From positions 1,728,011 to 1,792,010 of the forward strand of contig NC_019977.1 in NCBI RefSeq assembly GCF_000328665.1: DNA of 64,000 bases, read 5' to 3'. This document shows positions 1-64,000 of the stretch, one piece after another. The stretch is from Methanomethylovorans hollandica DSM 15978 (GTDB lineage: Archaea; Halobacteriota; Methanosarcinia; Methanosarcinales; Methanosarcinaceae). Below the pieces are notes generated by a model. That model had not been told where the DNA came from and searched no databases. It saw nothing but the letters and a program-made list of their open reading frames with translations. Positions within the stretch are counted from its first letter, which is position 1, and every line of letters starts with the position of its first letter. The translations under genes were made by a program, and so were the position numbers.

Positions 1-783
1 CTTCCAGCGAGGGAAATCTCCACGTTCAATACTTTCATAAAGATCCCTTTGGTGGCTCTCTCTATCTTTAGCGACTATCGCCTCAGCTTCTTCATCTGTA
101 AGATTTTTAATACCTTGCTGACACACAAGATGGAATTTTACCCATAACCGCTCGTTATTGCCATTGATCATGCTGTAGGCATGGCTTCCAAAACCATGCA
201 TATGCCTATAAGAGTAAGGAATGCCTCTGTCACTCATTGTGATGGTAACCTGATGAAGTGCTTCAGGCAGTGAAGTCCAGAAGTCCCAGTTATTCTTTGC
301 ACTTCTCATATTTGTACGTGGATCACGCTTGATCGCGTGATTAAGATCCGGGAATTTGAGCGGATCACGAAGGAAAAACACCGGAGTATTGTTGCCTACC
401 AGGTCCCAGTTGCCTTCTTCAGTGTAAAATTTCATCGCGAAACCGCGGATATCACGTTCAGCATCTGCAGCACCGCGTTCTCCCGCAACGGTAGAAAAGC
501 GCATAAATAAGTCAGTCTTCTTTCCGATATCAGAAAATATTTTGGCTTTAGTGTATCTCGTAATATCATGAGTTACAACAAATGTTCCAAATGCACCGGA
601 ACCTTTTGCATGCATACGTCTCTCAGGGATTACTTCCCTGTCAAAATGTGCAAGCTTCTCCAAAAACCAAACATCCTGTAACAGCTGCGGACCACGGGGA
701 CCGGCCGTTATCACATTCTGATTATCAGAAACAGGTGCTCCTGCCACTGTAGTCAGTTTTCCATTTAAATTCTTTCCGTTCAT
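1..783 (-). CDS. Heme catalase, N-terminal part (runs off window)
   Basis: Monofunctional heme catalase that dismutates hydrogen peroxide in the cytoplasm. An open frame of 261 codons begins at 783 and leaves the window still open, so roughly half of a usual 480-500 residue clade-3-type catalase is visible. Seen: the distal-heme histidine in the segment [12 protein letters not shown] (His58), the STVAGERG block near residue 98 and the distal asparagine block [11 protein letters not shown] near 130. The start has an SD-like GGAG 7 nt upstream, and a TATA-like element lies near 837-847. A 28-nt dyad abuts that TATA element. The gene is codirectional with and downstream of the perR-peroxiredoxin pair, which suggests a peroxide-response group. 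The family assignment is secure; the C-terminal half cannot be judged. Confidence 0.95.
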
Positions 784-845
784 AAAAAACTCCTATACAT
801 TAAACCCATTTTCTTACAATGCCACAAAATAAGCACAAAAATATA

Positions 846-873
846 GGCTCAGACATTTCTAATGTCATGAGCC
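846..873. promoter_or_regulatory. 28-nt dyad next to the catalase TATA box, candidate operator
   Basis: GGCTCA (846-851) and GACATT (852-857) are mirrored by AATGTC (861-866) and TGAGCC (868-873), with TCT at the centre and one unpaired A at 867. The dyad lies just upstream of the minus-strand TATA-like element at 837-847, where a repressor could block TBP/TFB. Inference: an operator for the nearby PerR-like regulator or another regulator. It could instead be an RNA hairpin of a read-through transcript. Confidence 0.55.
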
Positions 874-1063
874 TTCAAGAGATCAATCCCTGAGCGGCAT
901 CAATTAGATGTTCTCGATTACCTTGAACATTTCCGCTAATCAAGCAACCACTTATCGGCAAGTGCCTCTTTTAGTTCACCTGGAAATCCATCTACATCGA
1001 TGCCAAAGATCTCTATTTCTTTTATCCCCTTTTAATCAGCTTCACTTAACAGGGGCATTCGGT
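874..1063. other. Intergenic stretch with a possible gene remnant (936-1025, minus)
   Basis: Between catalase and peroxiredoxin there is no complete gene. On the minus strand, 936-1025 reads as 29 protein-like residues (IKEIEIFGID... ending ADKWLLD) with no ATG/GTG/TTG start. It may be the tail of a lost gene or chance. Confidence 0.25.
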
Positions 1064-1738
1064 TCAAGACTCTTTCTTAAAGCAGATGAACCAGTCCAGG
1101 CAATACTTGCCCTCTTCCTTTTGCTCGACGCGCTCTTTTGCAACACCGCATGAACCCGGTGGAGGGATTATGACGTCTTCGCCTGGCTGCCAGTTGGCAG
1201 GGGTTGCAATACCTTCGGCATCTGATTTCTGCATAGCCAGCAATAGCCTCTTGATCTCAGCCATGTTCCTGCCGTTGGACAGAGGGTAATAAAGTACAGC
1301 TCTTACCTTTGCTTTCGGGTCAATGATGAAAACCGCTCTTACTGCCTGTGTATTAGAAGCATTGGGTTGTACCATCCCATATTTCTTTGCAACGTCCATC
1401 CTGATATCTTCGATAACAGGGAAGGTAACTTCCACATTCTTCATTCCCTTGAACTCGATCTTCTCTTTGATGGTCCTAAGCCATGCAATATGAGCATATA
1501 TACTGTCGATGGAAAGGCCAATTAGCTCTGTGTTGAGTTCCTTGAACTCTTTCTGCATGGAAGCAAAGGTCATGAACTCGGTGGTACATACGGGAGTGAA
1601 ATCAGCAGGGTGGCTGAACAGGATCACCCATTTACCTTTATAATCCTCGGGGAATTTGATCTCGCCCATTGTTGTCTTTGCTGTGAATGCTGGTGCATCG
1701 TCGCCTATTAAAGGCATAGTTACTCTTTCTTCATCCAT
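1064..1738 (-). CDS. Peroxiredoxin (AhpC/TSA, Prx6-like archaeal type)
   Basis: Thiol peroxidase reducing hydrogen peroxide and organic peroxides in the cytoplasm. The peroxidatic Cys51 sits in the DFTPVCTTE motif. The C-terminal extension carries Cys197, Cys213 and Cys219, as in the archaeal peroxiredoxins that are built like Prx6 but resolve through C-terminal cysteines. At 224 residues the length is normal for that group (about 215-225). The start overlaps the end of the upstream PerR-like gene by 8 nt, so the two are very probably cotranscribed and translationally coupled. An alternative start is Met8. Inference: part of a PerR-controlled peroxide defence unit with the catalase downstream. 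Confidence 0.95.
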   Translation of the reverse strand: MDEERVTMPLIGDDAPAFTAKTTMGEIKFPEDYKGKWVILFSHPADFTPVCTTEFMTFASMQKEFKELNTELIGLSIDSIYAHIAWLRTIKEKIEFKGMKNVEVTFPVIEDIRMDVAKKYGMVQPNASNTQAVRAVFIIDPKAKVRAVLYYPLSNGRNMAEIKRLLLAMQKSDAEGIATPANWQPGEDVIIPPPGSCGVAKERVEQKEEGKYCLDWFICFKKES

Positions 1739-2150
1739 TTATGTTATCCTCCTTACATTTCTTGCATTTTCCATAAAAGTTAGTGTTCACTGAATCGATA
1801 CTGAATCCTTCTATACCGCCAGCTATCTTCATTGAATAATCGAACAATTCTTCTGACTCAAAATCTTCTATCTTCCCACAATCCCGACATATTAGGTGAT
1901 GGTGCGGTACGAAATTAGCTTCAAACCTTGTTACCCCTTTTACGTTCACCTCCTCAAGCAATCCTCTCTCAGAAAGGAATTTGAGATTCTTGTAGACTGT
2001 AGCCTTGCTTATACGGGTCAGTTTTTCTCTGACACCCTCATAAACCTCATCTACAGTGGGATGACCCCTGTGCTCCCGCAGAAAAGCTATAATCTCCACT
2101 CTTTGATTAGTGTATTTCATATCAGCTTTTCCTGTGATTTCCAATGTCAT
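1731..2150 (-). CDS. Fur-family transcriptional regulator, PerR-like
   Basis: Metal-dependent DNA-binding repressor. The N-terminal winged helix spans about residues 11-75 (TNQRVEIIAFL... ISKATVYKNL). The dimerisation domain carries the HHH cluster at 83-85 and structural zinc cysteines Cys88/Cys91 and Cys129/Cys132. At 139 residues it is typical of Fur/PerR. Its overlap with the peroxiredoxin gene points to peroxide sensing rather than iron uptake, but PerR and Fur cannot be told apart by motif alone. Met11 (start 2120) has a better-spaced AGGA and begins right at the conserved TNQR helix, so it may be the true start. A TATA-like element at 2191-2200 and an AT-rich inverted repeat at 2211-2231 lie upstream. 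Confidence 0.9.
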   Translation of the reverse strand: MTLEITGKADMKYTNQRVEIIAFLREHRGHPTVDEVYEGVREKLTRISKATVYKNLKFLSERGLLEEVNVKGVTRFEANFVPHHHLICRDCGKIEDFESEELFDYSMKIAGGIEGFSIDSVNTNFYGKCKKCKEDNING

Positions 2151-2210
2151 TTCCCCCTGTACTTGCTTCTAAAGACGATTTTGTTATAGATACATATAAG
2201 AACTAATACT

Positions 2211-2231
2211 AAATAATGCTTATTATTATTT
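2211..2231. promoter_or_regulatory. AT-rich inverted repeat upstream of the perR TATA box
   Basis: AAATAAT (2211-2217) and ATTATTT (2225-2231) are perfect inverted repeats with a 7-nt spacer, just upstream of the TATA-like element at 2191-2200. It resembles the AT-rich architecture of bacterial PerR boxes, but in such AT-rich DNA it could be chance. Confidence 0.3.
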
Positions 2232-2336
2232 AATACTTACGTTTAATTAAAATTTGTTATCAAATAAATCTGGTTGTCAATAGCTCTTACTAAAAATTCC
2301 CATAGCATTAATTTGTTTAATACCATAAATATGTCA

Positions 2337-2378
2337 TTTTATATATATATATATAGATATAGATATGCGTGTGTGTAC
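2337..2378. repeat. Simple-sequence tract (TA)n, (GATATA)n, (GT)n
   Basis: A run of alternating purine-pyrimidine dinucleotides: about nine TA units, then two GATATA units, then a short GT run. It lies in the 338-nt divergent region between perR and the exonuclease gene. Apart from the perR promoter and the xth TATA box near 2451-2459, nothing else is visible in that region. Confidence 0.6.
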
Positions 2379-2488
2379 CACCTATTTTGGATAACGTATT
2401 TACTTTTGTCTTTGGATGAACACACATAAAAATCCGATCTCAAAGGTTCAGTTTATATACCCACCTGTACAATGAAATCAGGATTAAG

Positions 2489-3262
2489 ATGAGCAGGATC
2501 AAGATGCTTTCATGGAATGTAAATGGCCTTCGGGCAGCTTATAAAAAAGGATTTATGGAAATTTTCACAGCACATGGGCCAGATATTCTATGTCTGCAGG
2601 AAACAAAGGCACAGGAGGAACAGTTACCTTCCGCTCTGCGGCATGTGGATGGATATAAAGCATATTTTTCCTCCGCAGAGAAAAAAGGATATAGTGGAGT
2701 AGGCCTGTACACCAAACAAGAGCCGCTTGAAGTAAGATATGAACTTGGAAAGGCAAAGTTCGATACTGAGGGTAGAGTCATAGCCTCTGATTTTGGAGAT
2801 TTCATACTCTTTAATGTATATTTCCCCAATGGCAAAGCCTCTAAGGAGCGGCTTGATTTCAAAATGGAATTCTATGATGCATTTCTCGATCATCTCGATG
2901 CCCTCAAAGCACAGGGCAAAAAAATCATAATTTGCGGTGATGTGAACACAGCACATAAGGAAATAGACCTGGCACGCCCAAAAGAGAATGAAAAAGTATC
3001 TGGTTTCCTGCCCCTGGAAAGAGCCTGGATAGGCAAATTAATAGATCATGGCTATCTGGATACGTTACGCATGTTCAGCGACCAGCCTGGCCAGTACACG
3101 TGGTGGGACATGAAAACAAAAGCAAGGGAAAGAAATGTGGGGTGGAGAATTGATTACTTCTTTGCCAGTGATAATCTGAAAGATAACATAATATCTGCCT
3201 TCATTCTGCCCGATATAATGGGTTCGGATCACTGTCCCATTGGTTTAGAACTTGAAATTTGA
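2489..3262 (+). CDS. xth: Exodeoxyribonuclease III / AP endonuclease
   Basis: Mg-dependent DNA repair nuclease of the ExoIII/APE1 family that cleaves at abasic sites. Seen: N-terminal [10 protein letters not shown] (Asn10), CLQETKA with the metal-binding Glu38, [10 protein letters not shown], the [14 protein letters not shown] block near residue 150, RIDYFF, and the terminal [11 protein letters not shown] with the catalytic His. At 257 residues it is full length. A TATA-like element at 2451-2459 places the transcript start near 2480, so the leader is only a few nucleotides. Monocistronic: it is divergent from perR and convergent with the next gene. Confidence 0.95.
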
Positions 3263-3290
3263 ATACTTGTAATAGATGAAATGGCTCTGT

Positions 3291-3746
3291 TCAGGCAATT
3301 GCATTCAGAGCCAGATCTACAGCTTCCACAGGGTCATTTGCCTGAATTATACCATCAACTTCCCATTTGCATGCTATGGTAACGACCTGCTTGCCCATTT
3401 TGAGGGCCAGAGCGATCTCCGAAAGAGTACCATATTCTCCACCCACTGCTATCACAACATCAGAGGATGCGACAACTATGGCATTGCGTGCATGTCCCAT
3501 ATTGGTCACGATCTGGTAATCAATATACCGGTTAGCATCTTCACGGCTATTACCCGGCAGGATACCTATAGTGGTCCCTCCCTGCCGCTTAGCTCCGCGT
3601 GCGCAGGCTTCCATCACGCCCTCCAATCCTCCGCATATAAGAAGCACGCCGCGTATGGCAAGCTCACGGCCTATTTCTTCAGCGATCATCTCAGTCTTAT
3701 TGTCACACACCCCGCCACCAATTACTCCTACCTGCATCTTTGCCAT
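3291..3746 (-). CDS. LOG-like Rossmann protein (TIGR00725 family)
   Basis: Small protein of the SLOG/LOG-like superfamily, annotated elsewhere as TIGR00725 or molybdenum-cofactor-carrier-like. Seen: the N-terminal glycine-rich strand GVIGGG, CGGLEGVMEACARGA, ILPGNS, and the GHARNAIVVASSDVVIAVGG-EYGTLSEIA block that corresponds to the PGGxGTxxE nucleotide-binding motif. At 151 residues it is the usual length. The true ligand and role are not established; it is not an obvious LOG phosphoribohydrolase. It lies 29 nt upstream of the Tsr3 gene's stop on the same strand, so the two may form an operon with tsr3 first. Confidence 0.8.
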   Translation of the reverse strand: MAKMQVGVIGGGVCDNKTEMIAEEIGRELAIRGVLLICGGLEGVMEACARGAKRQGGTTIGILPGNSREDANRYIDYQIVTNMGHARNAIVVASSDVVIAVGGEYGTLSEIALALKMGKQVVTIACKWEVDGIIQANDPVEAVDLALNAIA

Positions 3747-3775
3747 ACATTACCCTCCATAGTGTTAGATGAATG

Positions 3776-4297
3776 TCAGATATATTCAGCCTGAACCTTA
3801 AGTATCTCCTTGCTGTCCTTAGCCATGGAATATTCCTCCAGTGGCTCACGGTTAACTTCCAGAAAAGTATGGCCCCAGTTGAACTTGGATAATATACTGG
3901 CAGCTTGTTCCTTATACCCCAGTATATAAAGAGAAGCAGCAAATGCTTCTACTGATGTAAGTTTGAACGGGCGGCCGAAGTTCACCGGATTGCCTGCAAC
4001 AAGATACGGCAAAGCACGATGCTGCAGGTCAAGCACTAACAATTGAGGAAAGACTGCTTCTACATGTTCCCAGGAGCAGTCCAGTACAGTAAGCCCTTTT
4101 GTTATACTGTCAGCAGGAGAAAGAGCCTTTTCGGCCATAGGGTCAAGGAGAATGGAACCTCTGGGAATGGCATTCACCTTTTCCACAAGTCTTGCAAGCT
4201 TGAAGCGTACCATTTTTTTACCAGTGCATTTTTTAGGATCACACTGCCCTGCGTGATAAAGATATAGACGAACTTCTCTAGGTCTGCTTTTTTCCAT
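3776..4297 (-). CDS. Tsr3-like 16S rRNA aminocarboxypropyltransferase (DUF367)
   Basis: Enzyme of the DUF367/Tsr3 family, which transfers the 3-amino-3-carboxypropyl group of SAM to a modified uridine in small-subunit rRNA. Seen: N-terminal [67 protein letters not shown] and the C-terminal [16 protein letters not shown], all characteristic of the family. The frame is open to 4348, but the first 17 codons do not look conserved, so Met at 4297 is chosen (about 173 residues). Confidence 0.88.
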
Positions 4298-4377
4298 ACA
4301 TTGGTGATGGACTTTCGTATATATAGCATGAGCGAGATTTAATAGCAATTATAATATAGTTATCTTTTTATATATTA

Positions 4378-4434
4378 GTTGCGTATTTTTCTTTATACTT
4401 TTAGGAGCAAAAATGAAAATAGAAAATAGGAGTT
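4378..4434 (+). promoter_or_regulatory. Leader of the Tad-like operon with an out-of-frame start
   Basis: A TATA-like run lies near 4366-4376. Downstream, AGGAGC (4403-4408) sits 4 nt before an ATG at 4413 whose frame (+1 relative to the MinD-like gene) stops within about 50 codons. A second SD-like GGAG at 4429-4432 precedes the MinD start. The best-spaced SD/ATG therefore opens an overlapping upstream ORF, which may couple or limit translation of the operon. Confidence 0.35.
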
Positions 4435-5253
4435 ATGAAAAAGATGGCTGCCAAAATATATACGATAACCTCTGGAAAAGGAGGGACTGGCAAAAGCATA
4501 TTTGCTGTCAATCTGGCAGCGGCACTTGCTGGACTTGCAAAAAAGACCCTGCTGATAGATGCTGACCTTTGCATGGCTGATATCGGTCTTATGTTGGGAA
4601 TGGAGAACAGCAAGATCACACTACACGAAGTGCTGGCCGATGAAGCGAACGTAGCTGATGCACTATACGACGGGCCTAACGGACTTAGGGTTCTGCCCTG
4701 TAGCATCTCTTTAGAGGGGTTCAAAAAAGCAGACCCTTCCAGGATTAAGGATGTTATCAGCGAACTTACACCGAATTTTGAATTTATTATCATTGACACA
4801 TCCACAGGCATAAATAGTGCAACAGCAGCCTCTATTGAAGTATGTGACGAGGTCTTGCTGGTCCTCACACCTGATATAACATCTATTGCCGATGGTTCTA
4901 AGATGAGAGCATTTGCAGCATTATTAGGTAAAGAAGTAACAGGAGTGATATTGAACAGAACTATGCCTGTACATGATGAAACGTACAGGGAGAAACTCAT
5001 GATTTCCCTTGATCTTAAAGTACTTGAGGTATTACCCGAAGATGTGAGCATACCCGATTGTATTGCAGGTAAAAGCCCCGTAGTCACTAAATATCCTTAT
5101 TGTGAGGTAGCTATTGCCATGAACAAGCTTGCAGCACTATTCTCTGGAATAAAGATGCCTGAACCTGAAGAAGGAAAGGGGCAAAAGAAGCAAAAGAATA
5201 AAAAGAAGCGCATTACAGGTGCAAAGCTACCCTTTTCCCAGTCCAAGAAATGA
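4435..5253 (+). CDS. MinD/CpaE-like ParA-family ATPase
   Basis: Cytoplasmic P-loop ATPase of the MinD/ParA group. The deviant Walker A KGGTGKS (residues 16-22) has the signature lysine. The switch regions are LLIDADLCMADIGLMLGM and IIIDTSTGINSATAASI. The C-terminal tail is highly basic (KGQKKQKNKKKR) and could bind membrane or nucleic acid. Met4 is an alternative start. The stop overlaps the frame of the secretion ATPase gene. Inference from context: like CpaE/TadZ, it probably positions the secretion/pilus machine encoded downstream rather than the division site. Confidence 0.88.
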   Translation: MKKMAAKIYTITSGKGGTGKSIFAVNLAAALAGLAKKTLLIDADLCMADIGLMLGMENSKITLHEVLADEANVADALYDGPNGLRVLPCSISLEGFKKADPSRIKDVISELTPNFEFIIIDTSTGINSATAASIEVCDEVLLVLTPDITSIADGSKMRAFAALLGKEVTGVILNRTMPVHDETYREKLMISLDLKVLEVLPEDVSIPDCIAGKSPVVTKYPYCEVAIAMNKLAALFSGIKMPEPEEGKGQKKQKNKKKRITGAKLPFSQSKK

Positions 5254-5264
5254 GAGGTCATATC

Positions 5265-7175
5265 ATGGATCTTGCTGATGGAATCCGATATAATCGAAAT
5301 TCAGATGAAGTTTCTCTTCATGTGTCGCAAGGAATAGATATAGCTCAAAAGAATTCTAAAACTGAGGAAATTATCGCCCTCCTCGCAGATATTAACAGTG
5401 ATGTTGTTTCTGACGATAACATAAATAGCCTGAAAAAACGCATCGAAACCGACCATTCACAATTGATTAAGGGCTATAACATTAATTTTACTATAAATAA
5501 TAACTGGGAACAAAAAATAAGAAGTGTCATTGCCAGCAAGGATCTGCATATAGAATGCGCCTCAAAAGTACAGGAAAAACAACAAATTCCTTTACACCAG
5601 CGCTTGATAACGCTTATTTCTAACAATCCTGAAGAGGAAGAAGAATACAATATCGCAGTACATGGTCCTATTGTAGATTTTGGTGTACCTGAAGGGAGCA
5701 ATTTCAAAGAGATAGAAATGTACGCGGTAAATCCTCCATATGCTTATATAAGGATGGCATATGATCCGTTTGCGCATGAATACCAGTATCAAGTACTCGA
5801 ACCCCTGCTTTCAGAAGAGGAAAAGAGACTTTTGGAAAATATAAAACAACGATTAATAGAAACCCTGGAACTCAACCTGAAGCAAAGTGATCACAAGAAT
5901 GCTGAAAAATACCTGAGAAAGCATACAAAGAAATATCTTAGAGAATACAAGATAGACATCTCTGTCCGTAAAAAAGAAAGAGTGATGTATCACTTGATCC
6001 GGGATTTCCTTGGATTCGGAAGAATAGATGCTATCATGCGGGACATGCGACTTGAGGATGTATCATGTGATGGCCCCAACACTCCCATATATATCTACCA
6101 CAAGGCCTACAATTCAGTGCCTACGAATGTGATTTTCTCAGATGATGATGAGCTTGATTCCTTTGCCATAAGGATAGCCCAGCTATGCGGAAGGCATATA
6201 TCCATAGCAAATCCGCTTCTTGATGCAACAATGCCCGATGGATCACGCATTCAGATAACCCTTGGAAGGGAAGTCACTACCCGAGGAAGCACATTTACCA
6301 TAAGGCGGTTCAATGAGAATCCTATCACTCCGGCAAATCTCGTAAATTTCCACACTTTCTCCACGGCAATGATGGCATATCTGTGGATGGCTGTGGACTC
6401 GAGCAAGAGCATCGTATTCGTGGGTGGTACTGCATCAGGTAAAACCACTGCAATGAATGCTGTATCTCTTTTTATCCAGCCTGAAATGAAGATCGTATCA
6501 ATAGAAGATACAAGGGAACTTAATCTTTCACATCCCAACTGGATACCTGGCGTGACCAGAGAGTCCTTTGCAGGTGAAGAAAGAGGATCTATCCAGATGT
6601 ATGAGCTTCTCAGGGCATCCCTGCGACAAAGGCCGGAATATATTCTTGTGGGTGAAGTACGTGGAGCAGAGGCTTATGTCCTTTTCCAGGCCATGTCCAC
6701 AGGCCACACTACGTTCTCTACCATGCATGCCGATTCAGTACAGTCCGTAGTGCACAGGCTTGAAAATCCCCCTATCAATGTTCCAAGGATCATGATACAG
6801 GCTCTTGATATTGTTTCTATTCAAGCGCAGGTAAAAGTGAATAATGAGAGGGTAAGAAGATGCAAATCCCTTACAGAAATTGTGGGTGTGGACCCAAGAA
6901 CGGGTGAATTGCTCACGAACGAAGTTTTCACCTGGGATGCGGCAAAGGATAATTTCCAGTATTCAGGTCGTTCATATATACTGGAAAGCATCATGGAGAA
7001 CAGGGGATGGAACGAAGAGAAACTTAAGGATGAACTTAAGAAGAGACAGGACCTTCTTGAATGGGCACGTTTGAAAAAGATAAGTCACTACAAGGATTTT
7101 GCTAAACTTGTGGTGACATATGGCAGGGAACCTGAGACTATAATGAATATGGTAAGGCAGGACCGGAATGACTAA
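5265..7175 (+). CDS. Type II/IV secretion system ATPase (TadA/ArlI-like)
   Basis: Hexameric assembly ATPase that powers type IV pilus, Tad or archaellum-like filaments at the cytoplasmic membrane. Seen: an N-terminal domain rich in charged residues up to about 240, Walker A FVGGTASGKTTA near residues 388-397, Asp box IEDTRELNLSHPNW, Walker B YILVGEVRGAEAYV, and the His box STGHTTFSTMHADS. The frame is open from 5250, but ATG 5265 has GAGGT at 5253-5257 with ideal spacing and is preferred; from there the protein is 636 residues. It overlaps the next gene by 8 nt. The length is long for an ATPase of this class because of the N-terminal extension. Confidence 0.92.
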   Translation: MDLADGIRYNRNSDEVSLHVSQGIDIAQKNSKTEEIIALLADINSDVVSDDNINSLKKRIETDHSQLIKGYNINFTINNNWEQKIRSVIASKDLHIECASKVQEKQQIPLHQRLITLISNNPEEEEEYNIAVHGPIVDFGVPEGSNFKEIEMYAVNPPYAYIRMAYDPFAHEYQYQVLEPLLSEEEKRLLENIKQRLIETLELNLKQSDHKNAEKYLRKHTKKYLREYKIDISVRKKERVMYHLIRDFLGFGRIDAIMRDMRLEDVSCDGPNTPIYIYHKAYNSVPTNVIFSDDDELDSFAIRIAQLCGRHISIANPLLDATMPDGSRIQITLGREVTTRGSTFTIRRFNENPITPANLVNFHTFSTAMMAYLWMAVDSSKSIVFVGGTASGKTTAMNAVSLFIQPEMKIVSIEDTRELNLSHPNWIPGVTRESFAGEERGSIQMYELLRASLRQRPEYILVGEVRGAEAYVLFQAMSTGHTTFSTMHADSVQSVVHRLENPPINVPRIMIQALDIVSIQAQVKVNNERVRRCKSLTEIVGVDPRTGELLTNEVFTWDAAKDNFQYSGRSYILESIMENRGWNEEKLKDELKKRQDLLEWARLKKISHYKDFAKLVVTYGREPETIMNMVRQDRND

Positions 7176-8091
7176 TATTTATTTCAATGTAGCCTATGAG
7201 ATGTTCGGAGAATATTATGAAAAACGAAGGCACGAATATTATGGTCTTCGTTTGAACATGCTCCGCAACCGAATGAGCATTGGTTACGATATGTACATGT
7301 CCGGTGCCGTACTTACCGCTTTTGTATGTATGTTCTTCCCACTTATTGCTGCAAACCTGGTCTTCTATTTTTTGGGAGTCCCTGATTTCACAGGCTCAAG
7401 GATCGGTGCTCCTCAATGGTTGTTCCAGTTCAGCGAGTACAAAACAGCAGCTATATGGCTGCTACTTAATGTTATCACAGGGATACTTGTTTTCAGTGCG
7501 GTGTACAAGACCTTTGTGATATATCCCGCTGTCATGGCTGGAGAAAGGAAGAGAGGAATAGAACGCATGCTTCCTTATGCCATTAATTACATGTCCTCAA
7601 TGGCAGGAGCCGGAGTGCTGCCTTTGGACCTGTTCCGTTCTCTTGCTTCTAATAACATATACAGGGATGTGGCAGTAGAGGCAAGATACCTGGTACGGGA
7701 TATCGAGGTACTGGGCCACAATCTTGTAACAGGGATGAGGAACCTTGCCCTTACAACACCTTCACCTTCTTTACAGGATTTCCTGCAGGGAGCTATTACT
7801 GTCATCACATCAGGGGGAGAACTGGAACCATATTTCAAGATAAAGACAGAGCAGTATCTCATAGAGAACAGACAAAAACAAAAAGAGTTCTTAGAGACTC
7901 TGGGGCTGCTGGGTGAAACCTATGTTACAGCTTTTGTTGCAGGCCCTTTGTTCATGATAGTGGTCATATCGATCATGGCAATAATGGGAGGAGCTGAAAT
8001 GGTATTTTTATATCTGCTTATCTATGCGGTCATACCCTTTGGAAGCGCAATGTACATTTTACTTATAAGTAGCATGACGCCGGAGGCATGA
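7168..8091 (+). CDS. TadB-like type II secretion F-domain membrane protein
   Basis: Integral-membrane platform protein of a Tad/archaellum-like system. Hydrophobic segments lie near residues 45-70 and 95-115 and as two helices after 250. Between them is one cytoplasmic T2SSF domain (LPYAINYMSSMAGAGVLPLDLFRSLA...). At 307 residues it carries a single F domain, where ArlJ/FlaJ carries two. The neighbouring 8088 gene supplies the second, so the platform is split as in bacterial TadB/TadC. It starts inside the ATPase gene and ends in an ATGA overlap with the next gene. Confidence 0.88.
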   Translation: MTNIYFNVAYEMFGEYYEKRRHEYYGLRLNMLRNRMSIGYDMYMSGAVLTAFVCMFFPLIAANLVFYFLGVPDFTGSRIGAPQWLFQFSEYKTAAIWLLLNVITGILVFSAVYKTFVIYPAVMAGERKRGIERMLPYAINYMSSMAGAGVLPLDLFRSLASNNIYRDVAVEARYLVRDIEVLGHNLVTGMRNLALTTPSPSLQDFLQGAITVITSGGELEPYFKIKTEQYLIENRQKQKEFLETLGLLGETYVTAFVAGPLFMIVVISIMAIMGGAEMVFLYLLIYAVIPFGSAMYILLISSMTPEA

Positions 8092-9083
8092 AAATGGAAT
8101 GGAAGAAGCTATTTAAAAATGACTTCCCAGTAAATCCAAATTTAGATGAGAGAACACTCCGTCACATGGAAGATGCTACCGTACGTGTCGGACTGGAAAA
8201 TTCGCGTAAGAACGTCGTGTTGAAACAGTTCATAAAAGATCCGTACATGACGCTGTGTGCCTATCCGGACTATACGTTCATAATCACTACACCGGTTGCG
8301 CTGGTATTTCTCATAGCGGGTCTTATGCGAAACTGGCCAAATCCTATAATAGACGATGTGATCTTCTTCAGTGTCCTGATAGCTATATTCCCTGCTTCCA
8401 TAATGTATCAGAAGAAGATGAAGCATATAACTAAAATAGAAGAATACCTGCCTACATTTCTGAGGGATATTTCAGAAATGAGCCGGGCGGGGCTTACTCT
8501 TTCCAGATCAGTAGCCACTGTGGCAAAAGGAGAGTACGGAGAACTTTCTCCAGAGATAAAAAAGATGAATGACCTCATGTCCTGGGGAGTCTCTTTTGAA
8601 AAGGCATTGCTCACTTTTGCACGCCGTATGAATACTGCTCTTATTGACAGGTCTGTTGCTTTGATCACTCAGGCTAGCAAGGCAGGAGGACGAGTTTCCC
8701 AGGTGCTGGAAGCTGCTGCCAGGGACTCTACTGAAGTGAAACAGATCGAGAGGGAAAGAAAGGGTAACATGATGGTCTATCTGGTGATCATCTACATGTC
8801 CTTCTTCGTGTTCCTCTTCGTTATAGCCATGCTTGCAATGACTTTTGTGCCCACTATGGCAACAGCAGGCCAGGCGGCCACAGATGCCGGAGCAGGCGGC
8901 CAGTTCATAGGTGCTTTCGATCCAGGCATGTTCATAAGGGTGATGTTCCATGCATCTCTTGTTCAGGGCTTCTTCAGCGGACTTGTAGCAGGGCAGATGG
9001 GAGAAGGAGCCATATCTGCGGGGCTGAAACATTCCATAGTACTATCGATGATAGCCTGGATCACATTCACCTTTTTTATCTGA
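8088..9083 (+). CDS. TadC-like type II secretion F-domain membrane protein
   Basis: Second platform subunit. Two transmembrane helices lie near residues 60-110, followed by a T2SSF domain (YLPTFLRDISEMSRAGLTLSRSVATVA... ITQASKAGGRVSQVLE) and C-terminal helices near 220-250 and 290-331. It overlaps the previous gene by 4 nt. The loop between the last helices is Ala/Gly-rich. Its 3' end overlaps the convergent fumarase beta gene by 8 nt. No prepilin peptidase or pilin follows, so the substrate of this machine is encoded elsewhere or unrecognised. Confidence 0.88.
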   Translation: MKMEWKKLFKNDFPVNPNLDERTLRHMEDATVRVGLENSRKNVVLKQFIKDPYMTLCAYPDYTFIITTPVALVFLIAGLMRNWPNPIIDDVIFFSVLIAIFPASIMYQKKMKHITKIEEYLPTFLRDISEMSRAGLTLSRSVATVAKGEYGELSPEIKKMNDLMSWGVSFEKALLTFARRMNTALIDRSVALITQASKAGGRVSQVLEAAARDSTEVKQIERERKGNMMVYLVIIYMSFFVFLFVIAMLAMTFVPTMATAGQAATDAGAGGQFIGAFDPGMFIRVMFHASLVQGFFSGLVAGQMGEGAISAGLKHSIVLSMIAWITFTFFI

Positions 9084-9657
9084 GATGGCAGAAAGCTGTG
9101 AGGGCCTGGTCCCTCACTTCTTGAAAAAGATCGTGCCCATGGGCATCTATGCCAACTACGAGAGGACCAAAGTGTTCGACCTCAAGTTCCCATACGGCTT
9201 CAGGCATTCCTAATTGTGGCCAGTATACGGATCGAACATTTTTTATTGCCTCTGCAGCAAGCGCAGCACATCCTCCGGTATAGGCAAGATATACACACTT
9301 TCCCTTAAGTGCATCAGCCACTCCCTGCATACCGCCTTTTCCAATGAGGACACGAATAGCATGTCTTTCAAGCAACCTGGGAGTCATACCGGCCATTCTG
9401 GCGCTTGTGGTAGGACCGGCGGCAACTGCTTCCCATTTATCTTCATCTTCTTTGACCATCAGAGGACCACAGTGATATATAGCCGCACCTTCAAGCTCAA
9501 AGGGCAGTTCTTTACCTGCTTCATCTAATTTCAGAATATGAGCATGGGCTTCATCCCTGGCAGTGTATACAATGCCGCTTACGTACACAATATCTCCGGC
9601 ATGCAGCTTTATTATATCATCTATTTGCAGGGGCGTGGTTAAGTCATACTTGCTCAT
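9076..9657 (-). CDS. Class I fumarate hydratase, beta (C-terminal) subunit
   Basis: Beta subunit of the two-protein Fe-S fumarase/tartrate dehydratase family, interconverting fumarate and malate in the partial TCA pathway. Seen: GDIVYVSGIVYTARDEAHAH, the HCGPLMVKED motif, AAGPTTSARM, GKGGM followed by the FxxKCVYLAYTGGCAAL-type segment and the terminal FGPLVVGIDAHGHDLF. At 193 residues it is typical. It overlaps the alpha subunit gene by 14 nt and is convergent with the Tad-like operon. Confidence 0.93.
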   Translation of the reverse strand: MSKYDLTTPLQIDDIIKLHAGDIVYVSGIVYTARDEAHAHILKLDEAGKELPFELEGAAIYHCGPLMVKEDEDKWEAVAAGPTTSARMAGMTPRLLERHAIRVLIGKGGMQGVADALKGKCVYLAYTGGCAALAAEAIKNVRSVYWPQLGMPEAVWELEVEHFGPLVVGIDAHGHDLFQEVRDQALTAFCHLR

Positions 9658-10543
9658 GCCTTCCCTCCAGCACTACTTTTGCATGCCTGTTTGCCCAGCA
9701 TTGAATGTTCACAGCTACGGGAAGAGATGCAGTGTGGCAGTGTGCCTGTTTTACATGTACGGCAAGAGCAGTTGTGGTACCACCCATGCCCATGGGACCA
9801 ATTCCCAGAGAATTGATGCCCTTGAGCAGCTCAAGCTCAAAAGGATCCATGTATTTTATATCCGTCAGAAGAGCTTGCTTTGCAAGTCTTGCTGCCTTGT
9901 CAAAGGAACCACCGATCCCTACCCCCACAATGATAGGTGGACAAGGCATTCCACCTGCTTTAAGCACGGTCTCCAGCACGAATTCCCTGATCCTGGAAAT
10001 CTCTGTGGGATTGAACATGCGCAGAGCGCTCATATTCTCAGAGCCAGCACCTTTGGGAGCTACAGTGATGCTAAGCTTGTTGCCTTCCACAAAACTGTAA
10101 TTGATGTCCGGCAGACCGGCACCCGTATTATCCCCGCTGTTCTTCCGGGAAAGGGGAGATACGGCATTTGGCCGAAGAGGCACTTGAATTGTTGCACGGC
10201 GTACACCCTCGACAATAGCGCCTTCAAGATCAAAATCCAATGTAAGAGAACGACCGATATCTACAAAGAACACCATGATACCTGTGTCCTGACACATAGG
10301 TACCGATCGACTTTTGGCAAGTTCGATATTCTTTAAGATCGCCGCAAGCTGTGCTCTGGCAGTTTCAGATGTTTCCCGTTCATATGCATTCTCAATAGCA
10401 TCAATGACATCAGGAGGCAGACAGATCTCTGCTTCTCTTATAATGTTCACTGTTGCCAAAACAACGTCATCATAAGTTACCATTCCTGTCAAAGAACCAC
10501 TCCTGATAAGATGCGAAACCCTTTTTATCAATGTTACTGACAT
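9644..10543 (-). CDS. Class I fumarate hydratase, alpha (N-terminal) subunit
   Basis: Catalytic subunit expected to bind a 4Fe-4S cluster. The candidate ligand cysteines are in CQDTGIMVFF, MPCPPIIVGVGIGGSFDKAA and HCHTASLPVAVNIQCW. As read here it has 299 residues. Met21 (start 10483) would give the more usual ~280 residues, but 10543 directly follows the stop of a 27-codon ORF (TAA-ATG), suggesting coupling. Transcribed with the beta subunit. Confidence 0.93.
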   Translation of the reverse strand: MSVTLIKRVSHLIRSGSLTGMVTYDDVVLATVNIIREAEICLPPDVIDAIENAYERETSETARAQLAAILKNIELAKSRSVPMCQDTGIMVFFVDIGRSLTLDFDLEGAIVEGVRRATIQVPLRPNAVSPLSRKNSGDNTGAGLPDINYSFVEGNKLSITVAPKGAGSENMSALRMFNPTEISRIREFVLETVLKAGGMPCPPIIVGVGIGGSFDKAARLAKQALLTDIKYMDPFELELLKGINSLGIGPMGMGGTTTALAVHVKQAHCHTASLPVAVNIQCWANRHAKVVLEGRHEQV

Positions 10544-10627
10544 TTACTTTTTGTTAAGCTGGGCATAGACCGCTGCCGCGACTATTATGCAGCCATATAG
10601 TCCTAATTTGATAGTTTTGATTATCAT
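10544..10627 (-). CDS. 27-residue single-helix microprotein upstream of fumarase
   Basis: A short ORF encoding MIIKTIKLGLYGCIIVAAAV then YAQLNKK: a basic start, one hydrophobic helix and a basic tail, as in small membrane peptides. GGTGG lies 3-8 nt before the ATG, and the TAA abuts the fumarase alpha ATG. Either a real membrane microprotein or a coupling leader peptide. No family recognised. Confidence 0.45.
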   Translation of the reverse strand: MIIKTIKLGLYGCIIVAAAVYAQLNKK

Positions 10628-10671
10628 TCCACCACTCACCCATTAAGCTAAGCTTGCAGACTATTATTGAG

Positions 10672-10758
10672 CTAAACTTTGTTTTTTGTAACGGGTACCA
10701 CTTCTAGTCCCTCAGACAGAACTTCCCTCTGATGTTCAACTATATTAATATATCTCAT
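10672..10758 (-). CDS. 28-residue ORF upstream of fumarase, possibly a remnant
   Basis: ATG at 10758 opens a protein-like 28-residue frame (MRYINIVEHQREVLSEG... ending VTKNKV) on the fumarase strand. There is no SD, and the AT-rich start overlaps a TATA-like string (ATATTAATATA), so it may be a remnant or chance. The remaining 108 nt up to the tRNA-Leu gene show nothing else. Confidence 0.25.
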   Translation of the reverse strand: MRYINIVEHQREVLSEGLEVVPVTKNKV

Positions 10759-10866
10759 GCTGATAATTGGAAATTATTGTCATGAGCTCACAAGGAAAAT
10801 ACAACTAAAACCAGGATCATATGGAATAAATAATGACCCACAACAGGAACAGACTGTATTTATAGG

Positions 10867-10949
10867 TGCGGGAGAAGGGATTCGAACCCCCGAACGCCTG
10901 CGCGAGTAGATCTTGAGTCTACCACCTTTGGCCGCTTGGTTACTCCCGC
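10867..10949 (-). tRNA. tRNA-Leu (anticodon CAA)
   Basis: Class II tRNA. The acceptor stem is GCGGGAG/CTCCCGC with discriminator A at 10867; CCA is not fully encoded. The anticodon stem GTAGA/TCTAC encloses loop CTCAAGA, so the anticodon is CAA, reading UUG. There is a long variable arm (TCGCGCAGGCG) and a T loop TTCGAAT. No intron. Confidence 0.95.
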
Positions 10950-11002
10950 ATTTTGGATTAAGATAGCAGTAATACAGGTATTAATTATAAATCTAACTGT
11001 TC

Positions 11003-11769
11003 ATGAAGTATATAGCTAAACATGTTCAACGGAAGATTCATATCCTACATTTACTAAGTTCATCATTATTTAGCATGAAAGCTACTAAGAGATTATTGGA
11101 TGCAACCAGATACATTTTGTTCTTAATTTTGATCGGTACTCTGGAAGTGGAGGCCATGAGCACTTTAGCTAAAAGGCTATTAAGAGATATATCTCCTTCC
11201 CGTGAACTAGCAATAGCTCTTGAGGATGCTGATCTGGAGTATGGGAACTGGATATGGTTAAAGGTACTTTCAATGTGAACAAAAGTTGGGCACATATGCT
11301 AGGATATGACTTGGAGGAAATAGAGCCTCACACATCTTTCTAGAACATATTGGCGCATCCAGATGTTTGCTGTGAATGGTACTGTTGTTCGGCGGGACAC
11401 ACTGGGAAATCACCTTAGGATCATTGGCACACAATTTGAGGTGGATCATGTAAAAGAAGCCGAGAAGAATATAGAGCATTCCGAGCCAAATTTAAGACAT
11501 TGTTCCACAGTGCTAATGACCTGATCTTTATGCAGGATATGGATCTCAATCTGCTGGAAGTGAACCAGATAGCCTGCGAAAGACTTGGCTATACAAAGGA
11601 AGAACTGCTTTTACTCCGGCCAAAAGAACTAGAAACATCTGATTATTTACCCCTCATAAAGTCCAGGATGACAGCCAGAAAGACAAAGGCACCACTTATA
11701 CACGTGTCTCTCGCATTAAAAAGAAAGACCATTGAGAGAAAAGAGTATATAGACCTCACTGACAATTAA
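11003..11769 (+). pseudogene. Decayed PAS-domain sensor (histidine-kinase-type) gene
   Basis: Pieces of at least two PAS domains appear in different frames. Near 11215-11275 there is ALEDADLEYGNWIW. Near 11254-11340, in another frame, VNKSWAHMLGYDLEEIEPH, then a stop. From 11500, FHSANDLIFMQDMDLNLLEV and ERLGYTKEELL, ending at a stop at 11769. FxxAxD...LLExNxxACexLGYxxEEL is the hallmark PAS pattern. No histidine-kinase core remains. Multiple frameshifts and stops mean this is a relic, not a sequencing slip. Confidence 0.75.
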
Positions 11770-11884
11770 AGACAAATAAGACAACACAATGCTATACTCT
11801 TTGTAGCATAGAATATCCTTTAATTCATATTATAAAAATCAGGCATTGTCAATATAGTGACCATTGCCAAATTGGAGAGTTTAT

Positions 11885-13561
11885 TTGAACTGGACAACCG
11901 CTGGAATTGCATTGTTTCTCCTGTATTGGATACTTGTATCGTATCTGAACAGGAATGGTACCCTTGAGAGATATAATATCACAAATTATGGCCCGCTCTT
12001 GATGATCAGGACCACAAGGGGGCTTAAACTACTTGACAGGTTAGCAGTGCCTAAGAAAGCCTGGAGATTGTTTGCTGACGTTGGTATACGACTGATGTTC
12101 ATAGGCATGTTAGCTATGTTGCTCATTGTGATAGTTTCCGATATTTCGATGCTTTCATCGCTGGGTGACAATACAATGCCAGAACCGAACAAGTTCAATG
12201 AAGCGCGCAACATATTCCTGATTCCCGGTGTCAATGAGTTCATTCCTTTTACATGGGGTTTAATAGCCCTTATTGTGACCCTGGTGGTGCATGAGTTTTC
12301 CCATGCTATTCTCTGCAGGGTAGAAAATATCCGGGTCAAATCAATGGGCATACTGCTTGCTCTTGTACCAGTTGGAGGGTTTGCAGAACCAGACGAAAAA
12401 GAACTTTTTGGTACTGAAACAACTGAAAAGGAAGATGAGGGACCAGTTGAAAGAACAAAATCCAAGGCTGCTACGCGTCAGCAAAGGGCACGCATCCTTT
12501 CAGCAGGTGTCATGGCAAATTTTGTTGTTGCACTTTTTGCCTTTAGCTTGTTCTTCGGCCCCGTGCTTGGTGCAATTGCACCAATTGGTAATGTAATGAT
12601 CATGGATGCACAGGATGAGGCTTCCGCTGCCGGGCTGGAGTCACAGATGATCATCACCCAAATAAATGAAAAACCAGTTGAGAACATAGTGGGGATGCTT
12701 GAATATCTTGATACTTTCCCGGAAGGTGAAACTGTCAGATTATATGCTTCAAAGGATAGGGTTACCTCTGCCTATGATGTCAAGATAGGGGCTGCTGAAG
12801 AAGACATCAAGGGAGTTCTTATCCAGGACATAGTATCTGCATCTCCTGCAGAGGCTGCGGGTTTACAGAAAGGCATGAGGATAATGGAGATGGAAGGTGT
12901 TCCCATACGAACTGTTTATGACTTCCGTTATTTCATGAACACCACATCTGCAGGTCAGCCTATAACACTGGTGCTTGCTGACAACACATCCGCAGAACGT
13001 GAGTTAACACTTGAGCTTGCATCTCATCCTGACGAAGGTAATGACAAGGGTTTTTTGGGAGTATTTACCAGTCAGGATGAAAATGTGGCGACAAGTCTTG
13101 GGATCACAGTGGGAGAATTCCCTGCAACGACCTATATCTCTTTGCTCCAGAGTATCCCTGAAATGCTAAAAGGAATAGCTGGCTGGCTGATCCTGCTGGG
13201 TTTGCCTATTGTTGGTTTTGCCGGAGAGGGTTTCCCCGGATTCAGTGGGATGCTCGCCAACTTCTATGCTCCTGCAGGATGGGCCGAACCCCTGGGAATC
13301 GGTATATTCTGGATCGCTAACTCTTTATTATGGATAGGCTGGCTTAACTTCTATGTGGGCCTGTTCAATTGCCTGCCTGCAGTACCTCTTGACGGAGGAC
13401 ATGTATTCAAAGATTACACAAAGGCTTTTATTTACAGGCTGACAAAGAATGAAGAGAAGTCACTTCGCCTTTCAGCAGCTGTAACTGCCACATTTGCTGT
13501 GCTGATATTCATGTCCTTTGTATTCATGATATTCGTACCGTATTTAGTGCATGGGTTCTGA
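11885..13561 (+). CDS. Site-2 protease (M50) with PDZ domains
   Basis: Intramembrane zinc metalloprotease of the S2P/M50 family, likely cleaving membrane-anchored regulators. The HEFSH zinc motif lies in a transmembrane helix near residue 135, and the second metal-ligand motif (NCLPAVPLDGGHVFKDY) near residue 500. Between them are two PDZ-like regions (around 230-300 and 310-380). Several hydrophobic helices span both ends. The frame is open from TTG 11864, but TTG 11885 has GGAGAG at 11873-11878 with good spacing, so it is chosen (558 residues). Monocistronic; target unknown. Confidence 0.9.
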   Translation: MNWTTAGIALFLLYWILVSYLNRNGTLERYNITNYGPLLMIRTTRGLKLLDRLAVPKKAWRLFADVGIRLMFIGMLAMLLIVIVSDISMLSSLGDNTMPEPNKFNEARNIFLIPGVNEFIPFTWGLIALIVTLVVHEFSHAILCRVENIRVKSMGILLALVPVGGFAEPDEKELFGTETTEKEDEGPVERTKSKAATRQQRARILSAGVMANFVVALFAFSLFFGPVLGAIAPIGNVMIMDAQDEASAAGLESQMIITQINEKPVENIVGMLEYLDTFPEGETVRLYASKDRVTSAYDVKIGAAEEDIKGVLIQDIVSASPAEAAGLQKGMRIMEMEGVPIRTVYDFRYFMNTTSAGQPITLVLADNTSAERELTLELASHPDEGNDKGFLGVFTSQDENVATSLGITVGEFPATTYISLLQSIPEMLKGIAGWLILLGLPIVGFAGEGFPGFSGMLANFYAPAGWAEPLGIGIFWIANSLLWIGWLNFYVGLFNCLPAVPLDGGHVFKDYTKAFIYRLTKNEEKSLRLSAAVTATFAVLIFMSFVFMIFVPYLVHGF

Positions 13562-13748
13562 TGGCAGATACAATGGAATGCAACGATGCATGAACATGTA
13601 TTTATACCGTATTGCAGTTGCCAAGAACATTGCATCCTTTTTTCCCATCACCTGTAATCTAATTCAGGATCGTTGGAGATCTGCCCGGTGCAAGGTAAAG
13701 ATGAACAGGTTCAATAAACAGTATCTAAAAAACTAAGATGATGATATC

Positions 13749-14522
13749 ATGGAGTTTCTGTTATTTGCAGTAATGGTCTTTTTTTTGTCTATGCTGTTCT
13801 CCATGATAGGCCTTGGAGGCGCCATAGTGTATGTACCTCTTTTTTATTGGTCAGGATTCGACCTGCTCAGTGCCATACCTATGGGCTTGTTGTTGAATAC
13901 AGTGACATCGGCATCTGCAGCCGTGACATATCTGCGAAAGGGACTTGTAAAACTGCCTGTCGCGATCCCGTTTATTATCATCTCCATGATAGCTGCGCCT
14001 GTAGGTGCTTATTGTACACATTTGGTACCTGTTAATATACTGCTTGGGATATTCAGTATCATTATGGTACTGATAGGAACTCAGATGTTGGTCCCTGAAA
14101 AAAAGTTTTTTCCAGCAACTGGGAACCAAGAGAACATAAGTTCTTTTCCTCTGATCCTCACCTCGGGGTCCATAGTAGGTTTTGCCGGTGGTTTGCTGGG
14201 AATTGGCGGGGGTTCACTGGTAATGCCATTGCTGATCTATATGGGATACGCTGTTAAAACAGCTGCGGCTACTTCCGGCCTTATTGTTTTGTTCACTTCC
14301 TTTGCCGGATTGATCGCACACCTCACTTCGTGGCAGCCGGATATGGAACTTGTGAGTTATATTACGATCGCGGCTTTTTTAGGTGCACAGGTGGGTTCCT
14401 ACCTCATGCATACCAGAATGCAGCCGCAGACCTTAAGGAAAATGGTTGGTATGGTGCTGTGGATTATGGCCGTGAGAATGATAGCAGGCCTGTTTGGAAT
14501 TCTTTCTGATGGAAACCTTTAA
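13749..14522 (+). CDS. TauE/SafE-family membrane exporter
   Basis: Multi-pass membrane protein of the TauE/SafE (DUF81) family, implicated in sulfite/sulfonate or other anion export. Seen: two related halves, each with a glycine-rich helix (MIGLGGAIVYVPL near residue 20 and FAGGLLGIGGGSLVMPLL near 140), and about seven or eight hydrophobic helices. At 257 residues it is normal. SD-like GATGAT precedes the ATG. It is convergent with the coenzyme M operon across the tRNA-Arg and sfsA. Since that operon handles sulfite and C2/C3 sulfonates, a link to sulfonate traffic is an attractive inference but not shown. The 187 nt before it hold nothing recognisable. Confidence 0.85.
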   Translation: MEFLLFAVMVFFLSMLFSMIGLGGAIVYVPLFYWSGFDLLSAIPMGLLLNTVTSASAAVTYLRKGLVKLPVAIPFIIISMIAAPVGAYCTHLVPVNILLGIFSIIMVLIGTQMLVPEKKFFPATGNQENISSFPLILTSGSIVGFAGGLLGIGGGSLVMPLLIYMGYAVKTAAATSGLIVLFTSFAGLIAHLTSWQPDMELVSYITIAAFLGAQVGSYLMHTRMQPQTLRKMVGMVLWIMAVRMIAGLFGILSDGNL

Positions 14523-14552
14523 GAATCTGATCGTAATCAGATGTTCCATAGT

Positions 14553-14642
14553 GGGCTCGTAGGGTAGCCAGGATATCCTAATGGGCTTCGAAACCCATGG
14601 TGAAGACACCCATTGACTCGCGTTCGAATCGCGGCGGGCCCG
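14553..14642 (+). tRNA. tRNA-Arg (anticodon UCG) with a 16-nt intron
   Basis: Acceptor stem GGGCTCG/CGGGCCC, discriminator G at 14642, T arm TCGCG-TTCGAAT-CGCGG. Read continuously, the anticodon loop would have 8 nt. Removing 14592-14607 gives a normal stem ATGGG/CCCAT (14581-14585 with 14609-14613) and loop CTTCGAA, anticodon UCG. The precursor forms a canonical bulge-helix-bulge: ATGGG/CCCAT, 3-nt bulge ACA (14606-14608), 4-bp helix CTTC/GAAG (14586-14589 with 14602-14605), 3-nt bulge GAA (14590-14592), then ACC/GGT. The intron sits at the standard 37/38 position. Confidence 0.93.
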
Positions 14643-14657
14643 CTTGATTTATTAAGT

Positions 14658-15392
14658 TCATTGACAAAGCGGTAGCTTTCCGTAGTAGTATATATGGCCG
14701 CCATCACCATCTGCTCTGAATGTAAATACTAGAGGCTGGACCTGCACTCCTTCTTTGAGAGCATGGTTAAAAGCAGCAGCGAAATCCGGATCTATGTTCT
14801 CATGTGCTGTGAAACATTGTGCCTCCTGCCGGAAAACCAATACCATCATCATAGCTTTATCTCCGGCTTGCACGGCTTTTATGAGTTCCTCGACATGCCT
14901 TCTTCCGCGTGTCGTGGGAGCATCTGGGAACATCGCCCTACCATTTTCGGCAAGAGTGCATCCTTTTACTTCGATCCATGTTCTGCGCCCTGCTTCCTCA
15001 AGCAGGTAATCCAGCCTGCTTTCCCCGAAGACCTGCTCAGGCAGGATCTTCTCGGTATTTGCTAGGCTCTCTATTATTTTATTTTCCAGAACCCACATGG
15101 AAATCTGTCTGTGATACCCGGAATGAGTAAGAACGAAGTCATCTCCTGCTTTGCCAGCTATGAGGTCCCACTCTGTTTTTCTCTTTTTTCCGCTGGCTTT
15201 TTTCAGAAGCAATTTGTTGCCGGGATACAGTAGATCCGTAAGTCTTCCGGGATCATGGACATGTACTTTTTCACATTTTGATCCTAAAGGAGTGGCAATG
15301 TCCACTATTGCCAAAAACCTGTTGGGTCTGGAAACCAGGGTCCCCTCTGCATCAAGGGGAATGTCAAGAACATGTCTTGAAACTTGTGTCAT
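14658..15392 (-). CDS. sfsA: SfsA-family protein (sugar fermentation stimulation protein)
   Basis: Protein of the SfsA family, first described as a DNA-binding regulator of sugar fermentation in E. coli and with a nuclease-like fold; its role in archaea is unclear. Seen: GTLVSRPNRFLAIV near the N-terminus, HVHDPGRLTDLLYPGNKLLL, WVLENKIIES, SRLDYLLEEAGRRTWIEVKGCTLAENGRAMFPDAPTTRG-type block and EELIKAVQAGDKAMMMVLV. The frame is open from 15512, but family members begin shortly before the RPNRF motif, so Met at 15392 is preferred (about 244 residues). Last gene of the coenzyme M gene series on this strand. Confidence 0.88.
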   Translation of the reverse strand: MTQVSRHVLDIPLDAEGTLVSRPNRFLAIVDIATPLGSKCEKVHVHDPGRLTDLLYPGNKLLLKKASGKKRKTEWDLIAGKAGDDFVLTHSGYHRQISMWVLENKIIESLANTEKILPEQVFGESRLDYLLEEAGRRTWIEVKGCTLAENGRAMFPDAPTTRGRRHVEELIKAVQAGDKAMMMVLVFRQEAQCFTAHENIDPDFAAAFNHALKEGVQVQPLVFTFRADGDGGHIYYYGKLPLCQ

Positions 15393-15483
15393 GTTCATTT
15401 CTCTTATTGACATTTCTTTTATGTATAGGGTAACAGGAATTAGATCTCCGGGCTTTGCCGGTGTTACAGACTTGCATACACAA

Positions 15484-16053
15484 TTAAAAACCTGTATAAT
15501 CCGACATTTCATCCATGAATCTTTCCAATATAACCTCTGGACATATGTCTATAACAGGAACCTGTGCATTTCCGGGCTGCACTTTGACCACTATGACGCC
15601 ACTTTTCACTTCTTCAAGTAACCGTATAAGACTTTCCGGATCGTCTGCATCATATACTTCTTTGATCCCTACTCCCTTGGCCACAGCTGCAAGGTCAGTG
15701 TACATTGAAGTGGCCGTAGGTTCATCACCTGTGGAGCCGTATGTGCCATTGTCTATTATTGTCAGCAGATAGTTTTCCGGGTGCTGGCTTGCTATGGTTG
15801 CAAGACTGCCGAGGTTCATAAGCATGGAGCCATCACCTTCGATAGTTATCACACGTCTTTGAGGCTGCGCAAGGGACAAGCCCAAGCCAATGGATGAAGC
15901 AAGTCCCATAGAACCCAGCATGTAGAAGTTGCGCTGCGTATCACATAAGTAATACAGTTCCTTAGAGGGTATGCCAATATTGCTTATCAGCAGTGCTCCA
16001 TCCTTTTTGGCTTTATCTGCAATGACCTTGATAGCATCCAGACGTATCATCAT
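15484..16053 (-). CDS. comE: Sulfopyruvate decarboxylase beta subunit
   Basis: Thiamine-diphosphate-binding half of ComDE, which decarboxylates 3-sulfopyruvate to sulfoacetaldehyde in coenzyme M biosynthesis. The TPP/Mg motif EGDGSMLMNLGSLATIA is followed by NYLLTIIDNGTYGSTG, and DTQRNFYMLGSMGLASSIGLGL precedes it. At 189 residues it is the normal size for a separate beta subunit. It overlaps comD by 4 nt (ATGA). Confidence 0.93.
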   Translation of the reverse strand: MMIRLDAIKVIADKAKKDGALLISNIGIPSKELYYLCDTQRNFYMLGSMGLASSIGLGLSLAQPQRRVITIEGDGSMLMNLGSLATIASQHPENYLLTIIDNGTYGSTGDEPTATSMYTDLAAVAKGVGIKEVYDADDPESLIRLLEEVKSGVIVVKVQPGNAQVPVIDICPEVILERFMDEMSDYTGF

Positions 16054-16553
16054 AATCTCCAGAAACCTATCTTTAACAGCACAGCCACAGGGCTTTTCTT
16101 TTCCAGGGATGTTGTCATTGCTTGAACGATCATGTTTTCAGCTTCCTGTTTTGAAGCTGGCACAAAAAAGGGGATAGCCATTGTTCTCAGCAAACCCGGA
16201 GTGAGCACGCCCATAGGCACCTGTGCACAGACAGGTTCCCCTTCCACACCCCTGTGGCTCACGATCATGAGCAGGGGTATGCCGTACAGTTCGTTAAGGG
16301 AAGCAAGGGCATTAATGGAATTTCCAAGACCGGAATTCTGCATCAGCATTGCGGTGCTTTTTCCACCCATATATGCGCCTGCACATACTCCTACACCTTC
16401 TTCTTCTCTCGTGACAGCCACATGGATGATATCCGGGTCCTTGTCGACCATTAATATGAGGTCCTTCAGGTTCACACAGGGCACGCTGACCACAAAGTCG
16501 ATACCTGCTTTTTTAATGCCTTGCAGCACTGCCATTGACGGATTATTGTCCAT
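16050..16553 (-). CDS. comD: Sulfopyruvate decarboxylase alpha subunit
   Basis: Pyrimidine-binding half of the heteromeric TPP enzyme ComDE. Seen: VSVPCVNLKDLI, the conserved TREEEGVGVCAGAYMGG segment whose glutamate activates TPP, and MQNSGLGNSINALASL. At 167 residues it is typical of the separate subunit. Its 3' end overlaps comE; 26 nt separate it from the upstream Fe-S protein gene on the same strand. Confidence 0.93.
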   Translation of the reverse strand: MDNNPSMAVLQGIKKAGIDFVVSVPCVNLKDLILMVDKDPDIIHVAVTREEEGVGVCAGAYMGGKSTAMLMQNSGLGNSINALASLNELYGIPLLMIVSHRGVEGEPVCAQVPMGVLTPGLLRTMAIPFFVPASKQEAENMIVQAMTTSLEKKSPVAVLLKIGFWRL

Positions 16554-16579
16554 CCTGTATCCTCATTGTTACTGCTTCT

Positions 16580-17209
16580 TCACCACACTTTAAGGTCAAT
16601 GGCCTCTATGCGAAGCCTGCGACCCTCTACAGATACCACGATGCCGGAATGCACCTTCTGCATCATACAGTGTTCCGGCAGAAACTTAACTGTCTGGCAC
16701 ATCGAAGGGACCTTGCCTTTTATAACAATGCCTTCAAAAGCGAGGATCATGCATAGACCTGCATCCTTAAAAGAAAAATCGTTCTTTCCAAGCCTGTGCA
16801 AAGGTCCTACTATGTGCACAGTGAATATACCCGGGGATCTGTCTATCACTTTAGCAAAGTGAGTGACCGGACAGCCTAATGGCCTATAGCGTAATATATC
16901 CCCGATCTCTATCTCAAGAGATCCATCCAGGGGATGAATATCCTCCCTGCAGGAGCATTCGCTGTGGAGCGGACCAAGTGAAAAATCAGCTCTAAGGCCA
17001 TCAATGATGCCAGTTACTTTATCTTCGTTCTTTTCCTGACCTACAAGCCCCTTTAACTGCTCCAGGTTTGTTCTGAACATCTCTCTTTCAAGGAAAGGGC
17101 ACCGCATCAGGCTTGATTCATCTGTGATCTGTGCTGCAAAATCCCTGCATTGCTTAAAACCACAGCTTCCACAATTATATCCGGGCAGGAGCGACAGTAT
17201 CTTGTTCAC
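16580..17209 (-). CDS. Fe-S protein of the coenzyme M operon (function unknown)
   Basis: Begins with an Fe-S binding segment: GYNCGSCGFKQC with Cys13, Cys16, Cys21 and Cys37, the C-x2-C-x4-C-x15-C spacing of the Fes/PF04060-type 4Fe-4S domain found in acetyl-CoA decarbonylase subunits and Rnf-type proteins. Further cysteines (SECSCRED near 84-86, LGCPVTHF, MCQTVKFLPEHCMMQ) might bind a second cofactor. The rest has no family I can name. Length 209. It sits 3 nt downstream of the GTPase gene and directly upstream of comDE, so a role in coenzyme M synthesis, possibly in sulfur transfer or reduction, is inferred. Confidence 0.7.
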   Translation of the reverse strand: MNKILSLLPGYNCGSCGFKQCRDFAAQITDESSLMRCPFLEREMFRTNLEQLKGLVGQEKNEDKVTGIIDGLRADFSLGPLHSECSCREDIHPLDGSLEIEIGDILRYRPLGCPVTHFAKVIDRSPGIFTVHIVGPLHRLGKNDFSFKDAGLCMILAFEGIVIKGKVPSMCQTVKFLPEHCMMQKVHSGIVVSVEGRRLRIEAIDLKVW

Positions 17210-17212
17210 CGT

Positions 17213-17911
17213 TCACTCTCCCCTGTATTCCATACAACCGTCAAGGCTGCGCAAAACTCCCATGTGGTGTTTGCGTGCCACTCTCATCTCACCGGTACAC
17301 AAAGAACAAATTGCAAGAGGAGGATTATATCGTAATTTCATCCCGGTCCCTGTATCAGGGGAAGCACGTATCAGCTCAGCAAGCTCAAAAGAGCCTTTCC
17401 CTGTAAGTCCGTTAGCTTCCACAATACTGCATCCGGGATTCACATCCAGGACCCTTTCCCTGAACACTTCCCGCTCTGCCTGGGAAACCACATCTCCTTT
17501 TGTCATGACCACCACGTCTGCGGTTGTGAGGAGCGGGCCGACCTTAAGGGGAGTGTTAGGACCGGTAGTCACATCGATGACACAAACAGCAAGGCAATCA
17601 TCAGGATAGGGAGCACATCGCAGGCAAAGGCCCGCAGTTTCGTTTAGGAGCATGTCAGAACCCTTGGATGCTGCCCATCTCAGCATTTCTTCGGTGTTGT
17701 AGATCGTAAAATGGTCAGGACACATATCCTTGGCAAGTCCCACCTGCACAGGTATCCCAAGCTTCTGGAACCTCTGGTCATCATCTGTCCACAGACAGTC
17801 GATCTTGACCACTGCCGGGGAATTTCTCAGGGATACAAGAGCTTTGATCGTGTGAAGCAATACAGAAGTTTTTCCTGACCCGGGAGTGCCTGCAATTACA
17901 ACAAGTTTCAT
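17213..17911 (-). CDS. HypB/CobW-like G3E GTPase of the coenzyme M operon
   Basis: P-loop NTPase with Walker A AGTPGSGKTS (residues 7-16), a LLNETAGLCLRCAPYPDD switch segment with CxxC, VIDVTT, and MTKGD in the place of the guanine-specifying NKxD. This suggests a G3E-type GTPase like HypB, UreG or CobW, which insert or deliver metals. The C-terminal CSLCTGE adds another CxxC. Length 232. Its start overlaps the ABC ATPase stop by 4 nt. Inference: a maturation or delivery GTPase for a metal or Fe-S enzyme of this operon; substrate unknown. Confidence 0.72.
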   Translation of the reverse strand: MKLVVIAGTPGSGKTSVLLHTIKALVSLRNSPAVVKIDCLWTDDDQRFQKLGIPVQVGLAKDMCPDHFTIYNTEEMLRWAASKGSDMLLNETAGLCLRCAPYPDDCLAVCVIDVTTGPNTPLKVGPLLTTADVVVMTKGDVVSQAEREVFRERVLDVNPGCSIVEANGLTGKGSFELAELIRASPDTGTGMKLRYNPPLAICSLCTGEMRVARKHHMGVLRSLDGCMEYRGE

Positions 17912-18672
17912 ACCGTACCCTCAACAATGTCTCCCCTGCGGATGGTTTCTCTGAGAGAGAGCAGCCAGTTATCCACTTCAGCTATCTTGCAACAAACATG
18001 TTGTTCCCGTGAGCTTGTAGTAATAACATCCACCATGCCGCCATTTTTCATCACTATCCTGCGGGTGGCCATGAGTGCCAGTACAGGATCGTGGGTCACA
18101 ACTATCACTATCTTGCCCTCACATGCAAGCAGTTCCAAAGCTTCCTGTTTTCTGATCCCTGCATTTTCTATCTCATCGATGAGCACCACAGGAGAATCAC
18201 TGATAACAGCAATGTCAGCTGTCATGAGAGAACGGGACTGGCCGCCGCTAAGTGCAGTAAGATGGTGATGTAGGGCTATGGGTTCCCCGGTAAGAGTATT
18301 GGCAAGTTCCAAAACACGGTGCACAAGTCCTGGTCCCTTCCCTCTGCTTCTTGCATGCATTATAAGGAAATCCTCTACTGTCATATCAGCCAGAAAGTGC
18401 ATTTTCTGCGAGAGTTGAGCCACCAGTTTAAGCCGTGGGTCCACTCTGATCGAAGTGTCCGGTACTTCGCCATTAATAAGTATATGCCTGCCTGAAGAAG
18501 TATCTCCCCGGGCAAGCTGTTCAATATCATCGATAAGAGTGCTTTTTCCCGAACCAGTGGGACCCACTATGCCGATTATCTCACCTTTGTTAACTTCTAT
18601 TCTGTCAATAGACTCCGTAATTCCGTCCTTGTTGACGCCACCCAGAATAGTCAGTGTTATTACATCCCTCAT
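17908..18672 (-). CDS. Soluble ABC-type ATPase of the coenzyme M operon
   Basis: A single ATP-binding-cassette domain: Walker A GPTGSGKST near residue 38, signature ALSGGQSRSLM near 148, Walker B SPVVLIDEIENAG, and the H-loop VVTHDP. There is no transmembrane segment and no permease gene nearby, so it is probably not a transporter; stand-alone ABC ATPases in methanogens include the McrA-activating protein AtwA. Length 254. It lies 4 nt downstream of cysteate synthase and overlaps the GTPase gene. Function unassigned. Confidence 0.75.
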   Translation of the reverse strand: MRDVITLTILGGVNKDGITESIDRIEVNKGEIIGIVGPTGSGKSTLIDDIEQLARGDTSSGRHILINGEVPDTSIRVDPRLKLVAQLSQKMHFLADMTVEDFLIMHARSRGKGPGLVHRVLELANTLTGEPIALHHHLTALSGGQSRSLMTADIAVISDSPVVLIDEIENAGIRKQEALELLACEGKIVIVVTHDPVLALMATRRIVMKNGGMVDVITTSSREQHVCCKIAEVDNWLLSLRETIRRGDIVEGTV

Positions 18673-18676
18673 ATTC

Positions 18677-19939
18677 CTACCTCTTAAACTTCTCAGAAAC
18701 TTTTCCTACTATCTTCAACTCTGCTTCCGGGTCATGGGCCGAGACCCTCATGTCAGGAACAAGGTTATACAAATTATAGTCCCTGTGCAGTCTTTCCATC
18801 CCCCCGCCTGTTATATTAAGCACTATACTGTCATTGCGATCTATGAACTTCTTTTCCACAGCTCGCATAAGAGCGGCAACTGCAACTGCAGCAGCCGGAT
18901 TAATGTCAATGCCTTCAAGTTCTTCGAACAACTGTCGTGCATTTGCTGCAGCAGCATTATCGATGCCATACATCCTGCCTCCTGTGGCTTGTAGGGCATC
19001 CCTCACACCTCCAACAACAGAATACGGAGGTTTCCTGTTGAATAGGACATCAGCGTACATATCCTTCGGACATTTCCTATCCACTATACTTTGATCTGCA
19101 ACGTTATTTGCCCACAAACTGATAAGGGGGGCACATGGCAAATTCTGTGCCAGGTGTAGTTGTGGCAATACATTCCCAAAACGTCCGTCCTGGATAAGCC
19201 TCAGGGATGCTTCCCAGGAGGAAATGCCACCAGTCCCGCTCCCCACAGCCTGAAAATAATGCATGGGCAATTTTCCTATAGTAAGTACTGCATCCAGCAT
19301 CACTGTACCCATGCCATCCCTGCGTGCAACGTTCTTTGCTCCCCCTTCACTAACAAACATCTCTCTTGATGCCACTTTGTTGGCAAGTTCGATGGCATTG
19401 TAATAATCTCCCTCTACAGTTACCAGGCATATTGAAGATGTATCTTCATGCAAGGTCCAGAGACGATGAACACTGTTCTGCGGGACTACAAGCAACAACG
19501 GCTGTCTTGTAATACTGCATACGTGTGCAAAAGCACGGGCAGTGTTCCCTGCTGAAGCGACGGCCATGATCCTTCTATCCTGTCTTTCCAGCAATCTCTG
19601 CATTGTAGGGAAGGCTTCCAGGTCTTTGAAAGTACAGGTCATCATGGAAGCATTCTTCTCTGGCCAATATCCGTTAAAAGCTATATACAGGTCAGAAAGA
19701 CCAAGTTCTCTGGCAAAAGCTTCACTTTTATATGTCACCGTCTTGCCGGTACCTTCACCGATAATACCGTCCACTGGAAGCCAATCATAGAATTCCCAGA
19801 TCCCAGGTATGTTCCTGGGTATCAGCTGTGATGCCCCATAAAAAGTGCGTAAAAGTGCATCATGTCCTTTACTGCATATCAAAGACATTGGATCTTGCAT
19901 CTCTCCGCATGTTGGACATCTTACAGAATACTTATGCAT
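18677..19939 (-). CDS. Cysteate synthase (PLP-dependent)
   Basis: Threonine-synthase-like enzyme that replaces the phosphate of O-phospho-L-serine with sulfite to form L-cysteate, the first committed step to coenzyme M in Methanosarcinales and Methanomicrobiales. Seen: an N-terminal zinc-ribbon-like CPTCGEMQDPMSLIC, the PLP-lysine block CTFKDLEAFP where threonine synthase has SFKDR, VASAGNTARAF as the phosphate/substrate loop, and GSGTGG followed by SSWEA. At 420 residues it agrees with the family. The call over true threonine synthase rests on the altered PLP block and on the comDE operon. First gene of the operon; a TATA-like element (19958-19972) and a 17-nt inverted repeat lie upstream. 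Confidence 0.88.
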   Translation of the reverse strand: MHKYSVRCPTCGEMQDPMSLICSKGHDALLRTFYGASQLIPRNIPGIWEFYDWLPVDGIIGEGTGKTVTYKSEAFARELGLSDLYIAFNGYWPEKNASMMTCTFKDLEAFPTMQRLLERQDRRIMAVASAGNTARAFAHVCSITRQPLLLVVPQNSVHRLWTLHEDTSSICLVTVEGDYYNAIELANKVASREMFVSEGGAKNVARRDGMGTVMLDAVLTIGKLPMHYFQAVGSGTGGISSWEASLRLIQDGRFGNVLPQLHLAQNLPCAPLISLWANNVADQSIVDRKCPKDMYADVLFNRKPPYSVVGGVRDALQATGGRMYGIDNAAAANARQLFEELEGIDINPAAAVAVAALMRAVEKKFIDRNDSIVLNITGGGMERLHRDYNLYNLVPDMRVSAHDPEAELKIVGKVSEKFKR

Positions 19940-19991
19940 AAGGCCAACTTGGTAATGCCTGATAAATATGTTTCCTTGGATGGAAGTATAT

Positions 19992-20008
19992 TTGCCTTAC
20001 TGAGGCAA
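19992..20008. promoter_or_regulatory. Inverted repeat upstream of the coenzyme M operon TATA box
   Basis: TTGCCT-TACTG-AGGCAA is a perfect 6-bp dyad with a 5-nt spacer, about 20-30 nt upstream of the TATA-like element at 19958-19972 (minus strand). Candidate operator for the operon's regulator; no protein is assigned. Confidence 0.4.
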
Positions 20009-20070
20009 TTAATGACCAATCAATGTCCTGAGTAGGATATTATTGTTAGAATCAAGGATCCACAATAAGC

Positions 20071-21399
20071 TTAGCAGAGGCTAAGGATTCTGGCACGTAA
20101 ATATTTTACAGTATTCTCATGATCTGTCATGAGCGGATATGGATTCCATGTATGCAGGAATGTTGCACAGAGCTGCATACAACTATCATCGAATCCTTTT
20201 TGGTCTTTTCCTTCTAATGCTATTGAAAGGATATTATGGTAAAGTTTGAAATCGTCTTTATCTGCCACAGCAGAGTGCATTTCAGCAAGAGCATTGCTAT
20301 CATAGATGTGAGAATTGAAACTTTCGGATAAATAGGCCAGTGACTCATCCAGTATGCTGAAAAGACTGAAGTATTTGTTAAGAACAAAAAGGTTCTCTTG
20401 CATCTGAGACATCTCTGGAAGAACAAGGAGCAATGCCTGAAGAGCATCCATGACTGCATCCCTTATGGCTGCTTCAAGCTCATGGTCTTTTCCCAAAAAG
20501 AAAAGAGACCTATCATCTTCAGTAAGAGGAAAAAGCACTACATCAATGAGTTCCAGATATAAAGATGCCAGTTCCTCAGGCTGCATGTAATTGCCCTGCA
20601 GGAAATACCAGTTCCTTATCACAGGTAAGAAGTATTTCTCATGGTTGAGGAAATGTGTGAACTCATGCTGTGCATAAGAACAGAGATCATCCCAGCTATC
20701 CTTTCCCATAAGTACAAGTCGAATACTCTTATGTGAATCATAATATAGTCCATCAGCAGGATACAGCTTGTCAAAGTCCTCATCTATCTGTTGTAACCTG
20801 AAGGAATCGAATCTTTGAAGTCCTTCAAGTAATCCTATCTCGTCCTTCGTACATTTGCCAGCCAGTTTCTTTAGAATAAGATTTCCCATTAGAAGTGGCT
20901 TCAGTTCCCCAATACAGGAAATATCCCGTTGCAACTGAAGAAGTTTTTCTTTGTATACCACATGCTCATCCTCTGCAAGCCTCTGTACTTCAAGCCGGAC
21001 CTGCAGCAGAAAATCTTCATGGGTCCATCGTCGATATTGTGCTAAAAGGTCCGATATCATTTCATCCAGAAGCATAGTAACCTCTGAGTTAGCAATATCG
21101 AAGGTTGCAGCCCGTATAATTAATATAGGTCGCATCTTTGCGTCTTGAAGCTGCAACTGCTTCCTGAAATCCAGTTCATTTCTCTGTAAGAGCATATATT
21201 CGCGATATTCATGAGCGTAATATGTGAAGGGTGTAGCATTACTAAAAAAAGTAGCTGTTCTGTTAAGTGCCAAAACTATTGTGTTAATAGAGCGCCGACA
21301 TAAAGAAACCGTCTTCCGCCGTGCATCAGCTTTGGGAACATGAGCCTTTTTGCTGCCCATCCCAAAGAGCCTCTGCAGCATATGCACCCTGATTATCAC
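20071..21399 (-). CDS. Uncharacterised protein with a zincin HEFTH motif
   Basis: 442-residue cytoplasmic protein with no family I recognise. Near residue 246 it has AQHEFTHFLNHEKYF, an HExxH zinc-peptidase motif, and PEELASLYLELID about 25 residues later could provide the glutamate of a gluzincin. The N-terminal third is rich in charged helix (residues 90-170). There is no signal peptide or transmembrane segment. Met7 and Met14 are alternative starts. A TPR-protein gene lies upstream on the same strand, 59 nt away. Inference: a cytoplasmic metallopeptidase; substrate unknown. Confidence 0.6.
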   Translation of the reverse strand: MIIRVHMLQRLFGMGSKKAHVPKADARRKTVSLCRRSINTIVLALNRTATFFSNATPFTYYAHEYREYMLLQRNELDFRKQLQLQDAKMRPILIIRAATFDIANSEVTMLLDEMISDLLAQYRRWTHEDFLLQVRLEVQRLAEDEHVVYKEKLLQLQRDISCIGELKPLLMGNLILKKLAGKCTKDEIGLLEGLQRFDSFRLQQIDEDFDKLYPADGLYYDSHKSIRLVLMGKDSWDDLCSYAQHEFTHFLNHEKYFLPVIRNWYFLQGNYMQPEELASLYLELIDVVLFPLTEDDRSLFFLGKDHELEAAIRDAVMDALQALLLVLPEMSQMQENLFVLNKYFSLFSILDESLAYLSESFNSHIYDSNALAEMHSAVADKDDFKLYHNILSIALEGKDQKGFDDSCMQLCATFLHTWNPYPLMTDHENTVKYLRARILSLC

Positions 21400-21458
21400 C
21401 TTCCATGCTGAAATTATTGATCAGAAACAGATGATCAGCAGTGAATCAAATATAAGCC

Positions 21459-22181
21459 TCAATTCTTAGTTTTCTTTTTTTCCAGTGTTTTGTTGAATGT
21501 TTCCCTGCCGGAGAGCTCTCCCATCGTGTAGAACGTCTGCACCTCGGCTCCGAAATTACCGATGATATCCTCCATACGCCTGAAACTCTCTTTAATCTTT
21601 TCCGCAGTCATACCATGGTCAACAGATGTATCTGTTTCAAAAAATGCGGCTACTATACCATCTATCATACCCTTCGGATGCCATTCATGCGGAGCTTTGG
21701 GAAGCGTGGCCGTAGATTGCTGATACAGAGCAAGTGCATCATTTAACAGGCCTTCTCCAAAAAGGCACAGGAGCATTCCTGATATTGCCTGCAGGTCCGA
21801 TGGGTTGTCTTCCCGCAGTTTGCGGTAGATCACAGCGGCATCTGCAAAGCTTCCATTTATGGCAAGTATCATTGCCTTGGCATGCAGTGCCTGAAGATCG
21901 GCTGGTGAGAGCTTCAGAACCTTATCCAGATATTGGAGCGCTTCCTTATATCTTCCCACAAGCTCCATGATCATGCCCATTTGCATTGATCTTATCTTTT
22001 CATCACTGATCTGCAACAGTACAGCTTCAGCAAAACCTATGCCCCTTTCAGTGAACCCCGTTTGATGGTACGCAATCACCACGCGCACCATTCCCTCAAG
22101 GGAGGGAACTTGCCTGAATTTTTCCTTCAGGCTTTCAATATTATCAGCAATACTCTGCTTTTGATCCATAATATCCACCAT
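21459..22181 (-). CDS. Tetratricopeptide-repeat protein
   Basis: 240-residue soluble helical-repeat protein. TPR-like units are visible: AEAVLLQISDEKIRSMQMGMI, YKEALQYLDKVLKLSPADLQAL, FADAAVIYRKLREDNPSDLQA and LNDALALYQQS, with the A-x-x-x-Y/F pattern and a closing proline. It is likely a scaffold for protein-protein contacts. It ends in a lysine-rich tail. Cotranscription with the downstream zincin gene is possible. An ATG at 22169 (Met5) is an alternative start. Confidence 0.8.
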   Translation of the reverse strand: MVDIMDQKQSIADNIESLKEKFRQVPSLEGMVRVVIAYHQTGFTERGIGFAEAVLLQISDEKIRSMQMGMIMELVGRYKEALQYLDKVLKLSPADLQALHAKAMILAINGSFADAAVIYRKLREDNPSDLQAISGMLLCLFGEGLLNDALALYQQSTATLPKAPHEWHPKGMIDGIVAAFFETDTSVDHGMTAEKIKESFRRMEDIIGNFGAEVQTFYTMGELSGRETFNKTLEKKKTKN

Positions 22182-22214
22182 TGATACATGTGCATGATAG
22201 AAACTAAAACCTTT

Positions 22215-22868
22215 CTAATTACCTGAAAGGATCAGCTTTTTAAAATATTCGTACAAAGCAGGATGGTCATGTAACACAAGGTCAGCCAGGCTCAATCTTG
22301 AAGGAGGCACATATGTAGGTAGGCCCACACAGAAAAGTCCTGCCTTTTTGGCAGATTCCACACCCATAGGTGCGTTTTCCACTACTATACATTCGTCTTT
22401 CCTTACGCCAAGCAATTCCACTGCTTTAAGATAGGGGTCAGGATATGGTTTGCCATAATGGACGTCTTCACCACATACAAAGGTATCGAAAACATCCGGG
22501 AAGAAGTCTTCCATGATGGAGTTGACCGTATATCTATCGGAACCTGTAACCACAGCAAGGGAATAATGCCGTTTGAGATCGCTGAGACACTCGGCTATAC
22601 CTGCAAAAGGTGTGATACTTGCATTTGCACTGAAGAATTCCACTTTCTTGCGCTTGATCTCTTCATATAAATGGGGCTCTACCTGCCTGCCGGCTTTTTC
22701 GAATAGCCACTGTATACCCAGTATGTGGTTCGCACCTTCTATCTCATAGATATCTTCCCTGGATACATCGGCACCCACTTCTTTTGAAACCGCTATCCAG
22801 GCATCAGCATGGGAAGGCATGGAGTCCACCAGCACCCCATCCATATCAAAAATGATGGATCTGAGCAT
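22215..22868 (-). CDS. HAD-superfamily phosphatase, beta-phosphoglucomutase-like
   Basis: Subfamily IA HAD hydrolase. Motif I is IFDMDGVLVDS at the N-terminus, motif II VVTGSDR, motif III/IV GKPYPDPYLKA and VVENAPMGVESAKKAGL. The helical cap follows motif I (SHADAWIAVSKEVG). The frame is open from 22943, but family members begin just before motif I, so Met at 22868 is chosen (217 residues). Substrate (a sugar phosphate or phosphoglycolate) cannot be decided by sequence. Confidence 0.85.
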   Translation of the reverse strand: MLRSIIFDMDGVLVDSMPSHADAWIAVSKEVGADVSREDIYEIEGANHILGIQWLFEKAGRQVEPHLYEEIKRKKVEFFSANASITPFAGIAECLSDLKRHYSLAVVTGSDRYTVNSIMEDFFPDVFDTFVCGEDVHYGKPYPDPYLKAVELLGVRKDECIVVENAPMGVESAKKAGLFCVGLPTYVPPSRLSLADLVLHDHPALYEYFKKLILSGN

Positions 22869-23027
22869 GTTGACAGAACCTGCTTCAACACGGATAAAAC
22901 TTGTGTACGGACTTAGAGGATCTCCAAAAGCACGCGTATCCAATATTCCATTTATCGATACCAGTAATTATAAACCATAATCCTACATTAATTAGTACAA
23001 CAACGAATCAAATATGGGTTTGGTGCT

Positions 23028-23858
23028 ATGCTTAAAAAATGCAGTCTGTCAGAGGAATTACCTGTTGAAGAGTATCTTATTGAGAAGGAGCCATATTATG
23101 TGCCTGTGGGAAATGAAATAGAGATCTTCATGTCAGCCTACCGGAATAAGTTGCCAGTTAACCTTAAAGGTCCTACTGGTTCAGGAAAAACCCGTTTTAT
23201 GGAATTCATGGCCTACAAACTAAAGCGTCCCCTGGTAACCGTAGCCTGTCATGAAGATTTGACAGCTACTGATCTTGTGGGAAGGTTCCTGATAAAAGGC
23301 GATTCCGTTGAGTGGAGCGATGGCCCTCTTACAAAAGCTGTCAGACATGGTGCCATCTGTTATCTTGACGAGGTCGTGGAAGCCCGTAAGGATACGATAG
23401 TTGTTATCCACCCTCTTACTGATGACCGCCGTATCATGCCCATAGATAAACTGGGTGTGATCCTCAAAGCTCCTTCTGAATTCATGTTAAGTATCTCCTA
23501 TAATCCGGGTTATCAGAGCGTTGTAAAAGATCTCAAGCAAAGCACACGTCAAAGGTTCGTGGCTATAGATTTCGATTATCCCCCTGCAGAGCTTGAAATG
23601 AAGATAGTTGCCCATGAAAGCGGAGTCAATGAGGAAATGGCTCGCTATCTTGTAGATATCGGTCACAGGATCAGGAACTTCAAACAACACGGCCTAGAAG
23701 AAGGTGTAAGCACCCGGCTACTCATCTATGCCGGGAAACTCATAAAAGATGGCATAGATCCAAAAGAAGCATGTCGTATAGCTATGGTTAGACCTATCAC
23801 TGATAACACCGACCTGCAAAAGAGCATTGATGAGATAATCTCCACCATCATGGAGTGA
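23028..23858 (+). CDS. MoxR-type AAA+ ATPase (CbbQ/NorQ-like)
   Basis: AAA+ chaperone-type ATPase. Walker A is [14 protein letters not shown] near residue 46, Walker [16 protein letters not shown], sensor 1 SISYNP, and [17 protein letters not shown] is the arginine-finger region. At 276 residues it is the size of CbbQ/NorQ/GpvN proteins. Ten nt downstream lies a large VWA protein, the usual partner; such pairs remodel or insert metal cofactors into a client enzyme. No nitric oxide reductase or RuBisCO gene is nearby, so the client is unknown. Confidence 0.9.
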
Positions 23859-23867
23859 GGGAGAGAA

Positions 23868-26800
23868 ATGCCAGAAGCAGGCGGAAAAACTCTTTCCCCG
23901 GAAGAACTTACTGATATTGTCAGATCATATTTCCCTAATCTAGACTCAGATGATTTTTCCTCTGTAGTGGAGCCTTTAAAGAAGATCTCTGTCCAGGATC
24001 TGAAGTTCATATTGAACTGTGGGAAATTTACATTCGTTAAAGGCCGCAGAGTTATTAGATCTTATCTGAAGGCAGCACCTCAGGTGTACCGTTTGCTTCC
24101 TCAAGATGGCTTTAGAAACTGGATCCTGCTCGCACAAAAAGCATCATTTTTGAGTATTTCGTGTATCGAAGGTTTCTTTGATGCGTCGGGTATGATCACT
24201 GAAAAGGGTGGTCTGCCTCTTTTGCACCGGTGGACAGAACTGGGAATCTCCATAGCAGGTCGGGACAAAGGGCTTGCTATATCGTATTTTACCAATACTG
24301 CCAAAGTTGTGTCATCCAGACCTTTTGAACATTTTGAAGAACTGGTATCTATTGGAAGCAATTTCTCAGATTCCAATATAAGAGTATCTGAGGCATATTT
24401 CAAACATCTGGCCGACCTTTTATCTCTGATGTCCACTGATGAATTTCATAAATTTGTGGATATAATTGAAAATATCAGAGAAAAGGACTGGAGGACCGTA
24501 ATAGAGATAATGAACAGTTCCAGAGAAACATTCAGCCCCATTGAACCGCATCGAAGGTATTTGATACTCAATGCACTCAATTCCATTCTCAGGTTCGGTG
24601 CACCCCTGATCCCTGCACTGTTCAACCGCTCACCTCGTACTATGGCCAACCTGGATGACAAAGACTTCAAAAAATGGTTCTCTGCGGCAGAGAAAATAGC
24701 TGAGCTCAATACTGATATGGCTACATCCTTTGTGAATAGGAGTCCGAACATCCTTGGTTTTACAGATGTTGACGAAGTAAAGGAGTGGACAGATAGAAGC
24801 ATAGTTCTTTTATCCAGGGACAGGCAGGCTGCAAAGGCATTCATGGAATATAGTTTCAAGGGTCTTGAAAAACATATGAAAAACACAGACCACGAAAAAA
24901 GAGCATTTATATTAGATGTGGGTGCTGAGCTTGCTCTGGTGAATCCGGAATGTGTAGAAAATTTCTTCAAATATGCTCCGGAAGTGCTGCATCTCTTTAC
25001 TCATCAGAATTTCAGGGAATGGCTGACCATTGGAAAAGCGATAGCAAAGCAAAGTTCCAATCTTGGTGCAGGTTATTGCAGACATTCAACGCTTGCTTTT
25101 AAAATGATTCCTCCTGCTTACCATGGAGAAATATTTTCCACAGCCCGCATATTGCTGGAAGTAGATTGGCTGCTTGCAGGAATTTTCTTTGAAAGTCTTC
25201 CGGAAGTAGTGGAAAAGATAGACCCTGCACAGATCAGAAAATGGGCAGGTATCGGCCTGAAGGTACACGAAAAAGATAAAAAGATAGCAGTTGATTACTT
25301 TGCTTTCTCTCCGCCCCTGCTGGCAGATCTGGACGTAAGGGAACTTGAAGAGTGGGCACTCAAAGGTATCAGTGTTTTTGAAGAAAGTCCCATAAAGGGC
25401 AGGCCTTATTTTTCCCTTAAGTCAAAAAGTTCGACGGATACCATCGAAGATCTTAAAGGCGGTATAGCCCTGAAAAAGGTGGTGAATATACTCAAGTACT
25501 ATGCAATTGGCCTTTCAGGTGTAGACTTCAGCATCCGGTCAAAGCATGTCCTGCCGTTGGCAGAAGGTCTTGATTTCATGAATCCCATAATTGCAGGTAA
25601 TGTCATCTATCTGGAACCCAAGATCAAGAAATATAGTGATGTTGAGGATAATTTCAATATATATAAGCTAAGCGTGATGCATGAAGTGGGACATGTGCAA
25701 TTCAGCACCACTGAAGTATCTGTTGAAAAAGCATATTCTATACTGAAAAAAATGGGATTTGAGTTTAGCAGCGCTGTGGAAACAGTGAGCATAACCAGTC
25801 TTTTTTCTGCATTTCAAGATCATCTTCTGGCCATTGATCTTATGGGTATCATAGAGGATGCAAGAATAGAATATATGATATTTACTTCCTACAGAGGACT
25901 GCGGGAGAATTTCAGACATATCAGAACTCAGCTTTTACAGGCAAGACCTATCCCGGAAACTGAGATGGAGAGGTTTATGGAAGCGCTGATGTGGCTTTCC
26001 ACCGGAAATGAACCGTCCTTCCGGATGGAAGAAAAGATGAGGCAAGGTATAAACATTTGCAGAGATCTGCTCCATAAAGTACTTCATCCGGATTCCTCTA
26101 CTCTGGATTCCATGGAAGCAGTATTTGAGATCTATACTTTGCTCAAGGAGCTTTATGGTCCTCTGACTGATCTGCAATACACACCAATTAAAAATCTTGA
26201 GTACAGGGGTGTGGGCATTTCTGCTTTGACCGAGGACGAGCCTGCTTCTGCTGACCCGTACGAGCACATGCTTGCAAGGTTCGTGCCCCAATGTGAGGAA
26301 AGCAGGGAAGAGGAGAAAAAAGAAGAAAAACCGGATGAGATGTTCCAGGAACAAAACTATGCTATTCCAAATGACTGGAGTTTGCGCGGGAGCTTCATAT
26401 ACGATGAGTGGGACACTGTGATCAATGACTACAAGTCCGGCTGGTGTGTGGTAAAAGAAATAGAGCCTTCTGGTGACTCGGGAGAATATTTTGAAGATGC
26501 TATAAAACGCTATGGAAATGAGATAGCACTTATCCGGCGTATATTCAGCACAATGAAACCTGAGTCTTTCCACAAGTTAAAAGGGCAGACAGATGGCACG
26601 GAGATAGATATAGATGCGCTCATAGAAGCCCTCATGGAGAAAAGATGCGGTGCGGATCTGGATGATCGTTTTTATCTGAGATGGGATAAAAGAGAAAGAG
26701 ATGTGGCTACTCTTTTCCTTGTAGATGTAAGTGCCTCCACCTCCAAAAAACTGGACATAGGAGGTCAGAGTATAATAGATGTGGAAAAAGATTCTGTGAT

Positions 26801-27293
26801 AATAATGAGCCAGGCGCTTGAGAGTATTGGAGATAAATACGCCATCTACGCTTTCTCCGGACATACCCGCAATGATGTGGAATATTACATAATAAAAGAA
26901 TTCAATGAGGAACTTACCGATACTGTGGCCAACAGGATCAGTCTCCTGGAACCTGTAGCCAACACTCGTCTCGGACCTGTGATCAGACATTCCATCACAA
27001 AGTTGGAACAGGTACAGGCAAGTACGAAGATGATAGTGCTCCTCTCAGATGGAGAGCCCTATGACACCTGTCATGGAGAAGGAGCATATGAAGGACGCTT
27101 GGCAGAAGAGGATACAAGGGTAGCCATCCAGGAAGGACATGCCAGGAACATACATTTCTTCTGTATAACTGTAGATAAAGATCCGGGAAACTATCTGGAC
27201 ACTATCTTCTCAAATGTAGGTTACACGATAATAGACGATGCGCAGGTGCTTCCTGCAAGGCTTCCGGCATTATATAAGAGGCTCACTACGTAA
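23868..27293 (+). CDS. Large VWA-domain protein (CbbO/NorD-like) with helical repeats and HEVGH
   Basis: 1141-residue partner of the MoxR ATPase. Residues about 80-510 contain 10-11 degenerate repeats of roughly 38-40 residues (pattern: aromatic-x-x-W, a helix, then Y/F-F-x-x-SP), probably an alpha-solenoid. Near residue 605 there is MHEVGHVQF, an HExxH-type metal motif. A charged linker (EESREEEKKEEKPDE) lies near 810-825. The C-terminal von Willebrand A domain has the MIDAS motif VDVSAS near 953 and LSDGEPYD. Acidic and soluble, no signal peptide. Family: CbbO/NorD-type; client unknown. Confidence 0.85.
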   Translation: MPEAGGKTLSPEELTDIVRSYFPNLDSDDFSSVVEPLKKISVQDLKFILNCGKFTFVKGRRVIRSYLKAAPQVYRLLPQDGFRNWILLAQKASFLSISCIEGFFDASGMITEKGGLPLLHRWTELGISIAGRDKGLAISYFTNTAKVVSSRPFEHFEELVSIGSNFSDSNIRVSEAYFKHLADLLSLMSTDEFHKFVDIIENIREKDWRTVIEIMNSSRETFSPIEPHRRYLILNALNSILRFGAPLIPALFNRSPRTMANLDDKDFKKWFSAAEKIAELNTDMATSFVNRSPNILGFTDVDEVKEWTDRSIVLLSRDRQAAKAFMEYSFKGLEKHMKNTDHEKRAFILDVGAELALVNPECVENFFKYAPEVLHLFTHQNFREWLTIGKAIAKQSSNLGAGYCRHSTLAFKMIPPAYHGEIFSTARILLEVDWLLAGIFFESLPEVVEKIDPAQIRKWAGIGLKVHEKDKKIAVDYFAFSPPLLADLDVRELEEWALKGISVFEESPIKGRPYFSLKSKSSTDTIEDLKGGIALKKVVNILKYYAIGLSGVDFSIRSKHVLPLAEGLDFMNPIIAGNVIYLEPKIKKYSDVEDNFNIYKLSVMHEVGHVQFSTTEVSVEKAYSILKKMGFEFSSAVETVSITSLFSAFQDHLLAIDLMGIIEDARIEYMIFTSYRGLRENFRHIRTQLLQARPIPETEMERFMEALMWLSTGNEPSFRMEEKMRQGINICRDLLHKVLHPDSSTLDSMEAVFEIYTLLKELYGPLTDLQYTPIKNLEYRGVGISALTEDEPASADPYEHMLARFVPQCEESREEEKKEEKPDEMFQEQNYAIPNDWSLRGSFIYDEWDTVINDYKSGWCVVKEIEPSGDSGEYFEDAIKRYGNEIALIRRIFSTMKPESFHKLKGQTDGTEIDIDALIEALMEKRCGADLDDRFYLRWDKRERDVATLFLVDVSASTSKKLDIGGQSIIDVEKDSVIIMSQALESIGDKYAIYAFSGHTRNDVEYYIIKEFNEELTDTVANRISLLEPVANTRLGPVIRHSITKLEQVQASTKMIVLLSDGEPYDTCHGEGAYEGRLAEEDTRVAIQEGHARNIHFFCITVDKDPGNYLDTIFSNVGYTIIDDAQVLPARLPALYKRLTT

Positions 27294-27922
27294 GCATAAA
27301 CTAGCATCGAGTTCATCAATTTTTTCTAAGAAACAAATATAAAGTAGTTCAGGTAAGCCTGTCTGCAGGTACATTCCTTTGACAGTATGTGTAATCTTCG
27401 GCACCCTCTTGTTCCATTACTTGTACCAGACAAATTACATTGTCGTATGCTTTGGAGGTTTCCTGTAAACTGAAAGTTGCTGCAAATGTGTGCAGCAGTT
27501 TAAGAGTATCAAGGAGTTCTGAGGATTCTATGAGAACCATGGATCTATCACCATTGCATTATAATTTGGGGTTATCCTGCTTCTGTCAGCCTATAGCGAT
27601 CCAAGGAAGCAGGAGGATATACCGACCCTCCTTTTACTATGGATACAGGCACCCAGCTAGGATGTCTAAGTAGTGAATCAAATAACACTATGATATATAA
27701 CAAAACCTTGCAATAATTTGCAATACCTATGATACTCTTCAGCCCATATATGATATTAAGACCTGAATGTAATTTTACAATGAGGTGTGAACTCTGTATA
27801 TAAGACGTGAGATTATGTTAATGATGATCTGATAAAAGGGATAACTATCATCAGATTAATTTTTAAGCAAAGGTGTGCTTATTAGTGATATACAAGAATG
27901 AAATATATATAAGGAGTACAAT
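27294..27922. other. 629-nt intergenic region with a small ORF and an inverted repeat
   Basis: Holds the 63-codon minus-strand ORF listed separately, a 9-bp inverted repeat (TCCTGCTTC 27575-27583 with GAAGCAGGA 27606-27614), and the SemiSWEET promoter with AAGGAGT at 27911-27917. Nothing else is recognised. Confidence 0.6.
27349..27540 (-). CDS. Small hypothetical protein (63 residues)
   Basis: Protein-like composition (helical ELLDTLKLLHTFAATFSLQ, then AYDNVICLVQVMEQ) with GGTGAT 6-11 nt before the ATG. No gene on the other strand explains it. No domain recognised; possibly a remnant. Confidence 0.35.
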   Translation of the reverse strand: MVLIESSELLDTLKLLHTFAATFSLQETSKAYDNVICLVQVMEQEGAEDYTYCQRNVPADRLT

Positions 27923-28216
27923 ATGATCGGCTACCTTGCAGGAACACTTACAACTCTTGCTTTTGCACCTCAACTTTTTAAAGCTTTGAAGACGAAGTCC
28001 ACAAAAGATATCTCATTATTGATGCTTTTGTGTTCTACAACAGGTATGACATTATGGTTGTACCATGGACTGCTGATCAAAGATATTGCTTTGATATCGG
28101 CAAACTCTATTTCTATAGCTCTGTCTTCAACTCTGCTTATGTATAAACTTAAGAAAGATTATCTGGAATTGAATAAAGACTCTGCATTGACCAATGATAC
28201 TACGATCCGAATGTAG
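27923..28216 (+). CDS. SemiSWEET-family sugar transporter (MtN3/PQ-loop)
   Basis: 97-residue membrane protein with three transmembrane helices forming one SWEET repeat. The PQ motif is AFAPQLFKALKTKSTKDIS after helix 1, followed by the conserved TTGMTLWLYHGLLIKDIALI and a third helix. SemiSWEETs dimerise to carry sugars passively; the substrate here is unknown. It has a strong SD (AAGGAGT) and ends with a charged tail. Monocistronic, followed by a hairpin. Confidence 0.92.
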   Translation: MIGYLAGTLTTLAFAPQLFKALKTKSTKDISLLMLLCSTTGMTLWLYHGLLIKDIALISANSISIALSSTLLMYKLKKDYLELNKDSALTNDTTIRM

Positions 28217-28234
28217 AACAGGAACTTAAAAAAT

Positions 28235-28267
28235 GAAGTGGCTGTACAGATAAATGTACATCACTTC
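28235..28267. terminator. Hairpin between convergent SemiSWEET and zinc-protein genes
   Basis: GAAGTG-GCT-GTACA-GATAAA-TGTAC-AT-CACTTC forms 6 bp plus 5 bp with a small internal loop, flanked by A/T-rich sequence on both sides, so it could serve both convergent genes. Confidence 0.5.
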
Positions 28268-28292
28268 CATTAAAATAAATCAATAAAAGTAT

Positions 28293-28583
28293 TTAGTATC
28301 TTCTTGGTGGTCTGTGCTTCTGGTAGCATTCCCTGCAGTATACAGGCCTGTCACCGGATGGCACGAATGGCACTTCCGTTTCCTGTCCGCAGTCAGCACA
28401 GGTTGCTTTATGCATCTCTCTTGGACCGCTTGGTCTGAATCCACCGCTTCCGCCGGATCTGAATCCGCCACTTCCGCCACTTCCGCCGGACCTAAATCCG
28501 CCACTTCCGCCACTTCCGCCTCTTGAACCGCCGCTTCCGCCAGACCTGAATCCGCCACTTCCGCCTCTTCTATCGTTGTTCAT
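28293..28583 (-). CDS. Gly/Arg-rich repeat protein with a CxxC zinc domain
   Basis: 96-residue protein. Residues about 5-55 are tandem GGSGGFRSG-type repeats (RGG-like, typical of RNA-binding low-complexity tails). The C-terminus is a zinc ribbon: CADCGQ then PVYCRECYQKHRP (two CxxC pairs). This CxxC-x-CxxC domain recurs in methanogen and Dehalococcoides small proteins, commonly annotated as a zinc-ribbon domain. The frame is open to 28709, but Met at 28583 has AGGA 8-9 nt upstream and is chosen. Inference: RNA-binding, perhaps stress-induced. Confidence 0.8.
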   Translation of the reverse strand: MNNDRRGGSGGFRSGGSGGSRGGSGGSGGFRSGGSGGSGGFRSGGSGGFRPSGPREMHKATCADCGQETEVPFVPSGDRPVYCRECYQKHRPPRRY

Positions 28584-29015
28584 ATTTGATGTCCTTTGTT
28601 GTTTTATTTTATTAGTTGTCTCATAATTTGAGACTGAGAATTTGTGTATGACTTGGTAGATCAGGTTTAAATCCTTGCTTTTGCAAAAACCACAAACCTG
28701 GGGATACACATTACTGTACGTCTTATAACACCTTTTAAAAAGGCATTGGAAACAGCGTCAGTTGAGACCGAATAATTTACCTTGATCAATACAACCCATT
28801 CTCTGCATTCAGTCAATTAACCTAAAAGAAGCAAACAGAAACGGTATTATCCTTTTCTTTACTCGCCAACTAAGCTAACTGCAATTGTCATACTGGCATT
28901 TTTAATATATATACTTTTTGCCGTCATGAAAAATCACAGCTTAACCCGGCATCATGCCTTAGCTGTCTATTAATCACCGATCGATTTAATCAGATTTTAT
29001 TTAATAATCTATTAG
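28584..29015. other. 432-nt intergenic region, no gene seen
   Basis: AT-rich spacer holding the presumed promoter of the Gly/Arg-rich protein gene (for example the T/A-rich stretch near 28600-28625). No ORF, RNA or repeat could be supported. Confidence 0.6.
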
Positions 29016-29390
29016 TTAATCATCTATTATTTGCAGCTCTCTTTCTTCTCCTTCGGAATTGAAACATTTCCAGCTTTGAAGATCAAAGGGGTATCCTGCG
29101 ATTATATGATAGTTCCCTGTCTTTCCAAACATCTGTATATCTGCATTGGATGGCCTGACAATTCCCCTGGGATGACTGTGCACGGAACCGACCGTAGAAA
29201 TATTAGGCATCATGAACAGATGCAGCAAGGCACTGCTTTCTCCTGATTCTGTTCCCGGCAGGATCAGCACTTCGCTAATAATACCGTCTTCCGCCTGAAG
29301 CAAACCGGCAAATTCATTAGGGTAAGATGATCTGCTGACCTCTAAGATAAATCTGAGGGTATTTCTTGCAATACCTTTTATTTTTTTCAT
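29016..29390 (-). CDS. JAMM/MPN-family metalloprotease-like protein
   Basis: 124-residue stand-alone JAB1/MPN/Mov34 domain. The zinc-site elements are all present: Glu in YPNEFAGLLQ, VHSHP with HxH, and PSNADIQMF giving the S-x-x-D of the HxHx(7-10)SxxD signature. Archaeal JAMM proteins remove ubiquitin-like SAMP modifiers or act in sulfur-carrier processing. A TATA-like ACTATATACA element lies about 30 nt upstream of the start. No operon partner. Confidence 0.9.
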   Translation of the reverse strand: MKKIKGIARNTLRFILEVSRSSYPNEFAGLLQAEDGIISEVLILPGTESGESSALLHLFMMPNISTVGSVHSHPRGIVRPSNADIQMFGKTGNYHIIAGYPFDLQSWKCFNSEGEERELQIIDD

Positions 29391-29436
29391 GGAAAAAGAT
29401 GAAGAACTAAATGTATATAGTTATTTAGGGTAAACC

Positions 29437-29808
29437 TCATGCATGCAATGAAGCAACCATGGATCCCAAAAAGCTCCAGCCATAAAGTCCCACAAGGATA
29501 TTATTTACGGTAAGCACAATGCCAAGTATAGCTACTGAAGACTTGAGTCCTTCTTTTAAGTAGGGGACGACCTCATGTATGCAATTATTCAGCACGTAAA
29601 AGTTGATTACCAGCAAGACTACAAACAATAATTTAAGCAGTAACAAACCATATATCCCATTATTGGTTATAAAAGAACTAAGAAGTATATTGCCTTCCTG
29701 TCCGTTAGGCAGAGCATATGCAGTGCTCAGCCAATCACCTATTACATAGAAGAGAATAATGATGCGGATTTCCCAGAGAATACTTCTAAGGGATGAATTA
29801 GTCTGCAT
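29437..29808 (-). CDS. Small membrane protein, paralogue of the 45108 gene
   Basis: About 123 residues with four hydrophobic segments (IRIIILFYVIGDWLSTAY, GIYGLLLLKLLFVVLLVI, SVAILGIVLTVNNILVG, plus a short one). The Y-V-x-G-D and N-N-I/L-L-V-G motifs recur in the frameshifted gene at 45108, as does the GGTGGTAC sequence before the start. I choose Met at 29808 because GGTGGT precedes it with good spacing; the frame is open to 29832. Function unknown; possibly a DUF5658-type protein, not confirmed. Confidence 0.7.
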   Translation of the reverse strand: MQTNSSLRSILWEIRIIILFYVIGDWLSTAYALPNGQEGNILLSSFITNNGIYGLLLLKLLFVVLLVINFYVLNNCIHEVVPYLKEGLKSSVAILGIVLTVNNILVGLYGWSFLGSMVASLHA

Positions 29809-29951
29809 TATTGTACCACCTAGTTGCATCAAAGATTATTTTGGATAAATACTTATCTATATTTTACTGAATAATATAGAATACAAGACATATATATACC
29901 AGAATCAAAGAAAGAAAAAAAGAAGAATAAGAAAAAATAGGAGGAAATTAA

Positions 29952-30005
29952 TTGAGAATTGTTATCACAGGAAAGTCAGATCACCCCGTGGTAATTGAAA
30001 AGTGA
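29952..30005 (+). other. 17-residue ORF behind a strong SD (start of a lost gene or leader peptide)
   Basis: TATA-like ATATATACC near 29890 and a strong SD TAGGAGGA (29938-29945) are followed 6 nt later by TTG and 17 codons (MRIVITGKSDHPVVIEK), then TGA. The peptide reads like the N-terminal strand and loop of a nucleotide-binding protein cut short. It overlaps the microORF on the other strand. Confidence 0.35.
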
Positions 30006-30092
30006 ATAATACGCAAGCACTGCTATGGCCATTGTTATCAGCACCATGACGATCTGCGTCATTTCTGTTTCGTGTCCGTAATGTTCTATCAT
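29976..30092 (-). CDS. 38-residue single-helix membrane microprotein
   Basis: Reads MIEHYGHETEMTQ, then a long hydrophobic helix (IVMVLITMAIAVLAYYSLF) and a short polar tail: a typical one-helix membrane peptide. A TATA-like CTTTAAATAA near 30121-30131 would start the transcript about 10 nt before the ATG, so it may be nearly leaderless. No SD. Resembles the microORF at 35392 in its IVMVLIT/VVMVIST segment. The rest of 29833-30281 holds nothing more. Confidence 0.5.
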   Translation of the reverse strand: MIEHYGHETEMTQIVMVLITMAIAVLAYYSLFNYHGVI

Positions 30093-30299
30093 GTTTGATC
30101 ATGATAGAATAGCAATCCATGTTATTTAAAGTTATCTCCTAAATATAACGATTAATAATTGCCATTAACTTATATGTAGATTGCTGGCGCTATTCATCTG
30201 CCCATAACACAATAAACAAGACCCTCTAATCCATATATCGGCAGATTTTTAGTCCTTCCACAGCATAGATAGATATGTAATATGAATGGAGTGATCACA

Positions 30300-30719
30300 G
30301 TGCAAGAAACAATTACACCTTTTATGGAACTATTGTCAAAGGATAGATTTTCAGCTTATTGCAATATGGAAGTGCTTGAGGTCAGTCCAGGATACGCAAA
30401 AGCTCGTATGCTTATAGCAGATGAGCATCTGAATGCTTTTGGCACTGTGCACGGTGGAGCGATATTCACTCTTGCAGATCTGGCATTCGGTAGTGCATCA
30501 AATGCTCATGGCCGGGTGTCAGTGGCGATAAATTGTTCAATAGCTTTTGTGAAAGCTGCCAAAAAAGGATATCTGACCGCGGAGGCAAGGGAAGTATCAA
30601 TAGGTCACAAACTGGCTACCTATGTAATTACTGTAACAGATGAGGAGAATGAAATTATAGCAAGCTTTCAGGGTACTGTGTACAGAAAAAATGAAACAAT
30701 AGAAGGCCTGATAGCTTAA
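30300..30719 (+). CDS. PaaI-like hotdog-fold thioesterase
   Basis: Acyl-CoA thioesterase of the PaaI/YbgC hotdog family, probably hydrolysing aryl- or short acyl-CoA. Seen: the active-site block GTVHGGAIFTLADLAFGSASN, with the conserved Gly-Gly and the acidic residue of LADLAFG, and VAINCSIAFVKAAKKGYLTAEA. An ATG at 30282 is in frame, but GTG at 30300 has GGAG with proper spacing, so it is chosen (139 residues). A phenylacetate-CoA-ligase-like gene lies nearby on the other strand, which suggests shared aryl-CoA chemistry. Confidence 0.88.
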   Translation: MQETITPFMELLSKDRFSAYCNMEVLEVSPGYAKARMLIADEHLNAFGTVHGGAIFTLADLAFGSASNAHGRVSVAINCSIAFVKAAKKGYLTAEAREVSIGHKLATYVITVTDEENEIIASFQGTVYRKNETIEGLIA

Positions 30720-30802
30720 TCTGGCCTTATATCAGGACCATAAAAGACGATACATGTGGTTTTCCTTCACGATACATACCTACGGAACCACCCGAATCGT
30801 CC

Positions 30803-31651
30803 TTATTTCAATTCCCGGGGTTGTTTCTTATCAGGAAGCACCGGAAGCTGCATGGTATTTACCAGTATAGGACTATCCACTTCTTTGGCACGTTCAAGTA
30901 ACAGCTCTTTACCTTTTTGTGTTAATGCGAACAGAGGCACTGCCGTCCCTACCTGTGCTATTGGCTTTATGATCTCTCGCAGGTTCCTGGACGCACATGC
31001 TGTTACAATATCAGTATATTTCAGCAGCTCAGAAGCGTGTTCTTTTGTCAGGCCCGTAGTATGGGCAGCTATAATACAAACATCCAAACCTTGTGCACTC
31101 TCTATCTCCCTTAACTTCGAAGCTGTCAGAGCATCGATAACAGAAACAGCTACCTTCTTGTAACCAATTTGTGCAGCCTTTTGAAGACCTTGAACCGGAT
31201 CGATGCTTGCATGCTGCGGATCAAGTACTATGCCATTCCTTTGTTCAATGCCTGCTATGACCTCAGGGATCGGTTCGGTCTCCACAAGCCCGGAGATCCT
31301 TGCCCCCATACCCTGCACAAGTCTTGGATTAGCAGTAATGACAGTTCCTGCACCATCACATACAGTGACCGTTGCATCGAGCATGCCTCTGTTAAGACCA
31401 GTCATCATCACTTCAGAAGCCCCAAAACCTACGAAGACATCCATGTCAAGTTTTCTTTGCGGAGTGAACAGACCAAAGTCCCGGATACGGAACTCCATGT
31501 TCTTCCTAATTTCTTCAGAGTTGATATGTTTTATACCCCTGGCCTTTTCAAAGAGTGGACACCAGTCTAACTGTGGTTCTCCTACTTCTGTGACCTTGCC
31601 ATCCTTTACAACTACCCGTGCCATCCCAAGGATTTCCATTACATGCACCAT
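30803..31651 (-). CDS. Methanogenesis marker protein 8 (DUF2099)
   Basis: Protein of the DUF2099/TIGR03275 group found almost only in methanogens; biochemical role unknown. Seen: the N-terminal ARVVVKDGKVTEVGEPQLDWCPLFEKARG segment with one cysteine, FVGFGASEVMMTGLNRGMLDATVTVCDGAGTVI, DPQHASIDPVQGLQKA and TTGLTKEHASELLKYTDIVTACAS. At 282 residues it is full length. 44 nt downstream of the CoA-ligase gene on the same strand, so perhaps cotranscribed. The assignment rests on recall of family features. Confidence 0.82.
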   Translation of the reverse strand: MVHVMEILGMARVVVKDGKVTEVGEPQLDWCPLFEKARGIKHINSEEIRKNMEFRIRDFGLFTPQRKLDMDVFVGFGASEVMMTGLNRGMLDATVTVCDGAGTVITANPRLVQGMGARISGLVETEPIPEVIAGIEQRNGIVLDPQHASIDPVQGLQKAAQIGYKKVAVSVIDALTASKLREIESAQGLDVCIIAAHTTGLTKEHASELLKYTDIVTACASRNLREIIKPIAQVGTAVPLFALTQKGKELLLERAKEVDSPILVNTMQLPVLPDKKQPRELK

Positions 31652-31695
31652 TATATCACCTTATTTGCTTTCGATTTGAATACTGGAACTAAAGA

Positions 31696-32997
31696 TCAAA
31701 GAGCGTTACGCCTGTCAATGACCTTCTTAGACTTACCTTCCGTACGGGGTATGGAACCTTTTTCAGCCAGTTCCACATTCGTACGTATGTTCAGAACGCT
31801 TTGAAGCTCATCTTCCACGTGTTTTTGCAGTTCGGCCAAATCACGCAGCTCGCCTGTAAAAGCGTTTTCCGTAATTTCCACTTTTACAGTGATCTCATCC
31901 AGCATCTTTTTATTCCTGTCCAGGATGACCTGAAAATGCTCTGTTATCTCCGGGATCTTCACAACTACGTCCTCTATCTGTGAGGGGAAGACATTGATGC
32001 CTCTGACGATGAGCATATCATCAGCTCTGCCCAGCAATCTTGAGATCCGCACAGTTGTCCGCCCACATGAACATTCGCTTTCCAGCAAACGTGTGATGTC
32101 TCCGGTCCTGTATCTGACAATTGGGAATGCCTCTTTGGTAAGAGATGTCAGCACCAGTTCTCCTTTTTCTCCTTCAGATACCTGCTCTCCATTTTCGTCA
32201 AGCACTTCCACAAAGAAATGATCGCTCCAAAGGTGCAATCCATCCTGCTCCTCACACTCAAAAGCCACACCCGGACCCATGACCTCGGATAGCCCATAGG
32301 AATCATATGCTTTGATGTTCAGTATTTTTTCAAGCTGTTTTCGCGTGTTCGATGACCAAGGTTCTGCACCGAAACATCCTACGCGCAGGGATAATTTATC
32401 AACTATATCCATCTCCCTGGCAGTCTCAGCTAGATAAAGGGCATAAGAAGGAGTACAATGCAATGCCGTTACTCCAAAATCTATCATCATCTCAAGCTGG
32501 CGTGTGGTACTACCCGTGCCGCTTGGAACGATCATGGCACCTATCTTTTCCACACCGTAATGGAACCCAAGCCCGCCAGTAAAAAGACCATAGTTCACTG
32601 CATTCTGGAATACATCGTCCTTGCCAAGACCTACCATTGTCAGATTGCGGGCCAAAAGATCCGACCAGGTTTCCAGATCATTTTTAGTATAGCCCACAAC
32701 AGTGGGTTTACCACTTGTACCGGAAGAAGCGTGGATCCTCACTACCTCGCTCTTCGGTACTGCAAAAAGGCCAAAAGGATAGTTATCCCGCAGATCAGCT
32801 TTATAGGTGAAAGGCAGATTTTTCAGATCATCCAGAGATCGGATATCTTCCGGCCTTATACCGGCCTCTTTGAACCTGCGGGCATAGAAAGGAACATTGT
32901 TATAAGTTGCAGCCACTGTTTTTTTTAACCGAGTTAGCTGTAATTCCTTGAGTTCTGCATGACCCATGGTCTCATATTTTGGCTGCCAGTATTTCAT
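31696..32997 (-). CDS. Phenylacetate-CoA ligase family (PaaK-like) adenylate-forming enzyme
   Basis: ANL-superfamily enzyme activating an aryl acid as acyl-AMP and then CoA thioester. Seen: P-loop HASSGTSGKPTVVGYTK, YDSYGLSEVMGPG, YRTGDITRL, CSCGRTTVRISRLLGRADDMLIVRGINVFPSQ and the C-terminal lysine region RTEGKSKKVIDRR. At 433 residues it is normal. Methanogens use such enzymes for aryl acids taken up from the medium (for example in the indolepyruvate/phenylpyruvate oxidoreductase pathway), so that role is plausible. Confidence 0.92.
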   Translation of the reverse strand: MKYWQPKYETMGHAELKELQLTRLKKTVAATYNNVPFYARRFKEAGIRPEDIRSLDDLKNLPFTYKADLRDNYPFGLFAVPKSEVVRIHASSGTSGKPTVVGYTKNDLETWSDLLARNLTMVGLGKDDVFQNAVNYGLFTGGLGFHYGVEKIGAMIVPSGTGSTTRQLEMMIDFGVTALHCTPSYALYLAETAREMDIVDKLSLRVGCFGAEPWSSNTRKQLEKILNIKAYDSYGLSEVMGPGVAFECEEQDGLHLWSDHFFVEVLDENGEQVSEGEKGELVLTSLTKEAFPIVRYRTGDITRLLESECSCGRTTVRISRLLGRADDMLIVRGINVFPSQIEDVVVKIPEITEHFQVILDRNKKMLDEITVKVEITENAFTGELRDLAELQKHVEDELQSVLNIRTNVELAEKGSIPRTEGKSKKVIDRRNAL

Positions 32998-33096
32998 GTA
33001 ACTATCTCCTAATGTTCATTCCTCATGGGTTTGAACACTTATATTATTTACTGCAATTTCCACTTTCGATATCAGTAAATAATAATCAAGAAACAG

Positions 33097-33189
33097 TTAT
33101 TTGTTAAAAAGGAAACGCTTTGGGCATTCCCTTCCGCACCATGTACGTACCACTTCAGGACATGTACAGAATTCCCTTTTTTGTGCCAT
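33097..33189 (-). CDS. 30-residue cysteine-rich microprotein
   Basis: ATG at 33189 opens a short frame with Cys8, Cys10, Cys18 and Cys22 (FCTCPEVVRTWCGRECPKRF), a plausible zinc-binding set. It shares the divergent promoter region of the 33239 gene; a TATA-like AATATAATAATAC lies about 30 nt before the start. No SD, possibly leaderless. Not recognised. Confidence 0.5.
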   Translation of the reverse strand: MAQKREFCTCPEVVRTWCGRECPKRFLFNK

Positions 33190-33238
33190 AATACTTACAT
33201 GTGTGTACACAGTATTATTATATTAAAAATAGGATAAT

Positions 33239-34531
33239 ATGTACAAACACGAAAAACGGTTACTTAGGTCAATCTTTCTTATTTTGACGGTGTTGTCCAT
33301 AACAAATATTTCTCCAGTACCCGGCGGCTGGAACCAGACTATCACCGATATGGATGTTACATATGAGGTTTCACCAGACGGAAAGAACATACATGTACTC
33401 AGACAGGTCACGTTTGAAAACCGGGATGAGGACACCAGGTTCTGGAGGGGATACTATTCAAGCTTCAATTATTACTTCCCTCAAAATGCAAGCAACATCT
33501 GTGCCTATGAGAAAGAGAGCAGTGATAACCTTACCTGGAGTCTTAGCTCCTATGGATACTACACTTTCTGCCTGAATAAAAAAGTATGGTATGGAGATTC
33601 CTATGCTTTTTACGTTGCATATGATCTTCCACGTAACAGCAACACTGTAGTGTTCAACATAGTGGAATATGGTAACAGGACAAAGGTAGTACTGCGAATA
33701 CCCCAATACTATGAAACTGATATCGAAAGAAAGGATTATCATATGCTTGAACAGAAAGAATTCACTGAATTCGTATTCCAAAAAGGTACTACCTGGAAGA
33801 ATCCATGTCAGGTAACCTGTGTGAATCACACGGATATGTATGAGATCAAAGGTGTTGCCCATCTAAGTGAAAAAGAAGTGGGAATAACTGTCAGGTTCTG
33901 GGAAGGTGAAGATGCCTGGGGAGCTCATGTTCTGGATGCGACCGTGAAAAATCTGCTGTTGCTTGAAAATGTCACTGGGTTCTCATATCCCCCACAATAT
34001 AATGTCACTATAATACAGGCAAGCGTGGAAGATACTCAAGGCTACGGCGGCTTTAATAAGGGAAGTAAAGGCATTTATCTTCTCCATACTTCCAGCGATG
34101 CCATCCTGATACATGAGCTTGCTCATTATTGGACGCAAGAATGCAGTTTTTCACACATCTGGATGGATGAGGGGCATGCAGACCTGTATACGTATCTCGT
34201 TCTGACAAAAACAAACCCAGATGTTGCTGTAAAAAGGAAAGATAGGACTTTAGAAACGTATCAAAAGCTTGAAAGAAAGTATGACATATCCCTGTCTGCA
34301 TGGGAAACTGCCGATAGCTTTGATTCAACTAATAAAGATGCCATCCTGTTCGGCTATAGTAAAGCTTTCACTGTGATCTATTTGATGTACGAGGAACTGG
34401 GATCAGATACAATGCAGACTGGCTGGCAATGCTTAAGCGAGCTTGACCATGAGGTTGATGAGCAATGTTTCATCCAGGTTATGCAAGAAGCATCTGATAA
34501 GGATCTGTCATATATTGAAGAATTCCTGTGA
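33239..34531 (+). CDS. Secreted M1-like zinc metallopeptidase
   Basis: 430-residue exported protein. An N-terminal hydrophobic segment after basic residues (KHEKRLLRSIFLILTVLSI) acts as a signal or anchor. The first 200 residues look like a beta-rich domain with many potential N-glycosylation sites. Near residue 295 is ILIHELAHYW, followed by HIWMDEGHAD, the HExxH...E pattern of M1 gluzincins. The GAMEN exopeptidase motif is not seen, so specificity is uncertain. Likely acts at the cell surface on peptides. A strong hairpin lies downstream. Confidence 0.78.
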   Translation: MYKHEKRLLRSIFLILTVLSITNISPVPGGWNQTITDMDVTYEVSPDGKNIHVLRQVTFENRDEDTRFWRGYYSSFNYYFPQNASNICAYEKESSDNLTWSLSSYGYYTFCLNKKVWYGDSYAFYVAYDLPRNSNTVVFNIVEYGNRTKVVLRIPQYYETDIERKDYHMLEQKEFTEFVFQKGTTWKNPCQVTCVNHTDMYEIKGVAHLSEKEVGITVRFWEGEDAWGAHVLDATVKNLLLLENVTGFSYPPQYNVTIIQASVEDTQGYGGFNKGSKGIYLLHTSSDAILIHELAHYWTQECSFSHIWMDEGHADLYTYLVLTKTNPDVAVKRKDRTLETYQKLERKYDISLSAWETADSFDSTNKDAILFGYSKAFTVIYLMYEELGSDTMQTGWQCLSELDHEVDEQCFIQVMQEASDKDLSYIEEFL

Positions 34532-34546
34532 AAACTCGGACAATTA

Positions 34547-34594
34547 GAAAGAAACTGGCATTGAAAGATATACCATAAAGATCCAGTTTCTTTC
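34547..34594 (+). terminator. 12-bp perfect hairpin downstream of the M1-like gene
   Basis: GAAAGAAACTGG (34547-34558) pairs perfectly with CCAGTTTCTTTC (34583-34594) across a 24-nt loop, followed by a T/A-rich run. It most likely ends or stabilises the upstream transcript. The long loop is unusual for a terminator; an IR of a lost element is the alternative. Confidence 0.55.
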
Positions 34595-34750
34595 ATTATT
34601 TATCTTTTATTTTATCTGCCATCTGTTCTTTCAGTTTTCACTTATATAGTATTTTATTAACACATCATTTTCTTTATTTCTCAATTATTTTTACTTATTC
34701 TAGCTTAAAGTAATATCTAAGTTCATCCATATGATGTCAGGAGTGAGATA

Positions 34751-35221
34751 ATGGCTGATATTCCGGATAAAGAAGATACTGATCTGCTGATCACGGATTG
34801 GGAAAGGAAGCAATTTCTTGCAGCATTACACAACCGCCTTTTCTGGGTGGGAGAAAAAATACCTTATTTTGTTGAAATGGAAGGTAAAAAATGCAAGCTG
34901 CATGACAGGGTCTGGGAACTGATCAACAAGGAAACAATATCAGATGATGAAAAACAGGAGATTGAAGAATGTATTCAACTGTTAAAGAAAAAGGAACTCA
35001 TAGATGAACTGGAGCTGGAAACTAAAGAAATGACCCGGGAAGAAGCAAAAGGACTGTTCGATGAAACTGCCGGGTTGTTACGTGCAATAATGGACCTTCG
35101 GGAGATCGAGGAAGGCATCTCAAAAGAAAAAGAAAAAAAATTCCATGAAATGTTTTCAACACAACGCACTGAAGAGATACGCAGATGGTTGAATTTCTTA
35201 AAGGATGCCGGAAAGGTATGA
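34751..35221 (+). CDS. Hypothetical charged helical protein (156 residues)
   Basis: Soluble, very acidic and lysine/glutamate-rich protein. About residues 55-135 would form long helices or coiled coil (DDEKQEIEECIQLLKKKELI, EEGISKEKEKKFHEMF). The N-terminus contains WERKQFLAALHNRLFWVGEKIP. Only a few residues resemble a known family (a DUF5788-like pattern is possible but unverified). A SD-like GGAGTGAGA precedes the start. Promoter region 34680-34740 is AT-rich. Function unknown. Confidence 0.65.
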   Translation: MADIPDKEDTDLLITDWERKQFLAALHNRLFWVGEKIPYFVEMEGKKCKLHDRVWELINKETISDDEKQEIEECIQLLKKKELIDELELETKEMTREEAKGLFDETAGLLRAIMDLREIEEGISKEKEKKFHEMFSTQRTEEIRRWLNFLKDAGKV

Positions 35222-35300
35222 GCTCCAATCTGGTTGATTCATATGAGAAATCAGCAAATTGGTATAAATTATTGTATGTGAGATACAAATCTTTTGTTGA

Positions 35301-35390
35301 ATTACCTTAGACGCTCTTGACAAAGTGTCCTTAGACGAGGAAGACCCTGAATGGTATGCCTGGTTCTCAGGACCGGATCAAGAAATGTGA
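35301..35390 (+). pseudogene. C-terminal remnant of an unknown protein
   Basis: A 29-codon frame reading ITLDALDKVSLDEEDPEWYA then WFSGPDQEM ends at a TGA. It has coding-like composition but no start codon with SD, and an upstream in-frame stop is adjacent. Probably the tail of a lost gene. Confidence 0.35.
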
Positions 35391-35391
35391 A

Positions 35392-35469
35392 TCAAGAAAT
35401 GGATAATTTCATTTGATCGATACCATTGATAATTATAGAGGTGCTTATCACCATTACCACTATATTCAT
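35392..35469 (-). CDS. 25-residue single-helix microprotein
   Basis: ATG at 35469 is preceded by GAGAGGT with 7-nt spacing, and by a TATA-like AAATATATT about 45-55 nt upstream. The product MNIVVMVISTSIIINGIDQM plus KLSIS is one hydrophobic helix. Its VVMVIST segment resembles the 38-residue ORF at 29976. A larger 63-codon frame encloses it, but the SD supports the inner start. No other content is seen in 35222-35658 apart from the remnant just listed. Confidence 0.45.
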   Translation of the reverse strand: MNIVVMVISTSIIINGIDQMKLSIS

Positions 35470-35658
35470 TCCATTGACCTCTCTTAGGGGCGTATGCGGA
35501 TGAACTTTCAATATATTTAAGAAATTACATGGAAAAGGGGATATCCGTTCCTCTGATTCATCACGAGAACAATAGATTTCCATGCTCTTCTATTTCCGAA
35601 AGAAGAAATAGTTATAAACTATAAAATACTTCTTTTATATTATTTTATAGGAATTATT

Positions 35659-36369
35659 ATGCTCGGCTCATATAGATCTCCTTTTAACATGGAAATAGAA
35701 GGCGTTTCCTTATCAGTGGAAAAACATGAAGATTCTCTCATATATCGCAGATGGGGAAATCTGGGAAGCACAGAAAGATTACTGTTGAAGGGTCCATGTA
35801 ATTTCTTACTCAATCCCATTGAACCGGTCAATATGCCTAAAAGGCTCACTCATTTTTTACTGGTGAACTTTAAACAGACGTTGATAATTGAACCGGGCAC
35901 CACAAAGAAAGTTTACATCACTTTCCCTATAGAACTGGGAGTTTTCGTATCCCAGGGAAGAGAGGACTTTGAGATTATAGATATCTTTTCTTTTGCACGG
36001 TTAAAGTACACTCTGTACGGTGCTCCAAGTAATGGGATCATCTGCAGGTACTGGGAAAGTGATGCATCCCTTTCTCCTCCGGACACGGATCCCTGGCATA
36101 CGGGTTACATAGACCTGAGGATTGTGAATGATACTGAACACATGACAGAGATCAGCAAGTCTTTGTTCAACGCCTATGCTATGAAGATCTACTATGAAGA
36201 AAATAAAGTTGTAATGAAAGCGGTCATGAAGGTCCAAAGCCGAAAATTAGCGGAAACGGAGTTCATTCACTGTCCTGGAAAAGGCAGGTTCAAAAAGGCC
36301 ATGGAACTCTACGTATCATCGAAACTAAGGGTAAGCGGCAGCAAATGCGTTATGGAGTACGGACTATGA
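35659..36369 (+). CDS. DUF432-family protein
   Basis: 236-residue archaeal protein of the DUF432 family; biochemical function unknown. Seen: YRRWGNLGSTERLLLKGPCNFLLNPIEPVNMPK, LLVNFKQTLIIEPGTTKKVYITFPIE and ARLKYTLYGAPSNGIICRYW. The repeated beta-strand pattern suggests a beta-rich fold. It overlaps the mechanosensitive channel gene by 4 nt if that gene starts at 36366, and such pairing recurs in archaea, so it may act with the channel. Confidence 0.8.
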   Translation: MLGSYRSPFNMEIEGVSLSVEKHEDSLIYRRWGNLGSTERLLLKGPCNFLLNPIEPVNMPKRLTHFLLVNFKQTLIIEPGTTKKVYITFPIELGVFVSQGREDFEIIDIFSFARLKYTLYGAPSNGIICRYWESDASLSPPDTDPWHTGYIDLRIVNDTEHMTEISKSLFNAYAMKIYYEENKVVMKAVMKVQSRKLAETEFIHCPGKGRFKKAMELYVSSKLRVSGSKCVMEYGL

Positions 36370-37241
36370 ACATCACGCTGCATGATGCTGTATCAGTTTC
36401 ATTATCCGACTATTCCATTCTCTTTTTAAGGATCACTTTTGTAGCTGCAATCGTGGTCATATCTATGATCACTGGAAAAATACTGTATATATACCTCATG
36501 AGGAGGCTGCAGGACAAAATGGACAGGAAACAACTGAGCATGCTGCTCAAACTTATGCGCTATAGTTTCATTTTCCTTGTCACTGTCTTTTTCATACTCC
36601 CGTTCATGGGAGTAGAGCTTTCAAGCCTGCTGGTTGCCGGAGGGGTGCTGGGTATCATTCTGGGTATTGCAGGCCAGAGCATTGTTGCGAATCTGATCTC
36701 AGGAATCTTCCTGACCCTTGAAAGACCTATTAAGATAGGAGACCAGGTGAACATAGATAATAATGCAGGAGTTGTTGAAGACATAACTTTTGTTTCCACC
36801 ATCATCAGAACCTTTGATGGACTGTATGTGCGCGTGCCCAACGATAAGGTCTTTCTCAATAACATCACCAATTTCGCTGCCAATGTAGCAAGAAGATTTG
36901 AGTATTCCATAAGGATAACATATGAAAGTGATGCTGACGAAGCCATTGGGATAATCAAAGGCATAATAGATGATGACCCAATAGCTTTTAAAAATCCGAC
37001 TCCTACGGTCTTTGTGGATAAGCTGGAAGATAACGGAGTCAATATCTTCGTAAGGATTTGGGCCCCATCCACTGAATGGTATTCTGTCAAAACCAGACTG
37101 TTGTGGATAATTAAAAAGTCACTTGAAGAGAATGGCATCAGGATAGCTCTGCCACAGCGCACTCTCTGGTTCGCCAACAGAATACCGGCAAATGAGATAG
37201 AAAGTTCAGAGAACGATTGTTCTATTTTTTCACATTATTGA
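36366..37241 (+). CDS. MscS-family mechanosensitive channel
   Basis: Small-conductance mechanosensitive channel that releases solutes on osmotic downshift. Three transmembrane helices lie before residue 120. The pore helix is glycine/alanine-rich (LLVAGGVLGIILGIAGQSIVANLISG), followed by ERPIKIGDQVNI and the beta domain RVPNDKVFLNNITNF. The frame opens at 36345, but ATG 36366 forms a typical ATGA overlap with the DUF432 stop and is chosen (291 residues). Confidence 0.92.
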   Translation: MNITLHDAVSVSLSDYSILFLRITFVAAIVVISMITGKILYIYLMRRLQDKMDRKQLSMLLKLMRYSFIFLVTVFFILPFMGVELSSLLVAGGVLGIILGIAGQSIVANLISGIFLTLERPIKIGDQVNIDNNAGVVEDITFVSTIIRTFDGLYVRVPNDKVFLNNITNFAANVARRFEYSIRITYESDADEAIGIIKGIIDDDPIAFKNPTPTVFVDKLEDNGVNIFVRIWAPSTEWYSVKTRLLWIIKKSLEENGIRIALPQRTLWFANRIPANEIESSENDCSIFSHY

Positions 37242-37309
37242 TGACAATTAAGCATACTTTTTTAGATTATAGAAATGGAAATAGAGATGTCTTATATGGT
37301 TATAATAAC

Positions 37310-37448
37310 GTGAGTATTCATTTTTTTTTGTTTATTGCAGTCTGCGATCTTCTCTGGACTTACTATCGGCTTGTTCGGTCTGAGCAGACTTCGGCTTGAA
37401 GTAGAAGCTGAACTTAATAACTCATTTGCTGTGAAGTTATTTTTCTAA
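37310..37448 (+). pseudogene. Remnant of a CNNM/HlyC (DUF21) membrane protein
   Basis: From 37329 the frame reads CLLQSAIFSGLTIGLFGLSR then LRLEVEAELNNSFAVKLFF, matching the first helix and loop of CNNM/CorC-type (DUF21) transporters. A GTG at 37310 would enter this frame if the 9-T tract at 37321-37329 were one base shorter. The frame stops at 37448, so at most about 45 residues remain: a broken gene. The rest of 37242-37562 holds the S-layer gene promoter and SD (GGAGAG near 37549). Confidence 0.6.
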
Positions 37449-37562
37449 AACATATTTCCATATTATCCGGTCATTCTCAGTGGATAAAATGTAATAAAAT
37501 GTATATACTCTTAAGATAATACTATTTTTGAAGATAGTAAATATTGAAGGAGAGATAAATAT

Positions 37563-40145
37563 ATGAAAATTAAGATATTCATAGTTACTCTGCTTTGCCT
37601 GGGCCTGTTATCCACTACGGCCCTGGCAGCAAATAATTCAACAGGTAACAGGATATGGGATGCTGCCCAGGAGCCCGCGCTGGAATACACCTGGTCACCC
37701 CTTAGTTATTCGGGTTTCTATTATGACCTGGACTCAGGCGAAGGCTCTGAAACGCTGACTGTTAAACTGGACAGCTATTCGGACAGGTCTATTGAAGAGA
37801 ATGACCTGACATATTCCACAAGACCGATAGAAACTGGTTTTGAGCGTAGTGAATGGGGTTCTTTCCAGATAATCGGTTTCATGGCAGAACGATACTTTGC
37901 GGGGTATTCTGGTAATACGGACTTTACAAGAGATGTCAGTCTGATAGCTGATGGGCAGCTTGCAAAGGTCCTCATAAATGAGGATGACGAAAAATCATTG
38001 TTCACAGGTTCATCACTGATCCTGGAAGAAGGATATGTGCTGGACATAACAGAGATCGATCTTAATGGTAACAAAGTGTTCGTCACCCTGAAGAAAAATG
38101 GCGTGCAGGTAGATAGCACCGTCATAGCCTCTAATCAGGATTACATTTATAAGACGAGAGTAGGTTCCACAGACGATTTCCCCCTTATAGTCGTGCATCT
38201 CGAGAACATATTCAGAGGAACTGAAACCAATGCAGTGTTTGTAAGGGGTGTCTTCCAGGTCTCTGACGAGTATATATCTGTACAGGGCAGTGACAACTAT
38301 GGGAGAATGAGAGTAAGGACAGTGAGCGATGCACAGATCACAATGTCAAATCCCGATGTCATAAACCTAAACGCAGGCAAGACCATTAACATAATGGGAA
38401 AACTGAATTTTGTTGTTGCCGACGATAGAGTTCTGCGTTTTGCCCCTGTTGTAGACATGACAGAGCCGGGAACATACGAGTTGCGTGGTACAGTTGCAGA
38501 CGGACCTTTTAACTGGACCGCACTGAATTTTGAAGGTTTCTACTACAACATTGATGAAGGCATAGGTACGGAATCACTGAAAGCAACAGCCTTGAGAGGA
38601 CGGACAATACCTACTGGCAACCTCGTATATTCCACAACAGCTCAGCAGGTCAGCTTTGACCACAGTGCCTGGGGAAAGTTCGAAGTGATAGGCTTCCTTG
38701 CACATAAGTACTTTGCAGGCTATCCGGACAATGCATTCACCAGTTCTGTAAGCATGGTCTCCCAAGGTCAGCTTTCCAAAGTGCTTATAGATAACGATGA
38801 TAAGAAATCGGCCTCTCCTGGATCATCTCTGGTACTCGAGGAAGGATATGTGCTTGATGTGGTTGAAGTAGACCTTAATGGTAACAGGGTGCTTGTCTCA
38901 CTCACACAGAATGGCCAGGAAGTAGACACTGGTATCCTTTCATCCAACACAGACTATGTATACAAAACTGATATTGGCTCCTCTGATGATGTACCCCAGA
39001 TAGTCGTCCATTTCGATCAGATATTCCAGGGACGTGAATTCGATGCTATCTTTGTACAGGGTATTTTCCAGGTATCCGAGGACTACATTACCCTTGAGGG
39101 TTCTGACAGGTTTGGCAGAATGGAGGTTTCCGGCATCTCTGAAAACGGTATAACTCTCAGGAACAGGAATTCCATCTCACTAACCAAAGACACTGTGATC
39201 TCTGTAATGGATGACATCTCAATAAAAGTGGCAGATTCGGACACTTTGAGATACTATCCGTTTGTGCTGACCACAACATCCTCAACCCAACAATTGTCCA
39301 TAGAAATGCCTGAAACGATCATAGCAGGAACAGCAGTGGACATAAAAGTGACTTCCCAGGGTGCAGCTGTGGAAGGTGCGGTCGTGAAGCTCAACAACGT
39401 GCAGAGAGGAACTACATCTAACGAAGGTATACTTTCTGTGACCTTGGGCGAGACCGGAACTTTCAAAGTGACTGCGGAAAAGGAAGGTTCTGTCACTGGT
39501 GCTCTGGATGTTGAGGTAATATCTGCAGATGATGCCACAAGAAAAATGGAAATAGAGATCAATCCAGAAACCGTGTTCGCAGGAGATGGGATAACAATAT
39601 CTGTAAAGAAGGCCATCGGTGGCGAACCTGTGAGAGGGGGAGCACTGTTCTATGATGGTACCGCCATAGGTAACACTTCTGCAGAGGGTATGCTCACATA
39701 CACACCAAGGGATGCAGGTATACACAAGATCAGAGTTGAAGCGGATGATCTGCTTCCGGCAGAGATTACCTTTGAGGTCGAAGCTGCAGAAAACATGTTC
39801 ACATATTCTGATCTGATCATTGAGCCGGCTTCAGTGGAACAGGGCAAGGAAGCGACCGTCAGTGTCAATGTCGCCAATACTGGCACCTCTGCAGGCGAGG
39901 TAAGAGTGGAACTGTTGGTGAACAATAATGTAACGGACGCACAGAACGTCTCTCTTACAGCAGGTGAAGAAAAGACTGTGAAGTTCACTGCAACCGCAGA
40001 CCAGCCTGGTACCGTCGATGTGCAGATAGGCAACCAGCAGGGCTCATTTGACGTAACGCAGAAGACTCCTTTTGTGGGAATAGTTGCAGCAATAGCCATA
40101 GTGGCAATGGTTGCTGTATTCAGGAACCGCAGAAACAAAGAATAA
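37563..40145 (+). CDS. S-layer protein with tandem DUF1608 domains
   Basis: 860-residue major cell-surface protein of the Methanosarcina type. A signal peptide (KIKIFIVTLLCLGLLSTTALA, cleaved near 23) is followed by two homologous S-layer domains of about 280 residues each (starting near WSPLSYSGFYYDLDSGEGSE and NWTALNFEGFYYNIDEGIGTE). Then come two immunoglobulin-like/PEGA-like repeats, a CARDB-like domain (NVANTGTSAGEVRVELLVNN) and a C-terminal transmembrane anchor (GIVAAIAIVAMVAVF) with basic tail. Domain 1 is acidic. Strong SD GGAGAG. A terminator hairpin follows at 40153. Likely target of the sugar cluster's glycan. Confidence 0.92.
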   Translation: MKIKIFIVTLLCLGLLSTTALAANNSTGNRIWDAAQEPALEYTWSPLSYSGFYYDLDSGEGSETLTVKLDSYSDRSIEENDLTYSTRPIETGFERSEWGSFQIIGFMAERYFAGYSGNTDFTRDVSLIADGQLAKVLINEDDEKSLFTGSSLILEEGYVLDITEIDLNGNKVFVTLKKNGVQVDSTVIASNQDYIYKTRVGSTDDFPLIVVHLENIFRGTETNAVFVRGVFQVSDEYISVQGSDNYGRMRVRTVSDAQITMSNPDVINLNAGKTINIMGKLNFVVADDRVLRFAPVVDMTEPGTYELRGTVADGPFNWTALNFEGFYYNIDEGIGTESLKATALRGRTIPTGNLVYSTTAQQVSFDHSAWGKFEVIGFLAHKYFAGYPDNAFTSSVSMVSQGQLSKVLIDNDDKKSASPGSSLVLEEGYVLDVVEVDLNGNRVLVSLTQNGQEVDTGILSSNTDYVYKTDIGSSDDVPQIVVHFDQIFQGREFDAIFVQGIFQVSEDYITLEGSDRFGRMEVSGISENGITLRNRNSISLTKDTVISVMDDISIKVADSDTLRYYPFVLTTTSSTQQLSIEMPETIIAGTAVDIKVTSQGAAVEGAVVKLNNVQRGTTSNEGILSVTLGETGTFKVTAEKEGSVTGALDVEVISADDATRKMEIEINPETVFAGDGITISVKKAIGGEPVRGGALFYDGTAIGNTSAEGMLTYTPRDAGIHKIRVEADDLLPAEITFEVEAAENMFTYSDLIIEPASVEQGKEATVSVNVANTGTSAGEVRVELLVNNNVTDAQNVSLTAGEEKTVKFTATADQPGTVDVQIGNQQGSFDVTQKTPFVGIVAAIAIVAMVAVFRNRRNKE

Positions 40146-40152
40146 GTTAGTG

Positions 40153-40191
40153 AGTGAGGATAATACAATCCTCACTTTCTCTTTTTTTTAC
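40153..40191 (+). terminator. Terminator of the S-layer gene
   Basis: AGTGAGGAT-AATACA-ATCCTCACT is a perfect 9-bp stem with a 6-nt loop, followed immediately by a T-rich run (TTCTCTTTTTTTT). An efficient terminator fits a highly expressed surface protein gene. Confidence 0.8.
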
Positions 40192-40198
40192 TGATCGT

Positions 40199-42901
40199 TT
40201 AATTTATGATTTCCAAATTTTTTCTCACACCAAATTTAATTATTTCATCTATGAGCAACAATGCAATGGCAAAGGGAACTGCCAAGAGTATATACTTTAT
40301 AGAAATCGGCGCTGTGTTGAAGACAGTATTGACCAGAGGATTGAAAATGATTAAACCAAGTATGATTAGTTCACTGGCTATTCCGAGAAGTACCATTCTG
40401 TTTCCGAAAAAGCCTCTTGTAAGCACAGACTGCCGTCTTGTACGGGATGTAAAGACATTAGCTATCTGACAGATGATAACAGCAGCAAAGAAAGCTGTGA
40501 TTGCCTGCATATAAAGCGGATCTGTAAACGGCAAAGCCTGCCCAAAGCTCCAGCCACCATCCCGCAGCACAGCAAAGTAACAGAAAAATCCGGCTGCTGC
40601 TTCAATAGGACCTTTGATACCATAGGATGTAAATAGTACCTGGCGTGTTAGCAGTTTCTCATCCTTTGACCTTGGTGGACGATGCATAATGTCACCTTCC
40701 CCCCTTTCTACTGCCAGGGCAAGTGCAGGTAGTATATCCGTACCCAGATCAATAGCCAGTATCAGCTGCACATTCATGGGCAGTGGCAGCGCTAATAACA
40801 CAAAGGCAATAAAAGGCAATATTTCAGGTACGTTGCTTGTAAGTATGTAGGCAATGAACTTCTTGATGTTATCAAACACAGTCCGTCCTTCTTCCACCGC
40901 ATTGACTATGGTCGCAAAATTATCATCCAGTAACACCATGTCCGCTGCTTCCTTTGCCACATCCGTGCCACTGCCCATGGCCACTCCCATGTCGGCAGTT
41001 TTCATAGCAGGTGCGTCATTGACACCATCACCTGTCATAGTAACGATTTCACCGGCAGCCTTGAAAGCCTGAACTATCTTGAGCTTTTGCATGGGCGATG
41101 TTCTGGCAAAGACAATCTTTGGAGCTTTGAGCCTCTCAGCCAGTTCCTGAGTGGACAGTTCAGCGAGTTCAGAGCCGATAATGATTTCAAGCTTTTCATT
41201 ATCGTCACAGAGACCTACCTGATGGGCTATAGACCTGGCAGTGATCGGATGATCACCGGTGATCATGACCACTTTTATCCCTGCCATGTGACATTTGTGG
41301 ATCGCCTCTTTTGCTTCAGGGCGGGGTGGGTCCACTGCACCTACAAGCCCCAGGAAAACAAATCCATTTTCACATTCCTGCAAATCTTCGACTTTCCTGA
41401 AGGCCAGAGCAAGCACTCTTTCACCTGCTTCTGCCATGGCAATGTGCTCATCCATGATCATCTCAGTACTCTTTCCATCAAGAGGCAGAGTACCATCCAC
41501 TGTGAGTAGCTGGCTACACATATTCATGACAACTTCAGGCGCACCTTTCAGGTAAGATTCCATTGTTCCTTCCAGGGTGGAACAAATGACCTGCATTCTC
41601 TCTTTCTTTGAGTCAAATGGATATTCCTGTAGCCGCGGATAGGCGTGCTTCAGTTTTTCGAGATCAGTGAACTGATTAGCGTACACTAACAGAGATCCTT
41701 CAGTAGGATCTCCCTTATATCCGGGAGGGTCCTCTATGATCCTTGAATTGTTGCACAGGCCAGCAACCCTTATTAGAGGTTCGGAGGGTCTTTGTTTTTC
41801 TTTGACATTCAGATAGCCTTCTCCTGTAAAGACAGAGTTTACAGCCATCTTGTTCTGGGTAAGCGTACCGGTCTTATCGGTGCATATCACAGTGGTGGAA
41901 CCCAGGGTCTCCACGGATTCTAGCTGTTTTATAAGTGCATTTTTTTTTGCCATTCTTCTGGAAGCAAGGCTCAGGGCGAGAGTGACTGTGGGCAGCAAGC
42001 CTTCCGGAACATTTGCCACAATTATACCTATAGCAAAAATGAGGTTCAGCAAGAATGTATCCTGCACGAAGGACCCTATTAAAAAGAAAGATATACCCAA
42101 AAAAATAGCGATCGAAGAGATCAACTTGATAAAACTGTTAAGTTCTTTTCTTAAGGGTGTTTCAACCGATGAAGTACGTTTGGTAAGGATAGCCAGACGA
42201 CCTATCTGAGTATTTGCTCCTGTGCCGAAAATGATAGCTTTACCGTTCCCGGTCTGCACAAGTGTGCCGGAGAATACCATATTCCTGCATTCAAGTATGT
42301 TGGGGTGGGTACACTCCAGAGAACGCAACTGGGGTTCAGCCTCTCCGGTTATGGGTGAATTATCTACCTTTAGGGAATTCACCTCTATGAGCCTGCCATC
42401 GGCAGGGACCTTGTCGCCTTCTTCAAGTAAGATCACATCCCCGGTAACTATGTCTGAGGCAAGTATTTCTGTAATTTCACCGTTTCTGAGAACCCTGGCT
42501 TTCGGAGGTATCAACTGGCGAAAGCTCTCCATTATCTTCTCTGCCTGGAATTCCTGAATGAACGTGAAGGTACTATTAAGGATCACTACAGCAAGCAGTG
42601 CTATGCCAATATAGAGGTTCCCCTGGCCGGGAGAAAGCCACTCTGCAATAAAAGCAAGTAATGAACCGACTGTAAGCAAAATTGAAAAGAAATTCCAGAA
42701 CTGTTTCAGGTACTTGTACAGTAAACTTTCCTTTCCGGTATCTTCGAGCACATTTGCTCCGTATTCTGTCAGCCTTTTGAGAGCTTCATCCTGCCTCAGT
42801 CCTGCATCACTGCTTTTCAAACGTGTGAACAGTTCATCAAAAGAAACCTGATGCTCATCACCATTTATCTGTACAGCATTGCCGCCGGTTCTTGCATCCA
42901 T
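40199..42901 (-). CDS. P2-type cation ATPase (Na/K- or Ca-ATPase-like)
   Basis: 900-residue plasma-membrane ion pump driven by ATP. Seen: phosphorylation site CTDKTGTLTQNKMAV (Asp near 341), TGEAEP, VPEGLLPTVTLALSLASRRMAKKNALIKQ (the P2C/P2A helix 4 ion-site region), ITGDHPITA, TMTGDGVNDAPAMKTADMGVAMG and ten or so hydrophobic helices. The PEGLLPTVT stretch is closer to Na/K-ATPases (PEGLLATVT) than to SERCA, so a Na+ pump is possible, but ion specificity is an inference. Monocistronic, convergent with the S-layer gene. Confidence 0.93.
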   Translation of the reverse strand: MDARTGGNAVQINGDEHQVSFDELFTRLKSSDAGLRQDEALKRLTEYGANVLEDTGKESLLYKYLKQFWNFFSILLTVGSLLAFIAEWLSPGQGNLYIGIALLAVVILNSTFTFIQEFQAEKIMESFRQLIPPKARVLRNGEITEILASDIVTGDVILLEEGDKVPADGRLIEVNSLKVDNSPITGEAEPQLRSLECTHPNILECRNMVFSGTLVQTGNGKAIIFGTGANTQIGRLAILTKRTSSVETPLRKELNSFIKLISSIAIFLGISFFLIGSFVQDTFLLNLIFAIGIIVANVPEGLLPTVTLALSLASRRMAKKNALIKQLESVETLGSTTVICTDKTGTLTQNKMAVNSVFTGEGYLNVKEKQRPSEPLIRVAGLCNNSRIIEDPPGYKGDPTEGSLLVYANQFTDLEKLKHAYPRLQEYPFDSKKERMQVICSTLEGTMESYLKGAPEVVMNMCSQLLTVDGTLPLDGKSTEMIMDEHIAMAEAGERVLALAFRKVEDLQECENGFVFLGLVGAVDPPRPEAKEAIHKCHMAGIKVVMITGDHPITARSIAHQVGLCDDNEKLEIIIGSELAELSTQELAERLKAPKIVFARTSPMQKLKIVQAFKAAGEIVTMTGDGVNDAPAMKTADMGVAMGSGTDVAKEAADMVLLDDNFATIVNAVEEGRTVFDNIKKFIAYILTSNVPEILPFIAFVLLALPLPMNVQLILAIDLGTDILPALALAVERGEGDIMHRPPRSKDEKLLTRQVLFTSYGIKGPIEAAAGFFCYFAVLRDGGWSFGQALPFTDPLYMQAITAFFAAVIICQIANVFTSRTRRQSVLTRGFFGNRMVLLGIASELIILGLIIFNPLVNTVFNTAPISIKYILLAVPFAIALLLIDEIIKFGVRKNLEIIN

Positions 42902-42943
42902 CTTAAATAATTATTGATCGATTCGTACTTAAAAGATATGCCC

Positions 42944-43582
42944 TCAGACCGAAGATAGAGCAGTATATACGCTCCAAATACCTGTTGTCACAAAGTTCAC
43001 AGCCAATGCTGCAAGGAAAAGTCCCATGATCCTTGTGAATACCAGCATGCCGTTATACCCTATATATTTATAGATACGCCTGGAGAACAGGTATATCACC
43101 AGACACACTGCAAACGTGATCAATATACTTAGTATCACCATGGACTTCTGCACCATGAGATCGGTGCTTCCCATGAGCACGATCACTGTGGTGATAGTTC
43201 CCGGACCTGTTAGCAGGGGCAATGCAATCGGGAAGATCCAGATATCGGACCGGTCCTGCGATTCACTTATCTCGTTCTCAGTGATACTTTCCCGGGATAC
43301 TTTTGCGAACATCATGTCCATTGCCACATGGAACAACAGTATGCCACCGGCAATGCGTAGCGAGTCGACGTTAATGCCGAAGAGGTCCAGCATCATCTCA
43401 CCGGTAATGGCAAAGAAGAGAGCTATGACACAGGCAAGGAATACCGCTTTTTTTGCAATGGTATTCTTCTCTGCAAAGGTCATGTGACTGGTAAGGGATA
43501 TAAAGGTCACAACTCCGCTGATGGGGTTAACTATCACGAAAACGGAAATTAGGGAATAGGTGAGAAAGGCCAGGTTATCCAT
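42944..43582 (-). CDS. MarC-family membrane protein
   Basis: 212-residue integral-membrane protein with six hydrophobic helices of the MarC/NAAT group. Seen: NPISGVVTFISLT near the N-terminus, LDLFGINVDSLRIAGGILLFHVAMDMM, and PIALPLLTGPGTITTVIVLM, the hallmark proline/glycine segment of the family. Substrate unsettled (amino acid or multiple-drug resistance roles were proposed for homologues). Same strand as the ATPase gene, 42 nt upstream of it; possibly cotranscribed. 43583-43703 holds only the promoter-like AT-rich spacer. Confidence 0.88.
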   Translation of the reverse strand: MDNLAFLTYSLISVFVIVNPISGVVTFISLTSHMTFAEKNTIAKKAVFLACVIALFFAITGEMMLDLFGINVDSLRIAGGILLFHVAMDMMFAKVSRESITENEISESQDRSDIWIFPIALPLLTGPGTITTVIVLMGSTDLMVQKSMVILSILITFAVCLVIYLFSRRIYKYIGYNGMLVFTRIMGLFLAALAVNFVTTGIWSVYTALSSV

Positions 43583-43703
43583 TCATGATCCACATTAAAC
43601 GTTGTTTTTCAGAGTAGTAGATTCTGCAAGAATCATGCTTTTAATTGCCACTGAACAGTTAAAAGCCTTATTATCAAAAAAGGTTAAAAGAAGCCAAAGG
43701 TGA

Positions 43704-44981
43704 TCATTCTTCCTTTGAAAGGGCTTCTTTTACTATCTTCATCGCACAGAGATCACCACACATGGAACATGCATCACTGCCTGTCACACGGCTTTCCCTG
43801 ATACTGCGAGCACGTTCTCCGTCAATGGCCAGTCTGTACTGTTCTTCCCAGTCAAGCCTATGGCGTGCGTGTGACATCCTATCGTCCAACGCACGTGCTC
43901 TTTCCCGTTGTCCTTCTTTTGCAATGTCTGCAGCATGTGCTGCGATCTTAGTTACGATCGTACCTTCTCGTATATCACTTACCGTAGGTAATGCCAGGTG
44001 TTCCGAAGGCGTGGTCATACACAAGAAGTCTGCGCCATACATGCCTGCGAGAGTTCCGCCGATAGCACCGGTTATGTGGTCATATCCCGGAGCTATATCG
44101 GTCACCAGAGGACCCAGAAGATAGACAGGAGCATCAAGGCACAGGCTCTTCATGGTCTTTACACAAGTCTCGATCTCATTCACAGGCACATGTCCCGGAC
44201 CTTCCACAAAGGATTGCACGTTCGCAGTACGTGCCCTTTTCACAAGCTCGCCCAGAGTGACGATCTCAGTAAACATTGCGCCATCAGATGCATCGTGGAT
44301 ACAACCCGGCCTCATGCCATCCCCAAGGCTCACAGCCATATCATGCTCATAGGCTATTTCGAGGAGATAGTCGTATTCGGTGTAGAAAGGGTTGTCTTCC
44401 TGATTATGCAACATCCATGCAAGAGTGAACGCACCACCACGGCTGACAACTTCGGTGATCCTATCGCCTTTTTTGATCCGTCCGAGAGAATCAAGGTTCA
44501 CACCAGCATGCACCGTGACAAAATCCACTCCATCCATGGCATGTTTCCTGACAGCATTGAACATGTCATCGGAGGTCATGTCCACAACCGCTTGCCGGGA
44601 TGCTGCTGCCTGATATATAGGTACGGAGCCTATGGGGATATGAACAGCTTTCATGATCATGGACCGGATACTATCCAGATCTCCGCCTGTGGAAAGGTCC
44701 ATCAGCGCATCGGCACCGAACTTTTCGGCAGTGCGCGCTTTTTCAATCTCTTCCTCTATATTGATGTAGTCTCTGGACGTACCTATGTTGGCATTTATCT
44801 TAGTGCTCATGTACCTGCCAATGCCCACAGGCCTTGAATCCCTTGCAGGGTTATCGGGTATGGCAATGATGCCTTTTGCCACACAGGAGCGTACAAGGTC
44901 GGGATCAATACCTTCTTTTTTAGCTACTTCCTGTATCTGGGGAGCTATAATCCCCTTTTTTGCATCTTCCATGAGTGTCAT
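43704..44981 (-). CDS. thiC: Phosphomethylpyrimidine synthase (HMP-P synthase)
   Basis: Radical-SAM enzyme converting aminoimidazole ribotide to HMP phosphate for thiamine. Seen: [81 protein letters not shown] and the C-terminal Fe-S motif CSMCGDLC (C-x2-C-x4-C). At 425 residues it is the archaeal/short type. No TPP riboswitch was recognised upstream (44982-45107). Monocistronic; the thiamine product is also the cofactor of ComDE and acetolactate synthase in this window. Confidence 0.95.
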
Positions 44982-45107
44982 TGATATTCTCGTATGAACA
45001 CGAACATAAAAGCCTTTTGCTGTCCTTATATATCCTGTCTGACATATATCGGTGCAGAGTATTTATCAGCTGCGTGGAAAATGAATAAGTAAGGTCGCGG
45101 TGGTACG

Positions 45108-45532
45108 ATGCCCCATGATGTTGAAAAAAGCTCATTAGTTTACGGTGTGGATCTTTACAGATTCGTGAAGGATATAAAGTTCGTCCTGTTATTCTATGTA
45201 ACAGGTGACCTGATGACCATGATATACGTTATAGGATCTGGTCTTGCACAGGAAGGCAATCCGATAGTATCTGCATTCTCCTCCATGAATGGACTTTATA
45301 GCATCGTACTGTTCAAGGTATTCTTCACAATAGCACTGTTGGGAAACTATACTTATATTATACATTCCACGGCAGGGAAAAAACAGGGCCAGACCTTTGC
45401 ATGGAATGCCCTCAGACATACCACTTTGCAATAATGGGACTGATAATAATATTCAATAACCTGCTTGTGATGGGAGGCTATATAAACCCTGTTTATCGGG
45501 TATTGACCTTTGTAACCAGCCTTCTGATCTGA
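45108..45532 (+). pseudogene. Frameshifted small membrane protein, paralogue of the 29437 gene
   Basis: Frame 1 (45108-45434) encodes 108 residues (LFYVTGDLMTMIYVIGSG, GLYSIVLFKVFFTIALL) and stops after ALRHTTLQ. In the -1 frame, from about 45410 to 45532, the sequence continues HFAIMGLIIIFNNLLVMGGY and further, aligning with AILGIVLTVNNILVG of the intact paralogue at 29437. One base is lacking or extra near 45415-45420. GGTGGTAC precedes the start in both. A sequencing error, a recent mutation or programmed frameshifting are all possible. Confidence 0.7.
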
Positions 45533-45632
45533 GACCGGAATCCCTTTAGATTCTTTTCTGACAATCGATAAAGTTAATGTAAGGTCAGTTATAATGTATC
45601 GCGCACGATTCTTACAGGGTGCGGGATATATT

Positions 45633-47969
45633 ATGACTGTTGTTGTATTTACCGAAAAGAACAAAGCTGCTTCACAGATAGCCAACATTTTAAGCGGAGG
45701 CAAGCCTGACAGGAAGCTTGTCGAAGGAGTGCCAGTCTATATGTTCCGCAGGAATGGCCAGGAATGGCAGGTAATGGGCCTTTCGGGTCATATAATGGGC
45801 TATGATTTTCCACAGGAGCTGAACAACTGGCGCTCGGTGGACCCGGCCATATTGATCGATACACGACCCATCAAGACAGTTACAAAAAAACCGTTTGCAG
45901 ATGCCATTATTTCTCTTGCCAGGGAAGCTGATGCGATAATACTTGCTTGTGATTTTGACAGGGAAGGCGAGAATATCGGTTTTGAAGCGAAGGAACTTGC
46001 ATCCAGGGTTTCCCGTGCTCCTGTAAAAAGAGCTAGGTTCTCTTCATTGTCGGATTCTGAGATCATTAAGGCTTTTGATAATCCGGTGGAACCTGATGCA
46101 GCCATGGCAATGTCTGCGGAAGCCCGCCAGATCCTCGACCTTAAGATGGGCGCTGCTTTTACCCGGTACCTCACCCTGGCCGTAAGAGAAAGGGCACGTA
46201 CCAAGGAAATCCTTTCCATAGGACCGTGCCAGACCCCTACCTGCGGTTTCGTATATGAAAGAGACAAGGCCATTAAAGAGTTCAATCCGGAGGATTTCTG
46301 GAAAATAGAAGCACTTTTCCATGCAAAGGACATGGACTTCAAAGGAGTGCACCGGGCAGGCAATATAAAAGATAAGGCGAAAGCAGCCGAAATATTCGAT
46401 CGTATCCGGGCAGGCAAGACCGGGCTGGTTACAAAAAAGAGCGTCACTGAAATAAAGACAAATGCACCATACCCGCTCAACACTACCGAATTCCTTAAAC
46501 GTGCCTCTAAGTTCCTTAACATCAGCCCCGAATCTGCTCTTGAGATAGCCGAGCAGCTGTATCTGAACGGTTTCACAAGCTATCCGAGGACTGAAACAAA
46601 TAAATATGCCGATGATTTTGATTTTAAGTCAAAAGTCATAGCCTTTACATCCACAGAATACAGAGACCATGCACTTGCCATACTCTCAGGCGGGGATATT
46701 GTTGTGCGCAATGGTATAAAAGACGGACATGACCACCCTCCCATACATCCGATAAAAGCTGTTGCTGTAAAGGAAGTGGAAAAAGCTGTAAAGACAGAAG
46801 GTGCCGGCAAGATCTATGACCTGATAGCCAGGCATTTTCTTGCTAACCTCATGCCTGCGGCTTTATTTGAGAAGACGCATCTCGAGATCACAGTGGAAAA
46901 AGAACTGTTCGACTCTTCGGGGTCCATAATGAAAAACGAAGGCTGGATGGTAGTTTATCCGTTTGAGACAAAGAACGACAAATTGCTGCCCGATATAAAG
47001 GAGCAAGATGAGGTCAAGGTGAAAAAGCTGGAGAACATAGCTTCCAAAACCACTCCACCAAAACACCTTACTGAAGCCGAACTTCTCACCCTCATGGATA
47101 AACATGGTATCGGCACCAAGGCAACAGCTCCTTCCCATATAGAGACTAACAAGAAACGTGGTTATTTTGAAACAAAGGGGAAGACCATAGTCATCCAGGA
47201 AACTGGTTTCATTCTGATGGACGCTCTTAGCACATCGATACCAGTTGTAGTGAAACCGGAAATAAGGGCAAGTATAGAGTCCCTGGTGCAGGAAGTGGAG
47301 GATGGCAGCAAGGACTTAGAGCATGCAGTGGCTGAGGGGACAGAGCTTATCAAAATGATGTATTCACGGCTTACCGAGAGCCGGGATTCCATTGTATCGC
47401 GGCTTGCAGGATCTATAAATGATGGCACTGCCACTGATGACAAAAAGAACTATATTGGCAAATGCCCGGATTGCGGACGTGTGCTGCGCATAATAAGCAC
47501 TGAGAAGGGACGTTTTGTAGGGTGCACCGGCTATCCGCAATGCAGGAACAGCTATCCTTTGCCCAGGGAAGGTGCACTTTCAGTGCTTCGTTCAAAAAAT
47601 TGTAAGAAGGGTGGAGCTGCAGTAATAAAGGTAGGGAACAAATATTGCTGGGCAGTGGGTATAGGTCCATGCTTTGCATGTGACCTTATGAAGAAATGCT
47701 TCCCCCCTGAAGTAGTGGGGCCCTGCCCAATATGTGACGGAGAGATGTGTCTTGTCACTACAAAGGATTCACGTTTTCTGGGTTGTAGCAACCGCTGTGG
47801 CCGTACTCAGTCCCTGCCGCAGGAAGGCAGACTTACAGTGCTTGAGCGCAAGTGTGAGGTGTGTGGATGGAAAATGATCCGCATAAAGGAAAAAGATAAG
47901 GAAGCCATTGAAAAGTGTGTAAATCGCAGCTGTGGAAAAGATCAGGGTAAAAAAAGGCTTTCAACTTGA
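45633..47969 (+). CDS. topA: DNA topoisomerase I (type IA)
   Basis: Relaxes negative supercoils via a 5'-phosphotyrosine intermediate. The N-terminal TOPRIM domain (VFTEKNKAASQIANIL, ILACDFDREGENIGFEAKEL with the DxD-type acids) precedes the active tyrosine in SYPRTETNKY (about residue 316 from this start). The C-terminus has three zinc modules (CPDCGRVLR...GCTGYPQC; CPICDGEMC...GCSNRC; CEVCGWKM...CVNRSC). The frame opens at 45594, but homologues begin at the VVFTEKNKA strand, so ATG 45633 is preferred (about 779 residues). Confidence 0.95.
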   Translation: MTVVVFTEKNKAASQIANILSGGKPDRKLVEGVPVYMFRRNGQEWQVMGLSGHIMGYDFPQELNNWRSVDPAILIDTRPIKTVTKKPFADAIISLAREADAIILACDFDREGENIGFEAKELASRVSRAPVKRARFSSLSDSEIIKAFDNPVEPDAAMAMSAEARQILDLKMGAAFTRYLTLAVRERARTKEILSIGPCQTPTCGFVYERDKAIKEFNPEDFWKIEALFHAKDMDFKGVHRAGNIKDKAKAAEIFDRIRAGKTGLVTKKSVTEIKTNAPYPLNTTEFLKRASKFLNISPESALEIAEQLYLNGFTSYPRTETNKYADDFDFKSKVIAFTSTEYRDHALAILSGGDIVVRNGIKDGHDHPPIHPIKAVAVKEVEKAVKTEGAGKIYDLIARHFLANLMPAALFEKTHLEITVEKELFDSSGSIMKNEGWMVVYPFETKNDKLLPDIKEQDEVKVKKLENIASKTTPPKHLTEAELLTLMDKHGIGTKATAPSHIETNKKRGYFETKGKTIVIQETGFILMDALSTSIPVVVKPEIRASIESLVQEVEDGSKDLEHAVAEGTELIKMMYSRLTESRDSIVSRLAGSINDGTATDDKKNYIGKCPDCGRVLRIISTEKGRFVGCTGYPQCRNSYPLPREGALSVLRSKNCKKGGAAVIKVGNKYCWAVGIGPCFACDLMKKCFPPEVVGPCPICDGEMCLVTTKDSRFLGCSNRCGRTQSLPQEGRLTVLERKCEVCGWKMIRIKEKDKEAIEKCVNRSCGKDQGKKRLST

Positions 47970-48022
47970 GTTGATTTTGCTCTAAATCAATTAACCTTGA
48001 TTAGTCGTATTGCGAACAAATC

Positions 48023-48122
48023 TTTAAATATAAGAAATGCATACTTAGAATTAGAGACGAAGGGCAAAACCGGAAAACCTTCTAATACCAAACTGGTGTC
48101 TAAATCCAAAATATATTCTAAG
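48023..48122 (+). ncRNA. Candidate structured RNA between topA and the nitroreductase gene
   Basis: A TATA box TTTAAATATAAG (48023-48034) predicts a start near 48050 with no ORF downstream on this strand. The sequence folds as nested helices: CTTAGAAT (48044-48051) with ATTCTAAG (48115-48122), AGAC (48055-48058) with GTCT (48098-48101), GAAGG (48059-48063) with CCTTC (48078-48082), and ACCA (48087-48090) with TGGT (48094-48097). P2 encloses P3 and P4 as a three-way junction. No known RNA class recognised; could overlap the start of a longer transcript antisense to the nitroreductase. Confidence 0.5.
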
Positions 48123-48152
48123 CCTCCTTAATTTCGGTTTGCGGCTTCGCCT

Positions 48153-48677
48153 CTACCTCCATAAATTACCATACAGTTCTTCAAAAGCTATTTCATTAAG
48201 CTCTTTTCTTGAAGATGTTGTTTTAAACTCGCCTGGATGCCCTATGGCCAGTGCAGCCACGAGTTCAAGAGATGCCGGGGCTTCTAAAATCAAATTCACT
48301 TGTTCTTTATTCTTTAAGATCTCTCCGAGCCACACTGCCCCCAATCCAAGTTCACAACAGGCAAGCAGCATATTCTGTATGGCTGCACCTGTGGATTGCA
48401 CATCTTTTGTGCGATCGTACATCGTAGAGGTATCCAGAAAAACAGCTATGATCACACTTGATCCTTTTACAATAGATGAATAGCGTGTACAAACAGCCAG
48501 CTTTTCTATTGTGTCCCTGTTTTGTACTACTATGAATTTCCAGGGCTGGTTGTTAAGGCCCGATGGTGCCCAGCGTCCGGCTTCAAGGATCATTGTTATA
48601 TCCGATCTTGCCACAGGCTCAGACGTATAACTGCGGATGCTTCTTCTTGAAAGAATGGTCTCTATGGTTCCCTGCAT
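48153..48677 (-). CDS. Nitroreductase-family flavoprotein
   Basis: FMN-dependent oxidoreductase of the NfsB/FRP fold, 174 residues. Seen: the FMN-binding SRRSIRSYTSEPV near residue 10, EAGRWAPSGLNNQPWKFIVV, and NMLLACCELGLGAVWLGEI with the Gly-rich active-site loop, plus ALAIGHPGE near the end. Physiological electron acceptor unknown. Monocistronic; its 3' end faces the candidate structured RNA. Confidence 0.9.
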   Translation of the reverse strand: MQGTIETILSRRSIRSYTSEPVARSDITMILEAGRWAPSGLNNQPWKFIVVQNRDTIEKLAVCTRYSSIVKGSSVIIAVFLDTSTMYDRTKDVQSTGAAIQNMLLACCELGLGAVWLGEILKNKEQVNLILEAPASLELVAALAIGHPGEFKTTSSRKELNEIAFEELYGNLWR

Positions 48678-48762
48678 TTATATCACTTCAAAAAAGGTAG
48701 ACGTGTTCTTGTATATAAGACACGTCTTTGTATGGAAATAAAAGAATTATATTCCAGAAAGT

Positions 48763-49773
48763 TCACTTCTCATTAAGGCCACTGTTAAGCCATGGCATCA
48801 TGGCACGCAACCTGCGGCCCACTTCTTCCACAGGGTGTTCCCTGTCCAGACGTTCCATAGATGTGAGCACGGGCCTGTTGGCCTTGCCTTCGAGCACGAA
48901 CTCCCTTGCGAACTCTCCGTTCTGGATACGTTCCAGAGCTTCGTACATGGCTTCCCTGGACAGCTCATTGATGACCTTAGGCCCAACGGTCATTCCACCG
49001 TATTCAGCAGTGTTGGATACGGAATACCACATCTTCTCCAGACCACCTTCATGGATAAGATCTACGATGAGCTTCAGCTCATGAGTGGTCTCAAAATATG
49101 CCATCTCTGGCTGGTAACCAGCTTCGACGAGAACCTCAAAGGCAGTCTTGATAAGAGAGGCCACGCCACCGCACAGGTCTACCTGCTCGCCGAAGAGGTC
49201 AGTTTCCGTTTCCTCACGGAAGGTTGTCTCAAATACTCCGGCCCGTGTACAACCTACACCTTTTGCATGTGCCAGGGCTAACTCTTTTGCCATGCCTGTA
49301 GCATCCTGATAGACTGCAATAAGACCAGGGACCCCATGTCCTTCTTTGTAAGTTCTGCGCACAAGGTGTCCCGGGCTTTTTGGTGCCACCATGTACACAT
49401 CGATGTCTTTCTTGGGCACTATCTGATTGTAATGGATGTTAAAACCGTGGGAGAAAACAAGAGCATTACCTGGCTCAAGTCCGGATTCTATCTCCTCATA
49501 GTAAATCTGGGACTGTGTTTCGTCCGGCAGAAGCATCTGGATGACATCAGCCGCTTTGGCCGCCTCTTTGACCGTCATGACCTTAAGGCCATCCTCTTCT
49601 GCCTGCCGCCATCGTTTGCTGCCCTCACGCAGACCTACGATCACCTCAAGTCCGGAATCATGCAGGTTCTGGGCCTGGGCATGACCCTGGCTGCCATATC
49701 CCATCACCGCTATCTTCTTACCTTGCAGGATGCTGAGATCTGCATCCTTATCATAGTACATATTTACTGCCAT
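48763..49773 (-). CDS. ilvC: Ketol-acid reductoisomerase
   Basis: NADPH/Mg-dependent enzyme of valine, leucine and isoleucine synthesis (class I, short form). Seen: [24 protein letters not shown], the Rossmann loop ending in serine/arginine residues, [34 protein letters not shown], the Mg ligands [13 protein letters not shown], and [11 protein letters not shown]. At 336 residues it is full length. It is the last gene of the cimA-ilvB-ilvN-ilvC set on this strand. Confidence 0.96.
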
Positions 49774-49797
49774 TTGAATTACCTCTTAAGTTTATCT

Positions 49798-50283
49798 TTA
49801 TACGCTCTTCGGGCCTCTGCGCAGGGCAATTTTACCTGTACGCACCATTTCCTTGATACCGAAGGGCTTAAGCAACTGTTCTATTGCCTTGATCTTGTTC
49901 TCGTCACCTGTTACCTCTATGACCATGGACTTGCTGGCAACATCGATGATCTTTGCCCTGAAGATGTCTGCTATTTGCATGATCTCGGAGCGATTGTTCA
50001 CATCCGCATTGACCTTAATAAGGACAAGTTCCCTTTCCACAATGTCCTCGGTCCCAAGATCTGTTACCCTGATAACATCGATCAATTTATTTAGCTGTTT
50101 GGTGACCTGTTCCAGAACGAGGTCATCACCACGTACGACAATGGTCATCCGGGATATTGTGGGATCCTCGGTAACCCCCACTGCCAGGCTGTCTATGTTA
50201 TAGCCCCGGCGGGCAAACAAGCTGGCAACCCGTGAAAGCACACCGTATCTGTTCTCCACCAGAACTGCAAGTGTATGTTTCAT
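49798..50283 (-). CDS. ilvN: Acetolactate synthase regulatory (small) subunit
   Basis: 161-residue regulatory subunit with the N-terminal ACT domain ([32 protein letters not shown]) and a C-terminal domain ending [16 protein letters not shown]. It confers valine feedback control and raises activity of IlvB. It overlaps ilvB by 4 nt and is followed by ilvC after 24 nt. Confidence 0.95.
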
Positions 50284-51971
50284 GCTTTCCTCTCCAGGTC
50301 CATTATCTCGTTGATAGCCGCTCCTGCCGGCACCATGGGCGATACGTTCTCTTCACACTCTACCCAGAAATCTATCAGCGTGGGCCTTCCGGAAGCTATT
50401 GCCTGCTCGATGGCCGGCCTGACCTCTGAAGGCTGTGTAACGCGCAGCCCGAGTGCACCGTATGCCTCTGCGAGCTTTACGAAATCAACACTGTTCCTTA
50501 TACAGGTATAAGAGTATCTTTTATCGAAGAAGAGTTCCTGCCACTGCCTGACCATACCCAGATAACCATTATTGAATATAGCGATTATCACGGGGATATT
50601 CTCCTGGACAACAGTTGCCAACTCCTGCGAGTTCATCTGGAACGAGCCGTCACCTGAAATATCAAAGACCACTCTGTCGGGCTTTGCCATTTTGACCCCG
50701 ATGGCTGCCGGGAACCCGAATCCCATGGTACCCAGACCTCCGGACGATATGAACGTCCGGGGTTCACTGAACCTGAAGTATTGCGCAGCCCACATCTGAT
50801 GCTGGCCAACTTCGGTAACGATGATTGCATCCTTGCAGGCATCATGGATCTGTTCTATGATGTACTGGGGTTTGATATTTTCCTTGCCGCCAATATAATG
50901 CAGGGGATATGATCTCTTCCAGTGTGCTATCCTTTTCAGCCATTCATCGGTGGGAGCCCTTTCGACATATTTAAGCAGGTCTTCAAGCACCTTTGCGGCA
51001 TTACCCACTATAGGGATGTCTACGCGCACGTTCTTGGATATCTCTGCAGGATCTACATCTATATGGATGATCCTGGCATTGGTTGCAAAAGATCTGATCT
51101 TGCCCGTGACCCTGTCATCGAACCTTGCACCCACGGCGATGATGAGATCTGATTCCTGTATCGCATAGTTGGCATATTTGGTGCCGTGCATTCCCAGCAT
51201 ACCCAGGAACAGCGGATGGTCCACCGGGAAAGCACCCATCCCGGTAAGTGTCGTGGTGACCGGAGCCTGCACTTTTTCGGCAAGTGCCCGCAGATATTCG
51301 CTGGCATTTGCACTGATAACTCCGCCCCCTGCGTAGATCACAGGTTTGGAAGAGAGGGAGATCTCTTCTGCAGCCTTCTTTATTTGCTGAATGTTACCTT
51401 CATAAGTGGGATTATAACTGCGCAGCTTCACCGTTTCTGGGTAGTGGAAATCGATCATTTCGGTTGTGAGATCCTTGGGGATATCTATAAGCACCGGCCC
51501 CGGTCTGCCAGTGGATGCAATATGGAACGCCTCCTTCATGATCCTTGGAATATCGTTAGCATCCTGCAGAAGATAATTATGTTTTGTTATAGGCAGGGTT
51601 ATACCCGTGATGTTAGCTTCCTGGAAGGCATCGTTCCCGATCATGGACAGCGGCACCTGGCCGGTCAGGGCTACAATGGGTATGGAGTCCATGTAAGCAG
51701 TGGCTATACCTGTGACCAGGTTAGTTGCTCCGGGGCCGGATGTGGCTAAGCATACTCCCACCTTACCTGTGGCCCTTGCATACCCATCTGCGGCATGGGC
51801 AGCTGATTGTTCATGGCGTACAAGCACATGGCGTATCTTTGAGTCATACAGTGCATCATAAATGGGAAGCACCTGACCTCCGGGATATCCGAATATCGTG
51901 TCTACGCCTTCCCTATACAGACACTCGATGATGGCTCTTGCACCTGTCATCTTCTCTGTTTGTCCTGTCAT
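50280..51971 (-). CDS. ilvB: Acetolactate synthase catalytic (large) subunit
   Basis: 563-residue TPP enzyme making acetolactate or acetohydroxybutyrate. Seen: the N-terminal [16 protein letters not shown] and [36 protein letters not shown]-region [14 protein letters not shown], and the TPP motif [31 protein letters not shown]. Upstream 47 nt separates it from cimA/leuA; downstream it overlaps ilvN. Confidence 0.96.
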
Positions 51972-52018
51972 ACGATCACTCTGATGGTCATTTTTTTAGA
52001 TGTAGATATGTGTGTTTA

Positions 52019-53518
52019 TCACTCTTTTATTCTATCAGACGATTCTGCCTGTATCAAACGATTGATACCGTTAAGCATTGCCTCCACAGAAGCCATGATA
52101 ATATCAGTGCGTGTACCTCTGGAAGTTATCATCCTGCCGTCCTTTGAAAGTTTCACCAGTACTTCCACAAGGGCATCAGTGCCTCCTGTAATGGCATCCA
52201 CATGGTATTCCTCAAGCTGGATGTCTCCTACCCCAGCCACTGCTTTCTTTATACACTGAATAGTAGCGTCCACAGGTCCATCGCCTATACCTGCCTGGAC
52301 GACCTCCTGGCCATCAACTTTCAGTTTTACCGAAGCTGTGGGAGTGACCCTGTTCCCTGATACTACGGTAAAGTCTTCAAGTTTGACCCTGGAATTGCAC
52401 TGGATGTTTAGTACGGTCTCGGCAATGGACTGAAGATCAGCATCAGTAACATGCTTGCCGAAATCACCCAGCTCCTTTACTCTCTTGAGGATCTCGTTAA
52501 GGTGAGAATCCTGGATATCATATCCCATTTCCTTAATGGCAAGAGATACAGAGCTTTTGCCTGCATGCTTACCCATCACGATCTTACGCTCACGTCCGAG
52601 TATTTCCGGCCGTATCGGTTCATATGTGGATGTGTCTGCCAAAAGACCATGTACATGAATACCTGCCTCATGAGAGAAAGCATTGCCTCCTACAAGAGAT
52701 TTGTTGGGAGCTACGGGTATACCCGTAAGGCGGCTTACAAGCCTCGAGGTCTTGAAAAGCTCAGTTGTCTTGATACCTGTATCATATTTGTACAACCATT
52801 CAAGGATCATTACCACTTCTTCAAGGGAGGTATTACCCGCTCTTTCCCCTATGCCGTTAATGGTCACATGTGCTTCTCCTGCACCTGCTCTGAGAGCAGC
52901 TACCGTATTTGCGGTGCCCAGGCCGAAGTCATCATGACAGTGTATGCTTACAGGTATCTTTAAGGAAGCTGCCAGATCCTTGAATATAGCCTCTGTCTTT
53001 TCAGGTATCAGCATACCTACGGTGTCGCAGAAACAGAGTCTCTCTGCACCAGCCTCGATACCTGCCTGGTAAATGGACTTCAGGAAGTCAAGATCTGCCC
53101 TAGAGGCATCCTCTCCACTAAGCTCAACGATAAGCCCATGATCCCTGGCATATTCCGTAGTCTCGATGGCCATCTGCATTACTGCTTCCCTGTCCTTCTT
53201 GAGCTTAACTCTAATGTGCAGATCGGACACAGGAGCCACAAGATGAATGGAGTCCACATCACATGCAAGCGCATAGTCGATATCAGGTTGCATGATCCTG
53301 CAATAGCTGCAAATATCTGCACTTAAACCTTCAGCCGCAATTGCGCGGATGGATTCCCTTTCCCCTTCGGAAGTGATGGCTGATCCGGCCTCGATAATAT
53401 GCACGCCAAGCTCGTCTAGCTTGCGGGCAATGGCAAGTTTGTCCTCTTTAGTTAGCGCCACGCCGGGCGTCTGTTCACCGTCTCGTAGAGTTGTGTCCAA
53501 AAAGCGGATGTTTTCCAA
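52019..53518 (-). CDS. cimA: (R)-citramalate synthase / 2-isopropylmalate synthase family, probably citramalate synthase
   Basis: Acyltransferase of the alpha-isopropylmalate synthase family, 499 residues, condensing acetyl-CoA with pyruvate (citramalate) or 2-oxoisovalerate. The catalytic TIM barrel carries [34 protein letters not shown] and GIGERAGN; the metal/active [10 protein letters not shown] follows, and the C-terminal LeuA-like regulatory dimer domain starts near 370 ([20 protein letters not shown]). [15 protein letters not shown] resembles methanogen CimA more than LeuA, but substrate choice cannot be proven from sequence. First gene of the branched-chain operon. Confidence 0.8.
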
Positions 53519-53572
53519 TAATAAGACCCCTCACAGGTATTAGTCTGCGGCAATAGCCAACAGTACCTACAC

Positions 53573-53603
53573 CGATATCGCTATACTATATATGGATATC
53601 GAT
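53573..53603. promoter_or_regulatory. Paired GATATCG repeats flanking the ilv operon TATA box
   Basis: CGATATCG (53573-53580) and GATATCGAT (53595-53603) lie on either side of a minus-strand TATA-like CATATATAGT (53584-53593). The spacing suits a repressor that occludes the promoter. Transcription would begin near 53560, about 40 nt before the cimA/leuA start. Candidate operator, protein unknown. Confidence 0.45.
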
Positions 53604-53663
53604 GTATCTATCATGATTGTTCACTAAAGAAGAACAAAAGAAAAAGTGCCTGAATTCCAGGCA

Positions 53664-54719
53664 TCAGAAATACTTGTCAATAGCCTCTATTGAGCTTACC
53701 AGAAGGTCTACACATGCCTTGACGTCAGCTGTATCCACTACTTCCACGGGAGAGTGTATATAACGGGTAACTACGCTTATGACACTGCATGGGATGCCCG
53801 CTCTTGTAAGGTGTATGGCAGTGGCATCCGTAGTACCACCATCACCCACCTCAAGCTGATAGGGGATGTGTTTCGATTCTGCGGTTTCAATCAGCCATTT
53901 AAGCACTTGGGGCGAAGCAATAAGACCACGTCCGGAGGCATCTGCCACGGTGATAACTCCACCTTTACCCTGTTCCACTGCAGCATCCTTTTTATCAATG
54001 CCCGGATGATCACCTGAAATTGTCGTGTCGACTGCAAGGGCTATATCCGGGTCCAGGCTGAAGGCAGATGTACGTGCGCCTTTGAGACCAACCTCTTCCT
54101 GCACGGTTCCCACGGCATACACGGTCGCTTTGATGTCCTTATCTGCAAGTTGCCTCATAACTTCCAGAAGTATTGCACAGCCTGCACGGTTGTCAAAAGC
54201 CTTGCCTGTTATCTTACCATTTGCAAGAGCAACTACTTCCCTGTCCATGGAAACAGGCGTTCCTATGGCAATACCCATCATTTCAGCATCGTCGCGGCTT
54301 GTGGCACCCACATCGATGAACATTTCCTCGGACTTCACAGGTCTTTTCCTGTCCTCTTCTTTCATCACATGAGGTGGTTTGGATCCGATGACTCCGGGAA
54401 CAGGACCATTTTTGGTATGGACCACAACTCTCTGGCTGTGCAGAGTGGGGTCGAACCAGCCACCTATCTTCACGAACTTCAGGAAACCCTTGTCATCAAT
54501 ATACTGCACCATCAGACCTATCTCATCCATATGGGTTGCGATCATTATTGATGGGCCGTTTCCCTTTTTAGTGCCTATCAGATTGCCCATCTTATCCGCG
54601 GTCAGCTCGTCCACATAGGGCTTAAGTCCTTCCTCCATAATGGCACGTATACTTTCCTCATGGCCGGAGATGCCATGTGCATTGGATAACTTCTTCAAAG
54701 AATCGACCAGTTTTTCCAT
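53664..54719 (-). CDS. M42-family (TET) aminopeptidase
   Basis: Dinuclear zinc/cobalt aminopeptidase of the tetrahedral TET type, 351 residues, degrading peptides in the cytoplasm. Seen: NAHGISGHEESIRAIM, ATHMDEIGLMV (metal His/Asp), KAFDNRAGCAILLEV with metal Asp, TVQEEVGLKGART with the general-base Glu pair, AVDTTISGDHPG and TRYIHSPVEVV with the last metal His. Monocistronic, with no partner gene. Confidence 0.94.
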   Translation of the reverse strand: MEKLVDSLKKLSNAHGISGHEESIRAIMEEGLKPYVDELTADKMGNLIGTKKGNGPSIMIATHMDEIGLMVQYIDDKGFLKFVKIGGWFDPTLHSQRVVVHTKNGPVPGVIGSKPPHVMKEEDRKRPVKSEEMFIDVGATSRDDAEMMGIAIGTPVSMDREVVALANGKITGKAFDNRAGCAILLEVMRQLADKDIKATVYAVGTVQEEVGLKGARTSAFSLDPDIALAVDTTISGDHPGIDKKDAAVEQGKGGVITVADASGRGLIASPQVLKWLIETAESKHIPYQLEVGDGGTTDATAIHLTRAGIPCSVISVVTRYIHSPVEVVDTADVKACVDLLVSSIEAIDKYF

Positions 54720-55368
54720 ATTGACCCTCTTTTTTGGAATTAATGAAGATAATAAGCATTGCTGGTATAAAGGTATAGATGTAAAATATAAAATAAAATA
54801 AAAAAAAGAATGCTTTGCTGTATGTTGAAGCTTACTCTAACTGCACCCTAACAAAGTGTAAGATCAATGATCGTCGTTACTGGGACTGTAAGGGATGAAA
54901 TCAGATAAATGCTGTTGCTTCTGATATCAATACTATATTTAGATCTTTTAATCAATTCAACAATTTGTAAAAATTTGAAGATTTCATTGTTTTTTTATTG
55001 ATTTTCCTTCCTTAATCCTTCCAAAACCAAATAGCACAAATTGCTCTTATTGCGATGCAATGCAACAACATCTAGCAAGACCCATAAATCGGAACAATGA
55101 AATGTGCCACCCAATCAGGTGGATACAATCCATACTTAATATATAATTATTGCAATATGAATATAAGTGTATATATATAACATGTGGCTCGCGCACCCAC
55201 TTAACAGGTTGCAGTGGCCTTCCCATTATAACGATTATTATAAAAATACACTTCACTATAGATGATTTTATATATATGTACTTACATCCCCATATTCAGA
55301 ACATAGAACTAAAAAGAATAAGTCTGTAGTTGATTGGAACAGGTACAAAATAAAATAGAGTGATTCAA
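54720..55368. other. 649-nt AT-rich intergenic region
   Basis: A/T tracts, the promoter of the M42 gene on the left, and a TATA-like run TTTTATATATATG near 55268-55278. A 69-codon minus-strand frame (55047-55256) has no SD and mixed composition and is not called. No RNA gene could be supported. Confidence 0.6.
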
Positions 55369-55506
55369 ATGGAACTTATCGAGGTAAAGTGTGTTGTGTG
55401 TGGAGCCCCCATCTATGTTTATGAAGAATACATCAAAGAAAACATGTACTGTACCATACATTGTTTGAATATTTCTATTAGCTCTGAAAAAGAGCAAATT
55501 GTCTAA
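55369..55506 (+). CDS. 45-residue zinc-binding microprotein
   Basis: ATG preceded by GAGTGAT. Cys8, Cys11, Cys28 and Cys32 (VKCVVCGAPIYVYEEY and MYCTIHCLN) form a likely single zinc site, and the sequence has normal coding composition. Similar short CxxC proteins are common in methanogens, usually of unknown role. It sits alone between the M42 gene and the sugar cluster. Confidence 0.7.
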   Translation: MELIEVKCVVCGAPIYVYEEYIKENMYCTIHCLNISISSEKEQIV

Positions 55507-55648
55507 ATGAATAATTCATGTTTTTAACTTCATATTATAATTATTCAAATATTCTGCTAAATGATAAGAGATCGCTTTTTTGTCAATTAATCTATACCTT
55601 ATAGATATTCGAATATTATATATCTCATAAATGTCTACTGAAAGTAAC

Positions 55649-56560
55649 ATGCAAAGAATACTTATCACCGGAGGATTAGGACAAGTAGGTAGTTACCTAG
55701 TGGATGCATTGCACGAAAAAGCGGAAGTCACAGTGCTGGATAATTTTTCATCCACTACAAGGGAAACTGTACCTCGGGAAATCAGCATAATAAAAGGTGA
55801 TGTTCGAGACAGGATAGCTGCAGACCTTGTAAAACAAAACGACATTATTATCCATACTGCAGCCCAGATCAGCGTCACAGCCTCGATGGAAGACCCACTG
55901 TCCGATGCACATAACAACGTATTCGGCACCCTCAACCTGCTTGAGGCAGCCCGTAGGTCCCCGACATCCAAGTTTGTCTACATAAGTTCAGCAGCCGTAT
56001 ACGGCGATCCTCTTTATACACCTATCACCGAGTCCCATCCCCAAGACCCGCTTTCTCCATATGGTACCAGCAAACTGAGCGGAGAAAAATATTGTATGAT
56101 GTACCATAAGGCCTTCGGTCTGCCTTCCTGCTGTATCCGTCCCTTTAATATTTACAGCCCCAGGCAGGATCCGGATAATCCGTATTCTGGCGTAATATCA
56201 CGTTTCATTGACAAAGCCAGGACAAAACAAAGTCCTGTGATCTTCGGAGATGGTAACCAGACCCGGGATTTCATCTCCGTTCACGATATAGTGGATATGA
56301 TAATGCTACTCCTTGAAAACGAGGAGGCTAACGGCCAGGTGTTCAATGCAGGCACCGGCAACAGTACCACTGTAAGCGAGCTTGCACACATGATCCTGGA
56401 CATATTCGGCGTGGATGTTCCGGTGCAATACATGCCGGAAAGACCCGGAGACATCAAATATAGTTGTTCTGACATATCCAAAGCAAGGGAGATACTTGGA
56501 TTTGAACCAAAGGTGCTACTAAGAGAAGGACTAATGGAATTTGAAGAGATAAAAACATAA
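55649..56560 (+). CDS. NAD-dependent nucleotide-sugar epimerase/dehydratase (GalE-like)
   Basis: Extended SDR enzyme acting on UDP-sugars, about 303 residues. Seen: Rossmann GGLGQVGSYLVDAL, HTAAQISVTASMEDP, YISSAAVYGDP, and the catalytic YGTSKLSGEKYC (Y-x3-K), followed by NIYSPRQDPDNPYSGVISRFI and GDGNQTRDFISVHDIV. The frame opens at 55631, but a TATA box at 55616-55624 would start transcription near 55643-55646, so ATG 55649 (nearly leaderless) is preferred. Likely UDP-glucose or UDP-GlcNAc 4-epimerase; divergent from the rest of the cluster. Confidence 0.88.
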   Translation: MQRILITGGLGQVGSYLVDALHEKAEVTVLDNFSSTTRETVPREISIIKGDVRDRIAADLVKQNDIIIHTAAQISVTASMEDPLSDAHNNVFGTLNLLEAARRSPTSKFVYISSAAVYGDPLYTPITESHPQDPLSPYGTSKLSGEKYCMMYHKAFGLPSCCIRPFNIYSPRQDPDNPYSGVISRFIDKARTKQSPVIFGDGNQTRDFISVHDIVDMIMLLLENEEANGQVFNAGTGNSTTVSELAHMILDIFGVDVPVQYMPERPGDIKYSCSDISKAREILGFEPKVLLREGLMEFEEIKT

Positions 56561-56613
56561 GACAATTGGATTTGTGCTCAATTAAAAAATGTAAAAGAGA
56601 AAAAGGAGACAGC

Positions 56614-58053
56614 TCACTTCAGAGAGTGACTGTTCTTATCTCCTCTGCCTATTCCCTTGTACACAAAACCTGCATTAATGAACTTATCAGGGTCCACCAC
56701 ATTGCGGCCATCGATGATTACCGGCTGTTTCTTTCCCATCTTCTGTTTGATCTGTTCAGGGGTCAGTTCGAAATACTGTTTATGCCCGGTGAAGATAACG
56801 ACCACATCGGCTCCTGTCAGCACCTTATCAATATTAGCATGTATATCTATGCCAGGGTAGTGGACGACGTGAGGATCCTGGACATTTATTTCACAGCCTG
56901 CCTGTAGCACCATATCCCTGTATGTTTCTGAAGGTGGGTTACGGGCGTCGTCGGAGTCGTTTAGGAATGCCCAGCCTAACATAGCTATCTTGATGCCTTT
57001 GGGCTTTTTACCGACCCTTTCCAGAGCCTTAACAGTGAGGTTGAACATATGCTTTGGCATAAAGTCATTGACCCTTCTGGCAAGCACATAGATAGATTCG
57101 GCATTCTCGGGATAGTCCAGAGGTTCTATACCAAGGGTGACACCGCGTTCCAGATGGTAGGTATCCTTAGTCAAACAATGTCCGCCAACACCTGCTCCGG
57201 GATACAGAATAGCCCGTGTGATACCTTCGCCTTTAAGGCTTGCAATACCGGCACGTACATCATATACATTTATGCCCATGGCCTCACAGTAAAGCGCAAG
57301 CTGGTTCACAGCTGCTATCTGCAGGTCTCTGAAAGTGTTCTCAGCAGTCTTGGTGACCTCTGCAGCAGTAGCTGTCATGGGTATTATCTTACCCTTCGTA
57401 AGCACGGGGGTATATAGCTCAGCTGCACGTCGGGTACAGACATCATCAATTCCGCCTACTATCCTATCATGTTCCCTGATGTTCTGCAAAAGCCTTCCGA
57501 CCATTACCCTCTCCGGTGCATGCGCCAGTGCGAAATCCTCGCCTGCAACAAGACCAGATTCCTTTTCCAGGATCTCCCTTGCCATACCTACGGTGGTACC
57601 AGGAGTAATAGTGGATTCAAGTACCACAAGCATGCCTTTCCTGAGATTCTTACCAACGTTCTGTATACCTTCGATTAGTGCGGTAAAGTCCGGCAAGAGG
57701 CTTTTGGGGTCCTCAAAAGGTGTCTGTATAGCTAATGTAACAGCGTCAAGCTCGCTGATCCTTGAAAAATCAGATGTGCAGGTGAACTTGCCTGCCTTTA
57801 CTACATTCTGCAGCAGGCCTTCAAGTCCTGGCTCTTCGCCTTTAAGAGGACTTTCACCTTTGTTAAGCATATCGATCTTATATCCGGAAGAGGATGAAGC
57901 TCGCTGGAACCCCAGCACATGATCAAAACACGGGGCATCTGCAAACAGTGCAGCTGCAGGTATACCCACATATCCCATACCGATAACACCTATTTTCTTG
58001 ATCGGCCCTTTCTCAGTAAGGATCTTTATTAATTTCTCGCTCATTGTGATCAC
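56614..58053 (-). CDS. UDP-N-acetylhexosamine 6-dehydrogenase (WbpA/WecC-like)
   Basis: NAD-dependent enzyme that oxidises the 6-OH of a UDP-HexNAc to the uronic acid. Seen: VIGMGYVGIPAAALFADAP, LAIQTPFEDPKSL, ESTITPGTT, APERVMVGR, the catalytic PGAGVGGHCLTKD, and TKTAENTFRDLQIA. At 479 residues it is slightly long (family about 430-440) because of the N-terminal 20 residues and an extra loop near 48-60 (QRASSSSGYKIDML). Codirectional with the WbpB-, WbpE- and WbpD-like genes, so it likely makes UDP-GlcNAcA for them. GTG 58053 and ATG 58044 are both possible starts. Confidence 0.9.
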   Translation of the reverse strand: MITMSEKLIKILTEKGPIKKIGVIGMGYVGIPAAALFADAPCFDHVLGFQRASSSSGYKIDMLNKGESPLKGEEPGLEGLLQNVVKAGKFTCTSDFSRISELDAVTLAIQTPFEDPKSLLPDFTALIEGIQNVGKNLRKGMLVVLESTITPGTTVGMAREILEKESGLVAGEDFALAHAPERVMVGRLLQNIREHDRIVGGIDDVCTRRAAELYTPVLTKGKIIPMTATAAEVTKTAENTFRDLQIAAVNQLALYCEAMGINVYDVRAGIASLKGEGITRAILYPGAGVGGHCLTKDTYHLERGVTLGIEPLDYPENAESIYVLARRVNDFMPKHMFNLTVKALERVGKKPKGIKIAMLGWAFLNDSDDARNPPSETYRDMVLQAGCEINVQDPHVVHYPGIDIHANIDKVLTGADVVVIFTGHKQYFELTPEQIKQKMGKKQPVIIDGRNVVDPDKFINAGFVYKGIGRGDKNSHSLK

Positions 58054-58069
58054 TTTATTTAGTTTAGTA

Positions 58070-59002
58070 TTATATGTCTACCACTTTTTCTTCATGATAT
58101 GATGTAATAGCAGCCATACATGCCTCAAGGGCATGTTTTCCATCCTCGCCATTAGGATGCGGATACTCGTTATTGGCAACACACCGCACAAAGTATTGAA
58201 GTTCATTGAGTAAAGGCTCTTTCGGCTCAACCTTTGCCTCACGTACCCATTCCTTATCGTGGAGCACAACAGATTGTTTCAGATAATCAAGATATGCAAC
58301 ACCCTCAACACCCACTGCAGTAAGAGTGCGTACTTTGTGTGGCGTCAGCCAGTTAACATCCACAAGACCTGAATATTCATGATCGAAGCGTAGGTGTATA
58401 GATGCATGGTCCTCAGAAGAATGAATGTTTGCCCCTGCAATCGTGTAGACCTGGTCGATCTTCTTACCATACAGATAAGAAATAATATCTACATCATGCA
58501 CACCAATGTCCAGAATAACACCTACATCCCTTATCCTGGGGTTATAGGCACCTACTCTCCTTGTGGACATGGATACGATCTTTCCCAATAATCCTGACTC
58601 GATGATCTGCTTGAGCCTGATGACAGCCGGATTGAACCTTTCGATATGCCCTACCATGAGCATCAATCCCTTTTCTTTGGCAGCCTTTATCATCAGATCC
58701 GCATTTTCGAGGGTGTCTGCAATAGGCTTTTCCACAAGGACATTAACTCCGGCATCCAGAGCATCCAATGTTACGTCTTTATGCATTTTGGTGGGAACCA
58801 CAATGCTCACTGCATCCAGGCCCTGGGACAGCAGCTTCTTATAATCTGTATAAGCTGTTGTCTTGAAAGTGTGTGCAAGCTCTTCTACAAGTGCCTGGTT
58901 CACATCAGAGATACCAACCAACTCGACGCCTTCCATTTCACTGTAGATCCTCACATGGTTCTTTCCCATGGAACCTACACCAATTACTCCTACTCTTATC
59001 AT
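58070..59002 (-). CDS. Gfo/Idh/MocA dehydrogenase, probable UDP-GlcNAcA 3-dehydrogenase (WbpB-like)
   Basis: 310-residue NAD-linked oxidoreductase. Seen: GVIGVGSMGKNHVRIYSEM, the second-strand acidic residue region ELVGISDVN, VLVEKPIADTLENADLMI with the EKP active-site lysine, and DIGVHDVDIISYL. By analogy with the Pseudomonas and methanogen wbp pathways it would oxidise C3 of UDP-GlcNAcA so the DegT enzyme can aminate it. Only 3 nt separate it from that aminotransferase gene. Confidence 0.87.
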   Translation of the reverse strand: MIRVGVIGVGSMGKNHVRIYSEMEGVELVGISDVNQALVEELAHTFKTTAYTDYKKLLSQGLDAVSIVVPTKMHKDVTLDALDAGVNVLVEKPIADTLENADLMIKAAKEKGLMLMVGHIERFNPAVIRLKQIIESGLLGKIVSMSTRRVGAYNPRIRDVGVILDIGVHDVDIISYLYGKKIDQVYTIAGANIHSSEDHASIHLRFDHEYSGLVDVNWLTPHKVRTLTAVGVEGVAYLDYLKQSVVLHDKEWVREAKVEPKEPLLNELQYFVRCVANNEYPHPNGEDGKHALEACMAAITSYHEEKVVDI

Positions 59003-59005
59003 ATC

Positions 59006-60085
59006 TTACCTCTGGGCCCATTCCTTTATCGATGCAATGACAGTGTTGATATCAACATCTGATAACGCCGGATGCACAGGTACAGACAGGACTTCGCTGG
59101 CTGCCTTTTCACTGTTAGGGTAACTTCCTGTATAACCCATTTCCTTGTACAAAGGCTGCTGGTGTATACAAAGGGGATAATATGTACCTGTTCCGATATC
59201 CTTCTGCTGAAGAGCATCACGCAGTGAATCCCTGTGATCGGTACGGACAGTATACTGGTGGTACACGTGTAAACAATTTTCTTTCTCCACTGGTAATATA
59301 ATGTTCTTTGTGCCTTTAAGGCCCATAGAGAGCTTGCTGGCATTCTTCCTTCTCTTTTCGGTGAACTCGTCAAGTCTTCCCATTTGCACGATACCTATAG
59401 CAGCAGAAATGTCGGTCATACGGAAATTATAGCCTATCATCTCATGCAGATAGCGCTGTTTAGAACCATGTGCCCTGAGCATACGTGAGCGAGCTGCAAT
59501 GTCCGGATCATCGGTGGTGATGATACCACCTTCACTGGTGGTCATATTCTTGGTAGGATAGAAGCTGAAAGTACCGGTTCCGAAAGAGCCGACCTTCTTG
59601 CCTTTGTATGTTGCACCATGAGCCTGACAGGCATCCTCTATCACAAGAAGGTTATGATCCTCGGCTATCTCCATGATCGCATCCATGTCAGCAGCGTGGC
59701 CGTAAAGATGTACAGGCATTATTGCCTTTGTACGACTGGTGATCATCTCATGGACCTGGTCCGCAGAGATAATATAAGTATCAGGTTCGATGTCAGCAAA
59801 AACAGGTTTCGCACCAGTGTAAACAATAGAATTGGCAGTAGCTACAAAACTGAAGGGTGAAGTGATCACTTCGTCTCCTTTGCCTATGCCATGAGCCATC
59901 AATGCTACGTGCAATGCGGCCGTTCCTGAATTAACGGCTACAGCATGGTCAACTCCGATATACTCTGCAAAGGCCTGCTCGAACTGGGCCACCCTTGGCC
60001 CTTCAGCTATTACCCCTGAACGCAGCACGGCGGTGACGGCCTCGATCTCCGCTTCGTCAAGATAGGGTTTTGCGATGGTTATCAT
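59006..60085 (-). CDS. DegT/DnrJ/EryC1 sugar aminotransferase (WbpE-like)
   Basis: PLP-dependent transaminase on nucleotide-sugar ketones, 359 residues. Seen: AVNSGTAALHVALMAHGIGKGDEVITSPFSFVAT, VIEDACQAHGATYKGKKVGSFG, and the PLP lysine in SFYPTKNMTTSEGGIITT. It would place the 3-amino group on UDP-GlcNAcA. Between the acetyltransferase and dehydrogenase genes with short gaps, indicating one operon. Confidence 0.9.
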   Translation of the reverse strand: MITIAKPYLDEAEIEAVTAVLRSGVIAEGPRVAQFEQAFAEYIGVDHAVAVNSGTAALHVALMAHGIGKGDEVITSPFSFVATANSIVYTGAKPVFADIEPDTYIISADQVHEMITSRTKAIMPVHLYGHAADMDAIMEIAEDHNLLVIEDACQAHGATYKGKKVGSFGTGTFSFYPTKNMTTSEGGIITTDDPDIAARSRMLRAHGSKQRYLHEMIGYNFRMTDISAAIGIVQMGRLDEFTEKRRKNASKLSMGLKGTKNIILPVEKENCLHVYHQYTVRTDHRDSLRDALQQKDIGTGTYYPLCIHQQPLYKEMGYTGSYPNSEKAASEVLSVPVHPALSDVDINTVIASIKEWAQR

Positions 60086-60129
60086 TATATACCTCTTTAA
60101 GAACTATAACTAGAACAATAGACCTATAT

Positions 60130-60822
60130 TTATATTTTATTCAATTGTCTAAGCTTCTCCGGCAGTTCGGTTATTTTTGCAGGGCAGCCAATGGCAAGTT
60201 TCCATGGGGGCACATCTTTCGTAACCAGGGCCCCGGCGGCTACCATTGCTCCTTCTCCGATCTCCACTCCCGGAATCAGAGTGGCATTAGCACCAATAGA
60301 TGCACCTTTACACAATGTCGGTCCATCAGCTATGTATTCACCTCTGATAGGATATTTATCATTCGCAAGTACTGCACATGGACCGATAAATACGTTATCT
60401 TCTATAGTGACATGAGTAGGAATGTAAACGTTGCCCTGAATACTCACATTGTTACCGATTTTTACATTGCCATCTATGATCACGTTAGTACCCACAAGTA
60501 CACTGTTGCCAATTGAAGTATTTTCCCGTACCATAGCATTGTGACCTGTTTTGAAACTGTTTCCTGTTTTCACGCTACTGAAGATAGTCGTACCTGCACG
60601 GATGAAAGACTCTCTGCCAATGATGGCACCTGGGTAATCATAATCCTCGATCTCAAGTCCCTGTTTAATGATCTCCATCAATACACGATGTTCCGGGTAG
60701 CCCAATGTGACGTTTTCCATAACTACAGTCCCTTCACCTACTGAAGTTCGTCCATAGAGCTTTGAGCTACGGTGTATACTTATATTATCTCCCATTAGTA
60801 TCCTCTTCTGATCTTTGAGCAT
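60130..60822 (-). CDS. Left-handed beta-helix acetyltransferase (WbpD-like)
   Basis: 230-residue acyltransferase with hexapeptide repeats (SVLVGTNVIIDGNVKIGNNVSIQGNV-type turns, then VTIEDNVFIGPCAVLANDKYP) and the closing IGEGAMVAAGALVTKDVPPWKLAIGCPAK. It would acetylate the 3-amino group to give UDP-2,3-diacetamido-glucuronic acid. First gene of the minus-strand sugar operon. Its start has no clear SD; a TATA-like TATATTTTAG lies upstream. Confidence 0.88.
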   Translation of the reverse strand: MLKDQKRILMGDNISIHRSSKLYGRTSVGEGTVVMENVTLGYPEHRVLMEIIKQGLEIEDYDYPGAIIGRESFIRAGTTIFSSVKTGNSFKTGHNAMVRENTSIGNSVLVGTNVIIDGNVKIGNNVSIQGNVYIPTHVTIEDNVFIGPCAVLANDKYPIRGEYIADGPTLCKGASIGANATLIPGVEIGEGAMVAAGALVTKDVPPWKLAIGCPAKITELPEKLRQLNKI

Positions 60823-60877
60823 AAATATATTTTAGATAGAATGATATAATTTACATATATAAAGGTTGCAACATGTT

Positions 60878-61429
60878 TCATAGCTTAACAGTCCCAGATA
60901 TGACATATAATAGATATTTCTGTCGCAGGTATCGGATGTTCAGGAACAGCAAGACCATAAAACCTGTTACCTCGGAGATGAAAACATAATCAAGGGAAGG
61001 AGTATACGCATATGTAAATAGTATCTGAAAATAATCAAGGGCACCACCATAAGTTCCTGGATTACTCGGGAAATGCCATCCCATAAGAGGCCAGAACAGT
61101 GTTGCCGGTGTTTCCCACATATTGTCCGCTATCAGATGACAGAAACTGGCAGCTGAGAGGAACATGAATCGTATATCATTTTTTCTCTTCCACAAATAGA
61201 AGGAAACGCTGCAGAGAAACACGAAGAACAGCAAAGTATGTGCAAATATCCGACCATTGTCTATAGTTTCTGAAAAAATTACCCTTCCTATTGGCTTGTC
61301 GATAAGATCAGGTAACATAGAGCCAAGGGTCACACCTACATAACTAATGCGACCTTTCAAAACTGGAATTTTATGCTCCAGAAGCTTGAAAAGACCCAAA
61401 GTAATTCCTAAATGGCCGAAGATGAACAT
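60878..61429 (-). CDS. YdjM/DUF457-type membrane-bound metal-dependent hydrolase
   Basis: 183-residue integral-membrane protein related to the LexA-binding inner-membrane YdjM family. Seen: GHLGITLGL, GSMLPDLIDKPIGR, FAHTLLFFVF, CHLIADNMWETPATLFWPLMGWHF, with several His and Asp that could bind metal, and about four or five hydrophobic helices. Role unknown; its location between the sugar operon and the amidotransferase gene suggests an envelope function but is not proof. Confidence 0.82.
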   Translation of the reverse strand: MFIFGHLGITLGLFKLLEHKIPVLKGRISYVGVTLGSMLPDLIDKPIGRVIFSETIDNGRIFAHTLLFFVFLCSVSFYLWKRKNDIRFMFLSAASFCHLIADNMWETPATLFWPLMGWHFPSNPGTYGGALDYFQILFTYAYTPSLDYVFISEVTGFMVLLFLNIRYLRQKYLLYVISGTVKL

Positions 61430-61553
61430 CGTATTAATATAATATTCAAATATAAATACGTTTATGCCTTATCGAGCTGTAAATATAATTCCCTTTTAGT
61501 TTAAAAAGGGAATGAAGAGTAAATATTTAACAGGCAAGAGCATCTAAAGAGGA

Positions 61554-62696
61554 CTATTTTCGTAACTTACGATAGATTTTCCAATGAAAAGGCTCTTCTT
61601 TTCGGTATTTTTTGATCTTTGTCCAATCGCTCACCTGTGCGATAAATTCCTCTTTGGACATGCCAATCTGCTGCAAGAACATATCTAGACCCTGAACAGC
61701 CTCCGGATTTTCTGCTTTCTCCAATTCTAATTCAAGAGCTTTTTCTCTTGTCATTTGTCCTAATCTTATTAGGTTGCTGTGATAGAAAGTAGACCCTGTA
61801 ACCTCCGGGAATTTAATAGCGTGTATGTAGAAAGGAATCTCATGCAGAAAACAATCTGTATGTTCAAAGGTCTCCCCGGCTTTTTTCCAGCCCATTTCAC
61901 GTTGTATCGTCTCAAGGATCTCTGTATAATTAGAATCCAGATAATCATATATCCCCACATAGCCCGGAGTGATATGAGCAGGGACGAATTTGTCTTTGAT
62001 GCCCATGAGATTAAGTGCAGCACTTATATAAGACTTATAACCTGCTTTTGCTTCATGCCCCAATAAAGGGGAACAGCTCTTTTCAGCTTCAGTACCTTTA
62101 CATGCATTCTGAAAAACAGTAAGTTCGCCACTTTGAAAAAGCTCGGGAAAACCACTGAGATAGGAAATTCTCCGCCCATTTCCTGTTATTACAATAGGTA
62201 TATTGAAAGCCTTAAGAGGAAAATAACTTACTAATCCTATACCTCGCATGCAGGGAATACATACATGACCACAACTCATAATGAAATGTTTATAGAGTTC
62301 AAGCATTGTTTTCGGATTTATGGCATAATATATATGATCTGCTTTTGTGGCATTTAGTGCATTTTTTATGTTCAGTCTTGCATAGTCTGATAAAAAACCA
62401 TTGTCAAAAGTGATACACAGGCATTTAAGATTGTAGATCTTATCACAAACATAAAGTGCATATGTGCTGTCCTTACCTCCACTCAGGGGGACAAGGCAAT
62501 CGTATTCAGAATTGAGTTTCTTTATCTTTTCAACAATTTGTTCGAATTGTTTTTTCTTAAATTCTTTTTTAATATCCCAATCACCAAATGATCGGTCAAA
62601 ATTGTTACAGTAATTACATACACCCCTCTCATCAAGCTTTACGCTTGGCAAACTGGCCGGCAGGATGCATCGGGAACATCTTAAGATCTCTTCCAA
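61554..62696 (-). CDS. N-acetyl sugar amidotransferase (WbpG/PseA-like)
   Basis: ATP-dependent PP-loop enzyme, 380 residues, that converts a sugar N-acetyl group to an acetamidino group using ammonia. Seen: N-terminal CSRCILPASLPSVKLDERGVCNYC (two CxxC pairs), PP-loop VPLSGGKDSTYALYV, FDNGFLSDYA, and CGHVCIPCMRG. Start TTG 62696 has GGAGGT 7 nt upstream. Known relatives work with HisF/HisH-like glutaminase subunits, not visible here. With the diacetamido-uronate genes, it suggests an amidino-sugar like that in methanogen N-glycans. Confidence 0.88.
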   Translation of the reverse strand: MEEILRCSRCILPASLPSVKLDERGVCNYCNNFDRSFGDWDIKKEFKKKQFEQIVEKIKKLNSEYDCLVPLSGGKDSTYALYVCDKIYNLKCLCITFDNGFLSDYARLNIKNALNATKADHIYYAINPKTMLELYKHFIMSCGHVCIPCMRGIGLVSYFPLKAFNIPIVITGNGRRISYLSGFPELFQSGELTVFQNACKGTEAEKSCSPLLGHEAKAGYKSYISAALNLMGIKDKFVPAHITPGYVGIYDYLDSNYTEILETIQREMGWKKAGETFEHTDCFLHEIPFYIHAIKFPEVTGSTFYHSNLIRLGQMTREKALELELEKAENPEAVQGLDMFLQQIGMSKEEFIAQVSDWTKIKKYRKEEPFHWKIYRKLRK

Positions 62697-62968
62697 TCAG
62701 ATACCTCCATGGAAAAAAATTAGTAGAAAAACTATGAACGACTAAGAGAGATATAATTTTCCATATACGATGTACTGGAACTACAATTTTACACAAACAT
62801 TATATTCTGAATATTGACCAACCTTAGATATAATGACGGAATAATCCCGGCTCAGATATTACCTCCGAAGATTCAGATTTTTTTATTTTGAATACATAAC
62901 CTCAATATCTGCTCCAGCCAACCTATGAGTAAATTTAAAAAGGACATGGAGTCTAAAAAAGTATAACT
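62697..62968. other. 272-nt divergent intergenic region
   Basis: Contains the SD (62704-62709) of the amidotransferase gene and a plus-strand TATA-like TAAATTTAAAAAGG near 62931-62944 for the next gene. No ORF or RNA is supported. Confidence 0.6.
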
Positions 62969-64000
62969 ATGGAAATAAAAGAACTGGTACATAAGATACA
63001 CTCCTGCGAATGTGAACTTGTGCTTGCTATTACAGGCGGAGGAACTGAGGCAATCGGAGAACTATTGAGATATGGAGGAGGGTCTGCCACTTTACTGGAA
63101 GCGATAGTGCCATACAGCCAGAGTGCACTTGATGCTTTCATTGGCAGGAAGCCAGAAAAATATGCTTCCGCAAGGACCGCGCGGGCAATGGCCATGACCG
63201 CCTTCCAGAAGGCAATAATGCTACAAAGTCCTGAACAAAAAAGATTTGAACATCTTCTGGGTATTGGGGCGACATGTACCCTGGCAAGAAACGGTGAACG
63301 GAAAGAAAGACAGCATGAACTGCATGTGGCAGTACAGTCACTTCAGAATACAACCTCCTATAGCATCTTGTTCTTAGAAAAAAGAGATCGTGAGCATGAA
63401 GAGGCCATAGTGTCCAGGTCGATCATTAACATGATAGCTATATCGTGCCACCAGGATGTCGTAATAACAGACGGGACAGGATTATCTTCTCAGGAAAGAC
63501 CACAAATAAAGCAGGTACAAGCTATTGAGGGGATATCAAACATGCTGTTGCATGAAGCTAACTCATATAATACGCTCCCAAGCTTTGTAAGAATAAGTGG
63601 GCAAGATAGGAATACACATCATTCACACAAAATCATGTTCTCCGGCTCCTTCGATCCTTGCCATAAGAACCATTTGAAAATGGCACGGATAGCGTCCAGA
63701 AAGTATGGTTTACCAGTACATTTTGAGATCTCACTCCTTAATGTAGACAAACCGCCAATAGACTATATCTCACTTGAGGATAGGATATCTTCAATAAAAG
63801 CCCGGTATGAACCTGATTTTATGGGGGACATATTTGTGACAAATGCACCTCTGTTTTCAGAAAAGGCGATCATTTTCCCGGATTCCACTTTTATTGTGGG
63901 CGCCGATACTATGAAGAGACTCTTTGACCCGAAGTATTATCGTCCTGGAGACAACCTCTATTCTCTTCTTGAACATTTCAGGACAAAAGGGATAGATTTT
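62969..64000 (+). CDS. CinA-like domain fused to a nicotinate/NMN adenylyltransferase-like domain (partial)
   Basis: 344 codons open to the window end. Residues 1-175 resemble the CinA/PncC amidase-like fold (LAITGGGTEAIGELLRYGGGS, EAIVPYSQSALDAF, ASARTARAMAMTAF, GIGATCTLARNGERKERQHELHVAV). From about 220 a nucleotidyltransferase domain follows: SGSFDPCHKNHLKMARIA, where the usual (H/T)xGH is HKNH, and FIVGADTMKRLF later. PncC deamidates NMN and NadD/NMNAT rejoin it to ATP, so a fused pyridine-nucleotide recycling enzyme is inferred. Canonical PncC residues are only partly evident. Confidence 0.75.
   Translation, partial: MEIKELVHKIHSCECELVLAITGGGTEAIGELLRYGGGSATLLEAIVPYSQSALDAFIGRKPEKYASARTARAMAMTAFQKAIMLQSPEQKRFEHLLGIGATCTLARNGERKERQHELHVAVQSLQNTTSYSILFLEKRDREHEEAIVSRSIINMIAISCHQDVVITDGTGLSSQERPQIKQVQAIEGISNMLLHEANSYNTLPSFVRISGQDRNTHHSHKIMFSGSFDPCHKNHLKMARIASRKYGLPVHFEISLLNVDKPPIDYISLEDRISSIKARYEPDFMGDIFVTNAPLFSEKAIIFPDSTFIVGADTMKRLFDPKYYRPGDNLYSLLEHFRTKGIDF

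What the first reader, a model, noticed from the sequence alone, without database searches (positions are those of the whole stretch)
48023..48122. Candidate independently transcribed structured RNA
A consensus-like archaeal TATA element is followed by a compact fold of four nested or adjacent helices (8, 4, 5 and 4 bp) in 79 nt with no ORF. The outer 8-bp helix is perfect. It lies between two converging genes, where no leader is expected, and matches no RNA class I know.
Basis: seen in the sequence. Interest (0 to 1): 0.7.

Follow-up and report, generated by a model that had tools for sequence, protein, structure and literature searches.

The report
Conserved methanogen small RNA, anti-ribosome-site loops
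Between two converging genes of a methane-making archaeon lies the gene for a roughly 105-nucleotide RNA, found in six related genera and absent from the RNA-family database, that displays the motif CCUCC in open loops and so probably switches off translation by covering the ribosome-binding sites of messenger RNAs.

Summary
The real RNA starts near 48053, about 30 nt after the TATA box, and runs to at least 48154. It is closed by helix P1 (48052-48062 with 48145-48155), which covaries across Methanosarcinaceae: 9 of 12 pairs show changes on both sides, and the covariation score is 0.346 against 0.155 in shuffles. A covariance model finds it in 43 of 112 family genomes and 6 of 14 genera (Methanomethylovorans, Methanolobus, ANME-3, Methanohalobium, Methanosalsum, one unnamed). 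It finds none outside the family, and Rfam has no match. A TATA box is correctly spaced in 41 of 42 homologues (about 2 expected). The hallmark is an unpaired CCUCC (anti-Shine-Dalgarno), present in 38 of 42 homologues (10.6 expected), often two or three times. Most likely it is a trans-acting sRNA that masks ribosome-binding sites, like Methanosarcina sRNA154 and sRNA41, but no Methanosarcina homologue was detected. No specific target was found, and transcription is inferred, not shown. I rate it a new family of a known kind.

The parts
47983..48004 (+). Upstream dyad TAAATCAATTAACCTTGATTAG, a probable transcription-factor site
   Evidence: Similar dyad TAAATCA-N6/7-TTGATTTA at the same place in Methanomethylovorans and Methanolobus homologues; not seen in the other genera.
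48023..48030 (+). TATA box TTTAAATA
   Evidence: TATA-like hexamer 26-32 nt upstream of the RNA in 41 of 42 homologues, 2.1 expected.
48053..48154 (+). The RNA: start inferred at about 48053, 3' end not determined (48154 is the end of the closing helix; it may run to 48160 or beyond)
   Evidence: Covariance-model matches in 43 genomes; 87% identity within the genus against 62-65% at third codon positions of the neighbouring genes; fold z -3.3.
48052..48062 (+). P1 helix, 5' arm (UAGAGACGAAG)
   Evidence: Pairs with 48145-48155; one A-C mismatch in this genome; 9 of 12 pairs with changes on both sides across 42 homologues, 7 of 14 on the structure-blind alignment.
48145..48155 (+). P1 helix, 3' arm (CUUCGCCUCUA); overlaps the nitroreductase stop codon (48153-48155, minus strand)
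48096..48138 (+). Conserved core, mostly unpaired
   Evidence: 93% identity among six genomes of the genus.
48123..48127 (+). CCUCC anti-Shine-Dalgarno motif inside the RNA
   Evidence: Unpaired probability 0.82 in this genome; CCUCC in 38 of 42 homologues against 10.6 in shuffles.
48156..48160 (+). Second CCUCC just 3' of P1 (here it also overlaps the last nitroreductase codons)
   Evidence: Recurs directly after P1 in most Methanolobus members, where the nitroreductase gene ends some 30-50 nt further on.

Best explanation
A dedicated promoter at 48023 (TATA box with an upstream dyad operator) makes a roughly 105-115-nt noncoding RNA on the plus strand. Its 5' and 3' ends pair in a stable 10-14-bp helix (P1) that closes and probably protects the molecule. 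Inside, in other genera, sits one further hairpin (P2); in this genus P1 is extended by GCAAA/UUUGC instead. The rest is an open stretch carrying one or two CCUCC motifs, and in many members another follows P1. CCUCC is the sequence the 16S rRNA 3' end uses to find mRNA, so the RNA most likely base-pairs with GGAGG ribosome-binding sites of mRNAs and represses their translation. Shown here: conservation, promoter, P1, accessibility and enrichment of CCUCC. Inferred: transcription in this organism, pairing with mRNA, repression, and regulation of the RNA through the upstream dyad. Targets are unknown.
For: P1 covariation with shuffle and slide controls; strand bias of G-U over A-C pairs, about 14 to 3; model hits in 43 genomes and 6 genera, none outside the family; TATA box in 41 of 42 homologues; CCUCC 73 times against 11.9 expected and mostly unpaired; core conservation above third codon positions; Shine-Dalgarno-like 4-mers before 41 of 48 long ORFs of the window, GGAGG before 6; precedent of RBS-masking sRNAs in the same family, Methanosarcina mazei sRNA154, sRNA41 and sRNA162.
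Against: No transcript data could be read. Extended complements of the CCUCC region are not enriched over reversed-pattern controls, and the hits inspected do not sit at conserved start sites, so no specific target supports pairing. Four of 42 homologues lack an exact CCUCC. The 3' end is not defined in this genus: no T-run follows P1.
Confidence: 0.6

Rival explanations
1. A real sRNA, but one that works by binding a protein or the ribosome: CCUCC mimics the 16S 3' end or forms a protein-binding site, so the RNA is a decoy or an RNP component with no mRNA targets.
For: Strongly kept CCUCC and closing helix with no conserved mRNA target found.
Against: The sequence around CCUCC differs between genera, which is easier to explain by changing mRNA partners than by one fixed protein site; sRNAs of the same family are known to mask RBSs.
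Confidence: 0.2
2. A cis-acting antisense RNA of the convergent nitroreductase gene: overlapping 3' ends let each transcript control the other.
For: The RNA is tail-to-tail with the nitroreductase gene at every locus, even where topA has moved away, and in this genus overlaps its stop codon.
Against: In Methanolobus the gene ends some 30-50 nt beyond P1; P1 covariation and CCUCC enrichment are not needed for cis pairing; the short gap alone could preserve linkage.
Confidence: 0.12
3. A bidirectional terminator or 3'-UTR element of the two converging genes, not an RNA gene.
For: It lies between convergent genes, and 31 of 42 members have T4 or more within 30 nt after P1.
Against: Correctly spaced TATA box in 41 of 42; about 80-nt conserved interior between the arms with a 93% identical core; G-U strand bias; no T-run in this genus.
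Confidence: 0.05
4. A chance pattern in intergenic DNA, or a short coding gene.
For: No transcript data could be read.
Against: Covariation, promoter position and motif enrichment. The longest closed ORF inside a homologue is 27 aa, median 7.
Confidence: 0.03

Closest known systems
sRNA154 of Methanosarcina mazei (regulator of nitrogen fixation)
   Same: Intergenic archaeal sRNA of the same family of organisms with a stable fold and a loop carrying an anti-RBS sequence that blocks translation of glnA2 (review PMC5867862).
   Different: No match of the model to Methanosarcina genomes; sRNA154 has two loops and also stabilises mRNAs; its sequence could not be compared directly (paper not held).
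sRNA41 of Methanosarcina mazei
   Same: [quoted passage not shown] the presumed mechanism here.
   Different: No detectable homologue in Methanosarcina; targets of the present RNA unknown; sRNA41 sequence not available here for direct comparison.
sRNA162 of Methanosarcina mazei
   Same: Uses an unpaired region to cover the RBS of MM2441 (PMC3510493).
   Different: Three stem loops with a 39-nt linker, 191 nt, reported only in close relatives; the present RNA is about 105 nt, closed by one end-to-end helix, in six genera.
The 195 intergenic sRNAs mapped in Methanolobus psychrophilus R15 by dRNA-seq
   Same: The present family has a member in G084 (C1:742708-742829, -), whose size (3,072,769 bp, one contig) I believe fits R15, so it may already be one of the listed transcripts (PMC5378194).
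   Different: The listing (Table S6) could not be opened; the passages read describe no such family, structure or CCUCC motif.

Membership tests
Archaeal intergenic trans-acting anti-RBS sRNAs (kind of sRNA154/sRNA41/sRNA162) | Intergenic gene with its own promoter | tested here: met
   TATA box at the right distance in 41 of 42 homologues; start site not mapped by experiment.
Archaeal intergenic trans-acting anti-RBS sRNAs (kind of sRNA154/sRNA41/sRNA162) | Conserved secondary structure | tested here: met
   P1 covariation; fold z -3.3 here and mean -4.1 over homologues.
Archaeal intergenic trans-acting anti-RBS sRNAs (kind of sRNA154/sRNA41/sRNA162) | Unpaired sequence complementary to ribosome-binding sites | tested here: met
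   CCUCC in 38 of 42, mostly unpaired.
Archaeal intergenic trans-acting anti-RBS sRNAs (kind of sRNA154/sRNA41/sRNA162) | Specific mRNA targets recognisable from sequence | tested here: inconclusive
   No enrichment of extended complements and no conserved target; partial pattern searches only, no genome-wide interaction prediction.
Archaeal intergenic trans-acting anti-RBS sRNAs (kind of sRNA154/sRNA41/sRNA162) | Base-pairs with target mRNA and represses translation | not testable with these tools
   Needs experiments.
Homology with Methanosarcina sRNAs | Member detectable in Methanosarcina genomes | tested here: not met
   No match in Methanosarcina; with laxer filters the best match in 25 genomes of the negative genera is E 2.8.
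Any Rfam 15 family | Match at gathering score | tested here: not met
   None for the element in the window or in eight homologous loci, even at E<=1 apart from one weak unrelated hit elsewhere in L149.
C/D box sRNA | C box RUGAUGA followed by D box CUGA | tested here: not met
   0 of 42 homologues.
Intrinsic terminator of the convergent genes | Short hairpin and T-run, no promoter, no conserved loop | tested here: not met
   Promoter and ~80-nt conserved interior between the arms; no T-run after the helix in this genus.

The most novel reading that the evidence does not exclude
A global translation regulator of methylotrophic methanogens and ANME-3: one RNA with tandem anti-Shine-Dalgarno motifs that lowers initiation of many GGAGG-dependent mRNAs at once, under a dedicated transcription factor, with specificity set by motif number and accessibility and not by long pairing.
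Probability: 0.2. Interest if true: 0.8.

Novelty: new member of a known kind. Interest (0 to 1): 0.55.

Why it matters
Few archaeal sRNAs have known functions, and at least one of the studied Methanosarcina sRNAs (sRNA162) was reported only in close relatives. This one is held across six genera, including ANME-3 methane oxidisers, with a clear covarying helix, a conserved promoter and an obvious functional motif. It gives a model that can be put into RNA-family databases and a candidate to test in cultivated Methanolobus or Methanomethylovorans, and it makes the question of RBS-masking in archaea comparative.

Tried and rejected
Rfam and tRNA/tmRNA: no match to the element. C/D box: rejected. 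Homologue in Methanosarcina, Methanococcoides, Methanohalophilus or Methanimicrococcus: none. Targets by extended complement of the CCUCC region in Methanomethylovorans, Methanolobus, Methanohalobium/ANME-3: hits no more frequent than the reversed-pattern control, and those inspected mostly lie inside coding sequence or before no long ORF. Regulon of the upstream dyad: sites lie before thiC (G000, G003), near dnaG and other genes; no coherent function. P2 hairpin: stable and repeated in form in other genera, but nearly invariant within Methanolobus, so little covariation. Laying out the whole genome was not available. Literature: no paper found describing this RNA; the sRNA154 paper was not held.

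Full report
WHERE IT IS. The window lies in a genome of 2,714,013 bases in 2 contigs. The nearest named relatives are Methanomethylovorans (topA C-terminus 80-88% identical), and the size fits M. hollandica (my inference). The element lies between topA (plus strand, ends 47969) and a Pfam nitroreductase gene (minus strand, 48153-48677).

The TATA-like sequence at 48023-48030 is real and the small inverted repeats exist, but the fold fails. 48023-48140 folds no better than shuffles (z -0.5). The 8-bp 'outer helix' keeps only 3-5 of 8 pairs in the five congeners, and its 5' arm lies upstream of the likely start site.

WHAT IS REALLY THERE. A DNA search found the element in all five congeners at 84-90% identity. 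The same intergenic place in other genera showed a repeated design: TATA box, about 30 nt, (T)AGAGACGAAG, an interior with CCUCC, then CUUCGUCUCU and often CCUCC plus a T-run. The two arms form helix P1. On a MAFFT alignment of 24 sequences that knew nothing of structure, 7 of 14 P1 pairs show changes on both sides. The covariation score is 0.313 against 0.144 in shuffles and 0.05-0.16 when slid. On 42 distinct model-aligned homologues it is 9 of 12 pairs, 93.8% paired cells and 0.346 against 0.155 (this alignment leans towards the structure). Examples are C-G to U-A, G-C to A-U, G-C to U-A and A-U to G-C. G-U pairs outnumber A-C pairs about 14 to 3 (counted), as expected if the plus strand is the RNA.

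SPREAD. A covariance model finds the RNA in 43 of 112 family genomes and 6 of 14 genera, usually once per genome; two ANME-3 genomes have two copies. It finds none at E<=0.01 outside the family in an order-wide search of 186 genomes. Searches above 40 genomes use stricter filters, so weak members may be missed; a laxer search of 25 genomes of the negative genera gave nothing below E 2.8. Names come from topA loci: Methanomethylovorans, Methanolobus, ANME-3 (HMMV bins), Methanohalobium, Methanosalsum and one unnamed genus; I matched them to the genome search handles through contig lengths. Methanosarcina and Methanococcoides lack the RNA, although several Methanococcoides keep the topA-nitroreductase order.

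PROMOTER. A TATA-like hexamer sits 26-32 nt before the RNA in 41 of 42 homologues, 2.1 expected. In Methanolobus psychrophilus R15, promoter elements lie about 19-22 nt from the start site (PMC5378194), which puts the start at the first bases of P1. In Methanomethylovorans and Methanolobus a dyad TAAATCA...TTGATTTA lies just upstream.

MOTIF. CCUCC occurs in 38 of 42 homologues (10.6 expected, maximum 18 in 300 sets of shuffles) and 73 times in all (11.9 expected), mostly with an unpaired probability above 0.8. In the window it is at 48123-48127, with a second copy at 48156-48160 that overlaps nitroreductase codons. It is the most widespread 5-mer of the family. Mean fold z is -4.1 with homologue-defined ends, -3.3 for 48052-48161.

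SELECTION. Within the genus the RNA is 87% identical and its core 93%, against 62-65% at third codon positions of the neighbouring genes.

MECHANISM. CCUCC complements GGAGG; Shine-Dalgarno-like 4-mers precede 41 of 48 long ORFs of the window and GGAGG 6 of 48. With the precedent of sRNA154, sRNA41 and sRNA162 in the same family, the best reading is a trans-acting RNA that masks ribosome-binding sites. It is unproven: extended-complement searches gave no conserved target. The RNA is tail-to-tail with the nitroreductase gene at every locus examined, so a cis role stays open, but promoter, loop and motif conservation go beyond what a terminator or antisense overlap would need.

NOVELTY. No Rfam family matches and no paper found describes it. 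It works like a known kind (anti-RBS sRNA) but was not detectable as a member of any described family. It could be among the 195 R15 sRNAs; that table could not be opened.

Noticed in passing
window 14553-14643 (+): ARAGORN calls an odd tRNA with an 8-nt anticodon loop. Homologues in other families of the order are 73 nt long; read with an intron removed it gives a loop CUUCACA, so it is probably an intron-containing tRNA-Glu(UUC) that the bacterial-mode caller misread (my reading).
   Followed up: partly
window 47983-48004; G000 C2:80409 and 80553; L307: The dyad upstream of the RNA promoter resembles palindromes TAAATCAAGTTnACTTGATTTA elsewhere, including between a glycosyltransferase gene and thiC in two Methanomethylovorans genomes; pattern matches exceed the reversed-pattern control in six of seven genomes. 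The regulator is unknown.
   Followed up: partly
L140 1501-2093 (G032), L176 2939-3600 (G134): Two ANME-3 genomes carry two tandem copies of the RNA; in G032 a partial nitroreductase gene lies between them, as if a gene-plus-RNA unit had been duplicated.
   Followed up: partly
L032 and L042, downstream of the nitroreductase gene: In two other genera (G012, Methanosarcina; G006) the DNA next to the nitroreductase gene holds a different inverted repeat (GTGTTGCGTCAGCG...TGACGCGACA; GTGTCGCGTCAAC...), perhaps another structured or mobile element.
   Followed up: no
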